Below are positions 1-64,000 of a stretch of DNA of 64,000 bases, piece by piece. Position 1 is the stretch's first letter. Each line of letters starts with the position of its first letter. Source of the DNA: Actinospica robiniae DSM 44927. GTDB lineage: Bacteria > Actinomycetota > Actinomycetes > Streptomycetales > Catenulisporaceae. The position numbers were made by a program, and so were the translations under genes. The notes under the pieces were generated by a model. The model ran no database searches. It was not told where the DNA came from and saw nothing but the letters and a program-made list of their open reading frames with translations. The stretch lies in contig NZ_KI632511.1 of the NCBI RefSeq assembly GCF_000504285.1, positions 3,779,372-3,843,371 of the forward strand, read 5' to 3'.

Positions 1-1870
1 CGGCCGGCGGCGGAGTCGAGACATCGGCGACGGGTGACTCAGGACTGACGACGGGCAGGCAGACGCGCCGCTCCCCCTCGGCACCGAGACGCGCGAGCCG
101 GTCGTGATCGCCGACGATCACACGGACACCGGCGCGGTCCAGGATCGCCGCCGTCACCGCGGGTGGGTCATCGGCATCGACGGCGACATACGCCGCCCCC
201 GCGCGGAGAATCCCCAGGACGGCAATGATCTCCTCCGCGGAACGGCGCACCGCGATGGCCACACAGTCGCCTTCCTTGACCCCGGCGGCGGCGAGCTGGG
301 CTGACTGGCTCGCGGCGGCATCGACGAGTCGGCGATAGCTGACGGTGCGGTTCGGGTCGGCATCGCGAATCGCGATCGCCTCCGGGCACCTGTCCGCGGC
401 TTCTTCGATCAGCTGCCACAGGCCGGTGGCGGACGTAGCGCCGACGACGGGACCCGACTGGAGTTCCTCCAGCCGACGCTGCTGGGCCTCGGTGATCGTC
501 GTGACGAGGGCCAACGGGCCGTCCGGGTTCGAGGCCATCTCGACCAGGGCGCGATCGAAGCTGCCGACGAGGTCCGTCGCCTGCTCGCAGGACAGGACCG
601 AGGTCGCGTACTCGAGTTCGAGCGTGGCATCCGCCCCCCACCCGAGCAGGGTGATCATCGCGTCGTAGGCCGTTCCCCCGGTGTGGCCGACCCGGACGTC
701 GAACGTGACGTCCCCCGCCTTGAGCACGGGCCGCACCACTTCGCTGCGGTCTCCGAAGGCGATCTGTGCCAGCGGGTTGCGAGACGGGTCTCCGCCTGCT
801 GACAAGGCCGCCACCAGGTCCTCGAACGGGACGCTGCCGAAAGCGAGCGCCTGCCGGGTCGCCCCGGCCGTCTGGCGCACATAGTCCGCGACGCTGCCGT
901 CCACCGGGATCTCGCACGCGACCGTGCCGAGCCCGGTGGGACCGCCGATCACCTGCATCGCGGCCGCGGAGGAACGTCCGATCGTGGGAACCCCGACGAT
1001 GAGGCGGCTGAGCGCTCCTCTGCGCGCGACCACCAGCGCCCAAGCGGCCAGCAGTACGGTGTTACGGCTCACCTTGAGGGAACTCGCGAGGCTGACACAC
1101 CCCGACTTGGCCTCGTCCGTCAGAGCGAACGGAAGCCGGAGGCCGCTGAAGGTCCGCGTCTCGGGACGTTCGAGGTCGGAGGCGATCTCCACGGCGGTGG
1201 GCCAGCCTGCGAGCATCTCCGCGCGTCGCGGCAGGCGGTCCCGGGACAGCGCGGCGTGCTCCGCCTCGGCGATGATCTCCATGCCGGGAACCGGATCGCC
1301 GTCGTGCTCGCCACCGTCGCTGTCGGCGACACCGGCACCGCGCTCGGCGGCGTACGCGGTGATGATCTCGTTCCACAGGAGTCCGACGCTCGCGCCGTCC
1401 AGGACGGTGTGGTGCGCCAGAATGGAAAGGAACAGCCGTTCCGGCCCCGCGTGGGTGAGCACGAACGCGACCGGCGGCCGGTCATACGGCCGGAGAAGCT
1501 GCGGCGCCGTCGGCGCGAGCAGCCGGTGCAGAACCTCGATCCGGTCCGCGTTCGGCGGCAGCGACGGCAGGTCCTGTTCGATGACGATCGGCTGCCAGGA
1601 CGACAGAACCCTGCAGCCGAGCTCGCCTGTGTCGGCGTCGCGGGTGAAGACGGTGCGCAGTGCGGTGTTGCGCCGGGTGGCCCGCGCCAGGACCGCCTTG
1701 AGCCGGGGAAGGTCGAGGCCGCCGGCGATCTCGGCGGTGACGAGCAGGTGGAACGGCGAGGGCTTCCCGGTCAACGGTCCTTCGACGGCGAGCATGCCCT
1801 CCTGCGCCCGGGTGACCCGGGTATGCCAATCCAATGATTCGGCGACGCCGATTCCCGCCGGCCTGTTCAT
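1..1870 (-). CDS. Nonribosomal peptide synthetase, C-A N-terminal part (runs off the left edge)
   Basis: Partial: about 620 N-terminal residues are present and the open frame continues past position 1. The first ~450 residues are a condensation domain with the active-site motif HHTVLDG (first His about residue 153, coding near 1414). From about residue 465 an adenylation domain begins, recognisable by the core stretch LRAGAAYVAVD near 190-220. The domain order is therefore C-A at the N-terminus, so this protein is either not the initiating module or carries a starter C domain that acylates the first amino acid. The ATG lies in an ATGA overlap with the P450 stop, so the two are translationally coupled. 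The substrate-defining part of the A domain is outside the window. Confidence 0.9.
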   Translation of the reverse strand, partial: MNRPAGIGVAESLDWHTRVTRAQEGMLAVEGPLTGKPSPFHLLVTAEIAGGLDLPRLKAVLARATRRNTALRTVFTRDADTGELGCRVLSSWQPIVIEQDLPSLPPNADRIEVLHRLLAPTAPQLLRPYDRPPVAFVLTHAGPERLFLSILAHHTVLDGASVGLLWNEIITAYAAERGAGVADSDGGEHDGDPVPGMEIIAEAEHAALSRDRLPRRAEMLAGWPTAVEIASDLERPETRTFSGLRLPFALTDEAKSGCVSLASSLKVSRNTVLLAAWALVVARRGALSRLIVGVPTIGRSSAAAMQVIGGPTGLGTVACEIPVDGSVADYVRQTAGATRQALAFGSVPFEDLVAALSAGGDPSRNPLAQIAFGDRSEVVRPVLKAGDVTFDVRVGHTGGTAYDAMITLLGWGADATLELEYATSVLSCEQATDLVGSFDRALVEMASNPDGPLALVTTITEAQQRRLEELQSGPVVGATSATGLWQLIEEAADRCPEAIAIRDADPNRTVSYRRLVDAAASQSAQLAAAGVKEGDCVAIAVRRSAEEIIAVLGILRAGAAYVAVDADDPPAVTAAILDRAGVRVIVGDHDRLARLGAEGERRVCLPVVSPESPVADVSTPPPA

Positions 1871-3132
1871 CTGCTCTCCTCGTACGTCCGCAGGCCGACC
1901 TCGTCCGGGGTGAACCGGACCGGCAGGCTGCTCAGGCCGGTCAGGAAGTTCGAGTGGAAATGCGTGACCGGGCCGGTGACCTCGAACCGCGTCGTGAAGG
2001 TGCGCAGCGCGGCCAACAGGGCGCTCACTTCGGTCCGCGCGAGGAAGGCGCCGAGGCAGAAATGCGGCCCGTAGCCGAAGGCGAGGTGCTTGTTCGGCGT
2101 GCGTCCCAGATCGAACTTGTCGGGCTCGGGGAAGACGGCCTCGTCACGGTTGGCCGAGGTGTGCCACACCGTGACGACCTCGCCGGGCTGGATCTCCTGA
2201 CCGTTCAGGGTGACGCGCTCCACGGCGGTCCGGCCGAAGTGCATGGTGGGCGTGGCCCAGCGCAGGGCCTCGTCGCAGGCCGTGTCGAGGCCGACGCGGC
2301 CCTCCCGGAGGTTCTCCCACTGCTCCTGGTCGTGGGCGAGGGTGTAGACCGCGTCGTTCATGGTCAGCCGGCTGGTCTCCTCGCCGCCGAGGATGAGGCT
2401 GTAGCAGTTGAGCACGATCTCGTCCCGGGCCAGCGGCTTGCCGTCGATCAGGGCGTTCGTCAGGATACTGATGACGTCCTCGGAGTCCTTCCCCCGGCGC
2501 TGCGTCATCAGGTCCGCGAAGTAGAGCAGGATGTCGCTGCGAGCCGTCCACGCGTCTTCCTCGGGCTGGTCCGCGTCGTCCGAACTGAGCGCGGACCTGG
2601 TCCTGGACAGCAGGAACTCGCGGTCGCACTCGGGGACCCCGAGGAGGTCGGAGATCGTGGTGATCGGGACGAACTCCGAGACCTCGGTCGCGAAGTCCCC
2701 CTCCCCCCGGCGCACCGCGTCGGCGACCAGGCGGTGGGTGTTCTCCCGCACGCGCTCGGTGACTGCGGCCATGGCTCGCGGCGAGAACGCCTTCAGGAGC
2801 ACGTTGCGCACGTCGCGATGGCGCGGCCCGTCGGTCACCGCCAACATCCGGCCGCTCGCGGAGTCCTCCCCGGCGAGCAGCGTGACGAGCACGTTTCCCT
2901 TCTCCGAGGTGTAGTTCTGGTTGTCGCGGTACACCGTCATCGCGTCGGCGTACCGGCTCACCACCCAGAAGCCGGGGCGGCCGGCGGCCTCGGGATGCCA
3001 GTACACCGGGTTCTCCCGGCGCAGCCGGCGCCAGTAGTCGCCCAGATCGGCTCCGGCGAAGGTCTCCGGATCCGTCAGGTCGACCTCCTCGACGAGTTGG
3101 CGGCCCCGTTCGAGGGCCAGATCGGTAACCAC
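1867..3132 (-). CDS. Cytochrome P450
   Basis: A 421-aa soluble bacterial P450 of normal length. The haem-binding loop FGYGPHFCLG is present with Cys at about residue 359; the I-helix has GGEETS in place of the usual AGxDT, and the K-helix ExxR is seen as EALR. The GTG at 3132 is preferred over upstream in-frame starts because a GGAGG lies 8 bases before it. The stop overlaps the ATG of the NRPS, so it probably oxidises the peptide or an amino-acid precursor of that pathway. The substrate cannot be told from sequence. It is divergent from the MFS exporter across a ~200-bp shared promoter region. Confidence 0.93.
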   Translation of the reverse strand: MVTDLALERGRQLVEEVDLTDPETFAGADLGDYWRRLRRENPVYWHPEAAGRPGFWVVSRYADAMTVYRDNQNYTSEKGNVLVTLLAGEDSASGRMLAVTDGPRHRDVRNVLLKAFSPRAMAAVTERVRENTHRLVADAVRRGEGDFATEVSEFVPITTISDLLGVPECDREFLLSRTRSALSSDDADQPEEDAWTARSDILLYFADLMTQRRGKDSEDVISILTNALIDGKPLARDEIVLNCYSLILGGEETSRLTMNDAVYTLAHDQEQWENLREGRVGLDTACDEALRWATPTMHFGRTAVERVTLNGQEIQPGEVVTVWHTSANRDEAVFPEPDKFDLGRTPNKHLAFGYGPHFCLGAFLARTEVSALLAALRTFTTRFEVTGPVTHFHSNFLTGLSSLPVRFTPDEVGLRTYEESR

Positions 3133-3339
3133 GAATACAACCTCCGCTGCAAGTCGTGCGGACGGCACGACGTCGGGACCGGGACTGTCTCGATTGGACG
3201 CCGTCCGCCCCGCTCCCCGCCAGGCATCGGATCGGCAACTCCCGGTGCCGCCGAACTGCCTGGTCCCTGCCTGTTCGACGCCGTCGCGCCGTAGAACACT
3301 GAAAAAGGCCCCCCATTTTCCGAATTACGGAGACCGACC

Positions 3340-4590
3340 GTGTCCGACACATCATCGACGGCGGACCTCCGCCCTTCGCTCTGGCGCGACACCGACTACG
3401 TGGGATGGTGGACCGGAAACACGCTCTCCGCCCTGGGGACGAGCGTCTCGGCCATCGCCTTCCCGCTCCTCGTCCTGGGCATCACGGGATCGGTCACGAA
3501 AGCCGGCCTCATCGGCTCGGCGAATCTGATCGGCATACTCGTCACCACACTCTGGGGCGGGGCGCTGGCCGACCGGGCCTCCCGGCGCGCGATCCTGATC
3601 ACCGGCCCGCTGGTGCAGGCAGCGGTACTGGCGGCCGTCGCGATCCTCGTCCACGGCGGCCGGACCCACCTGACGCTGCTGGTCCTCGCCGCGCTGGCGA
3701 GCGGCCTGTGCTCGGGAGTCGTCCTCGGAGCGAGCACACCGGCGCTGCGTCGCATCGTTCCCGGAGACCAGCTGGCGACCGCGAACGGCCAGGCGATGGC
3801 CCGCGACATGGGCGCCCAGCTACTCGGCTCCCCGCTCGGCGGCATCCTGTTCGCCGCCGCCCGCTGGCTTCCGTTCGGCGCCGACGCGCTCTCCTTCGTC
3901 TTCGCGGCGCTCGGCGCGCTGAACATCCGCAAGCCGCTCGGCCCGGACCGGTCGCAGGAGCCGAAGACCACGATGACCAAGGACGTCGCCGAGGGCATCA
4001 GGTTCGTGCGGAACCAGCCGTTCCTCCGCTTCGTCGTGGTCATGGCGTCCGTCATGAACATGCTCGCCCAGGCGTTCCTGCTGCTCCTGATCGCCCTGGT
4101 CCGCTACCGCGGGGGCAGTTCGAGCGCCGTCGGCGTGGTCACCGCCATGACGGTGGCCGGCGCGCTGGCGGGATCGTTCTTCGCCCCGGCACTGGCCCGC
4201 CGTGTGAAAGCCAGGCTCCTGCTGTGCGCCGCGGTCTGGTCGTTCACGGTAGGGGTCGCGCTCATCGCCGTCGTGCCGGCGGTCTGGCAGATGGCCGTGG
4301 TCGTGTGCCTCGCCCAGGTGGCCATGGTGCCGGTCAACGTGGTCCTCCAGACCTACGTCATGCAGACCGTCCCCGACCAACTCCTCGGCCGCGTAGCCGC
4401 GGTAAACCGCTTCGGCGCCTACGCCCTGGAGTGGCTGGGCCCGCTGCTCGCCGGCGCCCTCGCCGCCCTGTTCGGCGTGTCGGGCGGCATGATGGCGCTG
4501 CTCATCGTGCTGATACCCCTCGCCGTCGCCCTGATGGTGTCCCGCTCGCTCGACGTGCTGGACGAGCCGGTCGCCGCATTCGCCCAGTAG
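3340..4590 (+). CDS. MFS transporter, EntS-like exporter
   Basis: A 416-aa membrane protein with about 12 hydrophobic segments. The N-terminus (LWRDTDYVGWWTGNTLSALG) and the loop LADRASRRAILITGP between segments 2 and 3 are typical of the EntS/macrolide-efflux branch of the major facilitator superfamily. Starts at GTG with a GGAG seven bases upstream. Position beside the NRPS and P450 suggests export of the peptide product or self-resistance; this is inferred from context only. A strong hairpin follows the stop. Confidence 0.88.
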   Translation: MSDTSSTADLRPSLWRDTDYVGWWTGNTLSALGTSVSAIAFPLLVLGITGSVTKAGLIGSANLIGILVTTLWGGALADRASRRAILITGPLVQAAVLAAVAILVHGGRTHLTLLVLAALASGLCSGVVLGASTPALRRIVPGDQLATANGQAMARDMGAQLLGSPLGGILFAAARWLPFGADALSFVFAALGALNIRKPLGPDRSQEPKTTMTKDVAEGIRFVRNQPFLRFVVVMASVMNMLAQAFLLLLIALVRYRGGSSSAVGVVTAMTVAGALAGSFFAPALARRVKARLLLCAAVWSFTVGVALIAVVPAVWQMAVVVCLAQVAMVPVNVVLQTYVMQTVPDQLLGRVAAVNRFGAYALEWLGPLLAGALAALFGVSGGMMALLIVLIPLAVALMVSRSLDVLDEPVAAFAQ

Positions 4591-4597
4591 TCGGAGC

Positions 4598-4646
4598 GGC
4601 GCCTGGTCGGCGATCCACCGGAACGCCTGTCTTCCGACCAGGCGCC
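4598..4646 (+). terminator. Hairpin terminator after the MFS gene
   Basis: Perfect 13-bp inverted repeat, GGCGCCTGGTCGG at 4598-4610 and its complement at 4634-4646, with a 23-base loop. It starts 7 bases after the MFS stop. There is no U-tract, as is common in high-GC actinobacteria. Confidence 0.7.
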
Positions 4647-4813
4647 ATGGAAGCCACAGACTCCTCAAGCATTGCCCGACGCCACAGGACCATCAACTGA
4701 TCGCCGCGTCAGACGGCGCTCGTCAGCGAAAAGCCCGCCCGCCACGCCGCGCCGGCGCTAGATTCGTAACAGGAGCCACCTGTCGCAGAGTGCTGCCGAG
4801 AGCGAGGACCTCT

Positions 4814-6220
4814 ATGCCCGCCGCCGCACCGACGTGTGCCGACGCCGTCATGGTCCTGCCGGGAATCATGGGCAGCGAACTGGTGGAGGTGGAGACTGGA
4901 CGCGTGCTGTGGGGGCTGGCCGACCCCGGCTGGTACGTCCGTGCCTGGACGACGGGCGGTTCACTCTCCGCGTTGCGGCCTACACCGGAAGAGCTCGAGG
5001 GCCACGGCAGCCGCATCGCCGCGACGCGGCTGTTGCGGTTCCCGGCGTTCGCGCCCATCCTGCGCGGAGCCGAGCCGTACACCAAGCTCGTTGACGCCCT
5101 GGGACGCGTCGCCGCGCATCCGGCCGCAGTCGCCACGTTCCCGTACGACTGGCGCCTGCCCGTGTCGGTCAATGCGCGGCTGCTCGCCGAGGCGGCGCAG
5201 ATGCACCTGGCTGCGTGGCGCGCCCATCCGGCCTGCCGCGCGGACGAGGTGCGGCTCGTGCTCGTCGCGCACTCCATGGGCGGCCTGATCGCGCGTCACT
5301 TCACCGACGAACTCGGCGGCGGAGAACTCGTTCGCACCGTCGTCACCCTCGGCACGCCGTTCTTCGGATCCGTCAAGGTGCTGAGCATGTGGAATTCCGG
5401 ACGCGGCGGACCGGTTCCGTTGCCGCATCGGCGCCTGCGCGATCTGGCCGCGTCGCTGCCGTCCGTGCACGATCTGCTTCCGACGTACCGCTGCGTGGAC
5501 GAGGGCGGCGACCGGCCGGCCCGACGGCTCACCCGCGCGGACGTCGCCGCGGCGGGCGGCGATGCCGAGCTGGCGGGTGCGGCGCTCGAACGGCGGCCCG
5601 AGCGGGCGCCCGGGCTCGGCCCGTCCACCCGTATGGTCGTCGGAGTCAGCCAGCCCACCGGCCAAAGCGTCAGCTTGCGCGACGGTGTGGTGACCGAGCA
5701 CCGGCACATCTGCCAGGACACCGCCGACGGCGGTGTGCGACGGGTGGACCGGGGCGGAGATTCGACTGTGCTCCGTGAAGCGGCCGCGCTTCCCGGCATC
5801 GAACCCGTCTACTTCGCGCAGTCGCACGGCGGACTGCCCGGCGCCGACGAGGTCGTGGAGTACGTGCGCGCCGTCCTGACAGAGCAACCGCTGGGTCCGC
5901 CTCTCGGGGCGGTGGAACTCGGGCTGGATGTGCCCGATGTGGCCGTCGCCGGACAGCCGTTCCCCGTGACGGTCCACCTCAGCACGGATCCGGCCGAGCT
6001 CGGGAGCTCGTCGGCGACGGTGCGCTGCCGTGTCGTGTCGGGAGCCGCGAACACTCCGGTGGCGCGCCCGCTGCTGCGGCGATCCGGCGCCGCGACGCTC
6101 ACCGGGACCGTGCTCGTGGACCGGCCGGGGGTCTATGCCCTCGAAGTCAAGGCGGGCGGCGGGTCCGCGGTGCGTCAGCTGGTCCTCGTGGTGCCGGCCT
6201 CCGATACCGACGACCGCTGA
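4814..6220 (+). CDS. LCAT/PDAT-like alpha/beta-hydrolase (lipase or acyltransferase)
   Basis: 468 aa. The N-terminus has the lecithin:cholesterol acyltransferase signature VLPGIMGSEL, then FPYDWR and the nucleophile elbow VAHSMGG (Ser about 154). The likely acid is Asp about 316 in GGDSTV and the base His about 338 in QSHGG, giving a complete triad. No signal peptide is seen, so it probably acts in the cytoplasm. The last ~100 residues (from VPDVAVAGQPFPVTVH) look like an immunoglobulin-type beta-sandwich. Start at ATG 4814 is chosen for the GAGGA before it; an ATG eight codons upstream is possible. Only 9 bases separate it from the caspase/NTPase/WD40 gene, so the two are probably co-translated and the lipase may be the effector or target of its partner. 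Confidence 0.82.
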   Translation: MPAAAPTCADAVMVLPGIMGSELVEVETGRVLWGLADPGWYVRAWTTGGSLSALRPTPEELEGHGSRIAATRLLRFPAFAPILRGAEPYTKLVDALGRVAAHPAAVATFPYDWRLPVSVNARLLAEAAQMHLAAWRAHPACRADEVRLVLVAHSMGGLIARHFTDELGGGELVRTVVTLGTPFFGSVKVLSMWNSGRGGPVPLPHRRLRDLAASLPSVHDLLPTYRCVDEGGDRPARRLTRADVAAAGGDAELAGAALERRPERAPGLGPSTRMVVGVSQPTGQSVSLRDGVVTEHRHICQDTADGGVRRVDRGGDSTVLREAAALPGIEPVYFAQSHGGLPGADEVVEYVRAVLTEQPLGPPLGAVELGLDVPDVAVAGQPFPVTVHLSTDPAELGSSSATVRCRVVSGAANTPVARPLLRRSGAATLTGTVLVDRPGVYALEVKAGGGSAVRQLVLVVPASDTDDR

Positions 6221-6229
6221 GATCGCCCG

Positions 6230-9200
6230 ATGCAGGAGGGCGACGCAGCGTTCGATGTCGTGCCGATTCCCATCGGGGAGTACGCACATCACGAGAGCGT
6301 GCCGGCCGACGAGGAAGCGGCCGGGGTGCTCGAGCTGTTGGGCCGGCTCGGCGGTCGTGGCCTGCCCTGGCCGATCGATGCGGCCGAGCGGCACCAGACC
6401 AGCGTCGCCGAGCGGCTCGCCGCGTGGTCTTCGTTCGAGGGATACGGCCTGCGCGCTTGCCGCAGCTCGGTGCTGTACTGGGTCGGCCATGGTGCCTCCG
6501 ATGGAGACGACGCTTGGCTGGCTACGTTTCGCACGACCGCTCGGATGGGCGGCACGGCCATGCGGCCGGACGCGCTGGCCGACCACATCATGGAGGAATG
6601 GCGCTCGCGCGCCGAAGCCTGGGCCGGGCAAGACGATCCGGACGCCGAGCACCATCCGGACGCCGACCACGACGCGGACGGTGAGCCGTGGGCCTTGGTC
6701 GTCATCGAAGCCTGCGGCGCCGCGCGTTTCGTCGAACGCCTCGGCGCCGCGCTTTTCACCCGTCCCGATCCGCCACGCCGACTCGCCCTGATCGGTATCG
6801 GCGGCTACGGCACCGCGTTCCTCGGCGAGTTCCGCACGGCACTCCGCCTGACCGTGGAGTCCTACACGGACAACGACGAGAGCATCCGGTTGCGCGATCT
6901 CATCGGCCGGCTCCAGGAACGCCTGCCGTCGAGCACGGTCATCGAGTTCCCCGAGCTCCACCGCGCTCGGCCGATCCGCCATAACAGGGTATTGGCCTCG
7001 GTCGCGGCGCCGCTCGACGTCTACCAGCAGCTGCGGGCCTTCGTGGCCGCGCTGCCGGCGGACCAGCGCGGACACTTCATCCCGAGTGCGCTCGGGGCCG
7101 AGCAAGGGGAATTGGCCTGGTACTTCGTGGGGCGCAAGGCCGAGCTCGACACGATCGCCGCGTGGCTGAACGGGGCCGCGCAGGGAATGTTCGTGGTCAC
7201 CGGGCCGCCCGGGGTGGGTAAATCGGCTCTGCTCGGCAACCTCGTCCTTCAGTCCGACTACGAACTGCGAACCCTGATAAGCCGCGCCGCCCAGGAGTCC
7301 GGCGGACCGGCTCCGGCGACCGCCAACGTACTCGCCGCGGGCACTTTCGACGCGGTGGTCCATCTGACCGGGCTGACCGTCGCAGGCGTCGTAGACCGGA
7401 TCGCCACGGCCGTCGGCGAGCCGTCGGCTTCGGTCAGCACTGATCCCCGCGAAGCGGCCGAGCGACTCATCCGGCGGCTGCAGGAGCGATCGGCGCAGGT
7501 GGGCGGCTCGGGCGGCGGAGGGCCGCGACCGCTGACGGTTCTGGTCGACGCGCTGGACGAGGCCCAGGAGCCGCTGGCGGTCGCCGCGTCTCTGCTGCGT
7601 CCGCTCGCGGCGGTGCCGGGCTGCCGGGTCGTGGTCGGCACCCGGGCGTCGACCCGAGAGGGCCCGGACCGGCCGGCGCCGCCGGACCAGGACCTGCTCG
7701 ACGCGCTCGGGACGTCGGCGCGGACACCCGTGCTCGACGTCTCCCAGGATCCGGACTCCGTCGCCGACTTCGTCCGGCGCAGACTCTCCGCGGCACGCGA
7801 CCAGGCGAAGCTCGAGGTCTCCGACGACCGGATCGAACAGATCGCGGACCGAGTCCGGGTGAACGCGAGCTCGTTCCTCTTCGCCCGGTTGCTCATCCAT
7901 GAGATCACTGCCCGCCCCGAGCTGGTGGAGCAGCGCAACTCCGATCGGCTGCTGGCCCTGTCGGACAGCTCGTATCTCGCGCTGTTCGCGGCCGCGGTCG
8001 ACCGGCTGACGGCCGGATCGCCGAAGGCCGCCGGGCTGCTGTCCGCGCTGGCGCTGTCCCAAGGACGCGGCCTGCCGCGCGCCGACCGCATCTGGGCGGC
8101 CGCGGGGGGAGCGCTCGGCGCAACCGTCGTCACCGAAGCAGACATCGATGTCCTGCTCGACAATGCGGCGCCCTACATCATGCTCGACGGCGAGGACGGC
8201 GGCAGCGTCTACCGGCTCGCGCACCGTACGTTTCAGGAGTACTTCGCCGCGACCCTGCCGGCGCCGGTCCCCTCGAACCCGCAAGACGCCCACGCCGCGA
8301 TCGCGACGGCGCTGGCGGCCCTGGCGCGAGCGTCACGTCCCCGGCAACCGGGCGCCTATATCGTCAGACATCTGACAGCGCATGTCGCCATCTCCGACGA
8401 GTGGCCGCTGCTGAGCCGAGACACGCGACTGCTCGATGCCCTCGACCCCGACGCGGTCGCGGCCGACATGCTGCGCGCGAAGTTCGGCGCGGCGCGGGTG
8501 TCCGACGAGGTGGCGGCGGTCCTCAGCGCCCGGCACCTGCTCCGGACCCTCCCGGTGGCGCAGCGCGCGCTGGTACGCGAGATCGCGCAGGCGCGACTGT
8601 CCGGCGACACGACGCGCGGCGCCGCTCTGCGTTGGGCTTGTCTGCGCAGCGAGCCGCTTCACCTGGTGATGACCGGTCACGTCGGAGCCGTGCTGGCGCT
8701 CGCCGTCGTTCCGCTGCCGGACGGCCGCACATTGCTCGCCAGCGCCGGAGCGGACGGCACGGTAAGGCTCTTCGACACCGCCACCGGCTGGTCCGTGGGC
8801 GAGCCGCTGACCGGGCACGCCGGCGCCGTCAGTGCCCTGGCACCGTTGAGCCCGGGATCGAACGGCGGCCGCGCCCATCTGGCCAGCGCGGGTGTGGACG
8901 GCACGATCAGGCTGTGGGACTGCGTCACCGGACGCCAGCTCGGCGCACCCCTGCGCGAGCACACCGCGGCCATCAGGACCCTCGTGACGGACGGCTCCTG
9001 GCTGGCCAGCGCCGACGATCACACCGTGCGGCTGTGGACGAACCCGGAACAGTACCGGGAAGGGCAGTCGGTCACCAGGGAGAGCGAGACCGTCGACGCG
9101 TTGGCGATGGTCCCGAACCTGGGCCGCGGCGTACTCGCCGCCGTGGTCGGCGGCAGACGGATCAAACTGTGGGAGCTCAGAACGCTTCGCCCGCACGGCG

Positions 9201-10528
9201 ATCTCGCGCACTCCTCGCTCACGGCGCTCACCCGAATCGCCAAAGTGGACGCAGCCGACGGCAGCTGCGCGGTCGTGGTCGCGTCGGCGCGCAAGATGTG
9301 GCTGCTCGATCCCACCGCGGCGGAAGCCACGTCAGAGGCTCAGCCGCTCGATCCGGGTGCCGTGTCCGCCTTGGCGCAGGTTCAGGATCCCGACCGCACG
9401 CTTCTGGCCATCGCGGGCGTACACGCCGCCATCCGGCTGTGGGACGCGTCCGCAGACCACGCTGTCGGAGCGCCGCTGACCGGCCACTCCGGTCCGGTGC
9501 GGGCCCTGGCCGCGGTGTCCGTCGGGGCGGACCGTTCCCTGCTCGCGTCCGCGGGCGAAGACGGCACGGTGCGGCTCTGGGACGCCCGGCCGCGAGGCTC
9601 CGGCGAGCCTTCCGCGGCCCGGCTCGGGCACGAGGACTGGGTGGGCGCAGTGGCCGCCCGCGCCATGCTGCCGACCGGGCGCACGGTGCTGGCCACCGCC
9701 AGCGACGACGGGACGGCCCGGCTGTGGGACGCGGACACCGGCGAACTCCTGCAGAAACTGCTCCTCGGCCACAGTGACTGGGTCCGCGCGGTCACCTTCG
9801 GCCGTTCCTGCGCAACCGTCTGGACCTGTGGCTGGGACGGCGCGATCCGGCAGTGGGACGGCGAGACCGGCGTGCAGACCGGTGGAGTGCGGCTCTCCGG
9901 CTCCGATCGGCTGGAGGCGATGGCCGCCATCCCGGACGGCACGGGCGGCGACGGCGAGATCGTCGCGGTCGGCGGCAGCGGACGGACGATCCGGCTCTGG
10001 GAACCGGGGAGCACACAGACCTCCCGAGCCGCCCTGTCCGGCCACACCGGAACCATCCGCGCGCTCGCCTCCCTCGGCGCCGACCGGCTGGCCAGCGCCG
10101 CTGACGACGGGACCATCCGGCTGTGGGATCCGCGCGTCCCCTCCTGCTCAGCCGTCCTGCGCGGACACCGCGGGCCGGTGAATGCGCTCACCATGGTGCC
10201 GGGAGACGGCGGCCTGCTGGCGTCGGCCGGCCACGACCGGACGCTGCGGCTGTGGGACCCGGTGACCCGCCGGTGCGAGCTGACCATTCCGTTCGCACAC
10301 AAGGGAGCGGTGAGCGCGCTGTGCGTTCTCGGCGAGCCCGCGGACACGGACGGAGCGCCGCTGCTCGTGAGCGCCGGCGAGGACGCGACGCTGCGGCTGT
10401 GGCACGCGGCCTCGGGCCGGCTCCTCGGCACCGCGGTCCTGGGCGTCTCGGTGCGCGGCATCGCGCCGGTCGGCGCGCGCGGAGTGGCCGTGGCCGCCGA
10501 GGCGGGCGTCCTCGTCATCGATCTCTGA
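6230..10528 (+). CDS. Caspase-like/NACHT-type NTPase/14xWD40 signalling protein
   Basis: 1432 aa with three parts. Residues ~1-270 are a caspase-like (clan CD) domain: YWVGHGA supplies His 87 and VVIEACGAA supplies Cys 162, the expected His-Cys dyad. Residues ~300-640 are a STAND/NACHT-type NTPase: GPPGVGKS at 325-332, Walker B-type VLVDALDEA near 440, and a helical region ending in RLAHRTFQEYFA, typical of NACHT proteins. From ~800 to the end I count 14 WD40 repeats, most ending in xGTxRLWD; that is two seven-bladed propellers. The plan matches the NTP-dependent biological conflict systems of actinobacteria, where propellers sense, the NTPase oligomerises and the peptidase fires. No clear ribosome site precedes the ATG; translation is probably coupled to the lipase gene. 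Trigger and substrate are unknown. Confidence 0.88.
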   Translation: MQEGDAAFDVVPIPIGEYAHHESVPADEEAAGVLELLGRLGGRGLPWPIDAAERHQTSVAERLAAWSSFEGYGLRACRSSVLYWVGHGASDGDDAWLATFRTTARMGGTAMRPDALADHIMEEWRSRAEAWAGQDDPDAEHHPDADHDADGEPWALVVIEACGAARFVERLGAALFTRPDPPRRLALIGIGGYGTAFLGEFRTALRLTVESYTDNDESIRLRDLIGRLQERLPSSTVIEFPELHRARPIRHNRVLASVAAPLDVYQQLRAFVAALPADQRGHFIPSALGAEQGELAWYFVGRKAELDTIAAWLNGAAQGMFVVTGPPGVGKSALLGNLVLQSDYELRTLISRAAQESGGPAPATANVLAAGTFDAVVHLTGLTVAGVVDRIATAVGEPSASVSTDPREAAERLIRRLQERSAQVGGSGGGGPRPLTVLVDALDEAQEPLAVAASLLRPLAAVPGCRVVVGTRASTREGPDRPAPPDQDLLDALGTSARTPVLDVSQDPDSVADFVRRRLSAARDQAKLEVSDDRIEQIADRVRVNASSFLFARLLIHEITARPELVEQRNSDRLLALSDSSYLALFAAAVDRLTAGSPKAAGLLSALALSQGRGLPRADRIWAAAGGALGATVVTEADIDVLLDNAAPYIMLDGEDGGSVYRLAHRTFQEYFAATLPAPVPSNPQDAHAAIATALAALARASRPRQPGAYIVRHLTAHVAISDEWPLLSRDTRLLDALDPDAVAADMLRAKFGAARVSDEVAAVLSARHLLRTLPVAQRALVREIAQARLSGDTTRGAALRWACLRSEPLHLVMTGHVGAVLALAVVPLPDGRTLLASAGADGTVRLFDTATGWSVGEPLTGHAGAVSALAPLSPGSNGGRAHLASAGVDGTIRLWDCVTGRQLGAPLREHTAAIRTLVTDGSWLASADDHTVRLWTNPEQYREGQSVTRESETVDALAMVPNLGRGVLAAVVGGRRIKLWELRTLRPHGDLAHSSLTALTRIAKVDAADGSCAVVVASARKMWLLDPTAAEATSEAQPLDPGAVSALAQVQDPDRTLLAIAGVHAAIRLWDASADHAVGAPLTGHSGPVRALAAVSVGADRSLLASAGEDGTVRLWDARPRGSGEPSAARLGHEDWVGAVAARAMLPTGRTVLATASDDGTARLWDADTGELLQKLLLGHSDWVRAVTFGRSCATVWTCGWDGAIRQWDGETGVQTGGVRLSGSDRLEAMAAIPDGTGGDGEIVAVGGSGRTIRLWEPGSTQTSRAALSGHTGTIRALASLGADRLASAADDGTIRLWDPRVPSCSAVLRGHRGPVNALTMVPGDGGLLASAGHDRTLRLWDPVTRRCELTIPFAHKGAVSALCVLGEPADTDGAPLLVSAGEDATLRLWHAASGRLLGTAVLGVSVRGIAPVGARGVAVAAEAGVLVIDL

Positions 10529-10545
10529 CGCGGACCGGAGGCGGC

Positions 10546-12372
10546 TCAGCCGCGTGGTGCGGCGTCGCGACGGGCGATCTCAAGCTTGTGCAGCCGACGC
10601 AACACCTCGAGCGCTTCCGCTTGGGCGACACCGGGCCGCTCCTCCAACTGCGCGCGAGCGAGCGCGAGTGCGTCGGCGATCCCCTGCAGCTCCTCCTGCA
10701 GCGGGTTGGACACGGACGGCACGACGAGCTGTTCCCGGCTCAGCATGTGCTCGGCCTCGCTGAGCAGGTCCGCGGCCACCTCCGCGACCCGTGAGCTGCG
10801 CAACGGCGGGGCGACCAGCATCGCAGCGGCCTGCAGATGGGCGTCCACGACGCGGGCGGTCATGGCCCACGAGATCGGCAGCCCGCGGGGGTCGGTCGGC
10901 GGTTCGGGTCCGGAGAACGGCTGCAACGGCGCATCCCACAGCCCGCTCATCGGGCCCCACTGATGGACCCGACGGCCGAAGTGCTCGAAGATCTGGTCGG
11001 CGAGCGCGGTCAGCCGGTCCCTGGAGCGCAGGTCCCGCGTCGCCGTCGCCGCGACGATGGCCGCGTCGAGCAGGAGCGCGGCGTAGTCCCGCATGCGCAG
11101 CACCAGCGCCGGGCCGAAGGCGTCGCTGCCGGCCAGGGACACCGGCAGACCCGGGGCGTGCAGCTGGATCTGCGGATCGTCCGGCCGGTTCGCCCGCCGC
11201 GAGATCCGGCCGAGAACCGCCAGCTCCTCGAGCACGGGGATCATCCGGGCCAGCTCCTCGTCCGGCGCGCGGCGTTCCACGAGGTCCTCCAGCGTGAGCG
11301 TGGCGATCAGCAGGCTGAAGTACTCGGAGGACTCGCCGTCGGACGCGGTCCAGGGCACGGCCTCGAGCGGCCAGGACGCGTTCCCGAAGCGGGCCAGCGT
11401 GGACCAGAAGCGCCGGGTGAGATCCGCACGCACCTGCAGGCCCTGGACGAGTGCCTGCTGCTCCGGGTCGAGAAGGCCGAGCACGCGGGTGCGCTGCGAC
11501 GACAGTTCCCTGACAGCCGCGGTGACGGCCACCGTGGCGTGCAGATCCGGAACACCGGCATCTTCGGCCCGCTTATCCGCAACCCCGCCACCTTCGCCCC
11601 AAGCCCAGCCGCATTCGAACAGGAAGCGCTCGTTGTCCAGATCGCGCAGGTCGTCATCGTCCGGCCGGATGTCGACCAGCGCCGCCCGGATACCCCGCAA
11701 TTGTTCCGCCAGAGCGGACAGGCGCTGTACCCGGGCGACCGAGGGCACGGCCAGCACACGCAGGACGGCCTGCGCCTCGTCGCTCTCCACTGCGTGAGTC
11801 CGCACGACGAAGCACCGGTGCAGCCCTTGGAGCGCGGCGTCGAGCCGGATCCGCGCCGACGTCTGGACCCTGGCCGCCTGGTGCCGGACCTCGTGGCGCG
11901 CGTCCAGACGCAGGGACGCCGAATCGAACGCCTGCAGGAAGTCGAGCGCCGACAGGCACAGATGCACCGAGACGGCATAGGCCTCCACCAGAGCGGGTAC
12001 CGCCTGCTCGCGGGTGAGCGGCCTGCCCTCTTCCGTCTCCAGCGAGGTGTGCGAAGAGAAGACCGGTGTGCCCTCGTCGTCAGCGTATTCGGTGAGGTAT
12101 TCGTCCAGCGCCGCCGCGAGGCGCCGCGGGATGGTCATGCTGTCGCCCATCGCGCGCAACGCCGAGAGCGCGTCGTCCTGGATTCCATTGGGGTCGTCCA
12201 GTCGCAGATCCTTGAGCGCACCCGAGGGGCGTAGCAGGCACAGCAGCAACTGCGCGTCCCGGATCGAGTCGCGTTCCTCCCGCACACCCCAGTTCCACGC
12301 CCCGTCCCGGAACACGGCTACCGCGGTGTGACGCCAGATCTCGAGCAGAGCGCGCCTGGGCTCGGTGAGCAT
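10546..12372 (-). CDS. SCO2524-like large protein, paralogue B
   Basis: 608 aa, function unknown. It is an obvious paralogue of the 620-aa protein at 13301-15163: both share an N-terminal E(I/V)W...W block followed by DAxLLLC(I/L)L, then GDSxxIPR, SVHLC, E(L/C)GW(T/A)WG, LGLLDPEQ and (Y/F)WSTLARF. These blocks resemble the SCO2524 family of Streptomyces, named only for its representative. It is mostly alpha-helical by composition and has no signal peptide or membrane segment. Third gene of a tight operon, 5 bases after the variant P-loop gene. It ends 17 bases from the convergent WD40 gene, with a small GCGGCT/AGCCGC palindrome between them. Confidence 0.75.
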   Translation of the reverse strand: MLTEPRRALLEIWRHTAVAVFRDGAWNWGVREERDSIRDAQLLLCLLRPSGALKDLRLDDPNGIQDDALSALRAMGDSMTIPRRLAAALDEYLTEYADDEGTPVFSSHTSLETEEGRPLTREQAVPALVEAYAVSVHLCLSALDFLQAFDSASLRLDARHEVRHQAARVQTSARIRLDAALQGLHRCFVVRTHAVESDEAQAVLRVLAVPSVARVQRLSALAEQLRGIRAALVDIRPDDDDLRDLDNERFLFECGWAWGEGGGVADKRAEDAGVPDLHATVAVTAAVRELSSQRTRVLGLLDPEQQALVQGLQVRADLTRRFWSTLARFGNASWPLEAVPWTASDGESSEYFSLLIATLTLEDLVERRAPDEELARMIPVLEELAVLGRISRRANRPDDPQIQLHAPGLPVSLAGSDAFGPALVLRMRDYAALLLDAAIVAATATRDLRSRDRLTALADQIFEHFGRRVHQWGPMSGLWDAPLQPFSGPEPPTDPRGLPISWAMTARVVDAHLQAAAMLVAPPLRSSRVAEVAADLLSEAEHMLSREQLVVPSVSNPLQEELQGIADALALARAQLEERPGVAQAEALEVLRRLHKLEIARRDAAPRG

Positions 12373-12377
12373 CTCGG

Positions 12378-13304
12378 TTACCTCTCCTCGTCCCTGAATC
12401 GCGCGAATCGCAACATCGACGCCAGGTGTCGATAGGCGTAGAGAGTCTGCTGATTCGCGACGCCGATCGCGTACACGTCGCGCGAGGTGATCAGCTGCTC
12501 GCGCCGCAGCAGCACCGGCTCCTGCGGGATCGAACCGAGCCGGACGTCCCGGCCGATACGGTGCAGTGAAGCCAACCGCTCGAGGTCGCGGTCCATCTCG
12601 AGCTGCCAGGCCAACTGCGCGGGACGCAGGGACGCCGCGATCCCCGCGTCCAGATCGGCGGCCGCGACACGGACGTACTCGAGCGACGCTTCGAGTTCTG
12701 CGGAATCCAGGCCGCAGGCGATGCCCGTTCTGACCAGCCCGTGGTCACCGAAGACGTACTGGGCCGTACTCAGCACCTCGTATCGGGACCATCGGTGGAA
12801 GACCAGCCACCGCGTCCTGGCCGAGCGCAGATAAGGAACGGCGACGGAGAGCAAGGCCAACTCGATCAGGGCGGACCGGCCGGGGCCGAGGTCCACGAAG
12901 GAGACGTCGAAGGTCTCCTCGAGGCGGAACAGGAAGTCGGCGAACCGGCTGACCTCGCTATCCGTGATCTGGATCAGCGCCTCGCCCGCAGAGGAGTACA
13001 AGACCATCGCGCCCGCCCCGAGCAGGCGGTCGAGGCTGCGCCGTTCGGTGTTCGCCCAGACATCGATGCCGAGCGGCTCGGCGGCCCGACCGTACAGGTA
13101 AGCGTTCAGGCCCCGGTCCCGCAGCCTGTGCCGCAGGCCCGGCTCGATGTCGAAGACCAGGTCGGCAGCGGGTGACGGGAAGCCGAGATCCACCAGGCAC
13201 GTGCTCACGCCCGTCAGGGAACTGTGATAAGCGAGGTTGGCGGCGGTCACCGTGGTACCGACACCCCCCTGCGCGGAGAGGCAGAACACGAGCATCCCGG
13301 TCAA
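12378..13304 (-). CDS. ParA/MinD-like protein with degenerate P-loop (SCO2523-like)
   Basis: 308 aa. The N-terminus has the layout of a MinD/ParA-type SIMIBI ATPase (hydrophobic strand, P-loop, AANLAYHSSLTG helix, then TCLVDLGFPSP and later SFVDLGPG). However, the loop reads SAQGGVGTTVT where active members have KGGxGK(T/S): both the signature lysine (to Gln) and the P-loop lysine (to Thr) are gone. Nucleotide hydrolysis is therefore doubtful. This matches the SCO2523 'variant P-loop' family. The ATG overlaps the previous stop (ATGA) and the stop is 5 bases before the next start, so three products are probably made together. It may act as a nucleotide-independent scaffold; this is inference. 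Confidence 0.8.
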   Translation of the reverse strand: MTGMLVFCLSAQGGVGTTVTAANLAYHSSLTGVSTCLVDLGFPSPAADLVFDIEPGLRHRLRDRGLNAYLYGRAAEPLGIDVWANTERRSLDRLLGAGAMVLYSSAGEALIQITDSEVSRFADFLFRLEETFDVSFVDLGPGRSALIELALLSVAVPYLRSARTRWLVFHRWSRYEVLSTAQYVFGDHGLVRTGIACGLDSAELEASLEYVRVAAADLDAGIAASLRPAQLAWQLEMDRDLERLASLHRIGRDVRLGSIPQEPVLLRREQLITSRDVYAIGVANQQTLYAYRHLASMLRFARFRDEER

Positions 13305-15163
13305 ACCGCCCGGGACGCGTCGGCACGCGCCATGCCGATCATGTCCAACTCGTGCAGCACCGTGACCACGAGGGCGATCGCGCTGGCCGGCTGGCCGTCG
13401 ACCAGGTCCTTCGCCCGGTTCACCGCCGATTGCAGTTCCTGCAGAGCGCTCTGGAACGGGGTGCTGAGAGCTGCGGCGCGGATGAGCTCCTGGTTGAGCA
13501 GGTCTCCGGCTTCACTGACCATCGCCTCCGCCATACTCCCGAGCCCGGAAGCGCGGCTGACCCGGGTCGCCTGCGCCGACCAGGTGGCGACCAGCGCGTC
13601 CACCACGTGATAAGTCGCGGCCAGGGACGGAGCCGCCGACTCGGCTGGAGGCAGCTCGGGGAAGACCCGGCCCGGGTCGTCCCACAGGCCCAGCGCCGGG
13701 CCTCCGGTGAAACTACGGGCACGGAGATGGCCCCAGATATTCGCGGCGTGCTGGAAGAGCTGGTCGCGCACCGTCGTGCTCGCGGTCAGCCCGGCCAGTT
13801 CAACCGTCCGCTTGAGCAGGGCGGCGGCGAAATCGGTCACCCGCCAGCGCGGCTCCTCGCCGTCCGGCTCCCAGCGGCCGGGCAGAGCGAGGCCGATACC
13901 AGGATGGTGCAGGTCGAGAGCCTGGTCCCCACGCAGCGGACGACGAGTGATGCGCGAGCGCTCCGCCAACTCCTCGAGCAGGGGTACGAGCCTTGCCACA
14001 TCGTCCTCGTTCGCGGCGCGGATACGGACGTCGCCGATGACGACACCGCACATGAGCAGCGTGAAGTAGTCGGACTCCACTCCGTCTGTCGCACGCCAGG
14101 GAATGTCCTCGACCGGCCAGTACTCCTCGTCGAACCGCGCCAGCGTCGACCAGTACAGCCGGCACAGATCACGGCGAATGAGCAGAGCATTGGCCAACCT
14201 CTCCTGCTCGGGGTCGAGAAGACCGAGCACGCGGGTGGATTCCGATTCGAGCTGACCGATGGCGTCCAGCACCTCCATGGTGAAGTGCAGGTCGGGCGTG
14301 GATTGCGCGAGCCCCTCGCGCTGGATTGAAGCCGACCTCTCGCCGTCCTCGTACAACTCGATGCGCGGGGCGGAATCGGCCACCCCCCAGGTCCATCCCA
14401 GCTCGAACAGCAGGTTGGGGTTGTCGAGCTCCTCGAACCGGGCGACGCCGAGACGTGCCTCGCTCAGGCGCGCGCGCACCACCGCCATCTCGTCGTTGAA
14501 CCTCGTGATCAGCTCGTACCTGGTGGCGCTGCCCTGATCGAGCATCGCGAAGAGGTCCTGGCCCTCGCTGGAGTCGGGCTCGATGGGATTCATGCAGAAG
14601 CTGCGGAGCAGGCCGACGAGGGCTTGGGTGAGCCGGCTGCTGATCCGCAAGATGAGACGGTCGACACGAGCGGCCATCACGCCGCGGGCCGCGGAGGACC
14701 GGTAGGTCGTGGTGAACGCGAGCGCGGCGATGCACAGGTGTACAGAAATCGCGTGCGAAGCGGTCAGCTCAATCTCGCGCTGTTGCCGTGTCAGGGCCGT
14801 GCCGAAGTCGGCGAGGGCGAGAAGAGGGCCGGCCGAGAAGTCGGCCGCGCCATCCGGCAGCGTATATCGCTCGCAGAACTCCTCGAGGGCCTGGACAATG
14901 CTTCGAGGTATCTGGGTGCTGTCACCGAGCGGCGCCAGAGCCGCGAGCACATCCTCTGAGGTGTCGTTCGGATCCGACAAGGCGAGTTCGGGTATCGCGG
15001 TAGCCGGAAGCAGAATGCAGAGAAGGAGTTCGGCATCGCTGACGGAGTTGCCGGCGACCACACCGTCCCACCGCCACCGTCGGTCGGCGTACACGTGGCG
15101 GGCCAGCGCCTGCCAGACTTCGATGATCTCCCTGCGCGGCTGAATGCCCTGCGTCCTCGGCAT
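13301..15163 (-). CDS. SCO2524-like large protein, paralogue A
   Basis: 620 aa, first gene of the variant P-loop operon. The N-terminus (RREIIEVWQALARHVYADRR) and NSVSDAELLLCILLPA resemble SCO2524-family proteins. A central block LGLLDPEQERLANALLIRRD and YWSTLARFDEEYWP matches paralogue B almost word for word in layout. No transmembrane helix, signal peptide or known catalytic motif was recognised. Expression probably starts from the 15164-15400 intergenic region. Confidence 0.75.
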   Translation of the reverse strand: MPRTQGIQPRREIIEVWQALARHVYADRRWRWDGVVAGNSVSDAELLLCILLPATAIPELALSDPNDTSEDVLAALAPLGDSTQIPRSIVQALEEFCERYTLPDGAADFSAGPLLALADFGTALTRQQREIELTASHAISVHLCIAALAFTTTYRSSAARGVMAARVDRLILRISSRLTQALVGLLRSFCMNPIEPDSSEGQDLFAMLDQGSATRYELITRFNDEMAVVRARLSEARLGVARFEELDNPNLLFELGWTWGVADSAPRIELYEDGERSASIQREGLAQSTPDLHFTMEVLDAIGQLESESTRVLGLLDPEQERLANALLIRRDLCRLYWSTLARFDEEYWPVEDIPWRATDGVESDYFTLLMCGVVIGDVRIRAANEDDVARLVPLLEELAERSRITRRPLRGDQALDLHHPGIGLALPGRWEPDGEEPRWRVTDFAAALLKRTVELAGLTASTTVRDQLFQHAANIWGHLRARSFTGGPALGLWDDPGRVFPELPPAESAAPSLAATYHVVDALVATWSAQATRVSRASGLGSMAEAMVSEAGDLLNQELIRAAALSTPFQSALQELQSAVNRAKDLVDGQPASAIALVVTVLHELDMIGMARADASRAV

Positions 15164-15408
15164 GCCCCCACCCTGCGTCGCCTACCGTGTGACCGATGCT
15201 CTCACGTCAAGCGATCCCACGCGGGCCGTCCGCTCAAACCGAGACGACAGTCGGCACCCCACAGCCCTCACTCGCCTCCAGGACTCGCGGCGGGCTGTGT
15301 ACCCACCGCACAAACCACGTCAGTGAGCATATGAAACTCAAGCACCACCCGTCTTCATCAGCTCTCTCACTGGCATAGACGGGCCCTGATTCCGCGGCTC
15401 CCGCTCGA

Positions 15409-15483
15409 ACGCTCATCATTCCGAATGCCGAGGGAGCCCGCACCACTCCGTCGATGGTCGCGTTCGCCCGGGACGGCCGCGTG
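15409..15483 (+). pseudogene. DnaK (Hsp70) relic
   Basis: Reading from 15409, codons give TLIIPNAEGARTTPSMVAFA followed by RDGRV. This is the highly conserved region just after the N-terminal ATP-binding loop of DnaK (usually xIPNAEGxRTTPSVVAFAxxGE). There is no start or ATP-binding loop upstream and the frame becomes meaningless after 15483. It is a remnant of about 25 codons, not a working chaperone gene. Confidence 0.7.
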
Positions 15484-15665
15484 ACAGCGCCGAGCCCAAG
15501 TCGGCGCGCATGCACGCATGCGATCCGATCGATGTCGGCGACCACGGTGAGCCGTCAGTCGGCTGGTTCGACGTTGAACTCGGAACGAAAGCAGTGCTCG
15601 CCCCGGATTTCCGCTCGTTCGTGGAGCAACTCACGCGCCGAGCGGAACTCAAGAAGCTGACATGA
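15483..15665 (+). pseudogene. C-terminal relic of an unidentified (SMI1/KNR4-like?) protein
   Basis: A short in-frame stretch ending at the TGA at 15663-15665 reads GEPSVGWFDVELGTKAVLAP then DFRSFVEQLTRRAELKKLT. The pattern (aromatic-acidic turn, then hydrophobic helix SFxxFVEQL) resembles the C-terminus of SUKH/SMI1-KNR4 immunity proteins. No upstream start fits. The family assignment is tentative. Confidence 0.35.
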
Positions 15666-15736
15666 CGGTCCAGCCGGCCGCGCCGTGGCCCGGGCGGAGC
15701 CGCCGGCCAGCACCGATGCGAACTCCAGGGCCGGCC

Positions 15737-15773
15737 TTGACAGCGAAAGCTAATGCGAGTAGCTTTTGAGCTA
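15737..15773 (+). promoter_or_regulatory. Promoter with overlapping AGCTA operator
   Basis: TTGACA at 15737-15742 and TAGCTT at 15760-15765 are separated by 17 bases. The -10 lies inside TAGCTtttgAGCTA (15760-15773), and another AGCTA sits at 15748-15752. The three alternating half-sites suggest binding by the TetR regulator encoded at the end of this two-gene operon. Confidence 0.55.
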
Positions 15774-15810
15774 TCAGCAGTAGCCGAGACCGTCCCACCA
15801 GGAGACCAAG

Positions 15811-16668
15811 ATGACCCAGACTCAGCACCTGAAGACCGCCGGCGGCGCCCTCGCCTATGACGTCACCGGAACCGGGCCGCTCATCGTGCTGGCGCCCGGC
15901 ATCGGCAACCAGCGCACGGTCTACCGCCACCTCGCGCCGCTGCTGGCGGCCGCCGGCTACCGGGTGGCGCGCATGGACATCCGCGGCCACGGCGAGTCGA
16001 GCATGGGCTGGACCTCTTACAACGGCGGCCAGGCGATCTCGCGCACCGACGTCGCCGGTGACCTGCTCGATCTGATCCGCCATCTCGGCGGCCCCGCCGT
16101 GATCGTCGGGCACTCGATCTCCGGCGGGGCAGCCACCATCGCGGCCGCCACAGCCCCCGAACTGGTCAGCGCCGTCGTGGAGGTCAACCCCTTCACCCAG
16201 GTGCAGCACGCGGACCTCGCTGCGCTGTTCACGGTGCGGCGCTACCGCAGGGGTGCGATCGCCCTGACGGGCACCGCGCTCTTCAAGAGCCTGCGGATCT
16301 GGCGGCACTATCTCGACGTGGCCTACCCGATCAAGCCCGCCGACTACGCCGAGGACATCGCCGCGATGACCGCGAACCTGCGCGAGCCGGGGCGGATGGC
16401 CGAGTTCATCAAGACGTCCAAGTCCACTCCCGCGGACGCTGAAGCACAATTGCCGAACGTCAAGTGCCCGGCGCTGATCATCATGGGCGACGCCGACCCG
16501 GACTTCGCGGACCCGCGAGCCGAAGGCGAGGCCATCGTCGCCAAGATGCCCGCGGGTGCGGGTCGGCTGGCAATGGTCGAGGGCTCCGGGCACTACCCGC
16601 ACGTCGACTCCGCCGACCGAGTCGCAGCGCTGATCGTCGAGTTTCTCAACGGACGAGTCGGTGCCTAG
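15811..16668 (+). CDS. Alpha/beta-hydrolase
   Basis: 285 aa, single hydrolase-fold domain. Nucleophile elbow GHSISGG, acid in GDADPDFADP and base in GSGHYPHVD are visible. ATG 15811 follows AGGAGACC. The gene overlaps the following TetR gene by 8 bases, so the regulator probably controls this operon. The substrate is not predictable; the family covers esterases, haloperoxidase-like and C-C hydrolases. Confidence 0.88.
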   Translation: MTQTQHLKTAGGALAYDVTGTGPLIVLAPGIGNQRTVYRHLAPLLAAAGYRVARMDIRGHGESSMGWTSYNGGQAISRTDVAGDLLDLIRHLGGPAVIVGHSISGGAATIAAATAPELVSAVVEVNPFTQVQHADLAALFTVRRYRRGAIALTGTALFKSLRIWRHYLDVAYPIKPADYAEDIAAMTANLREPGRMAEFIKTSKSTPADAEAQLPNVKCPALIIMGDADPDFADPRAEGEAIVAKMPAGAGRLAMVEGSGHYPHVDSADRVAALIVEFLNGRVGA

Positions 16669-17284
16669 GACCGGGTTGAGCAAAGCCGAGGTCATCGCCG
16701 AGGGTGCCGCACTCGCTGATGACGTCGGCTTTGCCGCCCTGGCGATGGCCCCGCTGGCCCAGCGGCTCGGCGTTCGCCCGCCGTCGCTCTACAAGCACGT
16801 GGCCGGGCTCGCGGAACTGCAGCACGGCATTGCGACGCTCGCGATCACCGAGCTCGACCGGTCGGTGCGCGTGGCCGTGCACGGCCTGTCCGGACCCGAC
16901 GCGCTGGCAGCCCTCATCAGGGCCCTACGTGACTACGCGCTCGCCCACCCCGGCCGCTATGCGGCGACCATCGGCGAGAAATCCACCGGTCCGAACGACC
17001 CGCTTCTGTGCGCCGGCAACCGGATCATCGAGGTCATGACCGCGGTGCTACGCGGCTACCGGTTGGGCGAGGACGACATGGTGCACGCGCTGCGCCTGCT
17101 GCGCTGCGTCTTCCATGGATTCGCGTTGCTCGAGCTCGGACAGGGATTCCGGCGGCAGGACAGTCAAGAATCGAGTTTCGCGTGGATGATGGGTTGCCTC
17201 GACCGGGGGCTAGCCTCCCGCTCGCAGCCAGCATCACCGCGACCGACGACCTGCGTTGCCGCGCACAGCGCCCCGGCAGACTAG
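16661..17284 (+). CDS. TetR/AcrR family regulator
   Basis: 207 aa. N-terminal helix-turn-helix reads FAALAMAPLAQRLGVRPPSL followed by YKHV, the TetR signature. The C-terminal part (LRDYALAHPGRYAATIGEK) resembles the WHG-type ligand domain. Starts at GTG inside the last codons of the hydrolase gene, so translation is coupled and the regulator probably represses its own operon through the AGCTA sites near 15750-15773. Confidence 0.85.
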   Translation: MPRTGLSKAEVIAEGAALADDVGFAALAMAPLAQRLGVRPPSLYKHVAGLAELQHGIATLAITELDRSVRVAVHGLSGPDALAALIRALRDYALAHPGRYAATIGEKSTGPNDPLLCAGNRIIEVMTAVLRGYRLGEDDMVHALRLLRCVFHGFALLELGQGFRRQDSQESSFAWMMGCLDRGLASRSQPASPRPTTCVAAHSAPAD

Positions 17285-17330
17285 GTACGCCTCACTGGAC
17301 GACCTCAAGCCATCGCGCTCGAGCCCGGAC

Positions 17331-17849
17331 TCACACCGACGCACCACCTCGGCGTGCCGCGGCAATTCTCCTGTTGTAGACGGCATCACCGCCAAGCCGC
17401 AGATCCCAAGGAACCAAGCGGTCGAACAGTGCCCACTCCGGGCGCTCGCCGATATCCGCGAGCCAGGCATCACGCGCCTCCGAAGCCCCGGCGGCCTCCC
17501 ATTCGAGGAACGAGCGAACCTCGAGAAGTTCGGGCGTCGGCCGATACGCCACCTCGCACTCGACCTGGACAAGCCCACCGCCGGCGGTATCAGGTTGGGC
17601 GAACCAGCGGGCCGTGCGCACCGTGAACGTCGTCTCACCATAGAACATGCGCGTCCCGTACCCGTAGAACAGCACGTCTGCTGCGGGCACGTCCCAGGTT
17701 GCGACCGGGCGTGCGGCCATCGCCCGGAAAGCCTGCAGTGCCTGGAGCGCGGTTGACCCCTCGTCTTTGCAGTCCTCCCAGTCCAGCAGCGACTTCCACG
17801 CCCCGGCGACTCCTGTCGGGAAATCGGATACTCCGCGCTGCGTGTCCAC
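17331..17849 (-). CDS. Hypothetical protein
   Basis: 172 aa, no family recognised. Soluble, acidic and Trp-rich (WKSLLDWEDCKDEG, WDVPAADVLFYGYGTRMFYG). Codon usage fits this strand rather than the overlapping antisense frames. It ends 46 bases after the convergent TetR gene. Confidence 0.5.
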   Translation of the reverse strand: MDTQRGVSDFPTGVAGAWKSLLDWEDCKDEGSTALQALQAFRAMAARPVATWDVPAADVLFYGYGTRMFYGETTFTVRTARWFAQPDTAGGGLVQVECEVAYRPTPELLEVRSFLEWEAAGASEARDAWLADIGERPEWALFDRLVPWDLRLGGDAVYNRRIAAARRGGASV

Positions 17850-17954
17850 AGCCCGGCCCGCGTAATGTGCAGGTCGTAACCCTCCCCGCGCGTTCGCCCG
17901 CAGCGGCAGAGTCTATCGACCTCCCTCCCGCCAGTGTTCGAAGACCTCAACTGC

Positions 17955-19400
17955 TCACGACTCGTCCGTGGCGCGCGCGACGCTCGGCAGGTACCAGCCG
18001 CCCTCGGTCAGCGCGTCGGCCTCGGCCGGGCCCCAGCTGCCGACGCGATAGACGCTCGGCATGACGTCGGAGTCGAGGATCTCCTCGACGATGCGCCAGG
18101 ACTCCTCGACCATGTCCATCCGGGTGAACCGCCGCGGATCCCCGCTGACGGCGTCGCCGAGCACCAGCCGGTAGGCGGCGGTACCGCTGCCGGTCAGATG
18201 GGTGAAGTCGACGGTCGCCGACACCGGATCCACCCGCTGTGCGTTGCCCTCGTGCTGGGCGAGCAGATCGAAGGTGACGCCGGCATCCGGGCTGATGCGG
18301 AAGCGGATCAGGTTCGGTGCCGCGTCCTGCGAGCACGCAGTGTAGTAGGAGTCCGGCGAGACCTTGTTCAGCTCGACGAGGATCTCGGTGGCCGAGGCGG
18401 TCAGGGCTTTGCCGGTACGCAGCACGAAAGGCACGCCGGACCAGCGGTCGCTGTCGACATACGTGCGCAGCGCGGCGTAGGTCTCAGTGGTCGAAACCGG
18501 CCGTACCCCTTGCACGTCCTGGAATCCCTCGTACTGCCCACGTACGAGATCCGCGCGCTGCACGGTCCGGACGGCACGCAACGCTCGGGCGCGCTCGTCG
18601 AGAATGTCCTCGGGCGCATCGGTACGCGGCGATTCCATGACGAGGTAGGCGAGCATCTGCAGCATGTGGTTCTGCACCACGTCGCGCAGCGCGCCGGTCG
18701 CGTCGTAGAAACCGCCGCGGTCCGCGACGTCGAAGTTCTCTGCCATCGTCACCTGCACGGAGCTCACGTGGTCGCGGTACATCAGCGCACGCAGCATGTT
18801 GTTGGCAAAGCGGATCGTCAGCAGGTCCTCGACCGCGTCCTTGCCGAGGTAGTGGTCCACCCGGCGGATCCGGTCCTCCGGAAAGTGCTTGGCGAGCTCC
18901 CCTTGGAGCGCGCGGGCGGACTCCAGGTCGTGCCCGAACGGCTTCTCCACCACTAGCCGCGCGTTATCGGCCAGGTCCACGGCGGCCAGACAGGCGGCCG
19001 CCTTCGCGTACAGCTGCGGCGGGACCGCGAGGTAGTGGGCGACGAACTCGCAGCCCTTGATCTGCTCAGCGATGCTCCGGAAACTGGACGGGTCGTCGTA
19101 GTCGATGGTGGCCAGCCCCAGCAGGTCGGAGAAGCGCCCGAAGGCTTCCTCGTCCACGGCGCCGCTCTGGGTGACCGAGTCGCGGGCGTGCTCGCGCAGC
19201 CGCTCCACACTCCAGCCGCCGCGAGTGACGCCGACGATCGGCACGTCCCACTTCTCGTCCCGCACCAACTGGTAGAGGGCCGGCAGCAGCATCTTCTTGG
19301 CTAGATCGCCGGTGATGCCGAACAGGACGAGCGCGTCGGCGGCCCTCGTGGCGTGCTCGGCCTTCTTCACAGCCGCGGACTGCGCGGTGGAGTCGTTCAT
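17955..19400 (-). CDS. zwf: Glucose-6-phosphate dehydrogenase
   Basis: 481 aa, full length. Converts glucose 6-phosphate to 6-phosphogluconolactone, feeding the pentose phosphate pathway and NADPH supply. The N-terminal nucleotide-binding motif is FGITGDLAKK; the substrate/catalytic motif VDHYLGKD is present, followed by LTIRFANNMLRALMYRDHV. The last position of the active-site motif is Asp where many enzymes have Glu. It stands alone, not in the usual tal-zwf-opcA cluster, so it is probably a secondary copy. Confidence 0.93.
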   Translation of the reverse strand: MNDSTAQSAAVKKAEHATRAADALVLFGITGDLAKKMLLPALYQLVRDEKWDVPIVGVTRGGWSVERLREHARDSVTQSGAVDEEAFGRFSDLLGLATIDYDDPSSFRSIAEQIKGCEFVAHYLAVPPQLYAKAAACLAAVDLADNARLVVEKPFGHDLESARALQGELAKHFPEDRIRRVDHYLGKDAVEDLLTIRFANNMLRALMYRDHVSSVQVTMAENFDVADRGGFYDATGALRDVVQNHMLQMLAYLVMESPRTDAPEDILDERARALRAVRTVQRADLVRGQYEGFQDVQGVRPVSTTETYAALRTYVDSDRWSGVPFVLRTGKALTASATEILVELNKVSPDSYYTACSQDAAPNLIRFRISPDAGVTFDLLAQHEGNAQRVDPVSATVDFTHLTGSGTAAYRLVLGDAVSGDPRRFTRMDMVEESWRIVEEILDSDVMPSVYRVGSWGPAEADALTEGGWYLPSVARATDES

Positions 19401-19503
19401 GGCTTCGTTCCTCTACTCTCGCGCCCGGACCAGGGGCCTGAGTTACCCGGAACCTGCGATATACGTGGTCTGTGATCAACGGTGGGTGGCGACGCAGACG
19501 GAA

Positions 19504-19968
19504 TCAGGACACGGAATTGAACGTGTCCGGATCGAAACCCCTGCGCTCGTTGCGGTTCAAGCCGGTGATGGCGGCCATGTCCTGGTCGGAGAGCTCGAAG
19601 TCGAACAGCTCGAAGTTCTCCCTGACCCGCTGCGGCGTCACCGACTTCGGGAAGACGATGTCGCCACGCTGGATGTGCCAGCGCAAGACGACCTGCGCGG
19701 GCGTGCGCCCAACCCGCTCGGCCACGGATTTCACCGCCGGATCGCCGAGCACGGCGCCCTGGGCGATCGGAGACCAGGCTTCGGTGGCGATCCCGTGGTC
19801 CGCGTTGAACGTGCGGACCTCGTCCTGCGTCAAATACGGATGGACCTCGATCTGGTTGACCGCCGGAACCAGTTTGGACTGCTCGAGCAGCCGCTCTAGG
19901 TGTGCGGGCTGGAAGTTCGACACACCCACCGCCTTCGCCCGGCGAACGATCTCGGGCACGTTGCTCAC
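19504..19968 (-). pseudogene. Aldo-keto reductase with internal deletion
   Basis: A GTG at 19968 preceded by AGGAGGAG gives SNVPEI, which looks like a genuine aldo-keto reductase N-terminus, then jumps directly to VRRAKAVGVSNFQPAHLERL, which belongs near residue 140 of a ~275-aa enzyme. About 130 residues, including the Asp-Tyr-Lys-His catalytic tetrad, are missing while the frame is kept. The rest (VNQIEVHPYLTQ, VVLRWHIQRGDIVFPKS) is intact. The 154-aa product would bind neither NADPH nor substrate normally. Confidence 0.75.
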
Positions 19969-20172
19969 AGCGCTACTCCTCCTCGAGGTCGGCGCACGAC
20001 AAGCACGCCGCCGACGGACGGATCTACGCGGCTTCGGGTTACCTCTCTGCCCGAACATAAGCGCCGCGGCGCCCGAGCGCCGCGCCGTTGCGCGCCGAGT
20101 GGGCACCGTTGGGCCTTTCGGGCGAACCTGAGGGGAACCGGACTCGCACGCCACTCGCGCCAGTCGGATCGG

Positions 20173-20901
20173 TCAGCGGCTGAGTAGAGCGCCGCCGTTC
20201 ACGCTGATCACCTGGCCTGTGATGAACGAAGCCTCGGCGGAAGCGAGGAAGAACACCGCTGCGGCGACGTCCTCCGGACGCCCGGCCCGGCCCACCAGGG
20301 TCTGCGCCACCAGTTGTTCGTGGCGGGCGGACCGACCACGTTCGTTGAAGAACTCGGTGTCCTCGACGTAGCCGGGCGCGACCGTGTTGACCGTGATCCC
20401 GTCAGGCCCGCCCCGCGCTGCCAGACCGAACCCCCAGGCCGCCACCGCGGCCTTGGCAGCCCCATACGCGTCGCCGCCTCCGCGCTGCCCGGCGATCGAC
20501 CCGATGCTCACCACGCGGCCGCCCGGCCGGCGCAGCGAAGGCCACAGGGCCTCGGTCAGCATCATCGGCGCGAGGAGGTTGGACTCGAGGGTCCGGTCCC
20601 ACGCCTCGAACGCACCGGTCAGCCCGGGCTGTTCGTCCTTGACCACGCCACCCGCGCTGTTCACCAGCACGTCGACGGTGCGCCCGCCGAGGACCTCCGC
20701 CACCCGCAGCACGTCCTGTGCCGCCGAGAGGTCGGCGGTCAACGGCGTCACGGCGCCCGACGGATACCGCGCCGCGACCTGCTCGAGCGGTTCCGGTCTG
20801 CGTCCCAGCACGATCACCTCGTCGCCGGCGTCGGCGAAGCGCTCCGCGATCGCTCGTCCGATGCCGGTTCCGCCGCCGGTCACCACCGCAAGTCTGGCCA
20901 T
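20173..20901 (-). CDS. SDR family oxidoreductase
   Basis: 242 aa, classical short-chain dehydrogenase/reductase. Cofactor motif TGGGTGIG, NSAG structural motif, catalytic Ser in SIGSIAG and YGAAK catalytic Tyr/Lys are all present; the C-terminus ITGQVISVNGG is typical. ATG 20901 is chosen because GGGGGAG lies 6 bases upstream. Divergent from a TetR gene across two palindromic operators, so it is very likely that regulator's target. Confidence 0.9.
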   Translation of the reverse strand: MARLAVVTGGGTGIGRAIAERFADAGDEVIVLGRRPEPLEQVAARYPSGAVTPLTADLSAAQDVLRVAEVLGGRTVDVLVNSAGGVVKDEQPGLTGAFEAWDRTLESNLLAPMMLTEALWPSLRRPGGRVVSIGSIAGQRGGGDAYGAAKAAVAAWGFGLAARGGPDGITVNTVAPGYVEDTEFFNERGRSARHEQLVAQTLVGRAGRPEDVAAAVFFLASAEASFITGQVISVNGGALLSR

Positions 20902-21002
20902 CGTCATCTCCCCCATCGGGTCCCGCCGCGAGTCATCGAAGCCGTGTGGGATTACGACGCTCGACACACGGCGTGCCACGTGTAGGATCGGCTCTGGTAG
21001 TG

Positions 21003-21050
21003 GAACCAAGGTTCGGGTTCCAGTTAGAACTCTACCGGAACTCAAGTTCC
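21003..21050. promoter_or_regulatory. Paired TetR operators between SDR and TetR genes
   Basis: Two palindromes with the same layout: GAACC-AA-GGTTC at 21003-21014 and GGAACT-CA-AGTTCC at 21037-21050. A weaker GTTC-N6-GAAC lies between them (21017-21030). Their position in the divergent promoter region fits TetR autoregulation and control of the SDR. Confidence 0.6.
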
Positions 21051-21128
21051 ACTTGTCAAGGGTCAATCCCGACCGCGGAGGGGCGACCGCGGTCAGGTCG
21101 GATATGGATCGCGAAGGGAAGACGATCT

Positions 21129-21674
21129 ATGCGTGCTGACGCACAACACAACAAGGAGCTCGCGACGGCTGCGGCCAGGGCGTTGTTCTCGGAGAAGGGC
21201 GAGGCGCTGCAGATGGACGACGTGGCCGCCCGCGCCGGAATCGGCGTGGCCACCGTCTACCGCGTGTTCGGATCCAAGGAATCCCTGCTCAGTCACGTCG
21301 CCAGCGCCTCGCTGAACGAATGCCTCGAGCAGGCCGAGGCCGTATACCGGCAGAAGGGCGACGACGCGATCGCGCTCGACGCGTTGCTGCGCTCGATCGC
21401 CCGGATGCTCTCGGCCGACGCGGGCCTGCGCAGCATGATCGCGAAGCTGCCCTCCGCGCAACGGCCCGGATCGAACCCCGAGCTGCTCGAACGCTTCACC
21501 GGCTTCCACGCCCGCGCCGTCGCAAACGGCGCCATCCGCCCCGACGTCACCGAGGCGGACGTGCGGGCGATCATCTGCGGCATGAGCGCGGCGATCGGTT
21601 ACGGGGCATCCCCCGAACTGATCGCCGACGCGGCGCTCCACGGCATCGGCGGCCACGCCGGACAGCCCGCGTGA
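21129..21674 (+). CDS. TetR/AcrR family regulator
   Basis: 181 aa. Helix-turn-helix MDDVAARAGIGVATVYRVFG near residues 29-50; the C-terminal ligand domain (GFHARAVANGAIRPDVTEAD) is of the SbtR-like type. ATG 21129 follows GGGAAG. Faces the SDR gene. Confidence 0.87.
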   Translation: MRADAQHNKELATAAARALFSEKGEALQMDDVAARAGIGVATVYRVFGSKESLLSHVASASLNECLEQAEAVYRQKGDDAIALDALLRSIARMLSADAGLRSMIAKLPSAQRPGSNPELLERFTGFHARAVANGAIRPDVTEADVRAIICGMSAAIGYGASPELIADAALHGIGGHAGQPA

Positions 21675-21822
21675 CGATACCGGCGGCGAGCGCGACCCGC
21701 GCGCCGCGGGCGTCGATACGAGGATCTTGGCGCACCCTGCGCGGGTGTCGGGGAGTACCTTCGAAGCAGCAGGTACCCGCCGGGCAGGCTGGGCGATCTG
21801 CCCGATCGAGACGAGGCCGGAT

Positions 21823-22089
21823 GTGAAGCTCAAGCTCGACCTGCACGCGATCTACAACAACGGAGCCGAGATCGACCGGGCCCTGGATGCGATCATCGCC
21901 GAGGCCATCGCCAAGAAGGCCCCTCTGGTGGAGATCATCCCCGGCAAAGGCTCGGGGCAGCTGAAGAAGCGCGTGCTGCGCTACCTCGACCGCAAAGACG
22001 TCAAGGCGCTCTATCACCGTGTGGAGAAGGATTCCGACAACTTCGGACGCGTGTTCGTGCACTTCCAGCACGGCAAGACGAAGCGTTGA
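21823..22089 (+). CDS. Smr/MutS2-type small domain protein
   Basis: 88 aa, essentially a single Smr domain: LDLHAIYNNGAEIDRALDAI then IIPGKGSGQLKKRVLRYL, and FGRVFVHF at the end. Smr domains nick or bind branched nucleic acids or cleave RNA; here the domain is free-standing. GTG 21823 is preferred (GAGG upstream, and LDLH lies at the very N-terminus as expected). Confidence 0.83.
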   Translation: MKLKLDLHAIYNNGAEIDRALDAIIAEAIAKKAPLVEIIPGKGSGQLKKRVLRYLDRKDVKALYHRVEKDSDNFGRVFVHFQHGKTKR

Positions 22090-22147
22090 CATGGGCTTCC
22101 GCGTCGCCTGACTCCTCGTAAACTCGGGCGGGGAACCCGTGCGCGAA

Positions 22148-22708
22148 TCAGAGCACGGACGCCGCCGCGGATGCTGCCTCGGACACCGCGGCCGCGGCAC
22201 GCCGGTCGCGTCCGGTCAGCTTCCAGGCGGCCAGACGACCGGCCACCGCCGGACGCGGGGGGAACACGCCGAGCTGGCCGAGCATGGTGACATCGTCGCG
22301 CACCGCCTCGTGCCCCACGACCTTCCCGTTCCGCACGGTCAGCACATGGATCTGCTCGAAGTCGATCTCGCGCCCGGTCGGCGGTACGGCCTTGTCGAGC
22401 TTCCCGTCGCGGAAGAGGACGAACGGCCCGACGTGCCGCCCCTGCATCCGCAGCCGCACGAACACCCGCCCCTGCTCCTCGTCCACGCCGGTCCCGAGGA
22501 TCGGGAACCTCAAGTCCGCGAACGCCGACCGCATCCACGCGCCCGACGCGAGCACGCCTGCCGGCCCGGGCAGAGCGGCCGCGCCGGGAGCGTTGACCGC
22601 CTCCCGGTTGTGGAACGCCTCGCCCACGACGTCGGCGGCGAGCGCCGCGTCGCCGGTCTCCAGAACCTTGAAGAGGGATATCGCACTGTCGGTGGCGGTG
22701 GTAGCCAT
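22148..22708 (-). CDS. SnoaL-like ester cyclase/NTF2-fold protein
   Basis: 186 aa. One SnoaL-type domain of the NTF2 fold: EAFHNREAVNAPGAAALPGP, WMRSAFADLRFPILGTGVDE and VHVLTVRNGKVVGHEAVRDD-like strands. ATG 22708 follows GGGAGC. Divergent from a TetR gene 150 bases away. It could be a polyketide cyclase-like or detoxification protein; no activity can be assigned. Confidence 0.8.
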   Translation of the reverse strand: MATTATDSAISLFKVLETGDAALAADVVGEAFHNREAVNAPGAAALPGPAGVLASGAWMRSAFADLRFPILGTGVDEEQGRVFVRLRMQGRHVGPFVLFRDGKLDKAVPPTGREIDFEQIHVLTVRNGKVVGHEAVRDDVTMLGQLGVFPPRPAVAGRLAAWKLTGRDRRAAAAVSEAASAAASVL

Positions 22709-22859
22709 GGCTTGCTCCCAGGTGAGTCGGCGGTCGCTAGTCGGTCGTGTCGGGCCGCAGGTGGCGGGGGCCGGGCTGCGGCGCACAATTAAGGTAACAC
22801 AGCGCCTATTTAATCTATTCCGCGTGACTCCAAGACGTCGCGCGGGTAAACTGGCGGCC

Positions 22860-23489
22860 ATGTCGACCCGTCGGCCCTACGCCTCCCCCCTGCGCGAGAA
22901 GGCCGCCGCCCAGACCCGCGAATCGATCCTGCTCGCCGCCGCCGACCTGTTCGGCAGCCGCGGCTACGGCCTGGTCACCATCGCCGACATCGCGTCCGCC
23001 GCGGGCGTCTCACCCAAAACCGTCTTCGCCAGCGTCGGCAGCAAGCGCGAGATCATGGACCGCGTCGTCGACCGCGGAATCGACGAGTCCCGCTACGAGC
23101 AGGCCATGCAACGCCTCCTCAACCTGCATGACCCGTACGAGATCATCGAGGCTCTCTCGGCAGGCACCCGCCTGGGCAACCAGTCCCAACTCGCCGTGCA
23201 TGAAGCTATACGGATGGCCTTGCCCGTCCACGAGGACGGCGCAGCCCTCTGGGAACGTGCGACCCGCGACTACCGCGCGGCCATGCACGCGGCGGCGCAG
23301 CACCTCCACACGCTCACACCGCCCCCGCGCTACCCGGCGAAGGAAACCGCCGATCTCCTCTGGTCCTGGTTCGGCCCGGCCGGCTGGCGCGCTCTCGTCG
23401 TCGAGGGCGGCTGGACCTGGGACCGCGCCGAAGCAGTGCTGCGCGAGAACGCCTTCGCCGGGCTCTACAACCCGGTCCATCACCAGTAG
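22860..23489 (+). CDS. TetR/AcrR family regulator
   Basis: 209 aa. The N-terminus REKAAAQTRESILLAAADLF and helix-turn-helix VTIADIASAAGVSPKTVFAS are clear. No strong ribosome site; the start may be nearly leaderless. The AT-rich stretch CCTATTTAATCTATTCC at about 22808-22824 in the divergent gap is the likely control region shared with the SnoaL gene. Confidence 0.85.
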   Translation: MSTRRPYASPLREKAAAQTRESILLAAADLFGSRGYGLVTIADIASAAGVSPKTVFASVGSKREIMDRVVDRGIDESRYEQAMQRLLNLHDPYEIIEALSAGTRLGNQSQLAVHEAIRMALPVHEDGAALWERATRDYRAAMHAAAQHLHTLTPPPRYPAKETADLLWSWFGPAGWRALVVEGGWTWDRAEAVLRENAFAGLYNPVHHQ

Positions 23490-23512
23490 CGCATGGCTTC
23501 TCAGGCGCAGCG

Positions 23513-24355
23513 TCAGCCGCCGGTGTGGAAAACGGGCCAGCACACCTCGGTGAGCCACTGCGCTTCGTCGGCCGTGTCATGCATTCCGACGGTGTAGTAC
23601 TCGCGCAACGGCCCGGCTACGGCCAGGGCATTGCGTGCGACATGCGTGGCGAGCAGCCCGTAGGAACGGTCGACCTCGCTGAGCGGGCCGACGTGTTCGA
23701 TCACGGCGAGTTCAACCGCCGGGATCGTCGCGGAGACGACCCGCCCCAACGGGCGGACCGGCCGCTCGCAGGGCACGAACACGGTCGCCTCGCCGCGGTG
23801 CTCGGTGAATATCTCGTCGGCGTACACGCCGCCGGCGCGGCCCGTGGCCGGGATCCGCTGCGCGTCGAGGGTCGCGTACAACTCGCCCAGGGCACCCCGG
23901 AACCACGCGGCCGCGTCCGCGACGTCGACGGTCGCCGTGATCGCGGCCGAGAGCGTGGGCTGCTTCTTGAGCAACTCGATGCGCACCTCCTGTCCGTCCC
24001 GCGTGGCAGGCGGCTCCAGCAGCCGTCGCAGGGTGCTGACGGCACGCTGGGTGCGCCCGAGCTCGTCCTCCAGGCGTTCGAGGTGGTTGGCGATGCGGGC
24101 GTTGCGCGTGGCCAGGTCCGAGGCGCTGATGATCTCGCGGATCTCCTCCAGCGGCATCTCCAGCGCCCGGAATCGCCCGATCACCTGCGCCGCCGGGATC
24201 TGGTCGACCGTGTAGCGCCGGTAGCCGGTCTGTGGATCCACCTCGACGGGTTCGAGCAGGCCCAACTGGTGGTAGTGGCGCAGCATCTTGACGCTCAGGT
24301 GTGTCGCACGGGAGAAGTCCCCGATGGACAAGACCGCAGGATCGTTCGCGCTCAT
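23513..24355 (-). CDS. MerR family regulator with GyrI-like effector domain
   Basis: 280 aa. MerR helix-turn-helix: SIGDFSRATHLSVKMLRHYH then GLLEPVEVDPQTGYRRY; a coiled dimerisation helix (ARIANHLERLEDELGRTQRA); and a GyrI/BmrR-like ligand-binding domain from ~130 to the end. The family typically responds to lipophilic cations or drugs. ATG 24355 starts the conserved domain; upstream starts would add unconserved residues. Divergent from the NTF2-like gene, its probable target. Confidence 0.87.
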   Translation of the reverse strand: MSANDPAVLSIGDFSRATHLSVKMLRHYHQLGLLEPVEVDPQTGYRRYTVDQIPAAQVIGRFRALEMPLEEIREIISASDLATRNARIANHLERLEDELGRTQRAVSTLRRLLEPPATRDGQEVRIELLKKQPTLSAAITATVDVADAAAWFRGALGELYATLDAQRIPATGRAGGVYADEIFTEHRGEATVFVPCERPVRPLGRVVSATIPAVELAVIEHVGPLSEVDRSYGLLATHVARNALAVAGPLREYYTVGMHDTADEAQWLTEVCWPVFHTGG

Positions 24356-24528
24356 CCCGCTATTCTCGCTCCTCCCACTGACGCAGGGTTCTGCGCCACG
24401 CCCTGTCCATCCCTCCCACAAAGGCAGGGTTTCGTGTCCAGGCGCGGCTTGACCCTGCCCCGACGGCACGCCCGAGGCTGTGACCACGGCCGAAGCGCCG
24501 GGATCGACACCGAGAAGGGAACATCACC

Positions 24529-24930
24529 ATGGAGCACACTGAGTTCGTCTCCGAGCAGAACGCCGTCCTGCAGCGCTATCTGGCCATCTGGAACGTCTCC
24601 GACGACGCGCAGCGGCGCGCGGCGGTCGCCGAACTCTGGTCGGGCGACGGTGTGGAGTTCGTCGACGGTACGCGCTTCGAAGGACGCGCGAGCCTGGCCG
24701 AGCGAGTCAGGGAGGCGCACGAGGCGTTCATCGCAAGCGGGGTGTACGTCGTGGGTTGGGACGAGGACCTGAGCGTGCACGACGACATGCTCCGCTTCAC
24801 CATCCACCTGGCCGATCCCGCCCAGCAGGGCGAGAGCGCCTGGGCTGCCAGGGTCTTCCTCCTGCTCGACGACGACGGGCTCGTCCAGCAGTCCTACCAA
24901 CTGGTGATCAAGCCGCTGCCGACCGAGTGA
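24529..24930 (+). CDS. NTF2-fold (SnoaL-like) protein
   Basis: 133 aa. YLAIWNVSDDAQRRAAVAEL followed by WSGDGVEFVDGTRFEGRASL is the usual start of a SnoaL-like NTF2 domain. ATG follows GAAGGGAAC. Divergent from the MerR regulator; TTGACC about 80 bases upstream may belong to its promoter. Activity unknown. Confidence 0.82.
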   Translation: MEHTEFVSEQNAVLQRYLAIWNVSDDAQRRAAVAELWSGDGVEFVDGTRFEGRASLAERVREAHEAFIASGVYVVGWDEDLSVHDDMLRFTIHLADPAQQGESAWAARVFLLLDDDGLVQQSYQLVIKPLPTE

Positions 24931-24987
24931 CGGGAAGCGTCGGCGATCCGGCGATCCGGAAGCCGGCGAGCACGAAGGCGACCCGCG

Positions 24988-25404
24988 TTACCAGAGCTCC
25001 AAGACCACACGATCGTCGGATTCCTCACCACCAGGGCCGTGGGCCTGAATGATCTCGATGAAGCGGTCGAAAAGCGTCTCCCCCTCGCCGCGTTTCGCAA
25101 GGGCCAGTTCGTCCAGCACCCGCTGACGGTTGCTCGGGTGGCAGTGTGGAAGAACCTGCTGCTCATACCACGCGGCGGTCGCCTCCCACCCGAGCACGTG
25201 GCGCGATCGCGCCGAGTTGAGCCAGCGCAGGACGAACCCACCCACAGGCGTGCCGAAGCCTCCGCGCAAGATGTCGTTGAACGCATCGAGATTTCCACGC
25301 CACGTGTAGTGGCACAGCAGCTTCGAGAACTCCCTGGCGAAGCCCTCCAGATCGTCGAACTGGCTGCCGTCGATGGTCAACACCGGAAGATTCGCGGAAG
25401 ACAT
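24988..25404 (-). CDS. Barstar family protein (orphan nuclease inhibitor)
   Basis: 138 aa. The barstar signature is clear: IDGSQFDDLEGFAREFSKLL, WRGNLDAFNDILRGGFG, and an acidic C-terminus DDRVVLELW. Barstars bind and block barnase-type RNases. No barnase or ribonuclease toxin gene lies next to it, so it is an orphan immunity gene or has been separated from its toxin. A longer-than-usual insertion (WLNSARSRHVLGWEATAAWY) sits in the middle. Confidence 0.82.
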   Translation of the reverse strand: MSSANLPVLTIDGSQFDDLEGFAREFSKLLCHYTWRGNLDAFNDILRGGFGTPVGGFVLRWLNSARSRHVLGWEATAAWYEQQVLPHCHPSNRQRVLDELALAKRGEGETLFDRFIEIIQAHGPGGEESDDRVVLELW

Positions 25405-25439
25405 GCGGTGATCCTAGGCCAGTCCGCGGCGGCGGGCCG

Positions 25440-25988
25440 CTAAAGCGGTTCGTGGTACCACCGGCGATGCACCCAGGGCTCGACGAGCAGCACACCGCCC
25501 GAAGCCAGCAAGGTTCCAGCCCAGACCAGCCAACGGTGCGAGTCATGCAGCGCGAGGGCCGCGGCGGCCAGGACGACGAGCGGGCGAGCGAGTGTGAAGG
25601 GCCCGAGGCCGACCAGGATCACGAACGTGCTCTCCCGCATCGGCAAGAGCCAGTACCCGGCCAAGGACACCACCACCGCGGCCGCGAAAGGCATCAACAC
25701 CATGAGCATGCGGTGGCCCGCCTGGACCAGTGCGTCATATGCGTGCCCTGCGTCATGCGTGCCCAGGAGGCCGATCCCGAGCACAGCGGCGACGACGGCG
25801 AGCGAAGCGGCACCGATGGCCAGACCGCGCACTGCGGCACGAAGGTTGTACCGCCGCTTTTCGATCCGGGCGTTGCGGCCGGTCGCTGCGCGGAACCCGG
25901 CGAAGGCCGCGTCTACCAGTGCCACCGCCGCGAGCGCGACGGGTACGGCGACGTGGTCGAACTGTCCGGCGTGCACAGCGGCGCTCAT
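25440..25988 (-). CDS. Hypothetical membrane protein
   Basis: 182 aa with about five hydrophobic segments (AVPVALAAVALVDAAFAGF, LAIGAASLAVVAAVLGIGLL, MLMVLMPFAAAVVVSLAGYW, FVILVGLGPFTLARPLVVLA, LVWAGTLLASGGVLLV) and the basic loop RNARIEKRRYNLR. Its ATG overlaps the stop of the methyltransferase gene (ATGA), so the two are co-translated. Family not recognised. Confidence 0.7.
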   Translation of the reverse strand: MSAAVHAGQFDHVAVPVALAAVALVDAAFAGFRAATGRNARIEKRRYNLRAAVRGLAIGAASLAVVAAVLGIGLLGTHDAGHAYDALVQAGHRMLMVLMPFAAAVVVSLAGYWLLPMRESTFVILVGLGPFTLARPLVVLAAAALALHDSHRWLVWAGTLLASGGVLLVEPWVHRRWYHEPL

Positions 25989-26923
25989 GTGGCTGCCCGC
26001 AGGCTCGGGACCGGGTCATCGGTACCGTGGAGCGCGCGAGCGCGGCGGCCGAGCAACCGGCGCAGAGCAGGGGACAGCTCCGGCCGGATACCGACCACCG
26101 GGCGCATGGCCGCACAGAACGGATTGGTGTGCCGGATCGGTGCGAAAAGGAAGATGTCCATCGTCCCGACTTGGCCGGCGGCGGTCACCAGGGTCCGGTC
26201 GCCGTGCGCGCGGCGGGCCGAGTTGACCCCGTCGTGCCGACCCAGCAGTTCGCGCATCCGGGCGCGGTGGAAGACCCACGCGCCGGCCGGGGCCAGACGG
26301 GTCGCGGCGATGTCGTAGTGGATGAATCCGGCTGTTCCCGGCCGATCCTGGGCCCGGAAGAAGTCGCCGAGTTCGTCGACCGGGAAATGGTGCAGGACGC
26401 CGGAGGAGATGTAGACGGTCGCGTCCTCCGCCAGCGCGAAGGCGTCGGCGCACGCGAAGCCGCACGGCAGCCCTTCGTCGAGGGCGAGCCTGGACGCCTC
26501 CGCGATCAGGACCGGGTTCTGATCGACCCCGAGCAGTTCGACGTCCGCGCCAAGGACGCGGGTCGTGGCGAGCCAACGGATCACGTACCCGATGCCGCAG
26601 CCGATGTCCACGACCCGAAGCCGCCGGAAGCCGGCCGACCGCGCGGCGTCGAGCATGGGCCTGAGCAGCTCGACGAACCGCTCAGCCATGTGCAGTTCCT
26701 CGGCCAGGCGCTGCAGTTCGGTGTGCACCCGCACAAGCAGGCGATCCACCGACTCCGGCTCCAGAACCCCGCTCGTGGCGGGCATCCGCTCCACGATCCT
26801 CGCCGCCCGGTGGTCTCCGGCAGCACGTAGGCGCCCGGTGACGTCGGCGACGGCGATCGGCTGCCGGGCCCCCGTGCCGGGGTCCCAGGCGGCGATCAGG
26901 TCGGAGATCTCCAGCACGGCCAC
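25985..26923 (-). CDS. Class I SAM-dependent methyltransferase
   Basis: About 312 aa from GTG 26923; another GTG at 26962 would add 13 residues, and neither has a good ribosome site. Motif I is VVDIGCGIGYVIRWLA and motif II VELLGVDQNP, followed by CADAFAL and YISSGVLHHFP, giving a complete SAM fold. Coupled to the membrane-protein gene, which suggests a membrane-associated or lipid-like substrate; this is inference only. Confidence 0.82.
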   Translation of the reverse strand: MAVLEISDLIAAWDPGTGARQPIAVADVTGRLRAAGDHRAARIVERMPATSGVLEPESVDRLLVRVHTELQRLAEELHMAERFVELLRPMLDAARSAGFRRLRVVDIGCGIGYVIRWLATTRVLGADVELLGVDQNPVLIAEASRLALDEGLPCGFACADAFALAEDATVYISSGVLHHFPVDELGDFFRAQDRPGTAGFIHYDIAATRLAPAGAWVFHRARMRELLGRHDGVNSARRAHGDRTLVTAAGQVGTMDIFLFAPIRHTNPFCAAMRPVVGIRPELSPALRRLLGRRARALHGTDDPVPSLRAAT

Positions 26924-27044
26924 GCGCCGAACCGTAGCCGGGGCCAAGGTCCGGGGCAACACCGCCGACGGTCCGGGGCCGGTCGGGCCGTGCGTGTGGT
27001 CAGTGTTCCTATCGGTGGTGGGGGTTGATGTGCCGCCCCGGATC

Positions 27045-28301
27045 TCAGCGATGCTCGGCCATTTCGGGCTCGGACTCCCTCGTGCCTACTGCTCCGGTGC
27101 GCAGGATTCCTGCGGCGACAGCAGCGATCACGAGTAGCAGGGCAGGAAGCAGGAAGGTGTAGTTGAGTGCGGTCAGGCGGGTGAGCCAGCCGATGACCGC
27201 GGGTCCGGCGAGCATGCCGATGTAGCCGAGGCCTGCGACGCGTGAGACGTTGGTGCCGGCGGATGCCGGGTCGCTGTGTCCGGCGGCGCTGAACAGTTGC
27301 GGCACACACCCGGACAGGCCGATCCCGAAGATCGCCCACCCGGCGAGCGCCGTCGCGAGCCCTGGGGCTATGGCCACGATCACAAAGCCGGCCGCGCCGA
27401 GGGCGGCGCCGTAACGCAGCACGGCCGCGGGCCCGATCCGGGCGCAGACGCGGTCGGCGAGCAGGCGGCCGATGGTCATGGCCGCGGCGTAGGTGCCGTA
27501 GGCGAAGGCGGCCGTGCTCGCGCCGGCGCCTAGGACGTTTTTCGCGTCCAGTGCGCTCCAGTCGTTGGCGACTCCTTCGCACAGCATGCACGCGAAGGCG
27601 AGGGCCGCGAGGATCCAGATCCGTTTCGGGGCGCGGCGTTTGGCCGACGCGTCGCGCGGGACTTCGGCTTCGGGGATGGCCGATTCGGGCTCGGGCACGG
27701 GCACGACTGCGGCGGTGGCGGTGGCGGTGGCGGTGATGGTGGGTGAGCCGGGCAGCAGGCTGCGTGCCGGGAGCAGCGCGATCACGACCCCGACCGCCCC
27801 GGCTGTGCCGAGGGTGGTGGCCGAGCTCAGGCCGGCGCTGGTGGCCCTCGCGCCGATGAGCGCGGCGATGACGCCGCCGACGGAGAAGGTGGCGTGGAAC
27901 GTGGACATGATCGGCCGGCCGTACGCCTTCTCCACGTGGACGGCGTGGGCGTTCATGCTCACGTCCAGGCTGCCGTTGCCGAAGCCGAACGCGAGCAGCG
28001 CGCCCGCCAGCTCCCACGGGTTGCGGGCCAGGCCCGGCAGCACGAGCGTCGCCCCGCACAGCACGCCCGCGGCGGGGACGACGATACGGGTGCCCCAGCG
28101 GTCGGCGAGGCGTCCGGCGACCTGCATGCCGAGGAACGCGCCGAGCCCGAGCAGCACCAGCAGGCTGCCGAGGGTGGAGTGGCTGATGCCGACGTGCTTT
28201 TCGACGGTGGGGATCTGTACCAGCCACAGGCCCATGAGCGTGCCGACCAGCACGAAGTAGACGATGGTCGCCGCGCGGGCGGCTTGAAGCGAACGTTCCA
28301 T
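27045..28301 (-). CDS. MFS transporter
   Basis: 418 aa, about 12 membrane segments. Loop 2-3 GRLADRWGTRIVVPAAG and GNGSLDVSMNAHAVHVEK in segment 4-5 are typical of the YbjJ/fucose-permease-like branch. The central cytoplasmic loop has an unusual Thr-Ala repeat and a Pro/Glu-rich stretch (TITATATATAAVVPVPEPE). ATG 28301 follows GGTGGG. Divergent from a DeoR regulator with a palindromic operator between them. Confidence 0.87.
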   Translation of the reverse strand: MERSLQAARAATIVYFVLVGTLMGLWLVQIPTVEKHVGISHSTLGSLLVLLGLGAFLGMQVAGRLADRWGTRIVVPAAGVLCGATLVLPGLARNPWELAGALLAFGFGNGSLDVSMNAHAVHVEKAYGRPIMSTFHATFSVGGVIAALIGARATSAGLSSATTLGTAGAVGVVIALLPARSLLPGSPTITATATATAAVVPVPEPESAIPEAEVPRDASAKRRAPKRIWILAALAFACMLCEGVANDWSALDAKNVLGAGASTAAFAYGTYAAAMTIGRLLADRVCARIGPAAVLRYGAALGAAGFVIVAIAPGLATALAGWAIFGIGLSGCVPQLFSAAGHSDPASAGTNVSRVAGLGYIGMLAGPAVIGWLTRLTALNYTFLLPALLLVIAAVAAGILRTGAVGTRESEPEMAEHR

Positions 28302-28327
28302 GCAACCCACCATAACGAACAGTCTCG

Positions 28328-28367
28328 ATGTTCGAAAGACGATACTTCGAACAACTTGCATGTTCGA
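28328..28367. promoter_or_regulatory. DeoR-type operator in the MFS/DeoR divergent region
   Basis: GTTCGAA at 28330-28336 and TTCGAAC at 28346-28352 form a perfect 7-bp inverted repeat with a 9-base spacer. The octamer ATGTTCGA at 28328 recurs at 28360, exactly 32 bases on (about three helical turns). This arrangement suits an oligomeric DeoR repressor. Confidence 0.6.
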
Positions 28368-28391
28368 TTGCTGGTGGTGTTCAATCGCGGT

Positions 28392-29156
28392 ATGAGCAGC
28401 AACGCCGAGCGTCACCGGCAGATCGCCCGGGCCGTCAAGCAGGCGGGCAGCGCCACCGTGCCGGAACTGGCCGAGCTCACCGGCGCATCGGAGATGACCA
28501 TCCGCCGCGACCTCGACACCCTCGCCGCCCAAGGCGCCCTCGAACGCGTGCGCGGCGGCGCACGCACGCTGCTGCTGCGCGGCGAGGAACCGCCCTTCGC
28601 GCTGCGCACCCACGAAGCACTCGACGCCAAGCGCGCCATCGCCGCCGAGGTCGCCACGCTCATCGCCGACGGCGAGACCGTCCTGCTTGACAGCGGCACC
28701 ACCTGCTTGGAGATCGCTCGCCTTCTGCGGGGACGGCCCGTCACCGTCATGCCGCTCTCACTCCAAGCCATCCACACCCTCAGCGAGACCCCGAGCCCGA
28801 CCAGGCTTCTGGTACCCGGGGGCGCACCCCGGACCGCTGAAGGCGCGTTGACCGGACCACTCACTCTCGCCTCCCTCGCCGCCCTGCGCTTCGACACCGC
28901 GATCCTCGGCTGCTGCGGCCTGAGCGCCGCCGAAGGCTTGACCGCCTACGACCTCGACGACGCCGCCGTGAAGAAAGCCGCCATCGCCTCAAGCCGGCGC
29001 ATCATCGCCGCCGCCGACGGCAGCAAACTCGCCCGCACCGCATGGGCTCACGTCGCCGCCTCCACCCTGATCCACACCCTCGTCACCGACCACGCCGCGC
29101 CCGCGGACGAGGTAGCAGCCCTCGAAGGCGCCGGCACCATCGTCAAAACCGTCTGA
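28392..29156 (+). CDS. DeoR/GlpR family regulator
   Basis: 254 aa. Winged helix-turn-helix: TVPELAELTGASEMTIRRDL then EGALERVRGGA-type wing (QGALERVRGGAR). The C-terminal DeoR sensor domain has the phosphosugar-binding signatures LLDSGTTCLEIA and AADGSKLARTAWAHV. Members respond to phosphorylated sugars. Divergent from the MFS gene, which suggests control of sugar or sugar-derivative transport. Confidence 0.9.
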   Translation: MSSNAERHRQIARAVKQAGSATVPELAELTGASEMTIRRDLDTLAAQGALERVRGGARTLLLRGEEPPFALRTHEALDAKRAIAAEVATLIADGETVLLDSGTTCLEIARLLRGRPVTVMPLSLQAIHTLSETPSPTRLLVPGGAPRTAEGALTGPLTLASLAALRFDTAILGCCGLSAAEGLTAYDLDDAAVKKAAIASSRRIIAAADGSKLARTAWAHVAASTLIHTLVTDHAAPADEVAALEGAGTIVKTV

Positions 29157-29201
29157 CATACAGCCGAACCTCGACGACGGACAAGTGCGGCACCGTGGGT
29201 A

Positions 29202-29519
29202 TCAGTCTCCGGCGTCGACAACGCGTGGCGATTTAGCCCGCTGGGCCGCATACCGGGCCGCCCTGCGAAGCGCGCGGTCCGATGGAGCCGACTCTCGGGC
29301 GAGGCTCGGCAGCACCGGCCGTCCGCGACAGAACTCGCAGACATCATCGAGGGCTCCGTTCACGCCCTCAAACCACTCGTCGCACCACGCACACAATGTG
29401 GCGTCGAAGCGCTCCGAGTAGTCCTTGTCTCTTCCGCATCGATGGCATGCGCCGAGGCGCCGCCGTTCGGGCCTCAGTGCCCCTGGCCGCCTACGCGGCA
29501 TCCGCCCTTCGGTTCGCAA
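29202..29519 (-). CDS. Small zinc-ribbon-like protein
   Basis: 105 aa. Three CxxC pairs (CHRC, CAWC, CEFC) frame a central segment DKDYSERFDATLCAWCDEWF, consistent with zinc binding. The N-terminus is Arg/Pro-rich and the C-terminus is basic. Could bind nucleic acid or protein; no named family recognised. An in-frame ATG at 29501 is an alternative start. Confidence 0.6.
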   Translation of the reverse strand: MRTEGRMPRRRPGALRPERRRLGACHRCGRDKDYSERFDATLCAWCDEWFEGVNGALDDVCEFCRGRPVLPSLARESAPSDRALRRAARYAAQRAKSPRVVDAGD

Positions 29520-29705
29520 TCATGACGCACAGTCTGGCCTGCCTCGGCGCGGCAATCAATGTGGGCTTCACCCCGCTGCGGCCCACGTCGCGCTTGCAGC
29601 ACGACACACCAGCCACAGCGCCTCCACCTGGGCACAGACTCGCCCGAATTGGGGGGTACTGGCGGTTACTCCCAGAGAGACACGACAACGGCGTACTGTC
29701 GAACT

Positions 29706-30590
29706 ATGGGCGTAAACAGGCGAGATGCCATCCGCGGTTTTCTGACCACGCGGCGCGCCAGGGTCAGCCCTGAACAAGTCGGCCTGCCCGGCCACGGCGA
29801 TCGGCGCGTGCCCGGCCTCCGCCGGGAAGAGGTCGCCATGCTCGCCGACGTGAGTGTCGATTACTACATCCGTCTCGAGAGAGGCAATGCCCGCGGAGTC
29901 TCCGACAACGTGCTCAATGCCCTGTCCGACGGATTGCGGCTCAGCACGGCGGAGCGCGACTACCTATTCGACCTGGTGCGTTCTCCCGACGACATCACGG
30001 ACGCCAAAGACACTCAGCCGCTTGAGGAGGTGAGCCACGGCATTCGGCGCGTGCTCGAGACGATCGGCGCGGCCCCGGCATACGTGCGCAACGCACGCCT
30101 CGACCTACTCGCCGCCAACCGGCTCGGCCAGGCGCTCTTCGAGCCCGTGTTCAAGAATCCCGCGCGGCCCGCCAACCTCGCCCGTTTCACCTTCCTCGAC
30201 CCGGCCGCCCGGCAGTTCTTCCGAAACTGGGAGTCCATCGCCTCCGATTACGTCGCCCTGCTGCGAGCCGAGGCCGGGCGCAGCCCTGCGGACCACGTGC
30301 TGTCCGAGCTCATCGGCGAACTGTCCGCGGACAGTCAGGCGTTCCGAAGCCGGTGGCCGGCCCACAACGTCCAGGCCTCGTGCTCGGGCGCGAAGGAGGT
30401 GCACCACCCGCTCGTCGGCGACCTCAGCTTGACCTTCGAAGCGCTCGACGTGGCCGACCAGCCGGGACTCAGGCTCAACGTGTACACGGCCGAACCGGGA
30501 TCGCCCGCGCAGAACGCTCTAGACCTGCTCGCTAGTCGGCTGGCGAGTCAGGACCCGGTGAACGCACGTCGAGCCGACACCGCACCGTGA
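29706..30590 (+). CDS. XRE-family helix-turn-helix regulator (MmyB-like)
   Basis: 294 aa. The N-terminus RDAIRGFLTTRRARVSPEQV and GLRREEVAMLADVSVDYYIR with LERGNARG is the hallmark of the MmyB-like group; a ligand-binding MLTR domain follows (APAYVRNARLDLLAANRLGQ, ARFTFLDPAARQFFRNWE). Such proteins usually control a neighbouring SDR or similar enzyme; here the next gene is an ECF sigma factor. Confidence 0.87.
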   Translation: MGVNRRDAIRGFLTTRRARVSPEQVGLPGHGDRRVPGLRREEVAMLADVSVDYYIRLERGNARGVSDNVLNALSDGLRLSTAERDYLFDLVRSPDDITDAKDTQPLEEVSHGIRRVLETIGAAPAYVRNARLDLLAANRLGQALFEPVFKNPARPANLARFTFLDPAARQFFRNWESIASDYVALLRAEAGRSPADHVLSELIGELSADSQAFRSRWPAHNVQASCSGAKEVHHPLVGDLSLTFEALDVADQPGLRLNVYTAEPGSPAQNALDLLASRLASQDPVNARRADTAP

Positions 30591-30662
30591 CCGCACTAAC
30601 CGCACGATCCGCACAACATCGAGGGCCCACACCTCGATGCGAGGATTGCCGCTCTACATCGA

Positions 30663-31613
30663 ATGTCGAACTCTCTCATGGACGCCGTACCGCCGGATCT
30701 GGAACTCGTGCGCGCCGCCCAGGCCGGCGATGTCACATCCCTCGGACTCTTGCTAGCCAAGCACCGCAGCAGCATGTACGCCGTCGCAGTGGCGGCACTG
30801 GGTTCGCCGAATGACGCCGAGGATGCCGTGCAGGACGCCGCGATCGTCGCCCTCGGCAATATCAGGAGCCTCAGAGACCCGGCAGCTGTCGGCCCGTGGC
30901 TGCGCATGGTGGTGCGCAACATCTGTCGAGCCGCGCTGCGAAAGCCCTCCGCGATCCCTGCCGCCGAATTGCCCGAGCCCCTCATGGGCAACGGACCGCG
31001 CAGTGCGCCCGACCCGGCCGAAGTGCTCGGAAATCACGCCCTCGGTGACTGGGTCCGGACCGCACTCGAGGACTTGTCTCCGGGGTTGAGGCTGGTGGCA
31101 CTGCTGCGCTACTTCACGGATGTCACCTCGTATGAGGAGATCGCGGAGCTGTGCGCCATACCGGTCGGCACGGTGCGCAGCAGACTCAACCAGGCCCGCC
31201 GGAAGCTGGCCGAGGCACTGCTGAAGACGGCTGACCGGCCCCATTGCGACGCGAGGGCGCTGACGGCAGTGCACCGCAGGCTCGCCGAGGAGACGGTGGC
31301 GTCAGTCCACCGGGGCGGCCGCGCCGAAGCCCTCTCGACCTTGTGGTCACCGACCGCGCAGGTCACCTGGCCCACCGGCCAGAGCACGGATATCAAGCAT
31401 CTGAGTGACTCGCTCGCCCGCGATGCCTCTTACGGCGTACGCCACCAGATCTTGAACGTCGTGGCCAGCCGCGAAGTGGTCATCTGGGAAGCGGCGTTGC
31501 ACAGCCCGGCTGCCTTCCCCTTCCCCTTCCCGTCCGGACTGGTCTGGGTCCACCATCTCGATCGCGGCCGGATCAACCGGGTGCGCCTCTACCACCCGCG
31601 GTCCCCGCGTTGA
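30663..31613 (+). CDS. ECF sigma factor with C-terminal SnoaL-like domain
   Basis: 316 aa. Sigma-70 region 2 (YAVAVAALGSPNDAEDAVQD) and region 4 (LRYFTDVTSYEEIAELCAIP with GTVRSRLNQARRKLAEAL) are both present. The last ~110 residues (VHRGGRAEALSTLWSPTAQV) resemble the NTF2/SnoaL extension of some ECF groups, where it controls activity in place of a classical anti-sigma factor. No anti-sigma gene is adjacent. Confidence 0.82.
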   Translation: MSNSLMDAVPPDLELVRAAQAGDVTSLGLLLAKHRSSMYAVAVAALGSPNDAEDAVQDAAIVALGNIRSLRDPAAVGPWLRMVVRNICRAALRKPSAIPAAELPEPLMGNGPRSAPDPAEVLGNHALGDWVRTALEDLSPGLRLVALLRYFTDVTSYEEIAELCAIPVGTVRSRLNQARRKLAEALLKTADRPHCDARALTAVHRRLAEETVASVHRGGRAEALSTLWSPTAQVTWPTGQSTDIKHLSDSLARDASYGVRHQILNVVASREVVIWEAALHSPAAFPFPFPSGLVWVHHLDRGRINRVRLYHPRSPR

Positions 31614-31948
31614 GATCCGGCGGGGCGGACGGCGAAGGGATGGGCGGCACGCGAGAGCGCGCCGGAGACCACGGGACAATCAGTGCCATGAAGATACTCA
31701 TGCCGCTGCCCGACCGAGACTTCGACGTCACCGAGGTGGCGGTGCCCTGGCACCTGGCCCGCGCAGCAGGGCACGAGGTCGTCTTCGCCACCGAGACCGG
31801 AACCGCCGGCCCGGTACCCACCGCCGATCCCCGCTTGATCGACGGCGTCATCTTCGGCCGCCTCGGCGCCTCGCTGGAGCCGATCGCCTGGTATCGAGAC
31901 CTGACGGAGGATCGGCACTTCCAGACGCCCGAGCGGTGGTCCGACATA

Positions 31949-32445
31949 GGGCGCGTTTAAGAAGTGGCGTAGTGTTCGTGGGGCGTGGTGGACTTCGTGG
32001 TGTGGCCGGCCGCTTCGCGTCGCCCGGTTCTTCTGTCCACCCGCCCACCCGTTGCATTGGCGGGGCGGGCTGCGGTTTCAAGACGAAAACCGCCGCTGGC
32101 AGGCCCTTCCCTCGGAGAGATTGCCGAGGTCTGTGGGGTGCTGGCGTTGGCGGGGCGGGCTGAGGTTCGGGGTGGTCGGGTGCCGGGGGCGTGCTCTCTC
32201 CTCGGCCGGGCACCAGAGGCAATCAGGAACCTGCCGGGAGGTCAAGCGGCGGAGGTCTCCGTTGATGCTCGATCTTGCATCGCGCCGCTTGACCTCCCGG
32301 CAGAACCCTGATCGGGCTTCGCCTGCCCGACCGAGGAGAGAGCCCACCCCCTGAGGGGATCGGTGCGAGCTGCGCTCGGGCGGAGTCCCGGCCCGCGGCC
32401 CGGCCGCGCTCGATCCGGAAGAATCCTGCATCGCCGTTCTGGGCC
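31949..32445 (+). repeat. Left arm of the inverted-repeat element
   Basis: Contains two internal copies of a GCGTTGGCGGGGCGGGCTG-type box, GGGTGCCGGGGGCGTGCTCT, the nested 20-bp hairpin and a distal GAAGAATCCTGCATC box. All recur in the same order, inverted, in the right arm. Confidence 0.8.
32231..32303. repeat. Nested perfect 20-bp hairpin, left arm
   Basis: CTGCCGGGAGGTCAAGCGGC at 32231-32250 and its exact complement at 32284-32303, with a 33-base loop. It could fold as a very stable cruciform or RNA hairpin. Confidence 0.85.
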
Positions 32446-32734
32446 GCTGTCTTCTTCTCTACTCCTTCAACGCCGGGGAGAGCGCCCGAGTGCCCGGAAA
32501 TCTCCATGATTTTGCTTTTCCAGTGAAAGGCCGGGTTCACGGTTTTTGTCGGTGGTGGCATCTAGCATGGAAGAGTACGAGGGTCGGGGCTTGTGACGGG
32601 AGGGTGGTGGACGAGATGGCCCGGCGGATGACGTCAGGGGTGTGGCCGAAAGCGGTGCAGGATTTCCCCTCGGCGTGCGACCGGGCCACGCGATCCCGTG
32701 TAGTGAGTGAGCACCGGGTGGATCGGACCAGGGC

Positions 32735-32916
32735 GATGCAGAATCCTTCCGCACCGAACGCGGCTGGCGCTGCGGGAATCTGCAGCGAGGTCTGGGATCG
32801 AGGTGGAGCCCAGGGCGATGTGAGATTTCACATCACGCGCGACCAAGGCACCGACCCTTCGCGCCGATCGGGAACCGGGACGGTCGGATCACAGTGATGC
32901 AGAATCCTTCCGCATC
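32735..32916. repeat. Core copies of the GATGCAGAATCCTTCCGCA box
   Basis: The box GATGCAGAATCCTTCCGCA occurs at about 32735 and 32896 and, inverted with small changes, at about 32420 in the left arm. A separate short palindrome, GATGTGA-gatt-TCACATC, lies near 32816-32834. The core has no other recognised feature. Confidence 0.6.
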
Positions 32917-33399
32917 AAGCGCGACCGGGCCACGCGCCGAGACTCGGCCCGAGCGCAGCTCAGACCCCTCCCCAGGGGGTGGGCTCTCTCCTCGGTCGGG
33001 CAGGCGAAGCCCGATCAGGGTTCTGCCGGGAGGTCAAGCGGCGCCATGCAAGATCCAGCATCAACGGAGGCCGTCCGCCGCTTGACCTCCCGACAGGTTC
33101 CTGATTGCCTCCGGGGACCGACCGAGGAGAGAGCACGCCCCCGGCACCCGACCACCCCGAACCCCAGCCCGCCCCACCAACGACAGCAACCACACGACCC
33201 CGGCACTCTCTCCGAGAGAAGGGCCCCCGCCGGAGGCGAGATCTTGAAACCCCAGCCCGCCCCGCCAACGCAACGGGCGGGCAGGGTGGGCAAGCGAAAC
33301 CGTGGGCGGAGCGAAGCGGCCGCCCACACCCGGACAAGTACCCCGACCCGACCGGCCACCACCTCCCACCAACACTCAGCCGATCATCAAATCGCTCCA
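32890..33399 (-). repeat. Right arm of the inverted-repeat element
   Basis: Inverted counterpart of 31949-32445. Divergence by substitutions and small indels (for example extra bases near 33340-33365) shows the arms are not a recent duplication. Confidence 0.8.
33023..33096. repeat. Nested 20-bp hairpin, right arm
   Basis: CTGCCGGGAGGTCAAGCGGC at 33023-33042 pairs with 33077-33096 with a single mismatch (CCGACAG in place of CCGGCAG). Loop 34 bases. The stem is far better conserved than the loop when compared with the left copy. Confidence 0.85.
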
Positions 33400-33761
33400 G
33401 ATCCGCTGAGGTTCGACGGCCTCGTGTTGCCCGGCGGGCACGCGCCGGGCATGCGGCAGTACCTCGGCTCGCCGGAACTGCGCGAGAAAGTCGCAGAGTT
33501 CTGGAGTACCGGCCGGCCGGTCGGTGCCATCTGCCACGGCGTGCTCACGATGACGGCGCGTGGCACCGCAACCGACGACTCCCCCGCTTTCGTGGTCGTA
33601 GACGGCTCTTATGTCTCCGCCCGCTGGCCCGGCGACGCTTACCTGTTCGCGAACAGATTCCTCGCCCGCCTCGCCTCGGGCACGGAGAGCTGAGGCGACT
33701 GACCCCGGCCAGTGACGTCAGAGCTCGGTCAGTACTTTGAGGCTTCTTCGCGCGGCCATGT

Positions 33762-34259
33762 TCAGCCGTCAGCCTGCGCCGACCGCTGCATCTCGCGCCA
33801 GGATGCCTCCTGCTCGCCCAGGCCGACGGTCTGGAATCGGGCACTGAGGTCGGCGAGCTGCTCGGGCGTCGCGTTCAGGCCCAGTCGGCCCAGCTCGAGG
33901 AAGAACTCTTCATTGCCGGCGGGCGAGCTGACGAAGAGCACGCGCCCGCCGGTCGGGGTGGTGAACGTGTGCTGGCTTCCACGGGGGACGACGACGACCG
34001 TGCCGGGCCCGCCGGAGAATTCGGCGTCGCCGACGCGGAAGTCGTAGTGCCCTTCGATGATGTAGAGGATCTTCATGAAGCCGTTGTGAGCGTGCGGAGG
34101 ATTGTCCTTGATGACGTCGTGCGTGAACACGAACGCCCCGAGGGCGTTGTCCACGTCGGTGCCACGGACGACCACTTCCAGCCAGTGCGGACCTCCCGTC
34201 TCGACGCGGGTGCCCTCCCCCGGGGCGATTGCCCAACCGTCTGTGCCCCAGCTACTCAT
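33762..34259 (-). CDS. Cupin-domain protein
   Basis: 165 aa. Cupin motif 1 PPHAHNGFMKILYIIEGHYD and motif 2 GPGTVVVVPRGSQHTFTTPT are both present, so a metal site is likely. The C-terminal helix (LELGRLGLNATPEQLADLSA) is usual in single-domain actinobacterial cupins. The reaction is unknown. Convergent with the DJ-1 relic. Confidence 0.83.
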   Translation of the reverse strand: MSSWGTDGWAIAPGEGTRVETGGPHWLEVVVRGTDVDNALGAFVFTHDVIKDNPPHAHNGFMKILYIIEGHYDFRVGDAEFSGGPGTVVVVPRGSQHTFTTPTGGRVLFVSSPAGNEEFFLELGRLGLNATPEQLADLSARFQTVGLGEQEASWREMQRSAQADG

Positions 34260-34481
34260 ATGAACCCCAAATCGTCGGTGCGAAGCCGTGCTTCTTCAGG
34301 CTTCTTCGGCTTCTTCTCGTGCGGTGGTCGCACTGCCATCCACACGATGCGGCGCGGGACGCGAAAGTTCGATCGCGCGACGATCCTCTCCGCGAACCAC
34401 GTCAGGACGGCACCGACCAGGCCGGTGAGAAAATCCGACACCGGCTTCGAACTTCGTGGAATCCCGCCGCATCATGCAGTC

Positions 34482-36362
34482 ATGAAGGCAACAGACAACG
34501 ACCGCCCGCGGGGCTCGGTGATGCCGGAACCACACCTCGAGACCCGGTTCATCGAGGTCGACGGCGTCCGGCAGGCCTATCGGGTCGCGGGTGAGGGGCC
34601 GGTGTGCCTGGTGCACTCCGGAGGCCCCGGCGGCCACTCCGACCACCTGAGGTTCCCGGCCCTGCACGAACACATGACCATGGTCTACCTCGACCCGGTC
34701 GGCTCGGGCGAGAGCGATCTCCTGCCCGACGGGGACTACTCGATGTCCCGTTACGGAGACTTCGCCGCGGCGGTGCTCGACGAACTCGGCGCGCAGACGG
34801 CGTATTTCCTCGGTCACTCGCACGGGGGCTTCGTCGCCCTTCAGTTCGGCATAGACCGCCCCGAACGGCTCCGCGGTCTGATCCTTCACTCCACCGCACC
34901 CGTGAACGCGCCGTTGCTGATGGAGAACGCGACCCGGGAGATGGCGGCCTTCGTCGAGCGCTGGCCCTCTCGCCCCGAGGCGGTCGACGCGGGACTGGCG
35001 TGGAAGGAGATGCGGGCGCAGGAGGCCGCGCCGGTCGAGAAGCCGGCCGACGACCTGGCCGACGCGTCGGAAGCCAAGGAACGTTATTTCGCTCGTGTCC
35101 TGCCGGCCTACTTCGCGGATTTCCGCAAGACGGTCGCCGACCTCGGCACCACACCCGTCCTCCGGTACACGGTCGACCCCAACCGCCTTCCGGTCATCTG
35201 GGACGTACGGAACCTGCTGCACACGATTCAGGCCCCGACGCTGGTGATCGCCGGTGCCTACGACTTCATCTGCGCGCCGGTCTACGCCCGCACGATCGCC
35301 GCCGGATTGCCGAACGCACGGTTGCTCGAGTTGCCCGAGAGCGGTCACTTCGGCCATATCGAGCAACCCGGCGACTTCGTCACCGCAGTCCTCGAATTCA
35401 CTCGCGCAACCGAGCTCGCCGGCGGAGCGAGGGCAGCGGAGACGCTTCCACCCGATGTCGGCTGGACCGGCCTGCTCACCGCCCACATGCGGGCACTCGA
35501 AGCTCGCCACAAGTCCCCGCTCTTCAACGATCCCCTGGCGAAGACGGTTGTCGACCTCGTCCACCGGGCGACCCGGACTGATCCGGACGTCGCGCTGCCC
35601 ACGGGTCCCGCACCCGGCAACACTGCCGAGCTCACGGAGACGTGGTACATGCTCTCGACGTACATCGGCGTGCGGACCCGTTACTACGATGAGCGGATGC
35701 GAGCCGCGGCCGCCGAGGGCGTCCGGCAGTTCGTCATCCTGGCGGCGGGCCTCGACTCACGTGCCCTTCGCCTCGGCCTGCCCGCCGACGCGGTCGTGTA
35801 CGAGGTGGACACCGAGCCGGTGCTGCGCTTCAAGGAATCGGTGCTGGACGCGGCGGGCCTGAAGAAGGCCGGCTGCGAGCGCAGGCCGGTCGTGGCGGAT
35901 CTGCGAGGCCCCTGGGCCGCGGCCGTCTCGGCTGAGGGCTTCGACCCTCGACAGCCGACGATGTGGCTCATCGAGGGCCTCTTCATGTACGTCTCGGCCG
36001 AAGGGTGCGAGCACGTGCTCAAGACCGTGACGGACCTGAGCGCCGCCGGCAGCCACGTGGCCCTGGAGTACTTCGAGCCGATTCCACGTGCGGACGACGT
36101 GTCCACGGTCAACGCCGCCGAACGCGCGGTCATCGAGCGGATCGTCAGCTTCTTCCAGAGCGGGCCGCCACTTCCGCCCGAGCGATGGCTGGCCACCCAC
36201 GGGTGGGGATCCGAGGTCACGACGATCGCCAGGGAGATCGCCGGCCACGGCCGGAGGATCCCGGAGATGTTCCAGAACGGACGTCCCCACGAGGTCGGCC
36301 TCTGGCTGGCGCACGGACGGCTGGAATCCTCCCGCACCGAACGGGCCGCGGCCAGCAGATAG
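34482..36362 (+). CDS. Alpha/beta-hydrolase fused to an LCM-type methyltransferase
   Basis: 626 aa, two complete domains. Residues ~15-310 are a prolyl-aminopeptidase-like hydrolase: HSGGPGG oxyanion loop, nucleophile GHSHGG, acid in GAYDFIC and base in SGHFGHIEQP. Residues ~330-626 are a SAM-dependent methyltransferase of the PF04072/TIGR00027 type: LFNDPLAKTVVDLVHRATRT, YFDER-like RTRYYDERM, then FVILAAGLDSRALRLGLP, YEVDTEP and WLIEGLFMYVS. Both active sites look intact and no stop separates the domains. The start could be ATG 34482 or ATG 34521. The hydrolase may release, and the methyltransferase cap, the same substrate; this is inference. Confidence 0.85.
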   Translation: MKATDNDRPRGSVMPEPHLETRFIEVDGVRQAYRVAGEGPVCLVHSGGPGGHSDHLRFPALHEHMTMVYLDPVGSGESDLLPDGDYSMSRYGDFAAAVLDELGAQTAYFLGHSHGGFVALQFGIDRPERLRGLILHSTAPVNAPLLMENATREMAAFVERWPSRPEAVDAGLAWKEMRAQEAAPVEKPADDLADASEAKERYFARVLPAYFADFRKTVADLGTTPVLRYTVDPNRLPVIWDVRNLLHTIQAPTLVIAGAYDFICAPVYARTIAAGLPNARLLELPESGHFGHIEQPGDFVTAVLEFTRATELAGGARAAETLPPDVGWTGLLTAHMRALEARHKSPLFNDPLAKTVVDLVHRATRTDPDVALPTGPAPGNTAELTETWYMLSTYIGVRTRYYDERMRAAAAEGVRQFVILAAGLDSRALRLGLPADAVVYEVDTEPVLRFKESVLDAAGLKKAGCERRPVVADLRGPWAAAVSAEGFDPRQPTMWLIEGLFMYVSAEGCEHVLKTVTDLSAAGSHVALEYFEPIPRADDVSTVNAAERAVIERIVSFFQSGPPLPPERWLATHGWGSEVTTIAREIAGHGRRIPEMFQNGRPHEVGLWLAHGRLESSRTERAAASR

Positions 36363-36406
36363 AGGGCCCTGATATTCACGACGCGGAGGCCGCGCCGTGC
36401 ACCTGC

Positions 36407-36428
36407 GGGGCGGGTTTCAACCCGCCCC
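36407..36428 (+). terminator. Hairpin terminator after the hydrolase-methyltransferase gene
   Basis: GGGGCGGGTT (36407-36416) and AACCCGCCCC (36419-36428) pair perfectly, leaving effectively a four-base loop, followed by GTTTCG. It lies 45 bases after the stop. Confidence 0.75.
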
Positions 36429-36516
36429 GTTTCGATCGAACTTCCGCGACCACCGTCGCATCTTGGGGGTGTGAGCGCCTGCCACCCTCCGCAAGAGAAC
36501 GAAAGTTGAGATTGCC

Positions 36517-37353
36517 ATGACCACCACCAACGTGCCGCTCGGGCTTGCCGAACAGACCGAGATCAAGGCGTACACGGATTTCGTCGCCGGCGCGCCGGCG
36601 TCCGTCCGGGAAGCGCTCGGGATCGGCTCGGTCGAAATCGGTTCGGCGCGGGCCATCGCGGTGCGAGGAGACTCGACCGGATTCTTCAACCGTGCCGGTG
36701 GATTCAGCCCCGAATATCCGATCGATGCGGACGTCGTAGCGCGGACGATCGATTTCTACCGTGAGAAGCAGCTGTCCTCAGGCGCGTTCATGGTCGCGCC
36801 GCCAGTCCTCCCGACGGATTGGACCTCGATCGCCGCGAAGTACGACCTCGTCGAGGGCACTCGTTACGTCAAGCTCGCCTGCGATGTCGAGTCCGCCGTG
36901 GCTACGACAGACGTCCTCGGGCCGCTGGATCCGAAGCTGCACATCGGTCTCGTCGAGTCCCGTCAAGCGCGCGAGTGGGCGAGCGCGATGATGCCGGCGC
37001 TCGGATTCGCGCCTGAGCTGATCGATGTGGCCGAGGCGTGTGTAGGCCGGCCCGGCTGGCGCCAGTTCGCCGCCTGGGAGGGCGAGCGGATCGTCGGAGT
37101 CGGCAGCATCTTCGTGAACGGCGAGTGCGCGAACATGATGGGCGGGGCCACCCTCGAGGGCTGGCGCGGCCGCGGCGTCCAGACGGCACTGCTCGCCGCA
37201 CGTATCCGAGCCGCGCACGCCGCCGGATGCCGATGGATGGTGGCCGAAGCATTCGCGGAAGCACCCGGCCAGCACAACTCCTCGCTGCACAACATGCTCC
37301 GCTCCGGCTTCGAGCGCCTCTACGACCGGGTCGCCTGGGTCTGGAACGCGTAA
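36517..37353 (+). CDS. GNAT-family N-acetyltransferase
   Basis: 278 aa. The C-terminal GNAT core is clear: GVGSIFVNGECANMMGGATL then WRGRGVQTALLAARIRAAHA, the acetyl-CoA loop. The N-terminal half (residues 1-140) is a degenerate second GNAT-like domain. Substrate unknown. Related in layout to the next gene. Confidence 0.8.
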   Translation: MTTTNVPLGLAEQTEIKAYTDFVAGAPASVREALGIGSVEIGSARAIAVRGDSTGFFNRAGGFSPEYPIDADVVARTIDFYREKQLSSGAFMVAPPVLPTDWTSIAAKYDLVEGTRYVKLACDVESAVATTDVLGPLDPKLHIGLVESRQAREWASAMMPALGFAPELIDVAEACVGRPGWRQFAAWEGERIVGVGSIFVNGECANMMGGATLEGWRGRGVQTALLAARIRAAHAAGCRWMVAEAFAEAPGQHNSSLHNMLRSGFERLYDRVAWVWNA

Positions 37354-37489
37354 CCGCCGCCCATCGTAGGCCGGTCATCCCGGAGTTCGATCTTGTAAAC
37401 GGTTGAACTGGGCGTCCTGTTGAGTCTTGGCGGCAACGGCGTCGACGGCTCTCCCACGGACCCCGTCGCCCCCTTGGAAGTGAGAAACC

Positions 37490-38275
37490 ATGAGCCCGAT
37501 CCACGATCTCGCTCCCCAGTTGGCGAACGCGCGGGCCTTCTGGCTCGGCTACGGAGCAGAGAGCCGGCTCGAGGGGGATCTGACGACGTACCGCAGCGGA
37601 CTGGGTTCCCCGTCGTTGAACGGCGTACTCAGGTGGACCGGATCAGACTTCGATGATGCGCACGCGCGGGCGGCCCTCGAGTTTGCCGGCGTGCCATGGT
37701 GGTGGTGGGTCGGACCGGACAGCCGCGCCGACACGGCTGACCGGCTCCGGGCCTGGGGCGGCAAGCTGGCCGCGCGGCAGCCGATCATGGCCATGGATCT
37801 GGACCACGCGAACCTTCCCGAACCGACGGCCGCCCTGACCATCGTTGAAGTGACCGACCCTGCCACCCTCCGGGAGTGGGTGAGCACGATCGCTCCGGTA
37901 TTCGGTGTCCCCAGCCGGTCCATCGAGGCCCGCACCGCCCTCGAGTTCGGCAGGGAGGGCGACATCACGAGATTCGCCGGCACCATCGACGGACGGATCG
38001 TCGCGACCGCCTCGCTGTTCGACGCACACGGGATCGCCGGCGTGTACACCGTCGCCACCGCTGAAGGCTTCCGCCGACGCGGATTCGGCGCGGCGATGAC
38101 CGCCGCAGTGATGCGAGCCGGCCGCGAGCGAGGCCTGAAGGTGGCGACACTGCAGTCCTCGTCCGCGGGGGAACCGGTCTACCTTCGGATGGGATTCCAG
38201 CAGGTGGCGGAGTACCGCATCTTCACACCTCCGGACGCCGACGCCAAAGCATGCCGCGGCTCCCACCGCCAATAG
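37490..38275 (+). CDS. GNAT-family N-acetyltransferase
   Basis: 261 aa. Acetyl-CoA binding motif GFRRRGFGAAMTAAVMRAGR preceded by GIAGVYTVAT, and YLRMGFQQVAEYRIF at the end. The N-terminal part is Trp-rich (VPWWWWVGPDS) and resembles other two-domain acetyltransferases. Could modify an antibiotic or amino group; not predictable. Confidence 0.83.
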   Translation: MSPIHDLAPQLANARAFWLGYGAESRLEGDLTTYRSGLGSPSLNGVLRWTGSDFDDAHARAALEFAGVPWWWWVGPDSRADTADRLRAWGGKLAARQPIMAMDLDHANLPEPTAALTIVEVTDPATLREWVSTIAPVFGVPSRSIEARTALEFGREGDITRFAGTIDGRIVATASLFDAHGIAGVYTVATAEGFRRRGFGAAMTAAVMRAGRERGLKVATLQSSSAGEPVYLRMGFQQVAEYRIFTPPDADAKACRGSHRQ

Positions 38276-38283
38276 TGCGGCTT

Positions 38284-38652
38284 TCAAATGTACGCCGTAT
38301 CATAGAACGCCACAACAAATAGTACGCCTACCAAGACCGCCATGCTCGAAACAATGACACCGGCAACAGAGGGCCAAAGCATCAAGTCAGATTTTCGCGT
38401 ACGCCTGATGCCCACAACGGACAGTGCGAAAGCGATCAGGCCGATGACCAGTCCGACAAGCACCGGCGCGGTGATCAATCCGAGAATTCCAAGCATCATT
38501 CCGGTGACGCCGTATATTCCGCTTGGAATCTCGCGAGCAGGCACATACCGATACGAGCTCCCTAGCGCTCCGACACGCAACCCACTCGGCTGCCCGTCGT
38601 CGGATACAGGGAACTGATCTTCGTCCTGGAATTTCCCGCGAGACTCAACCAT
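38284..38652 (-). CDS. DUF4190-like small membrane protein
   Basis: 122 aa with two to three membrane segments (SGIYGVTGMMLGILGLITAP, LVGLVIGLIAFALSVVGIRR, WPSVAGVIVSSMAVLVGVLF). The GMMLGILGLI...LSVVGIRRTRK pattern is that of DUF4190. Base composition is noticeably less GC-rich than its neighbours, suggesting a different origin or relaxed selection. Confidence 0.65.
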   Translation of the reverse strand: MVESRGKFQDEDQFPVSDDGQPSGLRVGALGSSYRYVPAREIPSGIYGVTGMMLGILGLITAPVLVGLVIGLIAFALSVVGIRRTRKSDLMLWPSVAGVIVSSMAVLVGVLFVVAFYDTAYI

Positions 38653-38807
38653 AACAATCCCCCTGAAAGCGCATGCGAACTACATTCGCAGTAAGGCTTG
38701 CCAGAAGCCAGAGACACTCGGCCCAGCCCCCACACCATAGTAAGGCCCATGTTGATGAGTAGGACGAGCAAGCATGCTTTGACGTCGGCACTGGGGAGCA
38801 GCTCGTA

Positions 38808-39674
38808 TCAGGCGGTCCTGCTCAGGTCCCACCGCTGGGGCAGCGGCTCGTATCCGGCGGCCACATAGGTGGCGACAGCGGCGGTGTTCGCGCTCGGGGT
38901 GCAGACGAGCGCGCTCGACGCTCCCATCTCCTGCAGCGTGGCGGCGGCCGCGACGCAGATCGCGGCGCCGTGGCCGCGTCCGCGGTGGTCCGCGTGCACG
39001 CCCATCGGCTCGAGGAGACCGGGCTTGCCGGGCCCGGCCGACCAGACCGTCACCGCAGCCACTGCATCGTCCTGCTCGTCATAGCCGATCAGACAGCGCG
39101 CATCGGCGTAGACCGGTCCCGCCGCCACGACGTGCCACACCTCCTCGGTGAACCTGGGGCTGCCGAACGCCGAACGGTGCACGGCGGTGCGCGCCCCCGC
39201 CGTTTCCGGACCGACCACCGCGATCCGCAGTCCCCGATCCTCCACCGGTTCGGCCAGAGCGCGGCACAGCGGTGTCCACGGGTCGCTCTGATTCCAGCCG
39301 GCCTCGGCGAGAACGCCGCGGACAAGAGCGCCGTTGGGCAGCTCGACGCCGACCTTCCCCGCCGGCAGGACGCCGCGTGCCGGATCGTTCAGGTCCGCAG
39401 CGAGACACCTCGCAAGATTCGCGTCCTGCCGCAGGTCCGGTGCGGTCGTCAGACGCAGCAGATCGGGGGCGTCCAGATATCCGACGGCGACGATTCGGCC
39501 GTCCGCACTCCAGGTACGCACGTCTCCGGCCAGCTTCTGCGCACCCGCCGCCCAACCCCAACCGAGATCCCCCGGATGCAGCTGGAACGGCGTCAGATCC
39601 TCCTGCCATGCGCGCAGGGCCTCCACAGCGCCGGTGAGCCCGTCGAGGCCGGGCTCGTTCAAAACGATGGCCAT
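38808..39674 (-). CDS. GNAT-family N-acetyltransferase
   Basis: 288 aa. GNAT motif A is GVHADHRGRGHGAAICVAAA and the C-terminal NTAAVATYVAAGYEPL is typical. N-terminal half is a second, degenerate acetyltransferase-like fold. ATG 39674 begins the conserved region; longer upstream extensions are not supported. Confidence 0.8.
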   Translation of the reverse strand: MAIVLNEPGLDGLTGAVEALRAWQEDLTPFQLHPGDLGWGWAAGAQKLAGDVRTWSADGRIVAVGYLDAPDLLRLTTAPDLRQDANLARCLAADLNDPARGVLPAGKVGVELPNGALVRGVLAEAGWNQSDPWTPLCRALAEPVEDRGLRIAVVGPETAGARTAVHRSAFGSPRFTEEVWHVVAAGPVYADARCLIGYDEQDDAVAAVTVWSAGPGKPGLLEPMGVHADHRGRGHGAAICVAAAATLQEMGASSALVCTPSANTAAVATYVAAGYEPLPQRWDLSRTA

Positions 39675-39884
39675 ACCCGCATCCCACACCACCACGGCCG
39701 CCAGCCGCACCCCGTTTTCACCCTCACGCTGCCTGTTCCGGGGTTTTCCAACACTCGGCGCGGCGACGTCCATGCACGTCTTGAGTCGGTTTCCTCTGCA
39801 TCGCCTGTTCGCCTGCTTCAAGGCGCTCGGCTGAGTCATACTTGTCCTGAATTAGGCCACTGAGTCGTCTGGTGGGAGGCTCGT

Positions 39885-40232
39885 TTGAGCGTGTGGTTGT
39901 CGGTCGAGGGAGACGATCCGGCGGAGGGTTTGGCGCAGTTGTCGGATTGGCTGGGCCGTGAGTCCGAGCTTCGCGGCCTGGTCAGGCCTGGCGACAGCGC
40001 TCCCGGGCCCGGGGAATTGGGGGCGCTGGCCGACGCCCTGGTGGCTGCGGTGGGCGGCGGTGGGGCGATCAGCGTGCTGGCCGCTTCGCTGAAGGCGTTT
40101 CTGGCCCAGCCGCGGCGCTCGGACGTACGGATCGTGCTGCGTACGTCGGACGGGCGCAGGGTGGAGGTGGATGCCAAGCGGGTCGGCAACGTCGAGGCGC
40201 TGGTGCGCGAAACGCTGAGGCAGCCTGAGTGA
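39885..40232 (+). CDS. EACC1-like effector-associated constant component
   Basis: 115 aa. Layout WLSVEGDDPAEGLAQLSDWL, then LGALADALVAAVGGGGAISV, then VRIVLRTSDGRRVEVDAKRV matches EACC1, a small protein that accompanies varied effectors in actinobacterial conflict systems. TTG 39885 is chosen: GGGAGG lies 5 bases upstream. The stop overlaps the GTG of the caspase gene (GTGA), so they are translated together. EACC1 probably links the effector to a shared signalling step; its biochemical role is not established. Confidence 0.8.
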   Translation: MSVWLSVEGDDPAEGLAQLSDWLGRESELRGLVRPGDSAPGPGELGALADALVAAVGGGGAISVLAASLKAFLAQPRRSDVRIVLRTSDGRRVEVDAKRVGNVEALVRETLRQPE

Positions 40233-42403
40233 GCCTGCGGGCGATCGACCCGGCGCGCTCTCGGGTCGTATTGGTCGGCACCTCGACGTACGCTGCCGCT
40301 ACCCCGCTGCTGCCGAACGTGCCCGTGGTCGACAACAACATCGCGGATCTGGCCGAGGTGCTCATGGACCCGGAGTTGGGCGGGTTCGACGCAGCACACT
40401 GTTTTGTCGCGCCGCCGGCGGCAGGCGTGGCGCAGGTCGGTGACCTGCTGATGCAGGCGGCAGCCGAGGGCCAAGACCTGCTGCTGTTCTACTACAGCGG
40501 CCACGGCTTGCTCGGGCCGCGTCGCCGGGAGCTATACCTGACACTGTTCGGCACCCGGCCGGACCGATTGGCGTTCACCGCTCTCGCATTCGACGCGGTA
40601 CGCGACGCGTGTCTGGAGAGCCGCGCCGCCAACCGGGTGGTGATCCTGGACAGCTGCTTCAGCGGTCGAGCGATCGGTGAGACTCTCACGGGCGACGAGG
40701 AGGAGGTCCTGGGTCAGATCCAGGTCTCTGGAACGTACACGCTGGCCTCGGCACCAGCGAACCGGAGCGCGCTGATCCTGCCCGGCGAACGGCACACAGC
40801 GTTCACCGAGCGATTGCTGTCCCTGTTGCGCGAGGGCAGCCCTTCGGCGGGGGAGATGATCAGCCTTGGAGACATCTACCGCCATCTGCTCGCCCGGCTA
40901 CGCGACGAGGGCCTGCCGTTACCGCAGCAGCGTGGGACCGAGACCGCCGATTTGCTCGGGCTGGTCCGCAATCGCCGCCTCCCGCCGCCAGTGCCCACGG
41001 TCACGTCCGTCGCGGATCCGCCAGACACTGCGGATCCCAGGAGCAGCGAGTGGGAAGCCCGTTGGCAGCCGGATGAGCGGCGTCGACGGGCGGATGCGAT
41101 TTTCGACTCGTCCATCCACGCGGCGTACGCGATGGTGGGCCGCGGCGCTAGCGCATCGGCGCTGGAAGCTGTGGCGAAGGGACTTGCGCGAAGTGATCCG
41201 CAGCGGGCGGTTCACCTGTTCGGCGAGGCCGGAAGCCTGCTCATGGCCGAGCCGAACGAAGGTCGGCATCTGACGGCTCTCGCGGCCAGGGCGGTGCAGA
41301 GCAATCCCGAGTCGGCTCTGCTGCGCGATGAGGCCGAGAGGCTTGCCCGCAGCACCGGAAGGTTGACGTGGGACGCGCTGGCCGGCGTCGCGGAATTCAT
41401 GGCCGAGGGCGATCCGCAAAGGGCTGACCGTCTCGCGGCGACGATCACCGACAAGCGGCTCAAGGCACCGGCCTTGACCGAGATCGCATGGCGCCTCGCG
41501 CACGACGATCCGGACCGCGCCGAGTTTCTCGCGCACAGCATCCGCGAAAAGATGTACAAGCCTATTGCCATGGCCTATGTCGCCCGCGAGGTGGCGAAAG
41601 CCGACCCGCACCGGGCGGTTCTGCTGCTGAACGAGGCCGAGCGGGTCGCCTGCAGCATCCGTCGTGAGGACTACCGTGAACCGGCGATATACCAGGTCGC
41701 GAAGGTGTTCGCGCTGCGCGACCCTCAGCGGGCCGTACTCATCTCGCAGAAAACCGCCGACCCGGTCGCACGGGCGTGGATTCTGGCCGGCATAGCCGCG
41801 GTGGTGGCGCGCAGTCACCCTGACCATGGGACCTGGCTGCTCGGCGAGGGAGAGCGGATCGCGCAGAGCATCACCCTAGAGCGGCACAAGGCATCGGCCC
41901 TCGCCGAGGTCGCCATGGCCGCATCGACAAGTGACCCGGGGCGCGCCTCCCGGCTGCTCCGCGAGGCCGAGGCACTCGCCCAGAACATCACAGGCGACGC
42001 CGATAGAGAACCCGCACTGGTCAAAATCGCGCAGGCTGCGGCAGTGAGCGACTTGGCCAGGGCTTGGCGGATCGCGCACGCGGTAACCGACGCGGCCCGG
42101 CGCACGGAACTGACGACTCATCTTGTGGCTGCTGCGCCAGACAGCGACCGGCCGGAGATGTCCGTCCAGATACTGGACGCCGCCGAGAGCCTGATTCTGG
42201 ATATCGCCGATGGGCCTGGCAAGATCCGCGCGCTGGCCAGACTCGCGTTGGCTGCCATGAGCAGCAATCCACAGCACGCGGCCCGGCTGCTCGCCGAGGC
42301 CGAGAGCCTCGCACAAGGCGCTACACCGACGCTGTACACGATCGAGGCACTCGTCAGTGTCGGACAAGCATGGCTGAATGAGGACTGGCCGCCCCACCCG
42401 TGA
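40229..42403 (+). CDS. Caspase-family peptidase with C-terminal helical repeats
   Basis: 724 aa. Residues ~1-245 form a peptidase C14 (metacaspase-like) domain with YYSGHG (His 92) and ILDSCFSG (Cys 143), the canonical dyad. After a linker, residues ~280-724 contain about 11 helical repeats of 32-39 residues following the pattern xALxxIAxxxAxxDPxRAxxLLxEAExLA; long repeats with the AExLA helix and short ones without it tend to alternate. The repeats probably sense or hold a partner, as WD40 or TPR arrays do elsewhere. No NTPase domain is present. Coupled to EACC1. Confidence 0.88.
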   Translation: MSLRAIDPARSRVVLVGTSTYAAATPLLPNVPVVDNNIADLAEVLMDPELGGFDAAHCFVAPPAAGVAQVGDLLMQAAAEGQDLLLFYYSGHGLLGPRRRELYLTLFGTRPDRLAFTALAFDAVRDACLESRAANRVVILDSCFSGRAIGETLTGDEEEVLGQIQVSGTYTLASAPANRSALILPGERHTAFTERLLSLLREGSPSAGEMISLGDIYRHLLARLRDEGLPLPQQRGTETADLLGLVRNRRLPPPVPTVTSVADPPDTADPRSSEWEARWQPDERRRRADAIFDSSIHAAYAMVGRGASASALEAVAKGLARSDPQRAVHLFGEAGSLLMAEPNEGRHLTALAARAVQSNPESALLRDEAERLARSTGRLTWDALAGVAEFMAEGDPQRADRLAATITDKRLKAPALTEIAWRLAHDDPDRAEFLAHSIREKMYKPIAMAYVAREVAKADPHRAVLLLNEAERVACSIRREDYREPAIYQVAKVFALRDPQRAVLISQKTADPVARAWILAGIAAVVARSHPDHGTWLLGEGERIAQSITLERHKASALAEVAMAASTSDPGRASRLLREAEALAQNITGDADREPALVKIAQAAAVSDLARAWRIAHAVTDAARRTELTTHLVAAAPDSDRPEMSVQILDAAESLILDIADGPGKIRALARLALAAMSSNPQHAARLLAEAESLAQGATPTLYTIEALVSVGQAWLNEDWPPHP

Positions 42404-42470
42404 CGCCCCGTTGCGATTGATCAGAACGGCGCCGAGAACGTCCTGTTCCATACCGGAATCAATGCAGGAA

Positions 42471-42926
42471 CTATGATCTGCGACTTCGTGATCCGCGTCG
42501 AGTGGCGGCATGACGACGTCGGAGGGACACGGCCAGGACGAAGGCCAGTGCCGCAGGAGGTGGCAGCACGGCGGTCACGGGTGCCGTCTCGAAGAGCACG
42601 GCGGCGAGGCCGGCGCCGACGAGGAGGCGGCCGGACAGATCAGGGCGACCGGGTCGGGCCGGGTGCGCGCAGCCAGCGCCGCGTCGGCCTTCGCCGCCGT
42701 GAACGACAGAGTCGACGTCCTGGGGCTCCGCAGCGCGCCTCCTCGCGTAGCGCTCTCGGGCCCGAGTAAGACTCAGCCGATCGTCGGGGCCGCCCCGCAC
42801 CTCGTCTGCATACGGGTCGTCCTGGCCGTCGTCTTCCCATCCGCACTCGTCACAGATGTCGAAGCACGCGCGGCTGTCCAGGGTAAACGGATGACAGCAA
42901 GTGCATTGATACAGATTGCCCTCCAT
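42471..42926 (-). CDS. CPCC-type cysteine-rich protein
   Basis: 151 aa. The N-terminal ~65 residues carry YQCTCCHPFTLDSRACFDIC and ECGWEDDGQDDPYADEVRGG, the CPCC cysteine-rich family, with CTCC in place of CPCC. The C-terminal half contains a hydrophobic stretch (LVGAGLAAVLFETAPVTAVL) not seen in that family and may be read-through into a remnant. Possibly an immunity-type protein. Confidence 0.6.
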   Translation of the reverse strand: MEGNLYQCTCCHPFTLDSRACFDICDECGWEDDGQDDPYADEVRGGPDDRLSLTRARERYARRRAAEPQDVDSVVHGGEGRRGAGCAHPARPGRPDLSGRLLVGAGLAAVLFETAPVTAVLPPPAALAFVLAVSLRRRHAATRRGSRSRRS

Positions 42927-42958
42927 CTCCCGGGCAGGAGGGAACGTCCGCGTCGGAT

Positions 42959-43438
42959 TTACGGCAACCCTTCGACCTCTCGCCAGTAGGTCGGGTCAGT
43001 CGGCCCGGCGATTAGGGCAAGCGCCGTCTGTACCGCCGCCTCGAAGAGCTCGGCCAGGTCACTGAAGTCCGCAGCCACGGAGGTGAACCGCTGAACGTAG
43101 TGCGTGCCGTGGTCGGTGTCGCAGTGGCACGCGATGCCGAGCTGGGCCGCCACCTCATACCCGGCGTTGCGCGCCCATGAAACGTCTAGCTCGACCTCAG
43201 CCCAGTCTCCGTCACGGTCTTCGACACTCATCGCCCTGTATAGGACGACCGGCGTTCCGGGCGTGGGCGCTCCCGGGTAGGTCGCGTGCGCAGCCATCCA
43301 TTCCCAGATTGCCGGATCTTCCTCCGGCCGGGAACTGTCTAGAGTCTCACCGGCGGCGCGAATCCGGCTGATACTGCTCGCGGTCTGCCGAGGGAACAGT
43401 CGCTCAAACGGAGCGTAGTTGAGCGTCCCGCGTGTCAT
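42959..43438 (-). CDS. Hypothetical protein
   Basis: 159 aa from ATG 43438 (an ATG four codons upstream is possible). Contains RLFPRQTASSISRIRAAGET and CHCDTDHGTHYVQRFTSVAA. No family recognised. It lies on the same strand as the CPCC protein, 32 bases upstream of it, so the two may be co-transcribed. Confidence 0.55.
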   Translation of the reverse strand: MTRGTLNYAPFERLFPRQTASSISRIRAAGETLDSSRPEEDPAIWEWMAAHATYPGAPTPGTPVVLYRAMSVEDRDGDWAEVELDVSWARNAGYEVAAQLGIACHCDTDHGTHYVQRFTSVAADFSDLAELFEAAVQTALALIAGPTDPTYWREVEGLP

Positions 43439-43654
43439 GTGGGCCTCCATGACCGCGATTTTCGCAGCGTCCGGTGTCGGGTGCAGGCACGTCCTCGACC
43501 TGCTGCGCGAGCAGTGGCCGACCCCGACCTGGTTGAGCGGCTTCGCGCGGGAGTTCCTTTAAATGCCACCGACCAGAGTACCTTTTATGGTGGAGGCGGC
43601 GAGGGATGTACCGATTATCCCACTCATAAGGCCTTTTAGGAACGGAACGATCGC

Positions 43655-44116
43655 ATGAGCATGGCGTATCTCGCACAGCCGGACCAGCAGCAGCAACTCG
43701 AATGGCTCAACGGCGGCACGCTGGCGATGTTGCTCGACGGCAAGGCGACCGACGGGCAGTTGATGATCGGGCGCTTCGACGTCGCCGAGGGCGAGGCGCC
43801 TCCGTACCACCGGCACACCCGGGAGGACGAGGTCTTTCTCCTACTCAAGGGCACGGCGCTCGTCTGGTGCGACGACCAGGAGTACGAGCTCGCCGAGGGC
43901 GGCGTCGTCTACCTGCCCCGCAACATCCCGCACGGCTATCGCATCACCTCGAAGAAGGCCGACCTACTGATGATCAACACGCCGGCCGGCATCGAGGGGA
44001 TGTTCCGCGAAACCGGCCGCGACAAGTCCGCGCCGCGCCCAGCCGGCTTCGAGGTCAAGCCGGACCCGAGCCTGGCGAACAAGTACGGCAACGTCATCGT
44101 CGGACCTCCCCGTTGA
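43655..44116 (+). CDS. Cupin-domain protein
   Basis: 153 aa. Cupin motif 1 PPYHRHTREDEVFLLLKGTA with the H-x-H...E metal ligands and motif 2 GGVVYLPRNIPHGYRITSKK. Quercetin-dioxygenase-like single cupin; the substrate is unknown. AGGAACGGAACG precedes the ATG. Confidence 0.83.
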   Translation: MSMAYLAQPDQQQQLEWLNGGTLAMLLDGKATDGQLMIGRFDVAEGEAPPYHRHTREDEVFLLLKGTALVWCDDQEYELAEGGVVYLPRNIPHGYRITSKKADLLMINTPAGIEGMFRETGRDKSAPRPAGFEVKPDPSLANKYGNVIVGPPR

Positions 44117-44393
44117 CCCGCCGATGACGCAAAGGGCGAATACTCCGACAGTCCAACGCCCCGGTGCGCCGACCACGCAATGGCTCGCGGTGATGCTGGA
44201 GCTCAAGGCCGACACCGTGGCCGAACACGCGGGTGTGCGGAACGCTAAGGCGAGCCGATGCTCAAGAAGGTGCGCCGGCTGATCGCATCGGTCAACGACA
44301 CCCGCACGGGCACTCGACCTGGAACGGCACGGCCGACGCACCATCGCCGGCGTGACCGTCCGCAGCCGGGCCGACCCAAGGCGACCGGGCCGG
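44117..44393. other. Intergenic stretch without a supported gene
   Basis: Short open frames exist but none has a ribosome site plus a recognisable sequence. Confidence 0.4.
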
Positions 44394-44864
44394 TCAGCGG
44401 CGGTGCCCAGCGCGGCTGCGGAGCAGGAATAGGAAGGCCTCCGGGGTCAGCCGCCACATCGTCCAGCCGGAACAACCGAGGAAGCCGCCCACCGGAGCGA
44501 AGATCAGCGGCGCGAGCCACCAGGTGCCGAGGTCGCGCACGTCTTCGGCGCTGCCGGGGTCGGCGGCGAGATAGGCGATCTGGATGGAGGCGCCGACGTG
44601 CGTACCGGCGTGCACGTCGCTCGTCCACGTGTCGAACGATAACCCGTCCTGGAGCGTGAAGCTGAGTTCGTAATCGGTCTTCCTGCCGTCGCGGCGCTCG
44701 TCCTGCACGAGCGCGCTCGTGCGGATGCCGTTGTCCTCGACGTCTATGGTGCGGACGGGCACGTAGACGGCCCCGACCAGCAGACCCGCGGCGCAGACGG
44801 CGAACACTCCGCAGACCAGCCACTGGCCGATACTGTGTCTCGACGGCCCGCCCCGTATGCGCAT
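44394..44864 (-). CDS. DUF3592-like membrane protein
   Basis: 156 aa. One N-terminal membrane segment (WLVCGVFAVCAAGLLVGAVY), an extracytoplasmic region with DYELSFTLQDGLSFDTWTSD and QIAYLAADPGSAEDVRDLGT, then a second segment (WLAPLIFAPVGGFLGCSGW). This is the DUF3592 layout, as in the protein at 61470-61973. Divergent from the next membrane protein. Confidence 0.7.
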   Translation of the reverse strand: MRIRGGPSRHSIGQWLVCGVFAVCAAGLLVGAVYVPVRTIDVEDNGIRTSALVQDERRDGRKTDYELSFTLQDGLSFDTWTSDVHAGTHVGASIQIAYLAADPGSAEDVRDLGTWWLAPLIFAPVGGFLGCSGWTMWRLTPEAFLFLLRSRAGHRR

Positions 44865-44972
44865 GAGTCCATCATGGCTCAGCGGACCGGGCAGTCCGTC
44901 TCGCGCCGAGTGCACGCGGCGAGACGGCACTGGTATCGTCCCTCTTCCGCAGAAATACATAAGGGGCTGTTC

Positions 44973-46082
44973 ATGGGGCGGGAACCGGCGCGGAGCACCA
45001 GTCCGGAGCCTGAGGACGAACGTCCCGTGATCGAGGACGCCCGGCCGGCGCCGGAAGACGCGGTCGCGGGTCCGAATTCCGCGGCCCGTACAGCGAGCGG
45101 ACCGCGTACGCGCGACCTCGTCCTGCTGCTGGCACCGATCTGGGCGCTCACCGCGGCGGCGGTACCGCCGCTCGGGTTGGCGATCTTCATCGCGGGCTGG
45201 GGTGGCGGCGTCGGCGCCATGCTGCTCGCGCTGCTCGCCGCGCTGGTGGGCGTGACGCTGGTGATCGCGGCGGCGGCGCAGCCGGGCCGGGTGCTGATCC
45301 CCTCCGGCGACACCTGGGGCGGCCGGCTTCGCTGGGCCGGCAGCGTGTGCCTGCTCGGGACCCTGCTGATCGCCGTCGGCGGATTCCTCTGGCACCGAGA
45401 CCCGGCGCCGTTCGGCAACGCCCTGGTGCGGACAGGGCTGATCGGCTGCGCCTACGCGCTCGCCGCCGCGGCCCGCACCCGCACGAACGTCCTGCGCAGC
45501 GCCGCGCGCGCAGGGCTCGGCGCGGTCGTCGTGCTGGCCCTGGGCTTAGCGGCGGCGGCGTCCGGCCACCACGACACCGCCTCGCCGCGTCAGCTGCCTT
45601 CGCCCGCCTCGTCGGCGTGGATACCGAGCAACCTCATGCTGGTCGGCGACACTCCGGCCGGCTACCGGCCCGTCCCCACCTCGCTCAGCGAGGAAAGCGG
45701 CGGGGCCAGCCCGTTCCTGGCCAGCTACACCTGTATCTCGAACTGCCCGCCGGATCCGTCGCCCGGGCAGGCGCCGGTCATGATGTACGAAGCGGCGCAG
45801 TCTGGGCCGCAGAGTTTCAGCAGCTACCAGGCCCTGTGCGGCCCGAATCGGGAGAAGGGCTACGAGTGCACCAGCTTGGGTCCGCAGATGTGGCTCGCCA
45901 GGATGACCTCGTCGTCCACGGTCTTCCAGGTCGCCATATACGAACACGATGACGTCGAGTTCACCCTCCAGGCACCGCCGACGATGGACCCGGAGCTGTT
46001 GCGCGCCTACATGTTGAGCATCCACCCCGCGTCGAGCGCGGAGCTCGCCTCCCTGCTCCAGGGATACTCGGACCACGGCTGA
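44973..46082 (+). CDS. Hypothetical multi-pass membrane protein
   Basis: 369 aa from ATG 44973 (AAGGGG upstream). About five membrane segments between ~50 and ~210, then an extracytoplasmic C-terminal domain of ~150 residues with four cysteines (YTCISNCPPDP, LCGPNREKGYECTSLG). The N-terminal 45 residues are acidic and Pro-rich. Family not recognised. Confidence 0.7.
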   Translation: MGREPARSTSPEPEDERPVIEDARPAPEDAVAGPNSAARTASGPRTRDLVLLLAPIWALTAAAVPPLGLAIFIAGWGGGVGAMLLALLAALVGVTLVIAAAAQPGRVLIPSGDTWGGRLRWAGSVCLLGTLLIAVGGFLWHRDPAPFGNALVRTGLIGCAYALAAAARTRTNVLRSAARAGLGAVVVLALGLAAAASGHHDTASPRQLPSPASSAWIPSNLMLVGDTPAGYRPVPTSLSEESGGASPFLASYTCISNCPPDPSPGQAPVMMYEAAQSGPQSFSSYQALCGPNREKGYECTSLGPQMWLARMTSSSTVFQVAIYEHDDVEFTLQAPPTMDPELLRAYMLSIHPASSAELASLLQGYSDHG

Positions 46083-46337
46083 CCGCGGGCGGCCACCCCA
46101 GGTGAGTGAGTCCGGTGCCGGGTCAGTGGTCGTAGGCGGTCAGTGATCGGGTGGTCGATCAGCTGGCGCAGCTTACTTGTCACTATCGAGACGTTGATGG
46201 CAATGGTGGTGTGATCTTTGCTGGTCACGCTGTTGCGGACGGCATCTGGAAGCATGCGGGCCTTCGCGCCGTCGCACTACTGGTGTGGTGGAGGTTCACC
46301 GGTTCCGCGCGGAGGCCATTGTCTGTACGTTCAATCC

Positions 46338-46835
46338 GTGGGGAAAACCAGATTCAGCATGCCGCCCGGGCAGATGCTGCTCGGAGGCGTTGGGTTGCCG
46401 GTTGTGGCGCTCTCGATCGGGCTGGCCCAGGGCGGGTACATGGGCGGCCACAAGCATGTACTTGCCGCACCGATCATTGCCGGGATCGTGGCGATCGGTT
46501 TCGTGGTCATGTTCTTCGGGCGCACTACTGTGCTGAAGCCGGAGGGCATCGCATATGGGTATTTCTTCTTCGCCACTCGGCCGATCGCCTGGGCGCGCAT
46601 CACCGACGTCACGGCGGACTCCAAGGTCCCGCTGAAGGCTGGCCGCCTGTCCTGGCAGGTCACCATCCATCTTGATGGCGGTGGTGCCGTCCGCCTGCCG
46701 GCACCCTACGCGGTCGGCAGTGAGCCGAGCGCCGCCTTTCGAGCTGAGTATGAAGCGATTCATCAGCGCTGGCACCAAGAAAAGGCGCACACGAAGTCGC
46801 CGACGCGGCGCGGGCGGCGACGCTCGGCTCGATAG
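46338..46835 (+). CDS. Membrane protein with bacterial PH-like domain
   Basis: 165 aa from GTG 46338. Two membrane segments (MLLGGVGLPVVALSIGLAQG, LAAPIIAGIVAIGFVVMFFG), then TTVLKPEGIAYGYFFFATRP and IAWARITDVTADSKVPLKAG, resembling a bacterial PH domain. The C-terminus is strongly basic (KSPTRRGRRRSAR). Confidence 0.65.
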   Translation: MGKTRFSMPPGQMLLGGVGLPVVALSIGLAQGGYMGGHKHVLAAPIIAGIVAIGFVVMFFGRTTVLKPEGIAYGYFFFATRPIAWARITDVTADSKVPLKAGRLSWQVTIHLDGGGAVRLPAPYAVGSEPSAAFRAEYEAIHQRWHQEKAHTKSPTRRGRRRSAR

Positions 46836-46949
46836 GGACTCGAGCGTTACGGGATCTGCGAACGGTCCGACAGGGGCGAGCACGGGAAGACACGAGGTGT
46901 CGCCTATCGTGTATCGACGCCGATTTCGTGAGGTCTTCGACGTAGAAGC

Positions 46950-47060
46950 AGGTTTTCACCGTGGGCGGCGGCGAAGCGTTGTTCGAGGTCGTGGATGCGG
47001 GCGCAGTTGGCGGCTCGTTCGCGGCCGAACCGGAGCCCGGCCGGCGGGAAGCAGCGGACG
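46950..47060 (-). other. Possible coiled-coil gene remnant flanking the IS5 copy
   Basis: On the minus strand this reads RERAANCARIHDLEQRFAAA followed by HGENLLLRR, which looks like a fragment of a coiled-coil protein of the kind found beside integrases in actinobacteria. It has no start or stop of its own. Confidence 0.3.
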
Positions 47061-47894
47061 CGTCGGATCTCTCAGCGAGGTGCGGCCAGCGATCTCTCGG
47101 TTGAGCGGTGGGAGTTGATCGGGCCGGTGATCGAGGCGTGGAAGGCTGCGCACCCCTCGGTCTCCGGGCATCAGGGCCGCTACGAGATGCGCGAGATCGT
47201 CAACCCGATCCTCTGCCAGACCGGCACCAGCTGCCAGTGGCGCTACCTCCCGCGCGATCTTCCGCCGTATGGCGCGGTGTACTACTACTTCGCGCTCTGG
47301 CGCAAAGACGGGACCGACAAGCAGATCCACGACCTGCTGCGAATGCAGGTCTGTGAGCAGGCCGGCCGCAGTGAGGACCCGAGCGCGGTGGTGCTCGATT
47401 CGCAGCCGGTGCGTGCGGCGGCGGGAGTGCCGAAGACCACGACCGGGCTGGACGCGGCAAAGAAGACCCCTGGCCGCAAGCGCGGGCTTGCCGTGGACGT
47501 TGTAGGGCTGATCATCGCGGTCGTGGTGATGGCCGCCAGCGCCCACGACAACGTGATCGGTGCCGCGCTGCTGACGCGGGTGGCGGCCGAGAACCCGAGT
47601 GTGTCCAAGGCCTTCGTCGACGCCGGGTTCAAAGACCAGGTCGCCATCCACGGTGCGATGCTCGGCATCGACGTCGAGACCGTGTCCCGTCTCGATGGCG
47701 AGAGCGGGTTCCGACCGCTGCCGAGGCGGTGAGTGGTGGAACAATCACAGGGCACGTTGATACTGCACCGGCGCCTGGTGCGCGACTACGAGCACAGCCC
47801 AGACTCGACGGCCTCCCGGGTGTACCGGGCCGCGACCGCGAACCTCACCCGCCGGCTCACCTTCAGCCGCACCCTTCCGTGGCGGTGGTCGTGA
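46995..47894 (+). pseudogene. IS5-family transposase interrupted by a nonsense codon
   Basis: Recognised by SDLSVERWELIGPVIEAWKA, CQWRYLPRDLPPYGAVYYYF, the first catalytic Asp in VVLDSQPV and the second in FVDAGFKDQ. The codon after LPRR (47730-47732) is TGA where relatives have Trp (TGG); the same frame then continues VVEQSQGTLILHRRLVRDYE to a stop at 47892-47894. The third catalytic residue (Glu of VVEQ) therefore lies beyond the premature stop and the truncated product cannot transpose. The N-terminus also seems fused to unrelated sequence. Terminal repeats were not identified. Confidence 0.8.
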
Positions 47895-48115
47895 ACGGCC
47901 CTTTGACCATCCCAGATCTGCTCCACAAACTAGCCTCCCGCCACGCCGCGGCCGAAGCAGAGATCGCCGACCTGCGCGAACAGGTGGCCAAGCTTAGCGG
48001 CGAGCTTGCTGCCGCCGAGTGCGAACGCGACCGTTGGGCCTCGACCCGCGAGACCATCCTGGCGTTGGCCGGCGAGCACCAAGCCGCGCCCGCCGTGCTC
48101 ACCGAACACCGGTGA
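47891..48115 (+). CDS. Small coiled-coil protein next to the IS5 transposase
   Basis: 74 aa: NGPLTIPDLLHKLASRHAAA then AEIADLREQVAKLSGELAAA. Heptad spacing suggests one long coiled coil. It overlaps the transposase end by 4 bases and may be an accessory gene of the element or a remnant of the insertion target. Function unknown. Confidence 0.45.
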   Translation: MNGPLTIPDLLHKLASRHAAAEAEIADLREQVAKLSGELAAAECERDRWASTRETILALAGEHQAAPAVLTEHR

Positions 48116-48375
48116 CCCCCACTCAGACCACCCCTACGACCCGGAACTCCAGAGCCTGCTTCCCTATCGCCGGTTCGACGAAGAAGCCTGGGACGAGCGC
48201 AGCCCGGAGCACGCGCTCTCCGTCGTCGGGGGGTGGGTGCGAACAGGCGAGTCAGCCCGCTGTACCGCCCCTGCACTGTCAGTGCAGGGCCCACAATCGT
48301 TGGACCCTGCAACCCCTTGACCCCCAGCTTCACTGTGACGCTGACCTGAGCGTTAGTAGCCTGACGGCGTGTTGG
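48116..48375. other. Gap with a short coding remnant
   Basis: Around 48119-48235 one plus-strand frame reads HSDHPYDPELQSLLPYRRFD then EEAWDERSPEHALSVVGG, which looks like genuine protein sequence, but it has no credible start and was not identified. Nothing else is seen. Confidence 0.35.
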
Positions 48376-48690
48376 CTAGCCGGAGCGAAATGGCCTGATT
48401 CCGGTGGCGTGCGGTGCCGTCGGCGTCAGTCGCTGGCGTCGGCGGGTGCGCCGCGCTTGTCTTCGATGTGAAGCACGACCGGCTCTCGGCCGTCTTTGGG
48501 TGCCGAAGTCACCTGCCGGACCACCAGCAGCGACGGGGCCATACTCTCGCACCAGTTCGGTAGCCTGGTCCGCCAGATCACCCTCGGGCTGCATCAGGAT
48601 GACACACGTGCCGTTGGCGAACAGAACCCACGATTTTTGGTCGCCGATGATGATGCTGCGCCATTTTTCAATCAGAGCGGCGGTCTCCAT
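48376..48690 (-). pseudogene. Immunity-like protein, probably frameshifted
   Basis: The first ~65 residues (ALIEKWRSIIIGDQKSWVLF, then LVREYGPVAAGGPAGDFG) look like a real small actinobacterial immunity-like protein. After GDFG the frame turns into Arg-rich sequence, while the neighbouring frame continues sensibly as PKDGREPVVLHIEDKRGAPA and ends ADASD-stop. A one-base frameshift near 48510 is the simplest explanation. Confidence 0.5.
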
Positions 48691-48780
48691 GGGTAGATGA
48701 TGCCGGTGACCGCCGACGCTACGGCGTGTCCCCTCGATGGGAACTCGGGACACCTACGCGGCAAATCTGGACATCATGGC

Positions 48781-49278
48781 TCACTGCGGTACCGCCCACG
48801 GCTCGGCCATCAGTACGACTCGATCAAACTCGGGATCAAAACCGAGGACAGGATGCTGCCAGTCACTCTCGGCGGACATCAACACGGGTTTGGCCAGATG
48901 GCGACCGATCGCCGTCAGGAACTCGCAGAAGACGTCGAGCCGCCCTTGGCCCTGCAACTCCGACAGGTCAACATCGAAATCGATGGTCTCCCCACCGCCG
49001 GCCCACGGGCGGAAGATCGCAAGGAGTTCCGGGATCGGACGTACCCAGATGTTGAGTAGTTCGTCCTCCGCCGAACGGTTGAACACGGCTTGTAGCGGTG
49101 GCAGGTCGATGGCGCGGGCGCCCTCGTAGCACTCCATCCTCCAACCGCACGACCGGATCAGACCGAAAAGTGACTGCCAGTCCGCGACAGAAACGCCTGG
49201 GACATGCACGTCAGGCAAGCCACCCATCAAGTCCGGGTCGAAAAAGCACCGGACCTCCTCCCAACGCAGATCAAGCAT
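48781..49278 (-). CDS. Hypothetical, immunity-like protein
   Basis: 165 aa from ATG 49278. Contains MLDLRWEEVRCFFDPDLMGG, DLPPLQAVFNRSAEDELLNI and ETIDFDVDLSELQGQGRLDV. Acidic, small and soluble, resembling immunity proteins of polymorphic toxin systems, but no named family was recognised and no toxin lies beside it. Confidence 0.55.
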   Translation of the reverse strand: MLDLRWEEVRCFFDPDLMGGLPDVHVPGVSVADWQSLFGLIRSCGWRMECYEGARAIDLPPLQAVFNRSAEDELLNIWVRPIPELLAIFRPWAGGGETIDFDVDLSELQGQGRLDVFCEFLTAIGRHLAKPVLMSAESDWQHPVLGFDPEFDRVVLMAEPWAVPQ

Positions 49279-49485
49279 GCGCCTATTCTGCACGGATACT
49301 TCGCACTCGCAGCCTCGTGGCAAGAAGCCGAGCCACCCGATCAGGCCGCTGCCTCAGATGAGGCGGCGGCCCCACGGACACCGAGACCGCCACGCAGCCC
49401 TGGACTTGCCCCCGCCCATGGCGAGGGCCGGTTTGCGCCAGGTGGCGACGGCTTGGACCGCGGTCGTGCAGGCCGCCGACGGGCC

Positions 49486-50352
49486 TCAGCCGACCGCCGG
49501 CTTGATCTTGGACAGGCCGAGGACGCCGCTCACGAGGCGGTCTCGGGTACGCAGCGGAAGGCGGGCGAGCAGCCCGATCAGCCGCGTGTCCGCGCCGACC
49601 GTGTAGCGAGCCTTCGGCCTATTCGCCGTCATTGCCTTGACTGCGGCGTCGGCCAGGATCTTCGGATCGGACATCTTCATTTTCGCTCCGGCGGCGTTCA
49701 CCGCGGCGAGCTGCTGCTCGTACAGCGCGCGCCGAGCGGGCGGGAGCTGCGTCATCGCCTTCTGGGCCGCGGAGTCCGCGGTCGCGAAGATCTCGGTCTG
49801 CATGGCGCCCGGCTCGAGGACGACGACGTCGATGCCCCAGTGCGCCAGTTCGACTCGCCAGGCGTCCGAGAGGGCTTGGAACGCGGCTTTGCTCGCGGAG
49901 ATCCCGCCCAAGAACGGCGCGGGGATGCGCGCGGTCGGCGCCGTGACATTGAGGACCCGGCCGCGTCCGGCACGCAGCAGCGGCAGGAACTCCTGTGTCA
50001 CCCGCGCCGCGCCGAAGACGTTCACCTCGAAGCCGCGTCGCAGTTCACTGTCAGGGCACAGTTCCAGCGGCCCCTGGATGATGACGCCCGCGTTGTTGAC
50101 CAGGCCGTGCAGCGCGGTCACGCCGGCGGCGTCCAGTTCCTCCCGCGCCGCGATGATGCTCTCCTCGTCGGCCACGTCGAGCTGGACGACGCCCACGCCG
50201 GGGACCCGGCCGAGCTCGCGCCGAGCGTTCTCGGGCGAGCGCACCCCCGCGTAGACCCGGAAGCCCCGTTCGGCCAGGGCCCGGCAGACTCGCAGGCCCG
50301 CCCCCCGGGACGCCCCCGTCACCAGAACCGTCTTTTGCTGTCCGTCCGCCAT
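49486..50352 (-). CDS. SDR family protein lacking the catalytic tyrosine
   Basis: 288 aa. Cofactor loop TGASRGAG and NNAG are intact, but the catalytic YxxxK motif reads ISASK (in FLGGISASKAAFQALSD): the tyrosine is replaced by isoleucine while the lysine stays. Standard SDR catalysis should be impaired, so the protein may bind NAD(P)H only, use another residue, or act as a sensor. ATG 50352 follows GGAGG at 5 bases. Divergent from a PadR regulator with a matching operator. Confidence 0.85.
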   Translation of the reverse strand: MADGQQKTVLVTGASRGAGLRVCRALAERGFRVYAGVRSPENARRELGRVPGVGVVQLDVADEESIIAAREELDAAGVTALHGLVNNAGVIIQGPLELCPDSELRRGFEVNVFGAARVTQEFLPLLRAGRGRVLNVTAPTARIPAPFLGGISASKAAFQALSDAWRVELAHWGIDVVVLEPGAMQTEIFATADSAAQKAMTQLPPARRALYEQQLAAVNAAGAKMKMSDPKILADAAVKAMTANRPKARYTVGADTRLIGLLARLPLRTRDRLVSGVLGLSKIKPAVG

Positions 50353-50405
50353 GGCGGCCTCCACCTCTCAGCAGTGACACCTGTATGCAGTGACATGGTT
50401 CATCT

Positions 50406-50427
50406 GACATGTAAGAATCTACATGTC
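50406..50427. promoter_or_regulatory. PadR-type operator
   Basis: GACATGT-aagaatct-ACATGTC is a perfect palindrome that contains ATGT-N8-ACAT (50409-50424), the known PadR recognition pattern. A wider pair, CAGTGACATG and CATGTCACTG, surrounds it. It sits between the SDR and PadR genes. Confidence 0.75.
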
Positions 50428-50493
50428 ACTGTCGACTGTCCGCAAGGGCGTGCCAAAATGGCCTGATCAGCCCCCTGTGCCCGAGGAGTCGCC

Positions 50494-51090
50494 TTGTCGC
50501 TGCGCCACGGATTGCTCGGTCTGCTCGCCGAAGGGCCGGCCAGCGGCTACGACCTCGCCGGTCGCTTCCAGGAGGCGCTCGGTTCGGTCTGGCCGGCGCA
50601 GCATCCGCAGATCTACGCCGAGCTCGGCCGGCTCGCCGACGCCGGCCTGATCGAGGTGGAGAGCGTCGGCGCGCGCGGACGCAAGGCCTACCGGATCACC
50701 CCGTCCGGCCTGGCCGAGGTGCGGCGCTGGTTGCGCGAGGGCGACGTCGACCGCACCTTCCGGGTCGAGGTGCTGATGCGCGCGTTCTTCTTCTGGCTGA
50801 TGGAGCCGGAGGATCTCGACGCCTTCCTCGTCGCCGAGGAGCGCTACTTCGACGAGACCGCCAAGGCCTTCCGCCAGTACGCGGACCGCAAGGACCGCGG
50901 CGAATTCGGCACCGGCCCGCAGACCCGTGCGCTCCGGATCGCGGCGGAGGCCGGGATCCGGGTCAACGAGGCGCTGGCGGAGTGGGCGCGGTGGGCCAGG
51001 GAGACCGACCTGATGTCGAGCACCGAGTTCGGCACGGGCGGTGGGTCGCAGGACGGAGCAGAAGGCGGCCAGGCGGCGGGCGGCGCCTGA
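50494..51090 (+). CDS. PadR family regulator
   Basis: 198 aa. Winged helix LRHGLLGLLAEGPASGYDLA and IYAELGRLADAGLIEVESVG with the YRITPSGLAEVRRWL wing, then the C-terminal Vir-like dimerisation helices. TTG 50494 follows GAGGAG. The ATGT-N8-ACAT site upstream strongly suggests control of itself and the divergent SDR gene. Confidence 0.87.
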   Translation: MSLRHGLLGLLAEGPASGYDLAGRFQEALGSVWPAQHPQIYAELGRLADAGLIEVESVGARGRKAYRITPSGLAEVRRWLREGDVDRTFRVEVLMRAFFFWLMEPEDLDAFLVAEERYFDETAKAFRQYADRKDRGEFGTGPQTRALRIAAEAGIRVNEALAEWARWARETDLMSSTEFGTGGGSQDGAEGGQAAGGA

Positions 51091-51257
51091 AGCAGCGGGC
51101 CGGAGCCGAGTATCCGCAGGTCCCAGACCACCCGGGCGCGGCGCCGATTCGCGTCGGCCTCCACGATATCGCCGATCTGGAGCGAGCCCGTCTTGCGGGC
51201 CGGAAGCACAATCCGAGCACTGTGCGGTGCTTCCCTTGTGTACGGCGCGCAGACAGG
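50991..51257 (-). other. Possible coding remnant overlapping the PadR 3' end
   Basis: One minus-strand frame reads YTREAPHSARIVLPARKTGS then LQIGDIVEADANRRRARVVW and DLRILGSGPLL. It looks like genuine protein sequence but has no clear start and runs into antisense of the PadR gene. Not identified. Confidence 0.3.
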
Positions 51258-51299
51258 TCCGCTCCTCGCAGGAAATGGCGGCCGGTACCCGGAGGGCGT

Positions 51300-52718
51300 T
51301 CAGCTCTGCCACGGTGCGATGAGGTCATCGGGCCCGAATACCGCGTCGGCGTGTTTGGTGGTGCTGCCGGCGCGGCTGATGGCGATCAACGGAAGGGGCT
51401 GATCGGTGATGCGGAGGCGGTGGCGCTGGAGGGCGAGCATGTCGTGGTCGTCGAACGGCGCGTTCTCCAGCCATTTGATCGACCCGAGGAATAGCAGCTG
51501 TTTCGCGATCGGCTCGCGGTCCGCTCCGACGACGTCGATCTCGACGTCGTTGCTGCGCGTCCAGAACGCGCCGACGACCGGGACGGCGGGGATGGCGTGC
51601 GCAGGCAGCAGGCGCAACAGCGAGTCGCGGATGAGCGGCTCGATCGCGCGTCCGCGCCAGGAGGTCCAGCCTCGTCTGATCCGGTCCAGGGTCAGGTCGG
51701 AACGTATGCGGTCGATCTCGGGCAGGTGCGGGCCGAGGAAGGCGAGCCAGAAGCGGAGGTAGGTGTCGGTGATCCGGTACCTGCGTTCCTTCGAAGGCTG
51801 AAGGGAGAGCGGGAGTTCCCCGGCGACGATCCGCTTGTCGATCAGCAGGTCGGTGGCGCGGGTCAGGGTCGAGTGCGCGATCCCGCCGGCGGCGCGCGCG
51901 ATGTTCGTGAAGGTCCGCTCGCCGCTTCCGATCGCCTCGAGGACCGCCCTGGCCTGCGCCTGGTCGGGGAACTCGGCGGCCAGGGAGAGCTGCGCGGAGG
52001 CGACGATCGGGCTGAGCGGGTCCGCGAGCTCCCTGGCCAGGAACGACCAGAGTCCTTCACCGCTGCGCCACCGGGCGCAGACGATCGGCAGCCCGCCGGT
52101 CACGAGCGCGGCGTCGAACGCGGACGCCGCATCCAGCCCGGTCATCTGCGCCACCTCCGCCACGTTGAGCGGGCCCACCGGCATTTCACTGCCGCGCTGG
52201 TGGAAGGGGCGGCCGTAGGAGGTGAGTGCCTCCATCATCGACAGGTCCGAGCCGATGAGCAGGAGCAGGACCGGGCGGTGTGAGAGTTCCCGGTCCCACG
52301 CGCGCTGCAGGATGCTCTCGAACGCTCCGGAGTCGTCCATGAGGTAGGGCACCTCGTCGAGCACGACCACGCTGGCCTGGTCCTGCGGGAGCAACCCGGC
52401 GAGTTGGCGAAGCGCCGCCGTCCAGTTCCCGGGTGCGGCTTCATCGAAGATCGCCGCCTCGGGCAGCGAGGAGGAAGCGACGTCGTGCGCGAACTCCTCG
52501 AGCGGTTCCGCTCCTCGGCCGAGTTGTGCGGTGTGGAAGACGTACGGCACCCGGCTGTGGCGGACGAACTCACCGACGAGCGCGGACTTCCCGATGCGCC
52601 GGCGCCCGCGGATGATCACGCACCGGCCCGGGCGCTGCCCACCGATCGCCGAGCGCACCTCGTCCAAGGCCTGCCCTAGCGCCGCGAGCTCACGGCGCCG
52701 GCCCACGAAGTCCGCCAT
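51300..52718 (-). CDS. AAA-family ATPase with DUF234-like C-terminus
   Basis: 472 aa. Begins FVGRRRELAALGQALDEV, with Walker A IRGRRRIGKS, Walker B SVVVLDEVPYL and a winged-helix part (FTNIARAAGGIAHSTLTRAT); the C-terminal ~110 residues (WRGRAIEPLIRDSLLRLLPA, NDVEIDVVGADREPIAKQLL) match the DUF234 nuclease-like domain of archaeal-type ATPases. It stands alone. Members have been suggested to act in defence or as solitary toxins; the role is not established. Confidence 0.82.
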   Translation of the reverse strand: MADFVGRRRELAALGQALDEVRSAIGGQRPGRCVIIRGRRRIGKSALVGEFVRHSRVPYVFHTAQLGRGAEPLEEFAHDVASSSLPEAAIFDEAAPGNWTAALRQLAGLLPQDQASVVVLDEVPYLMDDSGAFESILQRAWDRELSHRPVLLLLIGSDLSMMEALTSYGRPFHQRGSEMPVGPLNVAEVAQMTGLDAASAFDAALVTGGLPIVCARWRSGEGLWSFLARELADPLSPIVASAQLSLAAEFPDQAQARAVLEAIGSGERTFTNIARAAGGIAHSTLTRATDLLIDKRIVAGELPLSLQPSKERRYRITDTYLRFWLAFLGPHLPEIDRIRSDLTLDRIRRGWTSWRGRAIEPLIRDSLLRLLPAHAIPAVPVVGAFWTRSNDVEIDVVGADREPIAKQLLFLGSIKWLENAPFDDHDMLALQRHRLRITDQPLPLIAISRAGSTTKHADAVFGPDDLIAPWQS

Positions 52719-53070
52719 CGGCGCTTCCCTTCTTCGGAGAAGATGCTTCCTCTCCAGATAGTATCGGCGAAGAAAGTATTGCGCATCGATTTGGACGGCC
52801 TTGGCCTGTGGCCTGCATCGGACCGCGCGGTGTCGATCACCTCGCTCATCGCGTGGAGCGCCCTTGGCACCCTGGGCTCCCCGGGCACCCTGGGCTCCCT
52901 GGCGTCCATACCTGCGGTAGTACGGAGCGGACGACGGGGCGAGAACGGCGTCCAGGGCGGTGCCGACGCCGGCCGTCCAAGACGTGATCCTGGACGGTGC
53001 TACCGGCTACCACTCGATCTCGGTCACCGTGGTCTGAACGACGACCGAGCGAAGCCGCCGGTCACATTGA
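52719..53070. other. Gap between the ATPase and GNAT genes, with a coding remnant
   Basis: The ATPase promoter region has GGAGA-N10-TCTCC (52735-52754). At 52860-52905 the 16-mer GGCACCCTGGGCTCCC occurs twice in direct orientation. From 52921 to 53037 a plus-strand frame ends VILDGATGYHSISVTVV-stop, apparently the tail of a lost gene. No full gene is present. Confidence 0.4.
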
Positions 53071-53616
53071 TCACACTCGCAGGGCGAAGCGCAGGCTCTC
53101 GCTTCCGTGGTGCGTCGTCGTTCCATCGGGGCTCAGGCCCACCGCCGCGGCAACACGGGCCGACGGGACGTTCTGCTCGCGGATGACGGCGAGAACGAGC
53201 GCGGGCTCTTCGCGCTCGGCCGCGGCCCGGACTGCCGCGGCGGCCGCCTCGCGGGCGTAGCCGCTGCCCCATGCGCTGGGCCGGAACCGGTAGTAGAGGT
53301 TGTATACCGCGCGGTCGGCTTCGAGTCCGCCGGTACGCCGGACCCCGGCCACGCCGACGACCTCGCCCGCGCAGCCTCCGCTTTCGCGGACCACCCAGTA
53401 GCCGACGCCGTCCCGGTCCCAGTCGGCGATCCACCCCACCAGCATCGCGGCGGCCTCGCGCGGGCCGGTCGGACCGTTGGGGTTGAAGGCGTTCGTGGCC
53501 GGGTCGCCCTGGATCTCGGCCACGGCCCGCTCGTCGGCCGGAGTGGGAGCGCTCAGGCACAGCCGGTCGGTGTGAATGTGCCGCGGGGGCAGCGGATTCG
53601 GGGTCGCGTCGGTCAT
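53071..53616 (-). CDS. RimJ-type GNAT acetyltransferase
   Basis: 181 aa. IHTDRLCLSAPTPADERAVA at the N-terminus and FRPSAWGSGYAREAAAAAVR followed by NVPSARVAAAVGLSPDG are the RimJ/RimL-type GNAT layout. Its ATG overlaps the stop of an upstream remnant (ATGA). Confidence 0.83.
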   Translation of the reverse strand: MTDATPNPLPPRHIHTDRLCLSAPTPADERAVAEIQGDPATNAFNPNGPTGPREAAAMLVGWIADWDRDGVGYWVVRESGGCAGEVVGVAGVRRTGGLEADRAVYNLYYRFRPSAWGSGYAREAAAAAVRAAAEREEPALVLAVIREQNVPSARVAAAVGLSPDGTTTHHGSESLRFALRV

Positions 53617-53735
53617 TCCGGGCTTACCTCGCAGGTCTCGGGGACCACCATGCCGCGCGCGTCCGAACGCGCCGCGGCGAGCTCACTGTACGGTGCCATC
53701 CGCCGGAAGCCGAGACGCGCCAGGCACATCGTCCA
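53613..53735 (-). pseudogene. C-terminal relic of a gene once coupled to the GNAT gene
   Basis: Minus-strand sequence reads SEAWTMCLARLGFRRMAPYS then ELAAARSDARGMVVPETCEV and ends at a TGA that overlaps the ATG of the GNAT gene. An in-frame stop lies just upstream. The RLGFRRM pattern hints at an acetyltransferase C-terminus. The remaining bases to 54158 show no convincing gene; a fragment near 53803-53905 (MAETKRARWSLGGPE) was not identifiable. Confidence 0.4.
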
Positions 53736-54158
53736 CGCCTCGCTCGACAATCAGGACCCGGACGGCTAGGGACGCGATATCCAAACATGATAGAACATCT
53801 CTATGGCAGAGACGAAGCGCGCCCGCTGGAGCCTTGGCGGCCCTGAGACGGTCATGGCCAGCCGTCGCCATGCGGAAGTCAAAGCGTCACAGTCGCGTGG
53901 TTGATCTGCGGCAATATGCTGCCGACGCCGCGCGCCGCGGCCAACCGCAGCGCCGAGTGGCCTCGTCCCGTACGGAGTCGGCCTGGACCCGGGACGAAAA
54001 AGATCAAGTGAACTTTTTCTAACATTTATCATCGCAGACCATTGACGGCCTCAAGCGGCGCCCCTTGTATTGACTACGTCGTCTCCATCCCACGCGCCGA
54101 GCCGGTCGTCCACCTCGCCGGGACAGCGAAACGCCTCTATCTACCCATGGAGTCCTCG

Positions 54159-57155
54159 ATGGAATTCAGCCGTCGCGCCTTCACCGCCCTGGCCGTGGGC
54201 ACCGCCGGATCGCTGGTCGTGGCGCTCCGGTGGCCGTCGTCCGCCTCATCCGCAGCCGCTGCCGACGGAGCCGCCTCGGCCAAAGGGCCCGCGGCTCTCA
54301 TCGCCGGCCAGGTGCCGTTCGCGGTGAATCCCGAAGTCGGTCACACCGTCACCTTCGACCCGTACTCGCTGATCATCGACGGCGCCCGGGTGCCTATCTG
54401 GTCCGGGGAGATGCACCCGTTCCGGCTCCCCAGCCCGCAGTTGTGGCCCGACATCCTGCAGAAGCTGCGCGCCAACGGCTACAACGCCGTGAGCATCTAC
54501 GTGGCCTGGAACTTCCACTCCTCCGCCGCGGGCGTTTACGATTTCACCGGCGTCAGGGACCTTGGCCAGTTCCTGAGCGATGCGGCGAACGCCGGGCTGT
54601 TCGTCACCGTGCGGCCCGGGCCCTACATCAACGCGGAGGTGGACGCCGGCGGCTTCCCCGGCTGGATGACCACCAGCACCGGCACCGCGCGCACGAACAA
54701 CTCCACCTACCTCGGACACGTCGACGAGTGGCTGACGAACGTCAACGCCGTCATCGCACAGCATCAGTACACGACCGGTGGTGGCACCGTCGTGCTCTAC
54801 CAGATCGAGAACGAGTACTCCGCGCACCTGACCGACGGCGTCGGCTCCGCCTATATGGCCCATCTGTATGCCAAGGTCCGCGCCGACGGCATCACGGTGC
54901 CGCTGTTCCACAACGACAAGGGCCGGAACGGCGACTGGACCCCCGGGAGCTTCAGCACCAACGGCGAGACCGGCCGCTACCTCTACGCCTTCGACGGATA
55001 CCCCTCGCCGAGCAGCACCCCGCCCGACTGGGGCCTCTACGGCACCGGCGGCGCGACCGGCGGATCCACGGCGAGTCCCACCACGCCCGGGTTCGAGGCC
55101 GAATTCGGCGGCGGCTGGTTCGACCCCTGGGGCGGCGCCGAGTTCTCCGGCCTCGGCTACGCCCAGGCCCGCGTCACCCGCAGCCCTGCGTATGAGCGGC
55201 GCTTCTACCTGACCAACCTGGCCAACGGGATCAAAATCCACAACGTCTACATGACCTTCGGCGGCACCTCCTGGGGCTGGCTGCCCGCGCCCGTCGTATA
55301 CACCTCCTACGACTACGGCGCCGCGATCGACGAGGCGCGCAACCAGACGTCGAAGCTCGTGCCGATGAAGCAGATCGGGCTCATGCTCGAGACCGTTCCC
55401 GACCTCGGCAAGCTGACCACCGGGGCCGCCACCGCCGCGTCGAACTCGAGCGTGAAGGTCTACCACCTGACCAACCCGGACACGAGCGCGCACTTCTACT
55501 TCCTGCGCAACGACAGCACGTCAGACCTGTTCTTCACGGTGCCGGTCACGACCAGCGCCGGCACGCTGACCGTTCCCGCCGGCGGATCCGGCATCCAGCT
55601 CAACGGCCAGGACATGAAGGTCGTGGCCACCGGAATCAAATTGGGCCGGCGAACCCTGCTGTACTCGACCGGACAACCGATGTATCAGGCCACGATCGGC
55701 TCCCAGGACGTCGCGGTGCTGACCGGACGCACCGGCGATCCGATCGAGGTGATGCTGCCCGCGACGACCGCGCCCACGGTGACCGTGCTGGCCGGCTCCG
55801 CGACCTCCAGCTACGACACGGCACACTCCCGGCTACGGATCAACGCCACGCTCTCCGGTTTGATCAGGGTCCTGGTGAATTTCGGAGACGGCGGCCTGCC
55901 GCTCCTGCTCCTGCTTGCGGACGACGCCTCCACGGCGACCCTGTGGCGCTACCCCAGCGCCGCCGGTCCAGTCCTGGTCACCGGCCCGGCACTGCTGCGT
56001 ACCGCAACCGGGTCGGGCAGCACGATGCAGTTGACCGGTGACACCACCGCGGCCGCCTCGCTCGAGGCCTGGACACCCGCCGGATTCACCGCTCTGACCT
56101 GGAACGGGAGCAGCATATCCACGACCAGAACCAGCTCCGGGAGCATGCTCGCCTCGACGCGGCTCTCCGCCGCACCCGCCGTAGCCCTGCCCACCCTGAG
56201 CTCCTGGCGGTACGCGACGGAGAATCCCGAGTCGGCTCCGGGCTTCGGTGACTCCCACTGGAAGGTGGCGAACAAGACCACTTCACAGAGCATAACGCCG
56301 GTACCCGCCGGCAATCCGGTGCTGTTCGCCGACGACTACGGCTACCACTACGGCGACGTCTGGTACCGCGGCCACTACACCGGCACCGCCGACGTGACGT
56401 CCATCAGCCTGTCCTACTCCTCCGGCACCCTCGGCGGACTGATGGCCTGGCTCGACGGCACCCCGCTCGGCGTACACCAGCAGCCCACCCCGACCACCTC
56501 CAACGACTCGACACAGAACTGGACCGCCACCGCGACCTTCAGCGTGCCGAGCTCCCTTCAGGGCAGCGGCGCGCACGTCCTGTCAGTCCTCGTGCGCCCG
56601 ATGGGGCATAGCGAGGACGGCGGCGCCAACGACGCGCACAAGGCCGCCCGCGGGCTGACCGGCGCCGCCTTCACCGGCGCCACGCCGAGCATGACTTGGA
56701 TGATCGCGGGAGGGACCGCCGACCCGGTCCGCGGCCCGATGAACAACGGCGGCCTTTACGGCGAACGCTACGGCTGGTACCTGCCCACCTTCGACGACAG
56801 CGCCTGGACGGCGACGACATTCCCGCGCGCCGACACATACCAGGGCGTGCGCTGGTACCGCACCAGCTTCACCTACGCCCCGCCCGCCGGAGTGGACGCG
56901 TCCGTCGGCCTCGCCCTGACCGACGACTCCACCCGCGCCTACCGGGTACAGATCTTCCTCAACGGCTGGAACCTCGGCCAGTACATCAACAACGTCGGCC
57001 CTCAGCACACCTTCGTACTGCCTAACGGAATCCTCCAGCCCAACGCGACGAACGTCCTCGCCCTAGCCGTCCTCGCTTCCGGCACCACCCCCGCCGGCCC
57101 CGGAACCGTCTCCCTGACTCTGCTCGGCTCCGCCCTCGGCGGCGCGTCGAGCTGA
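54159..57155 (+). CDS. Secreted glycoside hydrolase family 35 beta-galactosidase
   Basis: 998 aa. Hydrolyses terminal beta-galactosides outside the cell. A Tat-type signal (FSRRAFTALAVGTAGSLVVA) starts the protein. The GH35 barrel follows: SLIIDGARVPIWSGEMHPFR, the acid/base glutamate in YQIENEYS (Glu 217/219) and the nucleophile in FEAEFGGGWFDPWGG (Glu about 315), then WGWLPAPVVYTSYDYGAAI. The C-terminal half contains beta-sandwich domains, including two jelly-roll galactose-binding-like domains (ESAPGFGDSHWKVANKTTSQ, WYLPTFDDSAWTATTFPRAD). ATG 54159 is preferred over 54147 because GGAG lies 6 bases upstream. Confidence 0.92.
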   Translation: MEFSRRAFTALAVGTAGSLVVALRWPSSASSAAAADGAASAKGPAALIAGQVPFAVNPEVGHTVTFDPYSLIIDGARVPIWSGEMHPFRLPSPQLWPDILQKLRANGYNAVSIYVAWNFHSSAAGVYDFTGVRDLGQFLSDAANAGLFVTVRPGPYINAEVDAGGFPGWMTTSTGTARTNNSTYLGHVDEWLTNVNAVIAQHQYTTGGGTVVLYQIENEYSAHLTDGVGSAYMAHLYAKVRADGITVPLFHNDKGRNGDWTPGSFSTNGETGRYLYAFDGYPSPSSTPPDWGLYGTGGATGGSTASPTTPGFEAEFGGGWFDPWGGAEFSGLGYAQARVTRSPAYERRFYLTNLANGIKIHNVYMTFGGTSWGWLPAPVVYTSYDYGAAIDEARNQTSKLVPMKQIGLMLETVPDLGKLTTGAATAASNSSVKVYHLTNPDTSAHFYFLRNDSTSDLFFTVPVTTSAGTLTVPAGGSGIQLNGQDMKVVATGIKLGRRTLLYSTGQPMYQATIGSQDVAVLTGRTGDPIEVMLPATTAPTVTVLAGSATSSYDTAHSRLRINATLSGLIRVLVNFGDGGLPLLLLLADDASTATLWRYPSAAGPVLVTGPALLRTATGSGSTMQLTGDTTAAASLEAWTPAGFTALTWNGSSISTTRTSSGSMLASTRLSAAPAVALPTLSSWRYATENPESAPGFGDSHWKVANKTTSQSITPVPAGNPVLFADDYGYHYGDVWYRGHYTGTADVTSISLSYSSGTLGGLMAWLDGTPLGVHQQPTPTTSNDSTQNWTATATFSVPSSLQGSGAHVLSVLVRPMGHSEDGGANDAHKAARGLTGAAFTGATPSMTWMIAGGTADPVRGPMNNGGLYGERYGWYLPTFDDSAWTATTFPRADTYQGVRWYRTSFTYAPPAGVDASVGLALTDDSTRAYRVQIFLNGWNLGQYINNVGPQHTFVLPNGILQPNATNVLALAVLASGTTPAGPGTVSLTLLGSALGGASS

Positions 57156-57445
57156 GCCTCAAGGTGTCAGATGAGCCGATTCGACGGACGGGCCGCACGC
57201 TCGCTGCGTCTCGGCTCGTGCGCCGCGACGATCCCCAAGAGCCGTGGGAACAACTGCGCCGACTACTCGAGTTCATTCCTCGAGTCCTGATATGGCCGGC
57301 CCCCCTGCTCCCAGCCGCGGATCCCGGACCAGGTCGTCTGGGTGGACATGCAGACGGATCAGGTGAGCAACACCCCGATCCGTCAGCACGCGGCCACCGT
57401 GTGGGCGACCGTTCTCGACGCGCAGGAAGACCGGTGTGAGTCACG
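57156..57445 (+). other. Short gap with a C-terminal gene remnant
   Basis: A frame from about 57293 reads CSQPRIPDQVVWVDMQTDQV then SNTPIRQHAATVWATVLDAQ and ends at a TGA overlapping the ATG of the YrhB-like gene. There is a stop directly upstream, so this is probably the tail of a lost partner gene, perhaps a toxin. Confidence 0.4.
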
Positions 57446-57817
57446 ATGAATCCCGGAAGATGGCAGGCCTACCCGACGCGCTGCGCCACGCCGGTGACCG
57501 CCGAGGAGGCGGCACGCGTCGTCGATCGGTTCCTGTATTCGCAGTACAACCGCGAGCGCGGCGACCTGGTGGACATCGAGGAATACGAAGCCTGCTTCAC
57601 GGTGCGGAAGAGACCCAAGCCTGAGCCGGCTGCGGATGCCACCGCGCCACCACGCCCTCCCGAACCCGGGCACTCCGTGATCGTCATCGACAAGGAGACC
57701 GGCGGAGTCACCTTCTGGCCGAGTTGGGCGATGGCCGCCGTCGCGGACGCCTACCAGCAGGCCAAAATCGCAGGACAGGTGCAACTGCTCAGCGAATGGC
57801 CCACCACAGAAGCTTGA
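57446..57817 (+). CDS. YrhB-like small protein
   Basis: 123 aa. VTAEEAARVVDRFLYSQYNR at the N-terminus and GHSVIVIDKETGGVTFWPSW at the C-terminus resemble the YrhB/Imm35 group of immunity-like proteins. The ATG overlaps the stop of the upstream remnant, as expected if it was once the immunity partner of a toxin gene. Confidence 0.6.
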   Translation: MNPGRWQAYPTRCATPVTAEEAARVVDRFLYSQYNRERGDLVDIEEYEACFTVRKRPKPEPAADATAPPRPPEPGHSVIVIDKETGGVTFWPSWAMAAVADAYQQAKIAGQVQLLSEWPTTEA

Positions 57818-57913
57818 CCTTCGGGGCCCCGAGTATGCCGACCTGCGCCCGAACACCCCCGGCCGAGACTACGAGCGACTGGCGGTTTGGTCTGATCTTG
57901 GTGAGCGACTCAT

Positions 57914-60010
57914 CTACGATGTGTGGCGAGGGTTAGCCTGCGGGCCGCTGGCACGGGGGCCCACAGCTGTGGCGCGTCCCGCGGCGATGGCGCTCGGCCG
58001 AGGGTTGCCGGCGCGCGGCGTGATCCTTTGCCGCTCGACCCGGCCGGGATCTGCGGGGCGCGGCCACCACGTAAGTCCCCCGGGAGTTGTGGTCGGTTCA
58101 ACGGCTCCGGGCGACTCGCTCGCGCCTCGGGGCGGTGGCGGCCCGAGTACATCGACGAGGAAGGTGTCCACGTGAGCGGCGGTTATCGCAGCGAAGGGTG
58201 CTGAGGTCTCGGCGTCGTTGAGCGGCTCGGCCGATCCGGGCGTCGTGCCGAGGATGGCTTCTGCGACCCGGAAGGGCACTGCGGCCGCTTGGGCCGCGTT
58301 CGCGGCATTCACCTCCTCGATCCGTCCGATCGCCTCGAGATGAGGATCCAGCCGGCCGGGATCGGCGCCGGCCCGTCGCTCGGGAAAGAGCGGTTCGAAC
58401 CGGTCCACCAGGACCCCGTCTTCGCAGTACGAAAGCCGGAGCACCGCGTCGTGCTCAACGCACAGCAGGCGCGTTCCTGCGCCGACTCGGCGGAGCACTT
58501 CGGGCCGGGGGGTGAACGAACTGCCCTGTTCGACCAAGAGCGACCACGAGCCGACGCGCCCGACCGCGAGCCTCGCCCTCGTTCCGGGCACTGCCGTACC
58601 GAGACCAGTCGCTCCCACCACGGTCGCGCTCTCGATCGGACGGCCGTCCGCTGCTCGCGCGAGCAGTTCGTCCGGGCTCAGATCCGCGGCGAGTAGGAGG
58701 CAATGACCAGGCGACAGATCGGGTACGGGCATGGGCCATGCGGGAGCGACCCACGATCCATCGGCGGGCAGGCGCCCTGCGAATCCGCGAACCGCCGCCG
58801 TTGCTTCCTGGTGGCGCCGGGAGTTGTCGCGCGCGGCTTCGTCGCGCGCTGTCGGTCGCCGCCGCGGCGGCGGCACGCCGAGATCCGCGGCGAGGTCGAC
58901 GACCGCGGCCGGGCCGAGCCGGTTCGGCCGGCCGGACACGAGCCTGTGCAGCGCGACGCGCGCGCCCTGCTCGCCGGGCACTTCGTCGCCCGTGAATACG
59001 GCGGCGGCCGAGCGCAACGCGCCCAGCGCGGTGGTCACGGTCCGCAAGGGCGGCTCCGGGTCGGTCGAGGGGTCGATGACGGTGTGCCAGTGCAGCGACG
59101 AGCTCAGCCTGCGAATCAGGAGGCTGATGGACGAATCACGCCAGAGGATCGGCGCTCGCCCCGGAGAGTGCTCCGTCCGCGCGGTCACGTCGGTGTGAGC
59201 GGGCCTCGATGCGAGCAAGCCGATCAGCTCGAGAGCCTCCGGCCACCGGCTCAGGTCCGCGTCCTCGGCGAGCCTGCGCGCCTGGAGCGGCACGGCCGCG
59301 GCGACCGCGGCATCCGGCGCCGCTTCGATCAATGCCGCGGCCTGCGGACGCGGTAGATCAGGCGCGCCTGCCGATTCAGCCCGCGGTGCGGCATCGTCCA
59401 GGACGGGTAGGACGATCCCCCCGGGCAGCGCCTGCTCACTCCAGCCTGGTTTCAGGCTCACACCGGTCAGCCGCGCTGCCAACTCGAGTACCGCCGGCAG
59501 CGCGGCGCATCTCCGCACCTCTGACAGGCGATCACGAAGCCCGGGCGCAGAGGCGATGACCTGCTCGATCTCGGCGCTACCCAGACCGCTGACCCGGCCC
59601 GGCGCATTGGCGATCATGGCGGCGGCCGGTCTGCCCTCGCGGTACCACGCGAGACGAGGTAGGCCTTCGGGATCCAGACTGACGGCCACCGCCTGTGTGC
59701 CGCGCGAGACCTCGCGCAGAATCTCCGGTCTGGCGCCCTCGGCGCTGGAGTCTTCGATGATGAATACACCGCCCGGCGTGCACGCGGTCGCGCCGCTTCC
59801 GATGCGTATGAGCGGCACCGCCAGTTGTTCCGGGAGCCCTTCGCGCAATGCCTCGCAATCGCGCTGTGTCAACGGCCGGGCCTCGCCGTATCGGCCGCCG
59901 AAGGCCTCGTAGACGGCAGCGATTTCGGCGTCGGCGACCAAGGTTATGCATATCGCTCGTGTGCCAGGATGCTGTATCTCAAGGATTGCCTGCCCAGGTG
60001 CCGAAGGCAT
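57914..60010 (-). CDS. Large DUF6461-like protein, function unknown
   Basis: 698 aa from ATG 60010 (an ATG 25 codons upstream is possible). The C-terminal half has CLLLAADLSPDELLARAADG, VGRVGSWSLLVEQGSSFTPR and LLCVEHDAVLRLSYCEDGVL, the pattern of DUF6461; the N-terminal ~180 residues (AICITLVADAEIAAVYEAFG, GGVFIIEDSSAEGARPEILR, QAVAVSLDPEGLPRLAWYRE) look like a second, diverged copy. A helical Arg/Ala-rich region of ~250 residues joins them and the tail is Pro-rich. No catalytic motif or membrane segment is seen. Such domains are often found near conflict genes. Confidence 0.65.
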   Translation of the reverse strand: MPSAPGQAILEIQHPGTRAICITLVADAEIAAVYEAFGGRYGEARPLTQRDCEALREGLPEQLAVPLIRIGSGATACTPGGVFIIEDSSAEGARPEILREVSRGTQAVAVSLDPEGLPRLAWYREGRPAAAMIANAPGRVSGLGSAEIEQVIASAPGLRDRLSEVRRCAALPAVLELAARLTGVSLKPGWSEQALPGGIVLPVLDDAAPRAESAGAPDLPRPQAAALIEAAPDAAVAAAVPLQARRLAEDADLSRWPEALELIGLLASRPAHTDVTARTEHSPGRAPILWRDSSISLLIRRLSSSLHWHTVIDPSTDPEPPLRTVTTALGALRSAAAVFTGDEVPGEQGARVALHRLVSGRPNRLGPAAVVDLAADLGVPPPRRRPTARDEAARDNSRRHQEATAAVRGFAGRLPADGSWVAPAWPMPVPDLSPGHCLLLAADLSPDELLARAADGRPIESATVVGATGLGTAVPGTRARLAVGRVGSWSLLVEQGSSFTPRPEVLRRVGAGTRLLCVEHDAVLRLSYCEDGVLVDRFEPLFPERRAGADPGRLDPHLEAIGRIEEVNAANAAQAAAVPFRVAEAILGTTPGSAEPLNDAETSAPFAAITAAHVDTFLVDVLGPPPPRGASESPGAVEPTTTPGGLTWWPRPADPGRVERQRITPRAGNPRPSAIAAGRATAVGPRASGPQANPRHTS

Positions 60011-60118
60011 CCGCCGGCCTCTTCTCCACGCTTGATGTGTCGCGGCCCCATCCGCCGAATGGCTGCCCGCCGAAAGTGGGATCAACCGGGCTGCCGGCGG
60101 CGGTCTCTGACTGCCGTA

Positions 60119-60613
60119 CTAAGGTCTGCTCTGGCCCTGGTCTTCAGGCCGCGCGAGCAACGCCCAAGGCGACGCGGGCAAAGATAGCTGAATCACCGTG
60201 CCCGCAGTGCCGTACGGACCGTAGACAGCGGATTTGCTATCGCATGAGCCGGTGAACGGGCCGATGACCACACGTCCCGCCGTACACGCCACGTAGAACG
60301 TCGTGGGGCCGGTCAGCTTCAGCTGACCGTCTTTCGCACCGTAGCCGGAGTCGAACACCGTGCTCAACCCGCTACCCGCCTTGAGCGCGACGACGGCGGT
60401 CAGGTCGTCAGCCTGCAGTGCAAGAGCCTGCTGGTGATGTCGTGTCAACCAGTAAGCACCGCAGGCTCCCCCCACGACGGCCGCGAACACACTGGTGAGT
60501 GCCGCGTACGGCAGCCACCACCGGCGACGCCTGCGTACCGAGGACGACCCCACGGTTTCGACCGGTTCGCCCAAAGTGATATCGAGCTCTGCATGGACTG
60601 TCTCGTCGATCAA
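60119..60613 (-). CDS. Single-pass membrane protein
   Basis: 164 aa. An N-terminal cytoplasmic segment with RRRRRWW is followed by one membrane helix (LPYAALTSVFAAVVGGACGAY) and an extracytoplasmic domain with two cysteines (YVACTAGR, GSCDSKS). The ATG overlaps the stop of the HD-domain gene, so the two are co-translated. Family unknown. Confidence 0.65.
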   Translation of the reverse strand: MIDETVHAELDITLGEPVETVGSSSVRRRRRWWLPYAALTSVFAAVVGGACGAYWLTRHHQQALALQADDLTAVVALKAGSGLSTVFDSGYGAKDGQLKLTGPTTFYVACTAGRVVIGPFTGSCDSKSAVYGPYGTAGTVIQLSLPASPWALLARPEDQGQSRP

Positions 60614-61203
60614 CGGCTGACTGGAAATAGCATCTGGTAGGAAAGGCGGTCATCCGCAAGGTCGCCGATGACCGTGAGCGCCTCGTCGAGCTTGAGAAAC
60701 TCGTCCCAGGCCGGCAACCCGCTCGCCGCCGACAGCCGATCGACAACGAGGTTCTCAAGCTCTGGGACCCGCTTGTTCTTCCATACCTTGTCAGCCAGGC
60801 TCACCAGCAGATCCTCGGTCCCAGTCGCCGGAGTCCACGTCGCGTGCGTCGCTGCGAAGCGTGCGAGATTCGGCGCGACCCCATGGGTGACGAGCAGGTC
60901 CCTGCCGGCTTCTTCATGCCGTGCACCGGGTCCGGAGAGCTCGGCGGGGTACAGAGTCTTGCCGATATCGTGCGTGGCCGCGCCGAAGCAGACTGCTGCG
61001 GAGTCGATGCTCAGGTCCAAGCCGCGCCGCTTGACCCAGTCGATGAGTTGTACCGCGACGTCGTGCACCAGTCGGAGATGCGCGACAAGCCGCGGCGGCG
61101 CGCCGACATCACACAACAGCCTCGCAGGCGCATCCGGCAGCGGGCGCAGCGCAGGCCGCTCGGTTTCGTCACATGCAATCGAGAGCACATCGGCAGCAGT
61201 CAC
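60610..61203 (-). CDS. HD-domain phosphohydrolase-like protein
   Basis: 197 aa. HD motifs are in order: HLRLVHDVAVQL, AATHDIGKTLYP, RHEEAGRDLL and SLADKVWKNKR, enough for a metal-dependent phosphohydrolase site. Likely acts on a nucleotide or signalling phosphate. Operon with the membrane protein at 60119-60613. Confidence 0.8.
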   Translation of the reverse strand: MTAADVLSIACDETERPALRPLPDAPARLLCDVGAPPRLVAHLRLVHDVAVQLIDWVKRRGLDLSIDSAAVCFGAATHDIGKTLYPAELSGPGARHEEAGRDLLVTHGVAPNLARFAATHATWTPATGTEDLLVSLADKVWKNKRVPELENLVVDRLSAASGLPAWDEFLKLDEALTVIGDLADDRLSYQMLFPVSR

Positions 61204-61469
61204 CGGGACAGACTAAAGCCCTTCAACCACTGAAGCTCATCATGAGGCTGACATATGAGCCCTTCGAACCTGCCGAGTGCGCTCTTCGTCCCGGACTTGT
61301 GGCAAGGCCCCGTAAATCAGGGCGGCCTTACGTCAGGGCATCGGTAGGCGACGTCTATTAGTGCTGAACGTCGCGTCGATTGCTGTACTCCGCTGCGGTG
61401 CCCGGCGCCTCTGCCGCGCGATCGTCTGGGCGCCTCCGCTACCGACGCCCACCTTTTGCACCAATGCGG
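61204..61469. other. Intergenic region, no gene seen
   Basis: Contains a possible hairpin AAGGCC...GGCCTT near 61292-61317. No open frame here has a ribosome site and recognisable sequence. Confidence 0.4.
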
Positions 61470-61973
61470 TCAGCTGTCGCGGCGGTGGCTCGTCGGGCGG
61501 CGATCGGGCGCGCGCCAGCGTGGCAATCGACGATTGATATCAGAGAATCGGTCGCGTGATGCCCGTAGGGCCCATACGCTCATGGCGGCGCAGAGCAGGC
61601 TGATGACGACAAAGAGGGCACTGGTGAACAATATGTGGCCTGCGCCAAGGTCCAGTGCGAAGTCGCTGTGGTTGGGATCCCGCGGGTCATAGACGACAGG
61701 GACTTGGTGTCCGATGGGCGCTCCGCAACTGGAGTCGATGCGCACGTTCCAGACCTTGCCGCCGGCGTCGGCGAACTGGACGTCACAGTAGGTGTTCTTT
61801 TGCTGCTCGCTGTCGGCCAGTGCGGTCGCGCTGACCTGCACCCCATGGTGCCTCAGCGATTCGCTGTCCAGGGCCGACATGACTGCACCGACGACCATGA
61901 GAGCGGCGAACGCACCGAAAAGAACGATGCATACCAACTGAAACGGCGACCACCGAGCGCGACGGGCACTCAC
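61470..61973 (-). CDS. DUF3592-like membrane protein
   Basis: 167 aa. N-terminal membrane helix (LVCIVLFGAFAALMVVGAVM), extracytoplasmic DUF3592 region (VSATALADSEQQKNTYCDVQ, VPVVYDPRDPNHSDFALDLG) and a second helix (ILFTSALFVVISLLCAAMSV). Second protein of this type in the window, after 44394-44864. Confidence 0.75.
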   Translation of the reverse strand: MSARRARWSPFQLVCIVLFGAFAALMVVGAVMSALDSESLRHHGVQVSATALADSEQQKNTYCDVQFADAGGKVWNVRIDSSCGAPIGHQVPVVYDPRDPNHSDFALDLGAGHILFTSALFVVISLLCAAMSVWALRASRDRFSDINRRLPRWRAPDRRPTSHRRDS

Positions 61974-62069
61974 TACTTCATCCTGCCTGGTAGAGACATG
62001 TAAGCGACTGATTCTCGCACTTGGTGATCACATGGCTTGTCATTCCGACCGGCGACAGCGACCCGTTTC

Positions 62070-62429
62070 ACTGATCACGACTACGCCCAGCGCGCCTCCG
62101 CAAGACTGATCATCGCCGAAGCCGCCACCCCCAGCGCAGTCGGCCAGGCACACCCCACCATCCCCGCCCTCTACCGCCAAGCGCAAGTGGCAGGGTGGCG
62201 GCGCGTCACCGACGCGGTACACGACGCGAACGGGTACCGCATCCACCAATTCCTGGCTATGAACACCAACCATCGCAAGGACAGCTACGGCGGCGAAGTC
62301 GCACACCGCATCCGGTTCGCCCTGGACGTGGTCCATGCCGTCGCGGAAGCCATCGGGCCGTGTTCTAAATGTTCTAAACCGTGCCGACTCCAGCCAGACA
62401 TGAGGCGCGAAGGGCTCACACCCTTCTGA
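62070..62429 (+). pseudogene. Old-yellow-enzyme family gene with internal deletion
   Basis: Reads YAQRASARLIIAEAATPSAV and HPTIPALYRQAQVAGWRRVT, the early part of an NADH:flavin oxidoreductase, then passes from DAVH straight into DANGYRIHQFLAMNTNHRKD and SYGGEVAHRIRFALDVVHAV. Intact enzymes have roughly 100 residues between these parts, including FMN and active-site residues. The frame is kept. The C-terminal third is also missing. Confidence 0.75.
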
Positions 62430-62450
62430 CTCAACTCGGCACGGCCCGGG

Positions 62451-63260
62451 TCATGCCGGCGATCCGGCAGGGGCGCCGGGCTCCGGCGGGCGGAATGCGG
62501 CGAAGGCGTTGGTGACGACCAGCTCGCGGCTTGCGAACCGGTACAGGCTGGCCGGCCTGCCTCCGGCCGCGGTCGGGCGGGCCGTGCCGGGCGTCGGCTC
62601 GATCACTCCGCGCCGCGTGAGGATCCGCTGCAGGTTGGTGGCGGCCACCGAATGCCCGAGCGAGGCGGCATAGATGTCCTGTAGCTGGGCGATGGTGAAG
62701 GTGTCCGGGGCCAAGGCGAAGCCGATGTTGGTGTAGGACAACTTGGACCGCAGCCGATCGCATGCCGAGCCGATGATCGAGCCGTGATCGTAGGCGGTTG
62801 CCGGAAGGGCGTCTACCGCGTGCCACGCCGTATCGGGCGGGATACGCGGCTGTGCGTCGGTGGCGACCAGGGCCAGATACGCGGTGGCCAGCGATCGGCC
62901 GCGCGGGTCGCGGGCCGGGTCGCTTCGGGTCTCGAGCTGCTCGAGGTGGGCGATCCTGGTGATGTCCACCTTGGCCGCCAGGTGCCGGCTGAGTGAGGCC
63001 CCCAGCCGTTCCTCCCCGCCCAGAGGGCCACACGGGAGCGACCATTTTCCTTCGAACGGCGGGTTGGCCCGACGCCACAGCAGCACATGCAGACGCCCGC
63101 TGCGCACGCTGAGCACCACGCCCAACACCTCGTGCGGGAAGCAGTCCGCCGCTCTCGAGCGTGACGGCCCCGGGCCGGGGCCTTCAGCGGCTTCAACCAC
63201 CCTCTCCGCTGCGGGATCGGTCATGCCCGGACGGGACTGCTCGGTGCGCACATCCTTCAT
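62451..63260 (-). CDS. nrtR: NrtR-type Nudix-like transcriptional regulator of NAD synthesis
   Basis: 269 aa. The first ~150 residues have the Nudix fold (VLLWRRANPPFEGKWSLPCG) but the Nudix box is degenerate: GPLGGEERLGASLSRHLAAK lacks the REUxEE core, as expected for a sensor that binds ADP-ribose-type metabolites rather than an enzyme. The C-terminus is the NrtR winged helix (FTIAQLQDIYAASLGHSVAA, NLQRILTRRGVIEPT). Divergent from nadA with a perfect palindrome between them. ATG 63260 gives a longer N-terminus than usual; a start at the MTDPAAERV methionine is possible. Confidence 0.85.
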   Translation of the reverse strand: MKDVRTEQSRPGMTDPAAERVVEAAEGPGPGPSRSRAADCFPHEVLGVVLSVRSGRLHVLLWRRANPPFEGKWSLPCGPLGGEERLGASLSRHLAAKVDITRIAHLEQLETRSDPARDPRGRSLATAYLALVATDAQPRIPPDTAWHAVDALPATAYDHGSIIGSACDRLRSKLSYTNIGFALAPDTFTIAQLQDIYAASLGHSVAATNLQRILTRRGVIEPTPGTARPTAAGGRPASLYRFASRELVVTNAFAAFRPPEPGAPAGSPA

Positions 63261-63276
63261 GCTACTGTGCTGACAT

Positions 63277-63301
63277 GGTTTTCGACTCATAGGCGAAAAC
63301 C
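63277..63301. promoter_or_regulatory. NrtR operator
   Basis: GGTTTTCG-actcatagg-CGAAAACC is a perfect 8-bp inverted repeat with a 9-base centre, between nrtR and nadA and 18 bases before the nadA ATG. Binding here would repress both genes when NAD is sufficient. Confidence 0.7.
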
Positions 63302-63318
63302 CGGCGGAGAGGAAGAAG

Positions 63319-64000
63319 ATGACTGGCACTGCGACGGCCACGCAAGAGGCCGGCACGGCATGGGCGCACGAGGTCAGGCGGCTCGCCGCCGAGCGCGACG
63401 CCGTGATCCTCGCGCACAACTACCAGAGCCCGGAGATCCAGGACGTCGCCGACCACGTCGGAGACTCGCTCGCCCTCTCCCGTCTGGCAGCTGAGGCAAG
63501 CGCGAGCACCATCGTCTTCGCCGGGGTCTATTTCATGGCCGAGACGGCCAAGATCCTCGCGCCGCAGCGGACGGTGCTGATCCCCGAGCCGCGAGCGGGA
63601 TGCTCGCTGGCGGACAGCATCGATGCGGAGCAACTGCGGGCCTGGAAGGCGGAGCACCCGGGCGCCGCGGTCGTCGCGTACGTCAACACCACTGCCGAGG
63701 TCAAGGCGGAAGCCGACGTGTGCTGCACGTCCGCCAACGCGGCGGAGATCGTCGCCGCCGTTCCGGAAGAACGAGAGGTCCTCTTCCTTCCCGACCAGTT
63801 CCTCGGCGCGCATGTGCGCCGGGTGACGGGCCGCACCAACCTGCACGTCTGGCTCGGTGAATGCCACGTGCATGCGGACATCAGCCCGGCCGAACTGCGC
63901 CGGAAGGCCCAAGCCGACGCGGAGGCCGAACTCTTCATCCACCCCGAATGCGGTTGTGCGACGCCCGCCCTGTGGCAGGCGGGCCTGGGGGACCTTCCGG
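63319..64000 (+). CDS. nadA: Quinolinate synthase A (partial)
   Basis: 227 N-terminal residues are present; the gene continues past the right edge. Condenses iminoaspartate with dihydroxyacetone phosphate to quinolinate in de novo NAD synthesis, using a [4Fe-4S] cluster. Signatures: [51 protein letters not shown] (first cluster cysteine), [28 protein letters not shown] and FIHPECGC (second cluster cysteine region). ATG 63319 follows GGAGAGGAAG. Confidence 0.95.

Follow-up and report, generated by a model that had tools for sequence, protein, structure and literature searches.

A SCO2523-family protein with a variant P-loop encoded between two SCO2524-family paralogues in Actinospica robiniae

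The window, meaning the whole stretch of 64,000 nucleotides analysed here from a soil actinomycete, carries on its minus strand a cassette of three adjacent genes transcribed in the order B, P, A, each of them an intact, full-length open reading frame. The features are as follows.

13301..15163, minus strand: B, a SCO2524-family protein of 620 aa (NF040567, 634.8 bits; tree; predicted (alpha/alpha) toroid)
12378..13295, minus strand: P, a SCO2523-family pseudo-P-loop protein of 305 aa with a predicted ParA/MinD fold (NF040564, 273.1 bits; alignments; model)
10546..12372, minus strand: A, a second SCO2524-family protein of 608 aa, the more divergent paralogue (NF040567, 556.4 bits; 36% identity to B; tree)

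With P started at the ATG at 13295, which matches a methionine in 16 of 16 alignment rows, a gap of 5 nt (13300-13296) separates B from P. The overlap between these two genes given in a preliminary description of the locus is obtained only with a TTG start at 13304, which appears the less likely one, and disappears with the family-matching ATG. The second SCO2524-like gene does follow P after 5 nt (12377-12373), as described there, and across this short gap A and P are presumably co-transcribed. A GAGGAGAGG stretch, resembling a ribosome-binding site by eye, has its 3' end 8 nt upstream of the A ATG. Third-position GC is of the coding type in all three genes (A 0.88, P 0.87, B 0.84; three neighbouring genes, 0.85-0.90).

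Both large proteins are full-length members of the SCO2524 family as defined by the NCBIfam profile NF040567 (cut-off 300 bits), and they share 36% identity over their whole length (E 4e-107), in keeping with their earlier description as homologues. The idea that the partner gene is a duplication of the local gene fared less well. B is closest to the single SCO2524 protein of Actinospica durhamensis (50%) and groups with the single copies of that species and of a second relative in a careful tree of 22 of 56 rows (58 rows minus L088 and L103, both shorter than 550 aa). A sister pairing of A and B, as in a recent tandem duplication, is rejected with a p-AU of 0.00125, a value to be read with caution as the A branch is long (terminal branches, 1.36 changes per column for A and 0.62 for B). 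By this tree, A and B are old paralogues and not the product of a fresh local duplication.

P exceeds the 200-bit cut-off of NF040564, the NCBIfam profile named for the variant P-loop protein of the SCO2523 family, and its match spans positions 1-296 of the 305 in the profile. It retains most of the conserved core of that family, including invariant residues, for example in RWLVFHRW. Its P-loop reads MLVFCLSAQGGVGTTVT, and the lysine-free SAQGGVGTTVT reported earlier is present in the P reading frame. The deviant Walker A motif of ParA/MinD ATPases is KGGxGK[ST], with both lysines; in the alignment, P has Q9 and T14 at the two lysine positions. The SCO2523 family has SDKGGTGRS where P has SAQGGVGTT, and the core of that motif, DKGGTGRS (AQGGVGTT in P), occurs in 80 of 80 scanned loci and in 53 of 57 proteins from the genome samples. 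The preliminary statement that active members need two lysines therefore misdescribes this family, in which arginine occupies the P-loop lysine position in all 80 scanned loci and in 55 of the 57 sampled proteins; the curated name of NF040564 itself says "variant P-loop." Other departures from the motif are HKGGTGRS (L018), DNGGTGRS (L030), and GKGGAGQT (L035/L039). As the second lysine is already an arginine family-wide, what is new in P is the loss of the remaining signature lysine and of a switch-I aspartate, D38.

These changes appear to be part of a wider divergence. Among 42 relatives (all 42 non-redundant proteins from the 80 loci), 99 positions are conserved in at least 97%, and P has lost 37 of them, including D8, K9, T12, R14, S15, D38, and G40, and the second aspartate of the family stretch DFDFGSP is a glycine; G10, G11, G13, T17, D36, D135, G139, R140, and S141 are retained. 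In a leave-one-out control, at least 6 losses were found in only 1 of the 42 relatives, that of A. durhamensis (15/104). Residues 4-43 of P account for 11 losses at 24 conserved positions, against 26 at 75 elsewhere (Fisher p 0.34), and selective stripping of the nucleotide site is unsupported by these counts. Since the losses do not cluster in that site, P seems to have diverged throughout, with no selective removal of catalysis. As P lacks the signature lysine, has no arginine at the P-loop lysine position, and has lost a switch-I aspartate, it is most probably unable either to hydrolyse ATP or to bind it stably. The corresponding losses among conserved SCO2524 positions are 14/106 in B and 24/106 in A, and the most altered of the 35 relatives compared (35 of 53 non-redundant locus proteins, drawn from the 77 of 80 that are full-length) are those of A. 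durhamensis (16/118) and L169 (13/112). By this measure B falls within the range of canonical relatives, A lies beyond it, and P is the most altered of the three.

The terminal branch of P, at about 2.9-3.0 changes per column, is by far the longest in the SCO2523 tree (careful tree, 22 of 57 rows). P groups there with A. durhamensis and G001 (support 91/86, not starred), a placement that is unsure because of the long branch, and a grouping of P with the orphan protein of the L039 locus is weakly rejected (p-AU 0.039). Among the best 80 of 400 relatives found in genome contigs, a set from which the source genome's own records may be missing, the closest is 45% identical to P.

These same 80 loci define the canonical arrangement. 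SCO2523 adjoins SCO2524 in 80 of 80, with one SCO2524 gene directly upstream of one SCO2523 gene, whereas the order here is B-P-A, with two SCO2524 members for a single SCO2523 gene, one before and one after. The survey thus agrees with the earlier view that a single SCO2524 partner is the rule: there is one such gene in 80 of 80 loci, split into two frames in three of them. The apparent doubles proved to be single genes in pieces (profile positions 3-433 and 435-610 in L150, 3-261 and 258-611 in L167, and 3-142 and 204-610 in L172), and in each of genomes G003 and G546 the two matches fall on a single protein, of which they represent complementary or overlapping portions. Neither these 80 loci nor any other genome sampled has two partners flanking one P-loop gene, and as the arrangement is seen in one genome only, it bears no sign of upkeep by selection. 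Of 296 class genomes, 33 encode SCO2524 above cut-off (at most 4 SCO2524 candidates scored per genome), and SCO2523 passes its own cut-off in exactly these 33; SCO2524 also occurs in 90 of 391 order genomes sampled (at most 3 per genome) and in 14 of 14 genomes of the host's family. The pairing is not absolute, since the L039 locus of a same-family relative encodes an orphan SCO2523 protein without SCO2524.

The surroundings of the cassette differ as well. Relatives of SCO2521, SCO2522, and SCO2525 lie nearby in 79, 80, and 71 of the 80 loci, respectively, whereas within the 64-kb window no relative of SCO2521, SCO2522, SCO2525, or the GNAT protein was found at E 1e-4. The SCO2523/SCO2524 core is thus what the cassette has in common with the Streptomyces coelicolor operon sco2521-sco2526, which PMC11472566 places in the HupS regulon. 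PMC6344877 assigns SCO2525 of that species a morphogenetic role and calls it a putative methyltransferase. Elsewhere in the same genome there is a canonical-type locus (L037) with DKGGTGRS, SCO2521, SCO2522, and a GNAT relative. In the literature searched, no paper names SCO2523 or SCO2524 or describes a function for either, and none brings together two or more of Actinospica, variant P-loop, ParA-like, and pseudo-ATPase.

Structure prediction adds to this picture. The model of P (pLDDT 89.6) is assigned a ParA/MinD fold (best Foldseek E 8.4e-9) and superimposes on Helicobacter pylori Soj, a ParA protein, with Z 22.8 and an rmsd of 2.8 over 240 aligned residues; the predicted fold thus fits the earlier reading that P keeps the ParA/MinD pattern. 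For B (pLDDT 89.5), the model aligns with cellobiose 2-epimerase (Z 19.1 against a stated helical baseline of about 14, rmsd 4.1, 340 aligned), and the best Foldseek match is weak (E 1e-3, TMq 0.36). SCO2524 proteins may therefore tentatively be regarded as (alpha/alpha) toroids, a fold that also includes epimerases, GH76 enzymes, terpene cyclases, and the complement TED. A sequence search of the SCO2524 alignment against solved structures gave one weak match only (E 0.031), a search of viral structures had nothing with an E value up to 0.001, and hhalign of the SCO2524 alignment against one Streptomyces ORF gave none.

In the best explanation, to which we give about an even chance, the cassette derives from the core of the actinobacterial SCO2521-SCO2525 operon as a further copy that has diverged, lost its neighbours, and been rewired. 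In the canonical operon, SCO2523, nucleotide-responsive or already weakened, would hold a single SCO2524, and such pairs might form a symmetric dimer. In the cassette, P would act as a nucleotide-independent scaffold or adaptor that brings its two unlike partners, B and A, into one asymmetric complex, akin to the heteromeric A-P-B assembly hinted at in the preliminary description.

The chief alternative is a role in defence, in which P would correspond to the inactive MinD/ParA-like modules described from actinobacterial VMAP-type immunity operons and the cassette might work with a neighbouring LCAT hydrolase and STAND-WD40 pair. In the window, the cassette lies tail-to-tail with a STAND-WD40 gene, with which an LCAT hydrolase gene pairs. 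The orphan SCO2523-family protein of L039 (355.9 bits, GKGGAGQT) is encoded directly 3' of a SAV_2336-N/CHAT gene, with caspase/VMAP-C and AAA_5 ATPase genes, the latter presumably MoxR-like, also upstream. According to Kaur et al. 2020 (PMC7159879), no cell-division-related effector domain is commoner in VMAP-type systems than the MinD/ParA-like domains, which are predicted to be inactive; these ternary systems share with our locus a ParA-like protein predicted to be inactive, and the L039 orphan sits in such an operon, whereas the partners of P in the window are SCO2524 proteins. The hydrolase and WD40 genes, however, are a module of their own: a hydrolase relative adjoins a relative of the WD40-protein N-terminus in 5 of the 5 other class genomes that have one, and this N-terminus was found in 0 of 13 other genomes of the host's family, against 14 of 14 for SCO2524. 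A functional link was set aside because the pair is seen without an adjacent SCO2524 (loci about 3-4 kb long). The WD40 N-terminus looks caspase-like by eye only and has no Pfam match; among the matches listed for the neighbouring window proteins scanned (25 of 46 for the WD40 protein), none is to MoxR, vWA, VMAP, or caspase families. At E 1, none of the three proteins was matched by PADLOC, and a mobile origin of the cassette was set aside, with no match in plasmid and phage records for P or in plasmid records for A (E 1e-5) and none in viral contigs for the SCO2524 alignment. We consider a defence role improbable.

Somewhat less probable still is decay, with the cassette as a second copy that has no function left. 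This would accord with the long branch and scattered losses of P, with the missing operon neighbours, and with the canonical-type locus that remains elsewhere, but the three frames persist at full length despite their long terminal branches, with coding-type third positions and family-like starts and ends, and B is no more altered than the A. durhamensis single copy. We judge it just as doubtful that there is no ternary complex, with B pairing with P and A acting alone or with the SCO2523 protein of the canonical-type locus. That A could act without P is conceivable, as it is the older paralogue and stands on the unusual side of P, yet it lies 5 nt from P in a presumed common transcript. A P that still binds nucleotide without lysines, as a slow or sensing switch, would suit the nine retained residues named above (G10 to S141), but is very unlikely with the signature lysine, the P-loop-position arginine, and D38 lost together.

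The cassette, with its nucleotide residues gone and B little altered, is a natural variant in which the need of the canonical system for nucleotide could be tested. SCO2524 is common in actinobacteria, and with the predicted folds the label "hypothetical protein" gives way to two testable components, a putative ParA fold whose P-loop is altered and a candidate toroid with conserved polar and aromatic residues. It might be speculated, with little confidence, that the two families make up a machine not described before, its ParA-like protein placing or gating an (alpha/alpha)-toroid partner, perhaps an enzymatic one, in filamentous actinobacterial growth, and that P is here a nucleotide-free hub for two different toroids. 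Of the conserved polar or aromatic SCO2524 positions, 26 are retained in both A and B, with 9 lost in A and 6 in B.

The A-P-B arrangement, found in a single genome, is a novel form of a known, functionally open family. The most useful outcomes of its analysis are a corrected family P-loop, the joint occurrence of SCO2523 and SCO2524, and a tentative toroid fold for SCO2524. The preliminary description of three genes holds: A and B are full-length members of the SCO2524 family (NF040567) and P belongs to the SCO2523 family (NF040564), all scoring above cut-off. They lie consecutively on the minus strand in the order B, P, A:

15163..13301, minus strand: B, 620 aa, SCO2524 family, full-length, 634.8 bits against a cut-off of 300
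13295..12378, minus strand: P, 305 aa, SCO2523 family, 273.1 bits against a cut-off of 200
12372..10546, minus strand: A, 608 aa, SCO2524 family, full-length, 556.4 bits against a cut-off of 300

A and B align end to end with 36% identity. The overlap of B and P proposed earlier requires an upstream TTG; with the family-aligned ATG at 13295, matched by methionine in 16 of 16 alignment rows, the B/P gap is 5 nt, as is the P/A gap.

The genome samples of class, family, and order overlap, and their counts cannot be summed: SCO2524 and SCO2523 each exceed the cut-off in the same 33 of 296 class genomes, both are present in 14 of 14 family genomes, and SCO2524 occurs in 90 of 391 order genomes. Three SCO2524 genes were found solely in the window's genome, both in the class sample and in the order sample, where up to three candidates were scored per genome. 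Elsewhere in the class sample, G290 holds a second SCO2524 match, fragmentary and under the cut-off. Ten family-sample genomes of one genus (g3) carry two SCO2524 genes apiece, each adjoining its own SCO2523. These pairs (L038 and matching loci) stand in opposite orientation within about 12 kb of one contig in 9 of the 10 genomes and on two contigs in the other, G009; in the family tree, the two pairs fall on separate branches.

Each of 80 named loci, the best 80 of 400 relatives, has one SCO2524 gene; in L150, L167, and L172 it is split over two reading frames, through true frameshifts or sequencing errors. Canonical neighbors in these loci are SCO2522 (80/80), SCO2521 (79/80), SCO2525 (71/80), and a GNAT gene (60/80), relatives of which were not found in the 64-kb window at an E value of 1e-4. 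A canonical-type locus elsewhere in the same genome, L037, has relatives of SCO2521, SCO2522, and the GNAT gene; none of SCO2525 was detected there.

The earlier interpretation, in which P stands out for lacking the lysines of active members, is supported in part, and its view of the family P-loop is corrected here. ParA/MinD proteins have a lysine at the P-loop position where the SCO2523 family has arginine. DKGGTGRSV was present in 80 of 80 SCO2523 relatives (best 80 of 400) from a two-pattern scan of genome_contigs, a biased sample at the arginine, which one pattern covers while permitting R or T; the D and K before it lie outside that pattern. The family thus already has arginine in place of the P-loop lysine, in agreement with the curated name "variant P-loop". 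A whole-family profile search of the genome samples gave 57 distinct SCO2523 proteins, 53 with DKGGTGRS and 55 with the arginine. The four exceptions are P, L018 (HKGGTGRS), L030 (DNGGTGRS), and the orphan L035/L039 (GKGGAGQT), and P deviates most (D8A, K9Q, R14T, and D38G). In L030, the signature lysine alone is lost, and the gene adjoins its own SCO2524.

Divergence of P extends beyond the P-loop. P has lost 37 of the 99 positions that 97% or more of 42 relatives conserve; among those relatives, six or more losses occur only in A. durhamensis (15/104). The partners are less altered, with 14 of 106 conserved positions lost in B and 24 of 106 in A; the most altered SCO2524 relatives are those of A. 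durhamensis (16/118) and L169 (13/112). Losses in P do not cluster significantly in the nucleotide region (residues 4-43, 11/24; elsewhere, 26/75; Fisher P = 0.34), which speaks against a simple loss of catalysis with a kept surface and favors rapid divergence across the whole protein.

In a tree of 22 rows, B clusters with the SCO2524 proteins of G001 and of G003 (support 100/99), the latter a genome of the same genus as the window's and taken to be A. durhamensis; A is sister to this trio (95/96). P likewise clusters with the SCO2523 proteins of G003 and G001 (91/86), and its terminal branch is long, at about 3 changes per column. On these trees, the partner gene did not arise by recent local duplication; the A-P-B order either is ancient and was lost elsewhere, or formed when an ancient paralogue was brought next to B-P. 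A constrained tree with A and B as sister pair was rejected (p-AU 0.00125).

The structure model of P (pLDDT 89.6) matches Soj/ParA/MinD (Z 22.8, rmsd 2.8, 240 aligned). That of B (pLDDT 89.5) gave matches sharing what we take to be an (alpha/alpha) toroid:

Cellobiose 2-epimerase: Z 19.1, rmsd 4.1, 340 aligned
Complement C3: Z 18.8, rmsd 3.6, 282 aligned
GH76 mannanase: Z 17.6, rmsd 4.0, 315 aligned
Drimenyl diphosphate synthase: Z 16.2, rmsd 4.3, 281 aligned

A toroid fold for B, covering residues up to about 540, is likely but not firm, since predominantly helical models have a stated baseline Z of about 14 and the best Foldseek match reached only an E value of 1e-3 and a TMq of 0.36. Of the polar or aromatic positions that 97% or more of 35 relatives conserve, A has lost 9 and B 6, and 26 are retained in both, including W17, E254, W257, W259, W338, W349, E352, W356, H419, H479, R483, W494, and D495. 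These retained residues would be compatible with an active site or a ligand-binding site.

SCO2523 and SCO2524 were named in no paper found in the literature searched. One paper assigns the sco2521-sco2526 operon to the HupS regulon and describes SCO2525 as necessary for normal growth (PMC11472566); another describes SCO2525 as a putative methyltransferase that has a role in morphogenesis (PMC6344877). A second line comes from locus L039, in a genome belonging to the window's own family:

G004:C1:4383000-4402000, 8654-17639: GKGGAGQT orphan SCO2523 ending a VMAP-type operon

The orphan gene overlaps a SAV_2336-N/CHAT gene, which is preceded by an AAA_5 ATPase (presumably MoxR-like), a caspase/VMAP-C gene, and one whose sole match, to an esterase, is sub-threshold. 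This operon points toward conflict systems. VMAP effector domains include MinD/ParA-like domains predicted to be inactive (Kaur et al. 2020, PMC7159879); together with the orphan in L039, this suggests that the SCO2523 family has entered a non-catalytic role by recruitment on more than one occasion.

Next to the cassette lies a two-gene module (window 4790-10528):

4790-6220, plus strand: LCAT-like hydrolase, first gene
Directly after it, to 10528, plus strand: WD40 protein, 1432 aa, AAA_16 and WD40 repeats

By eye, the N-terminus of the WD40 protein is caspase-like; Pfam gave no match. Relatives of this N-terminus occur in 5 other of the 296 class genomes, with a hydrolase relative adjoining in each, and the LCAT/STAND-WD40 pair looks like a module separate from A-P-B.
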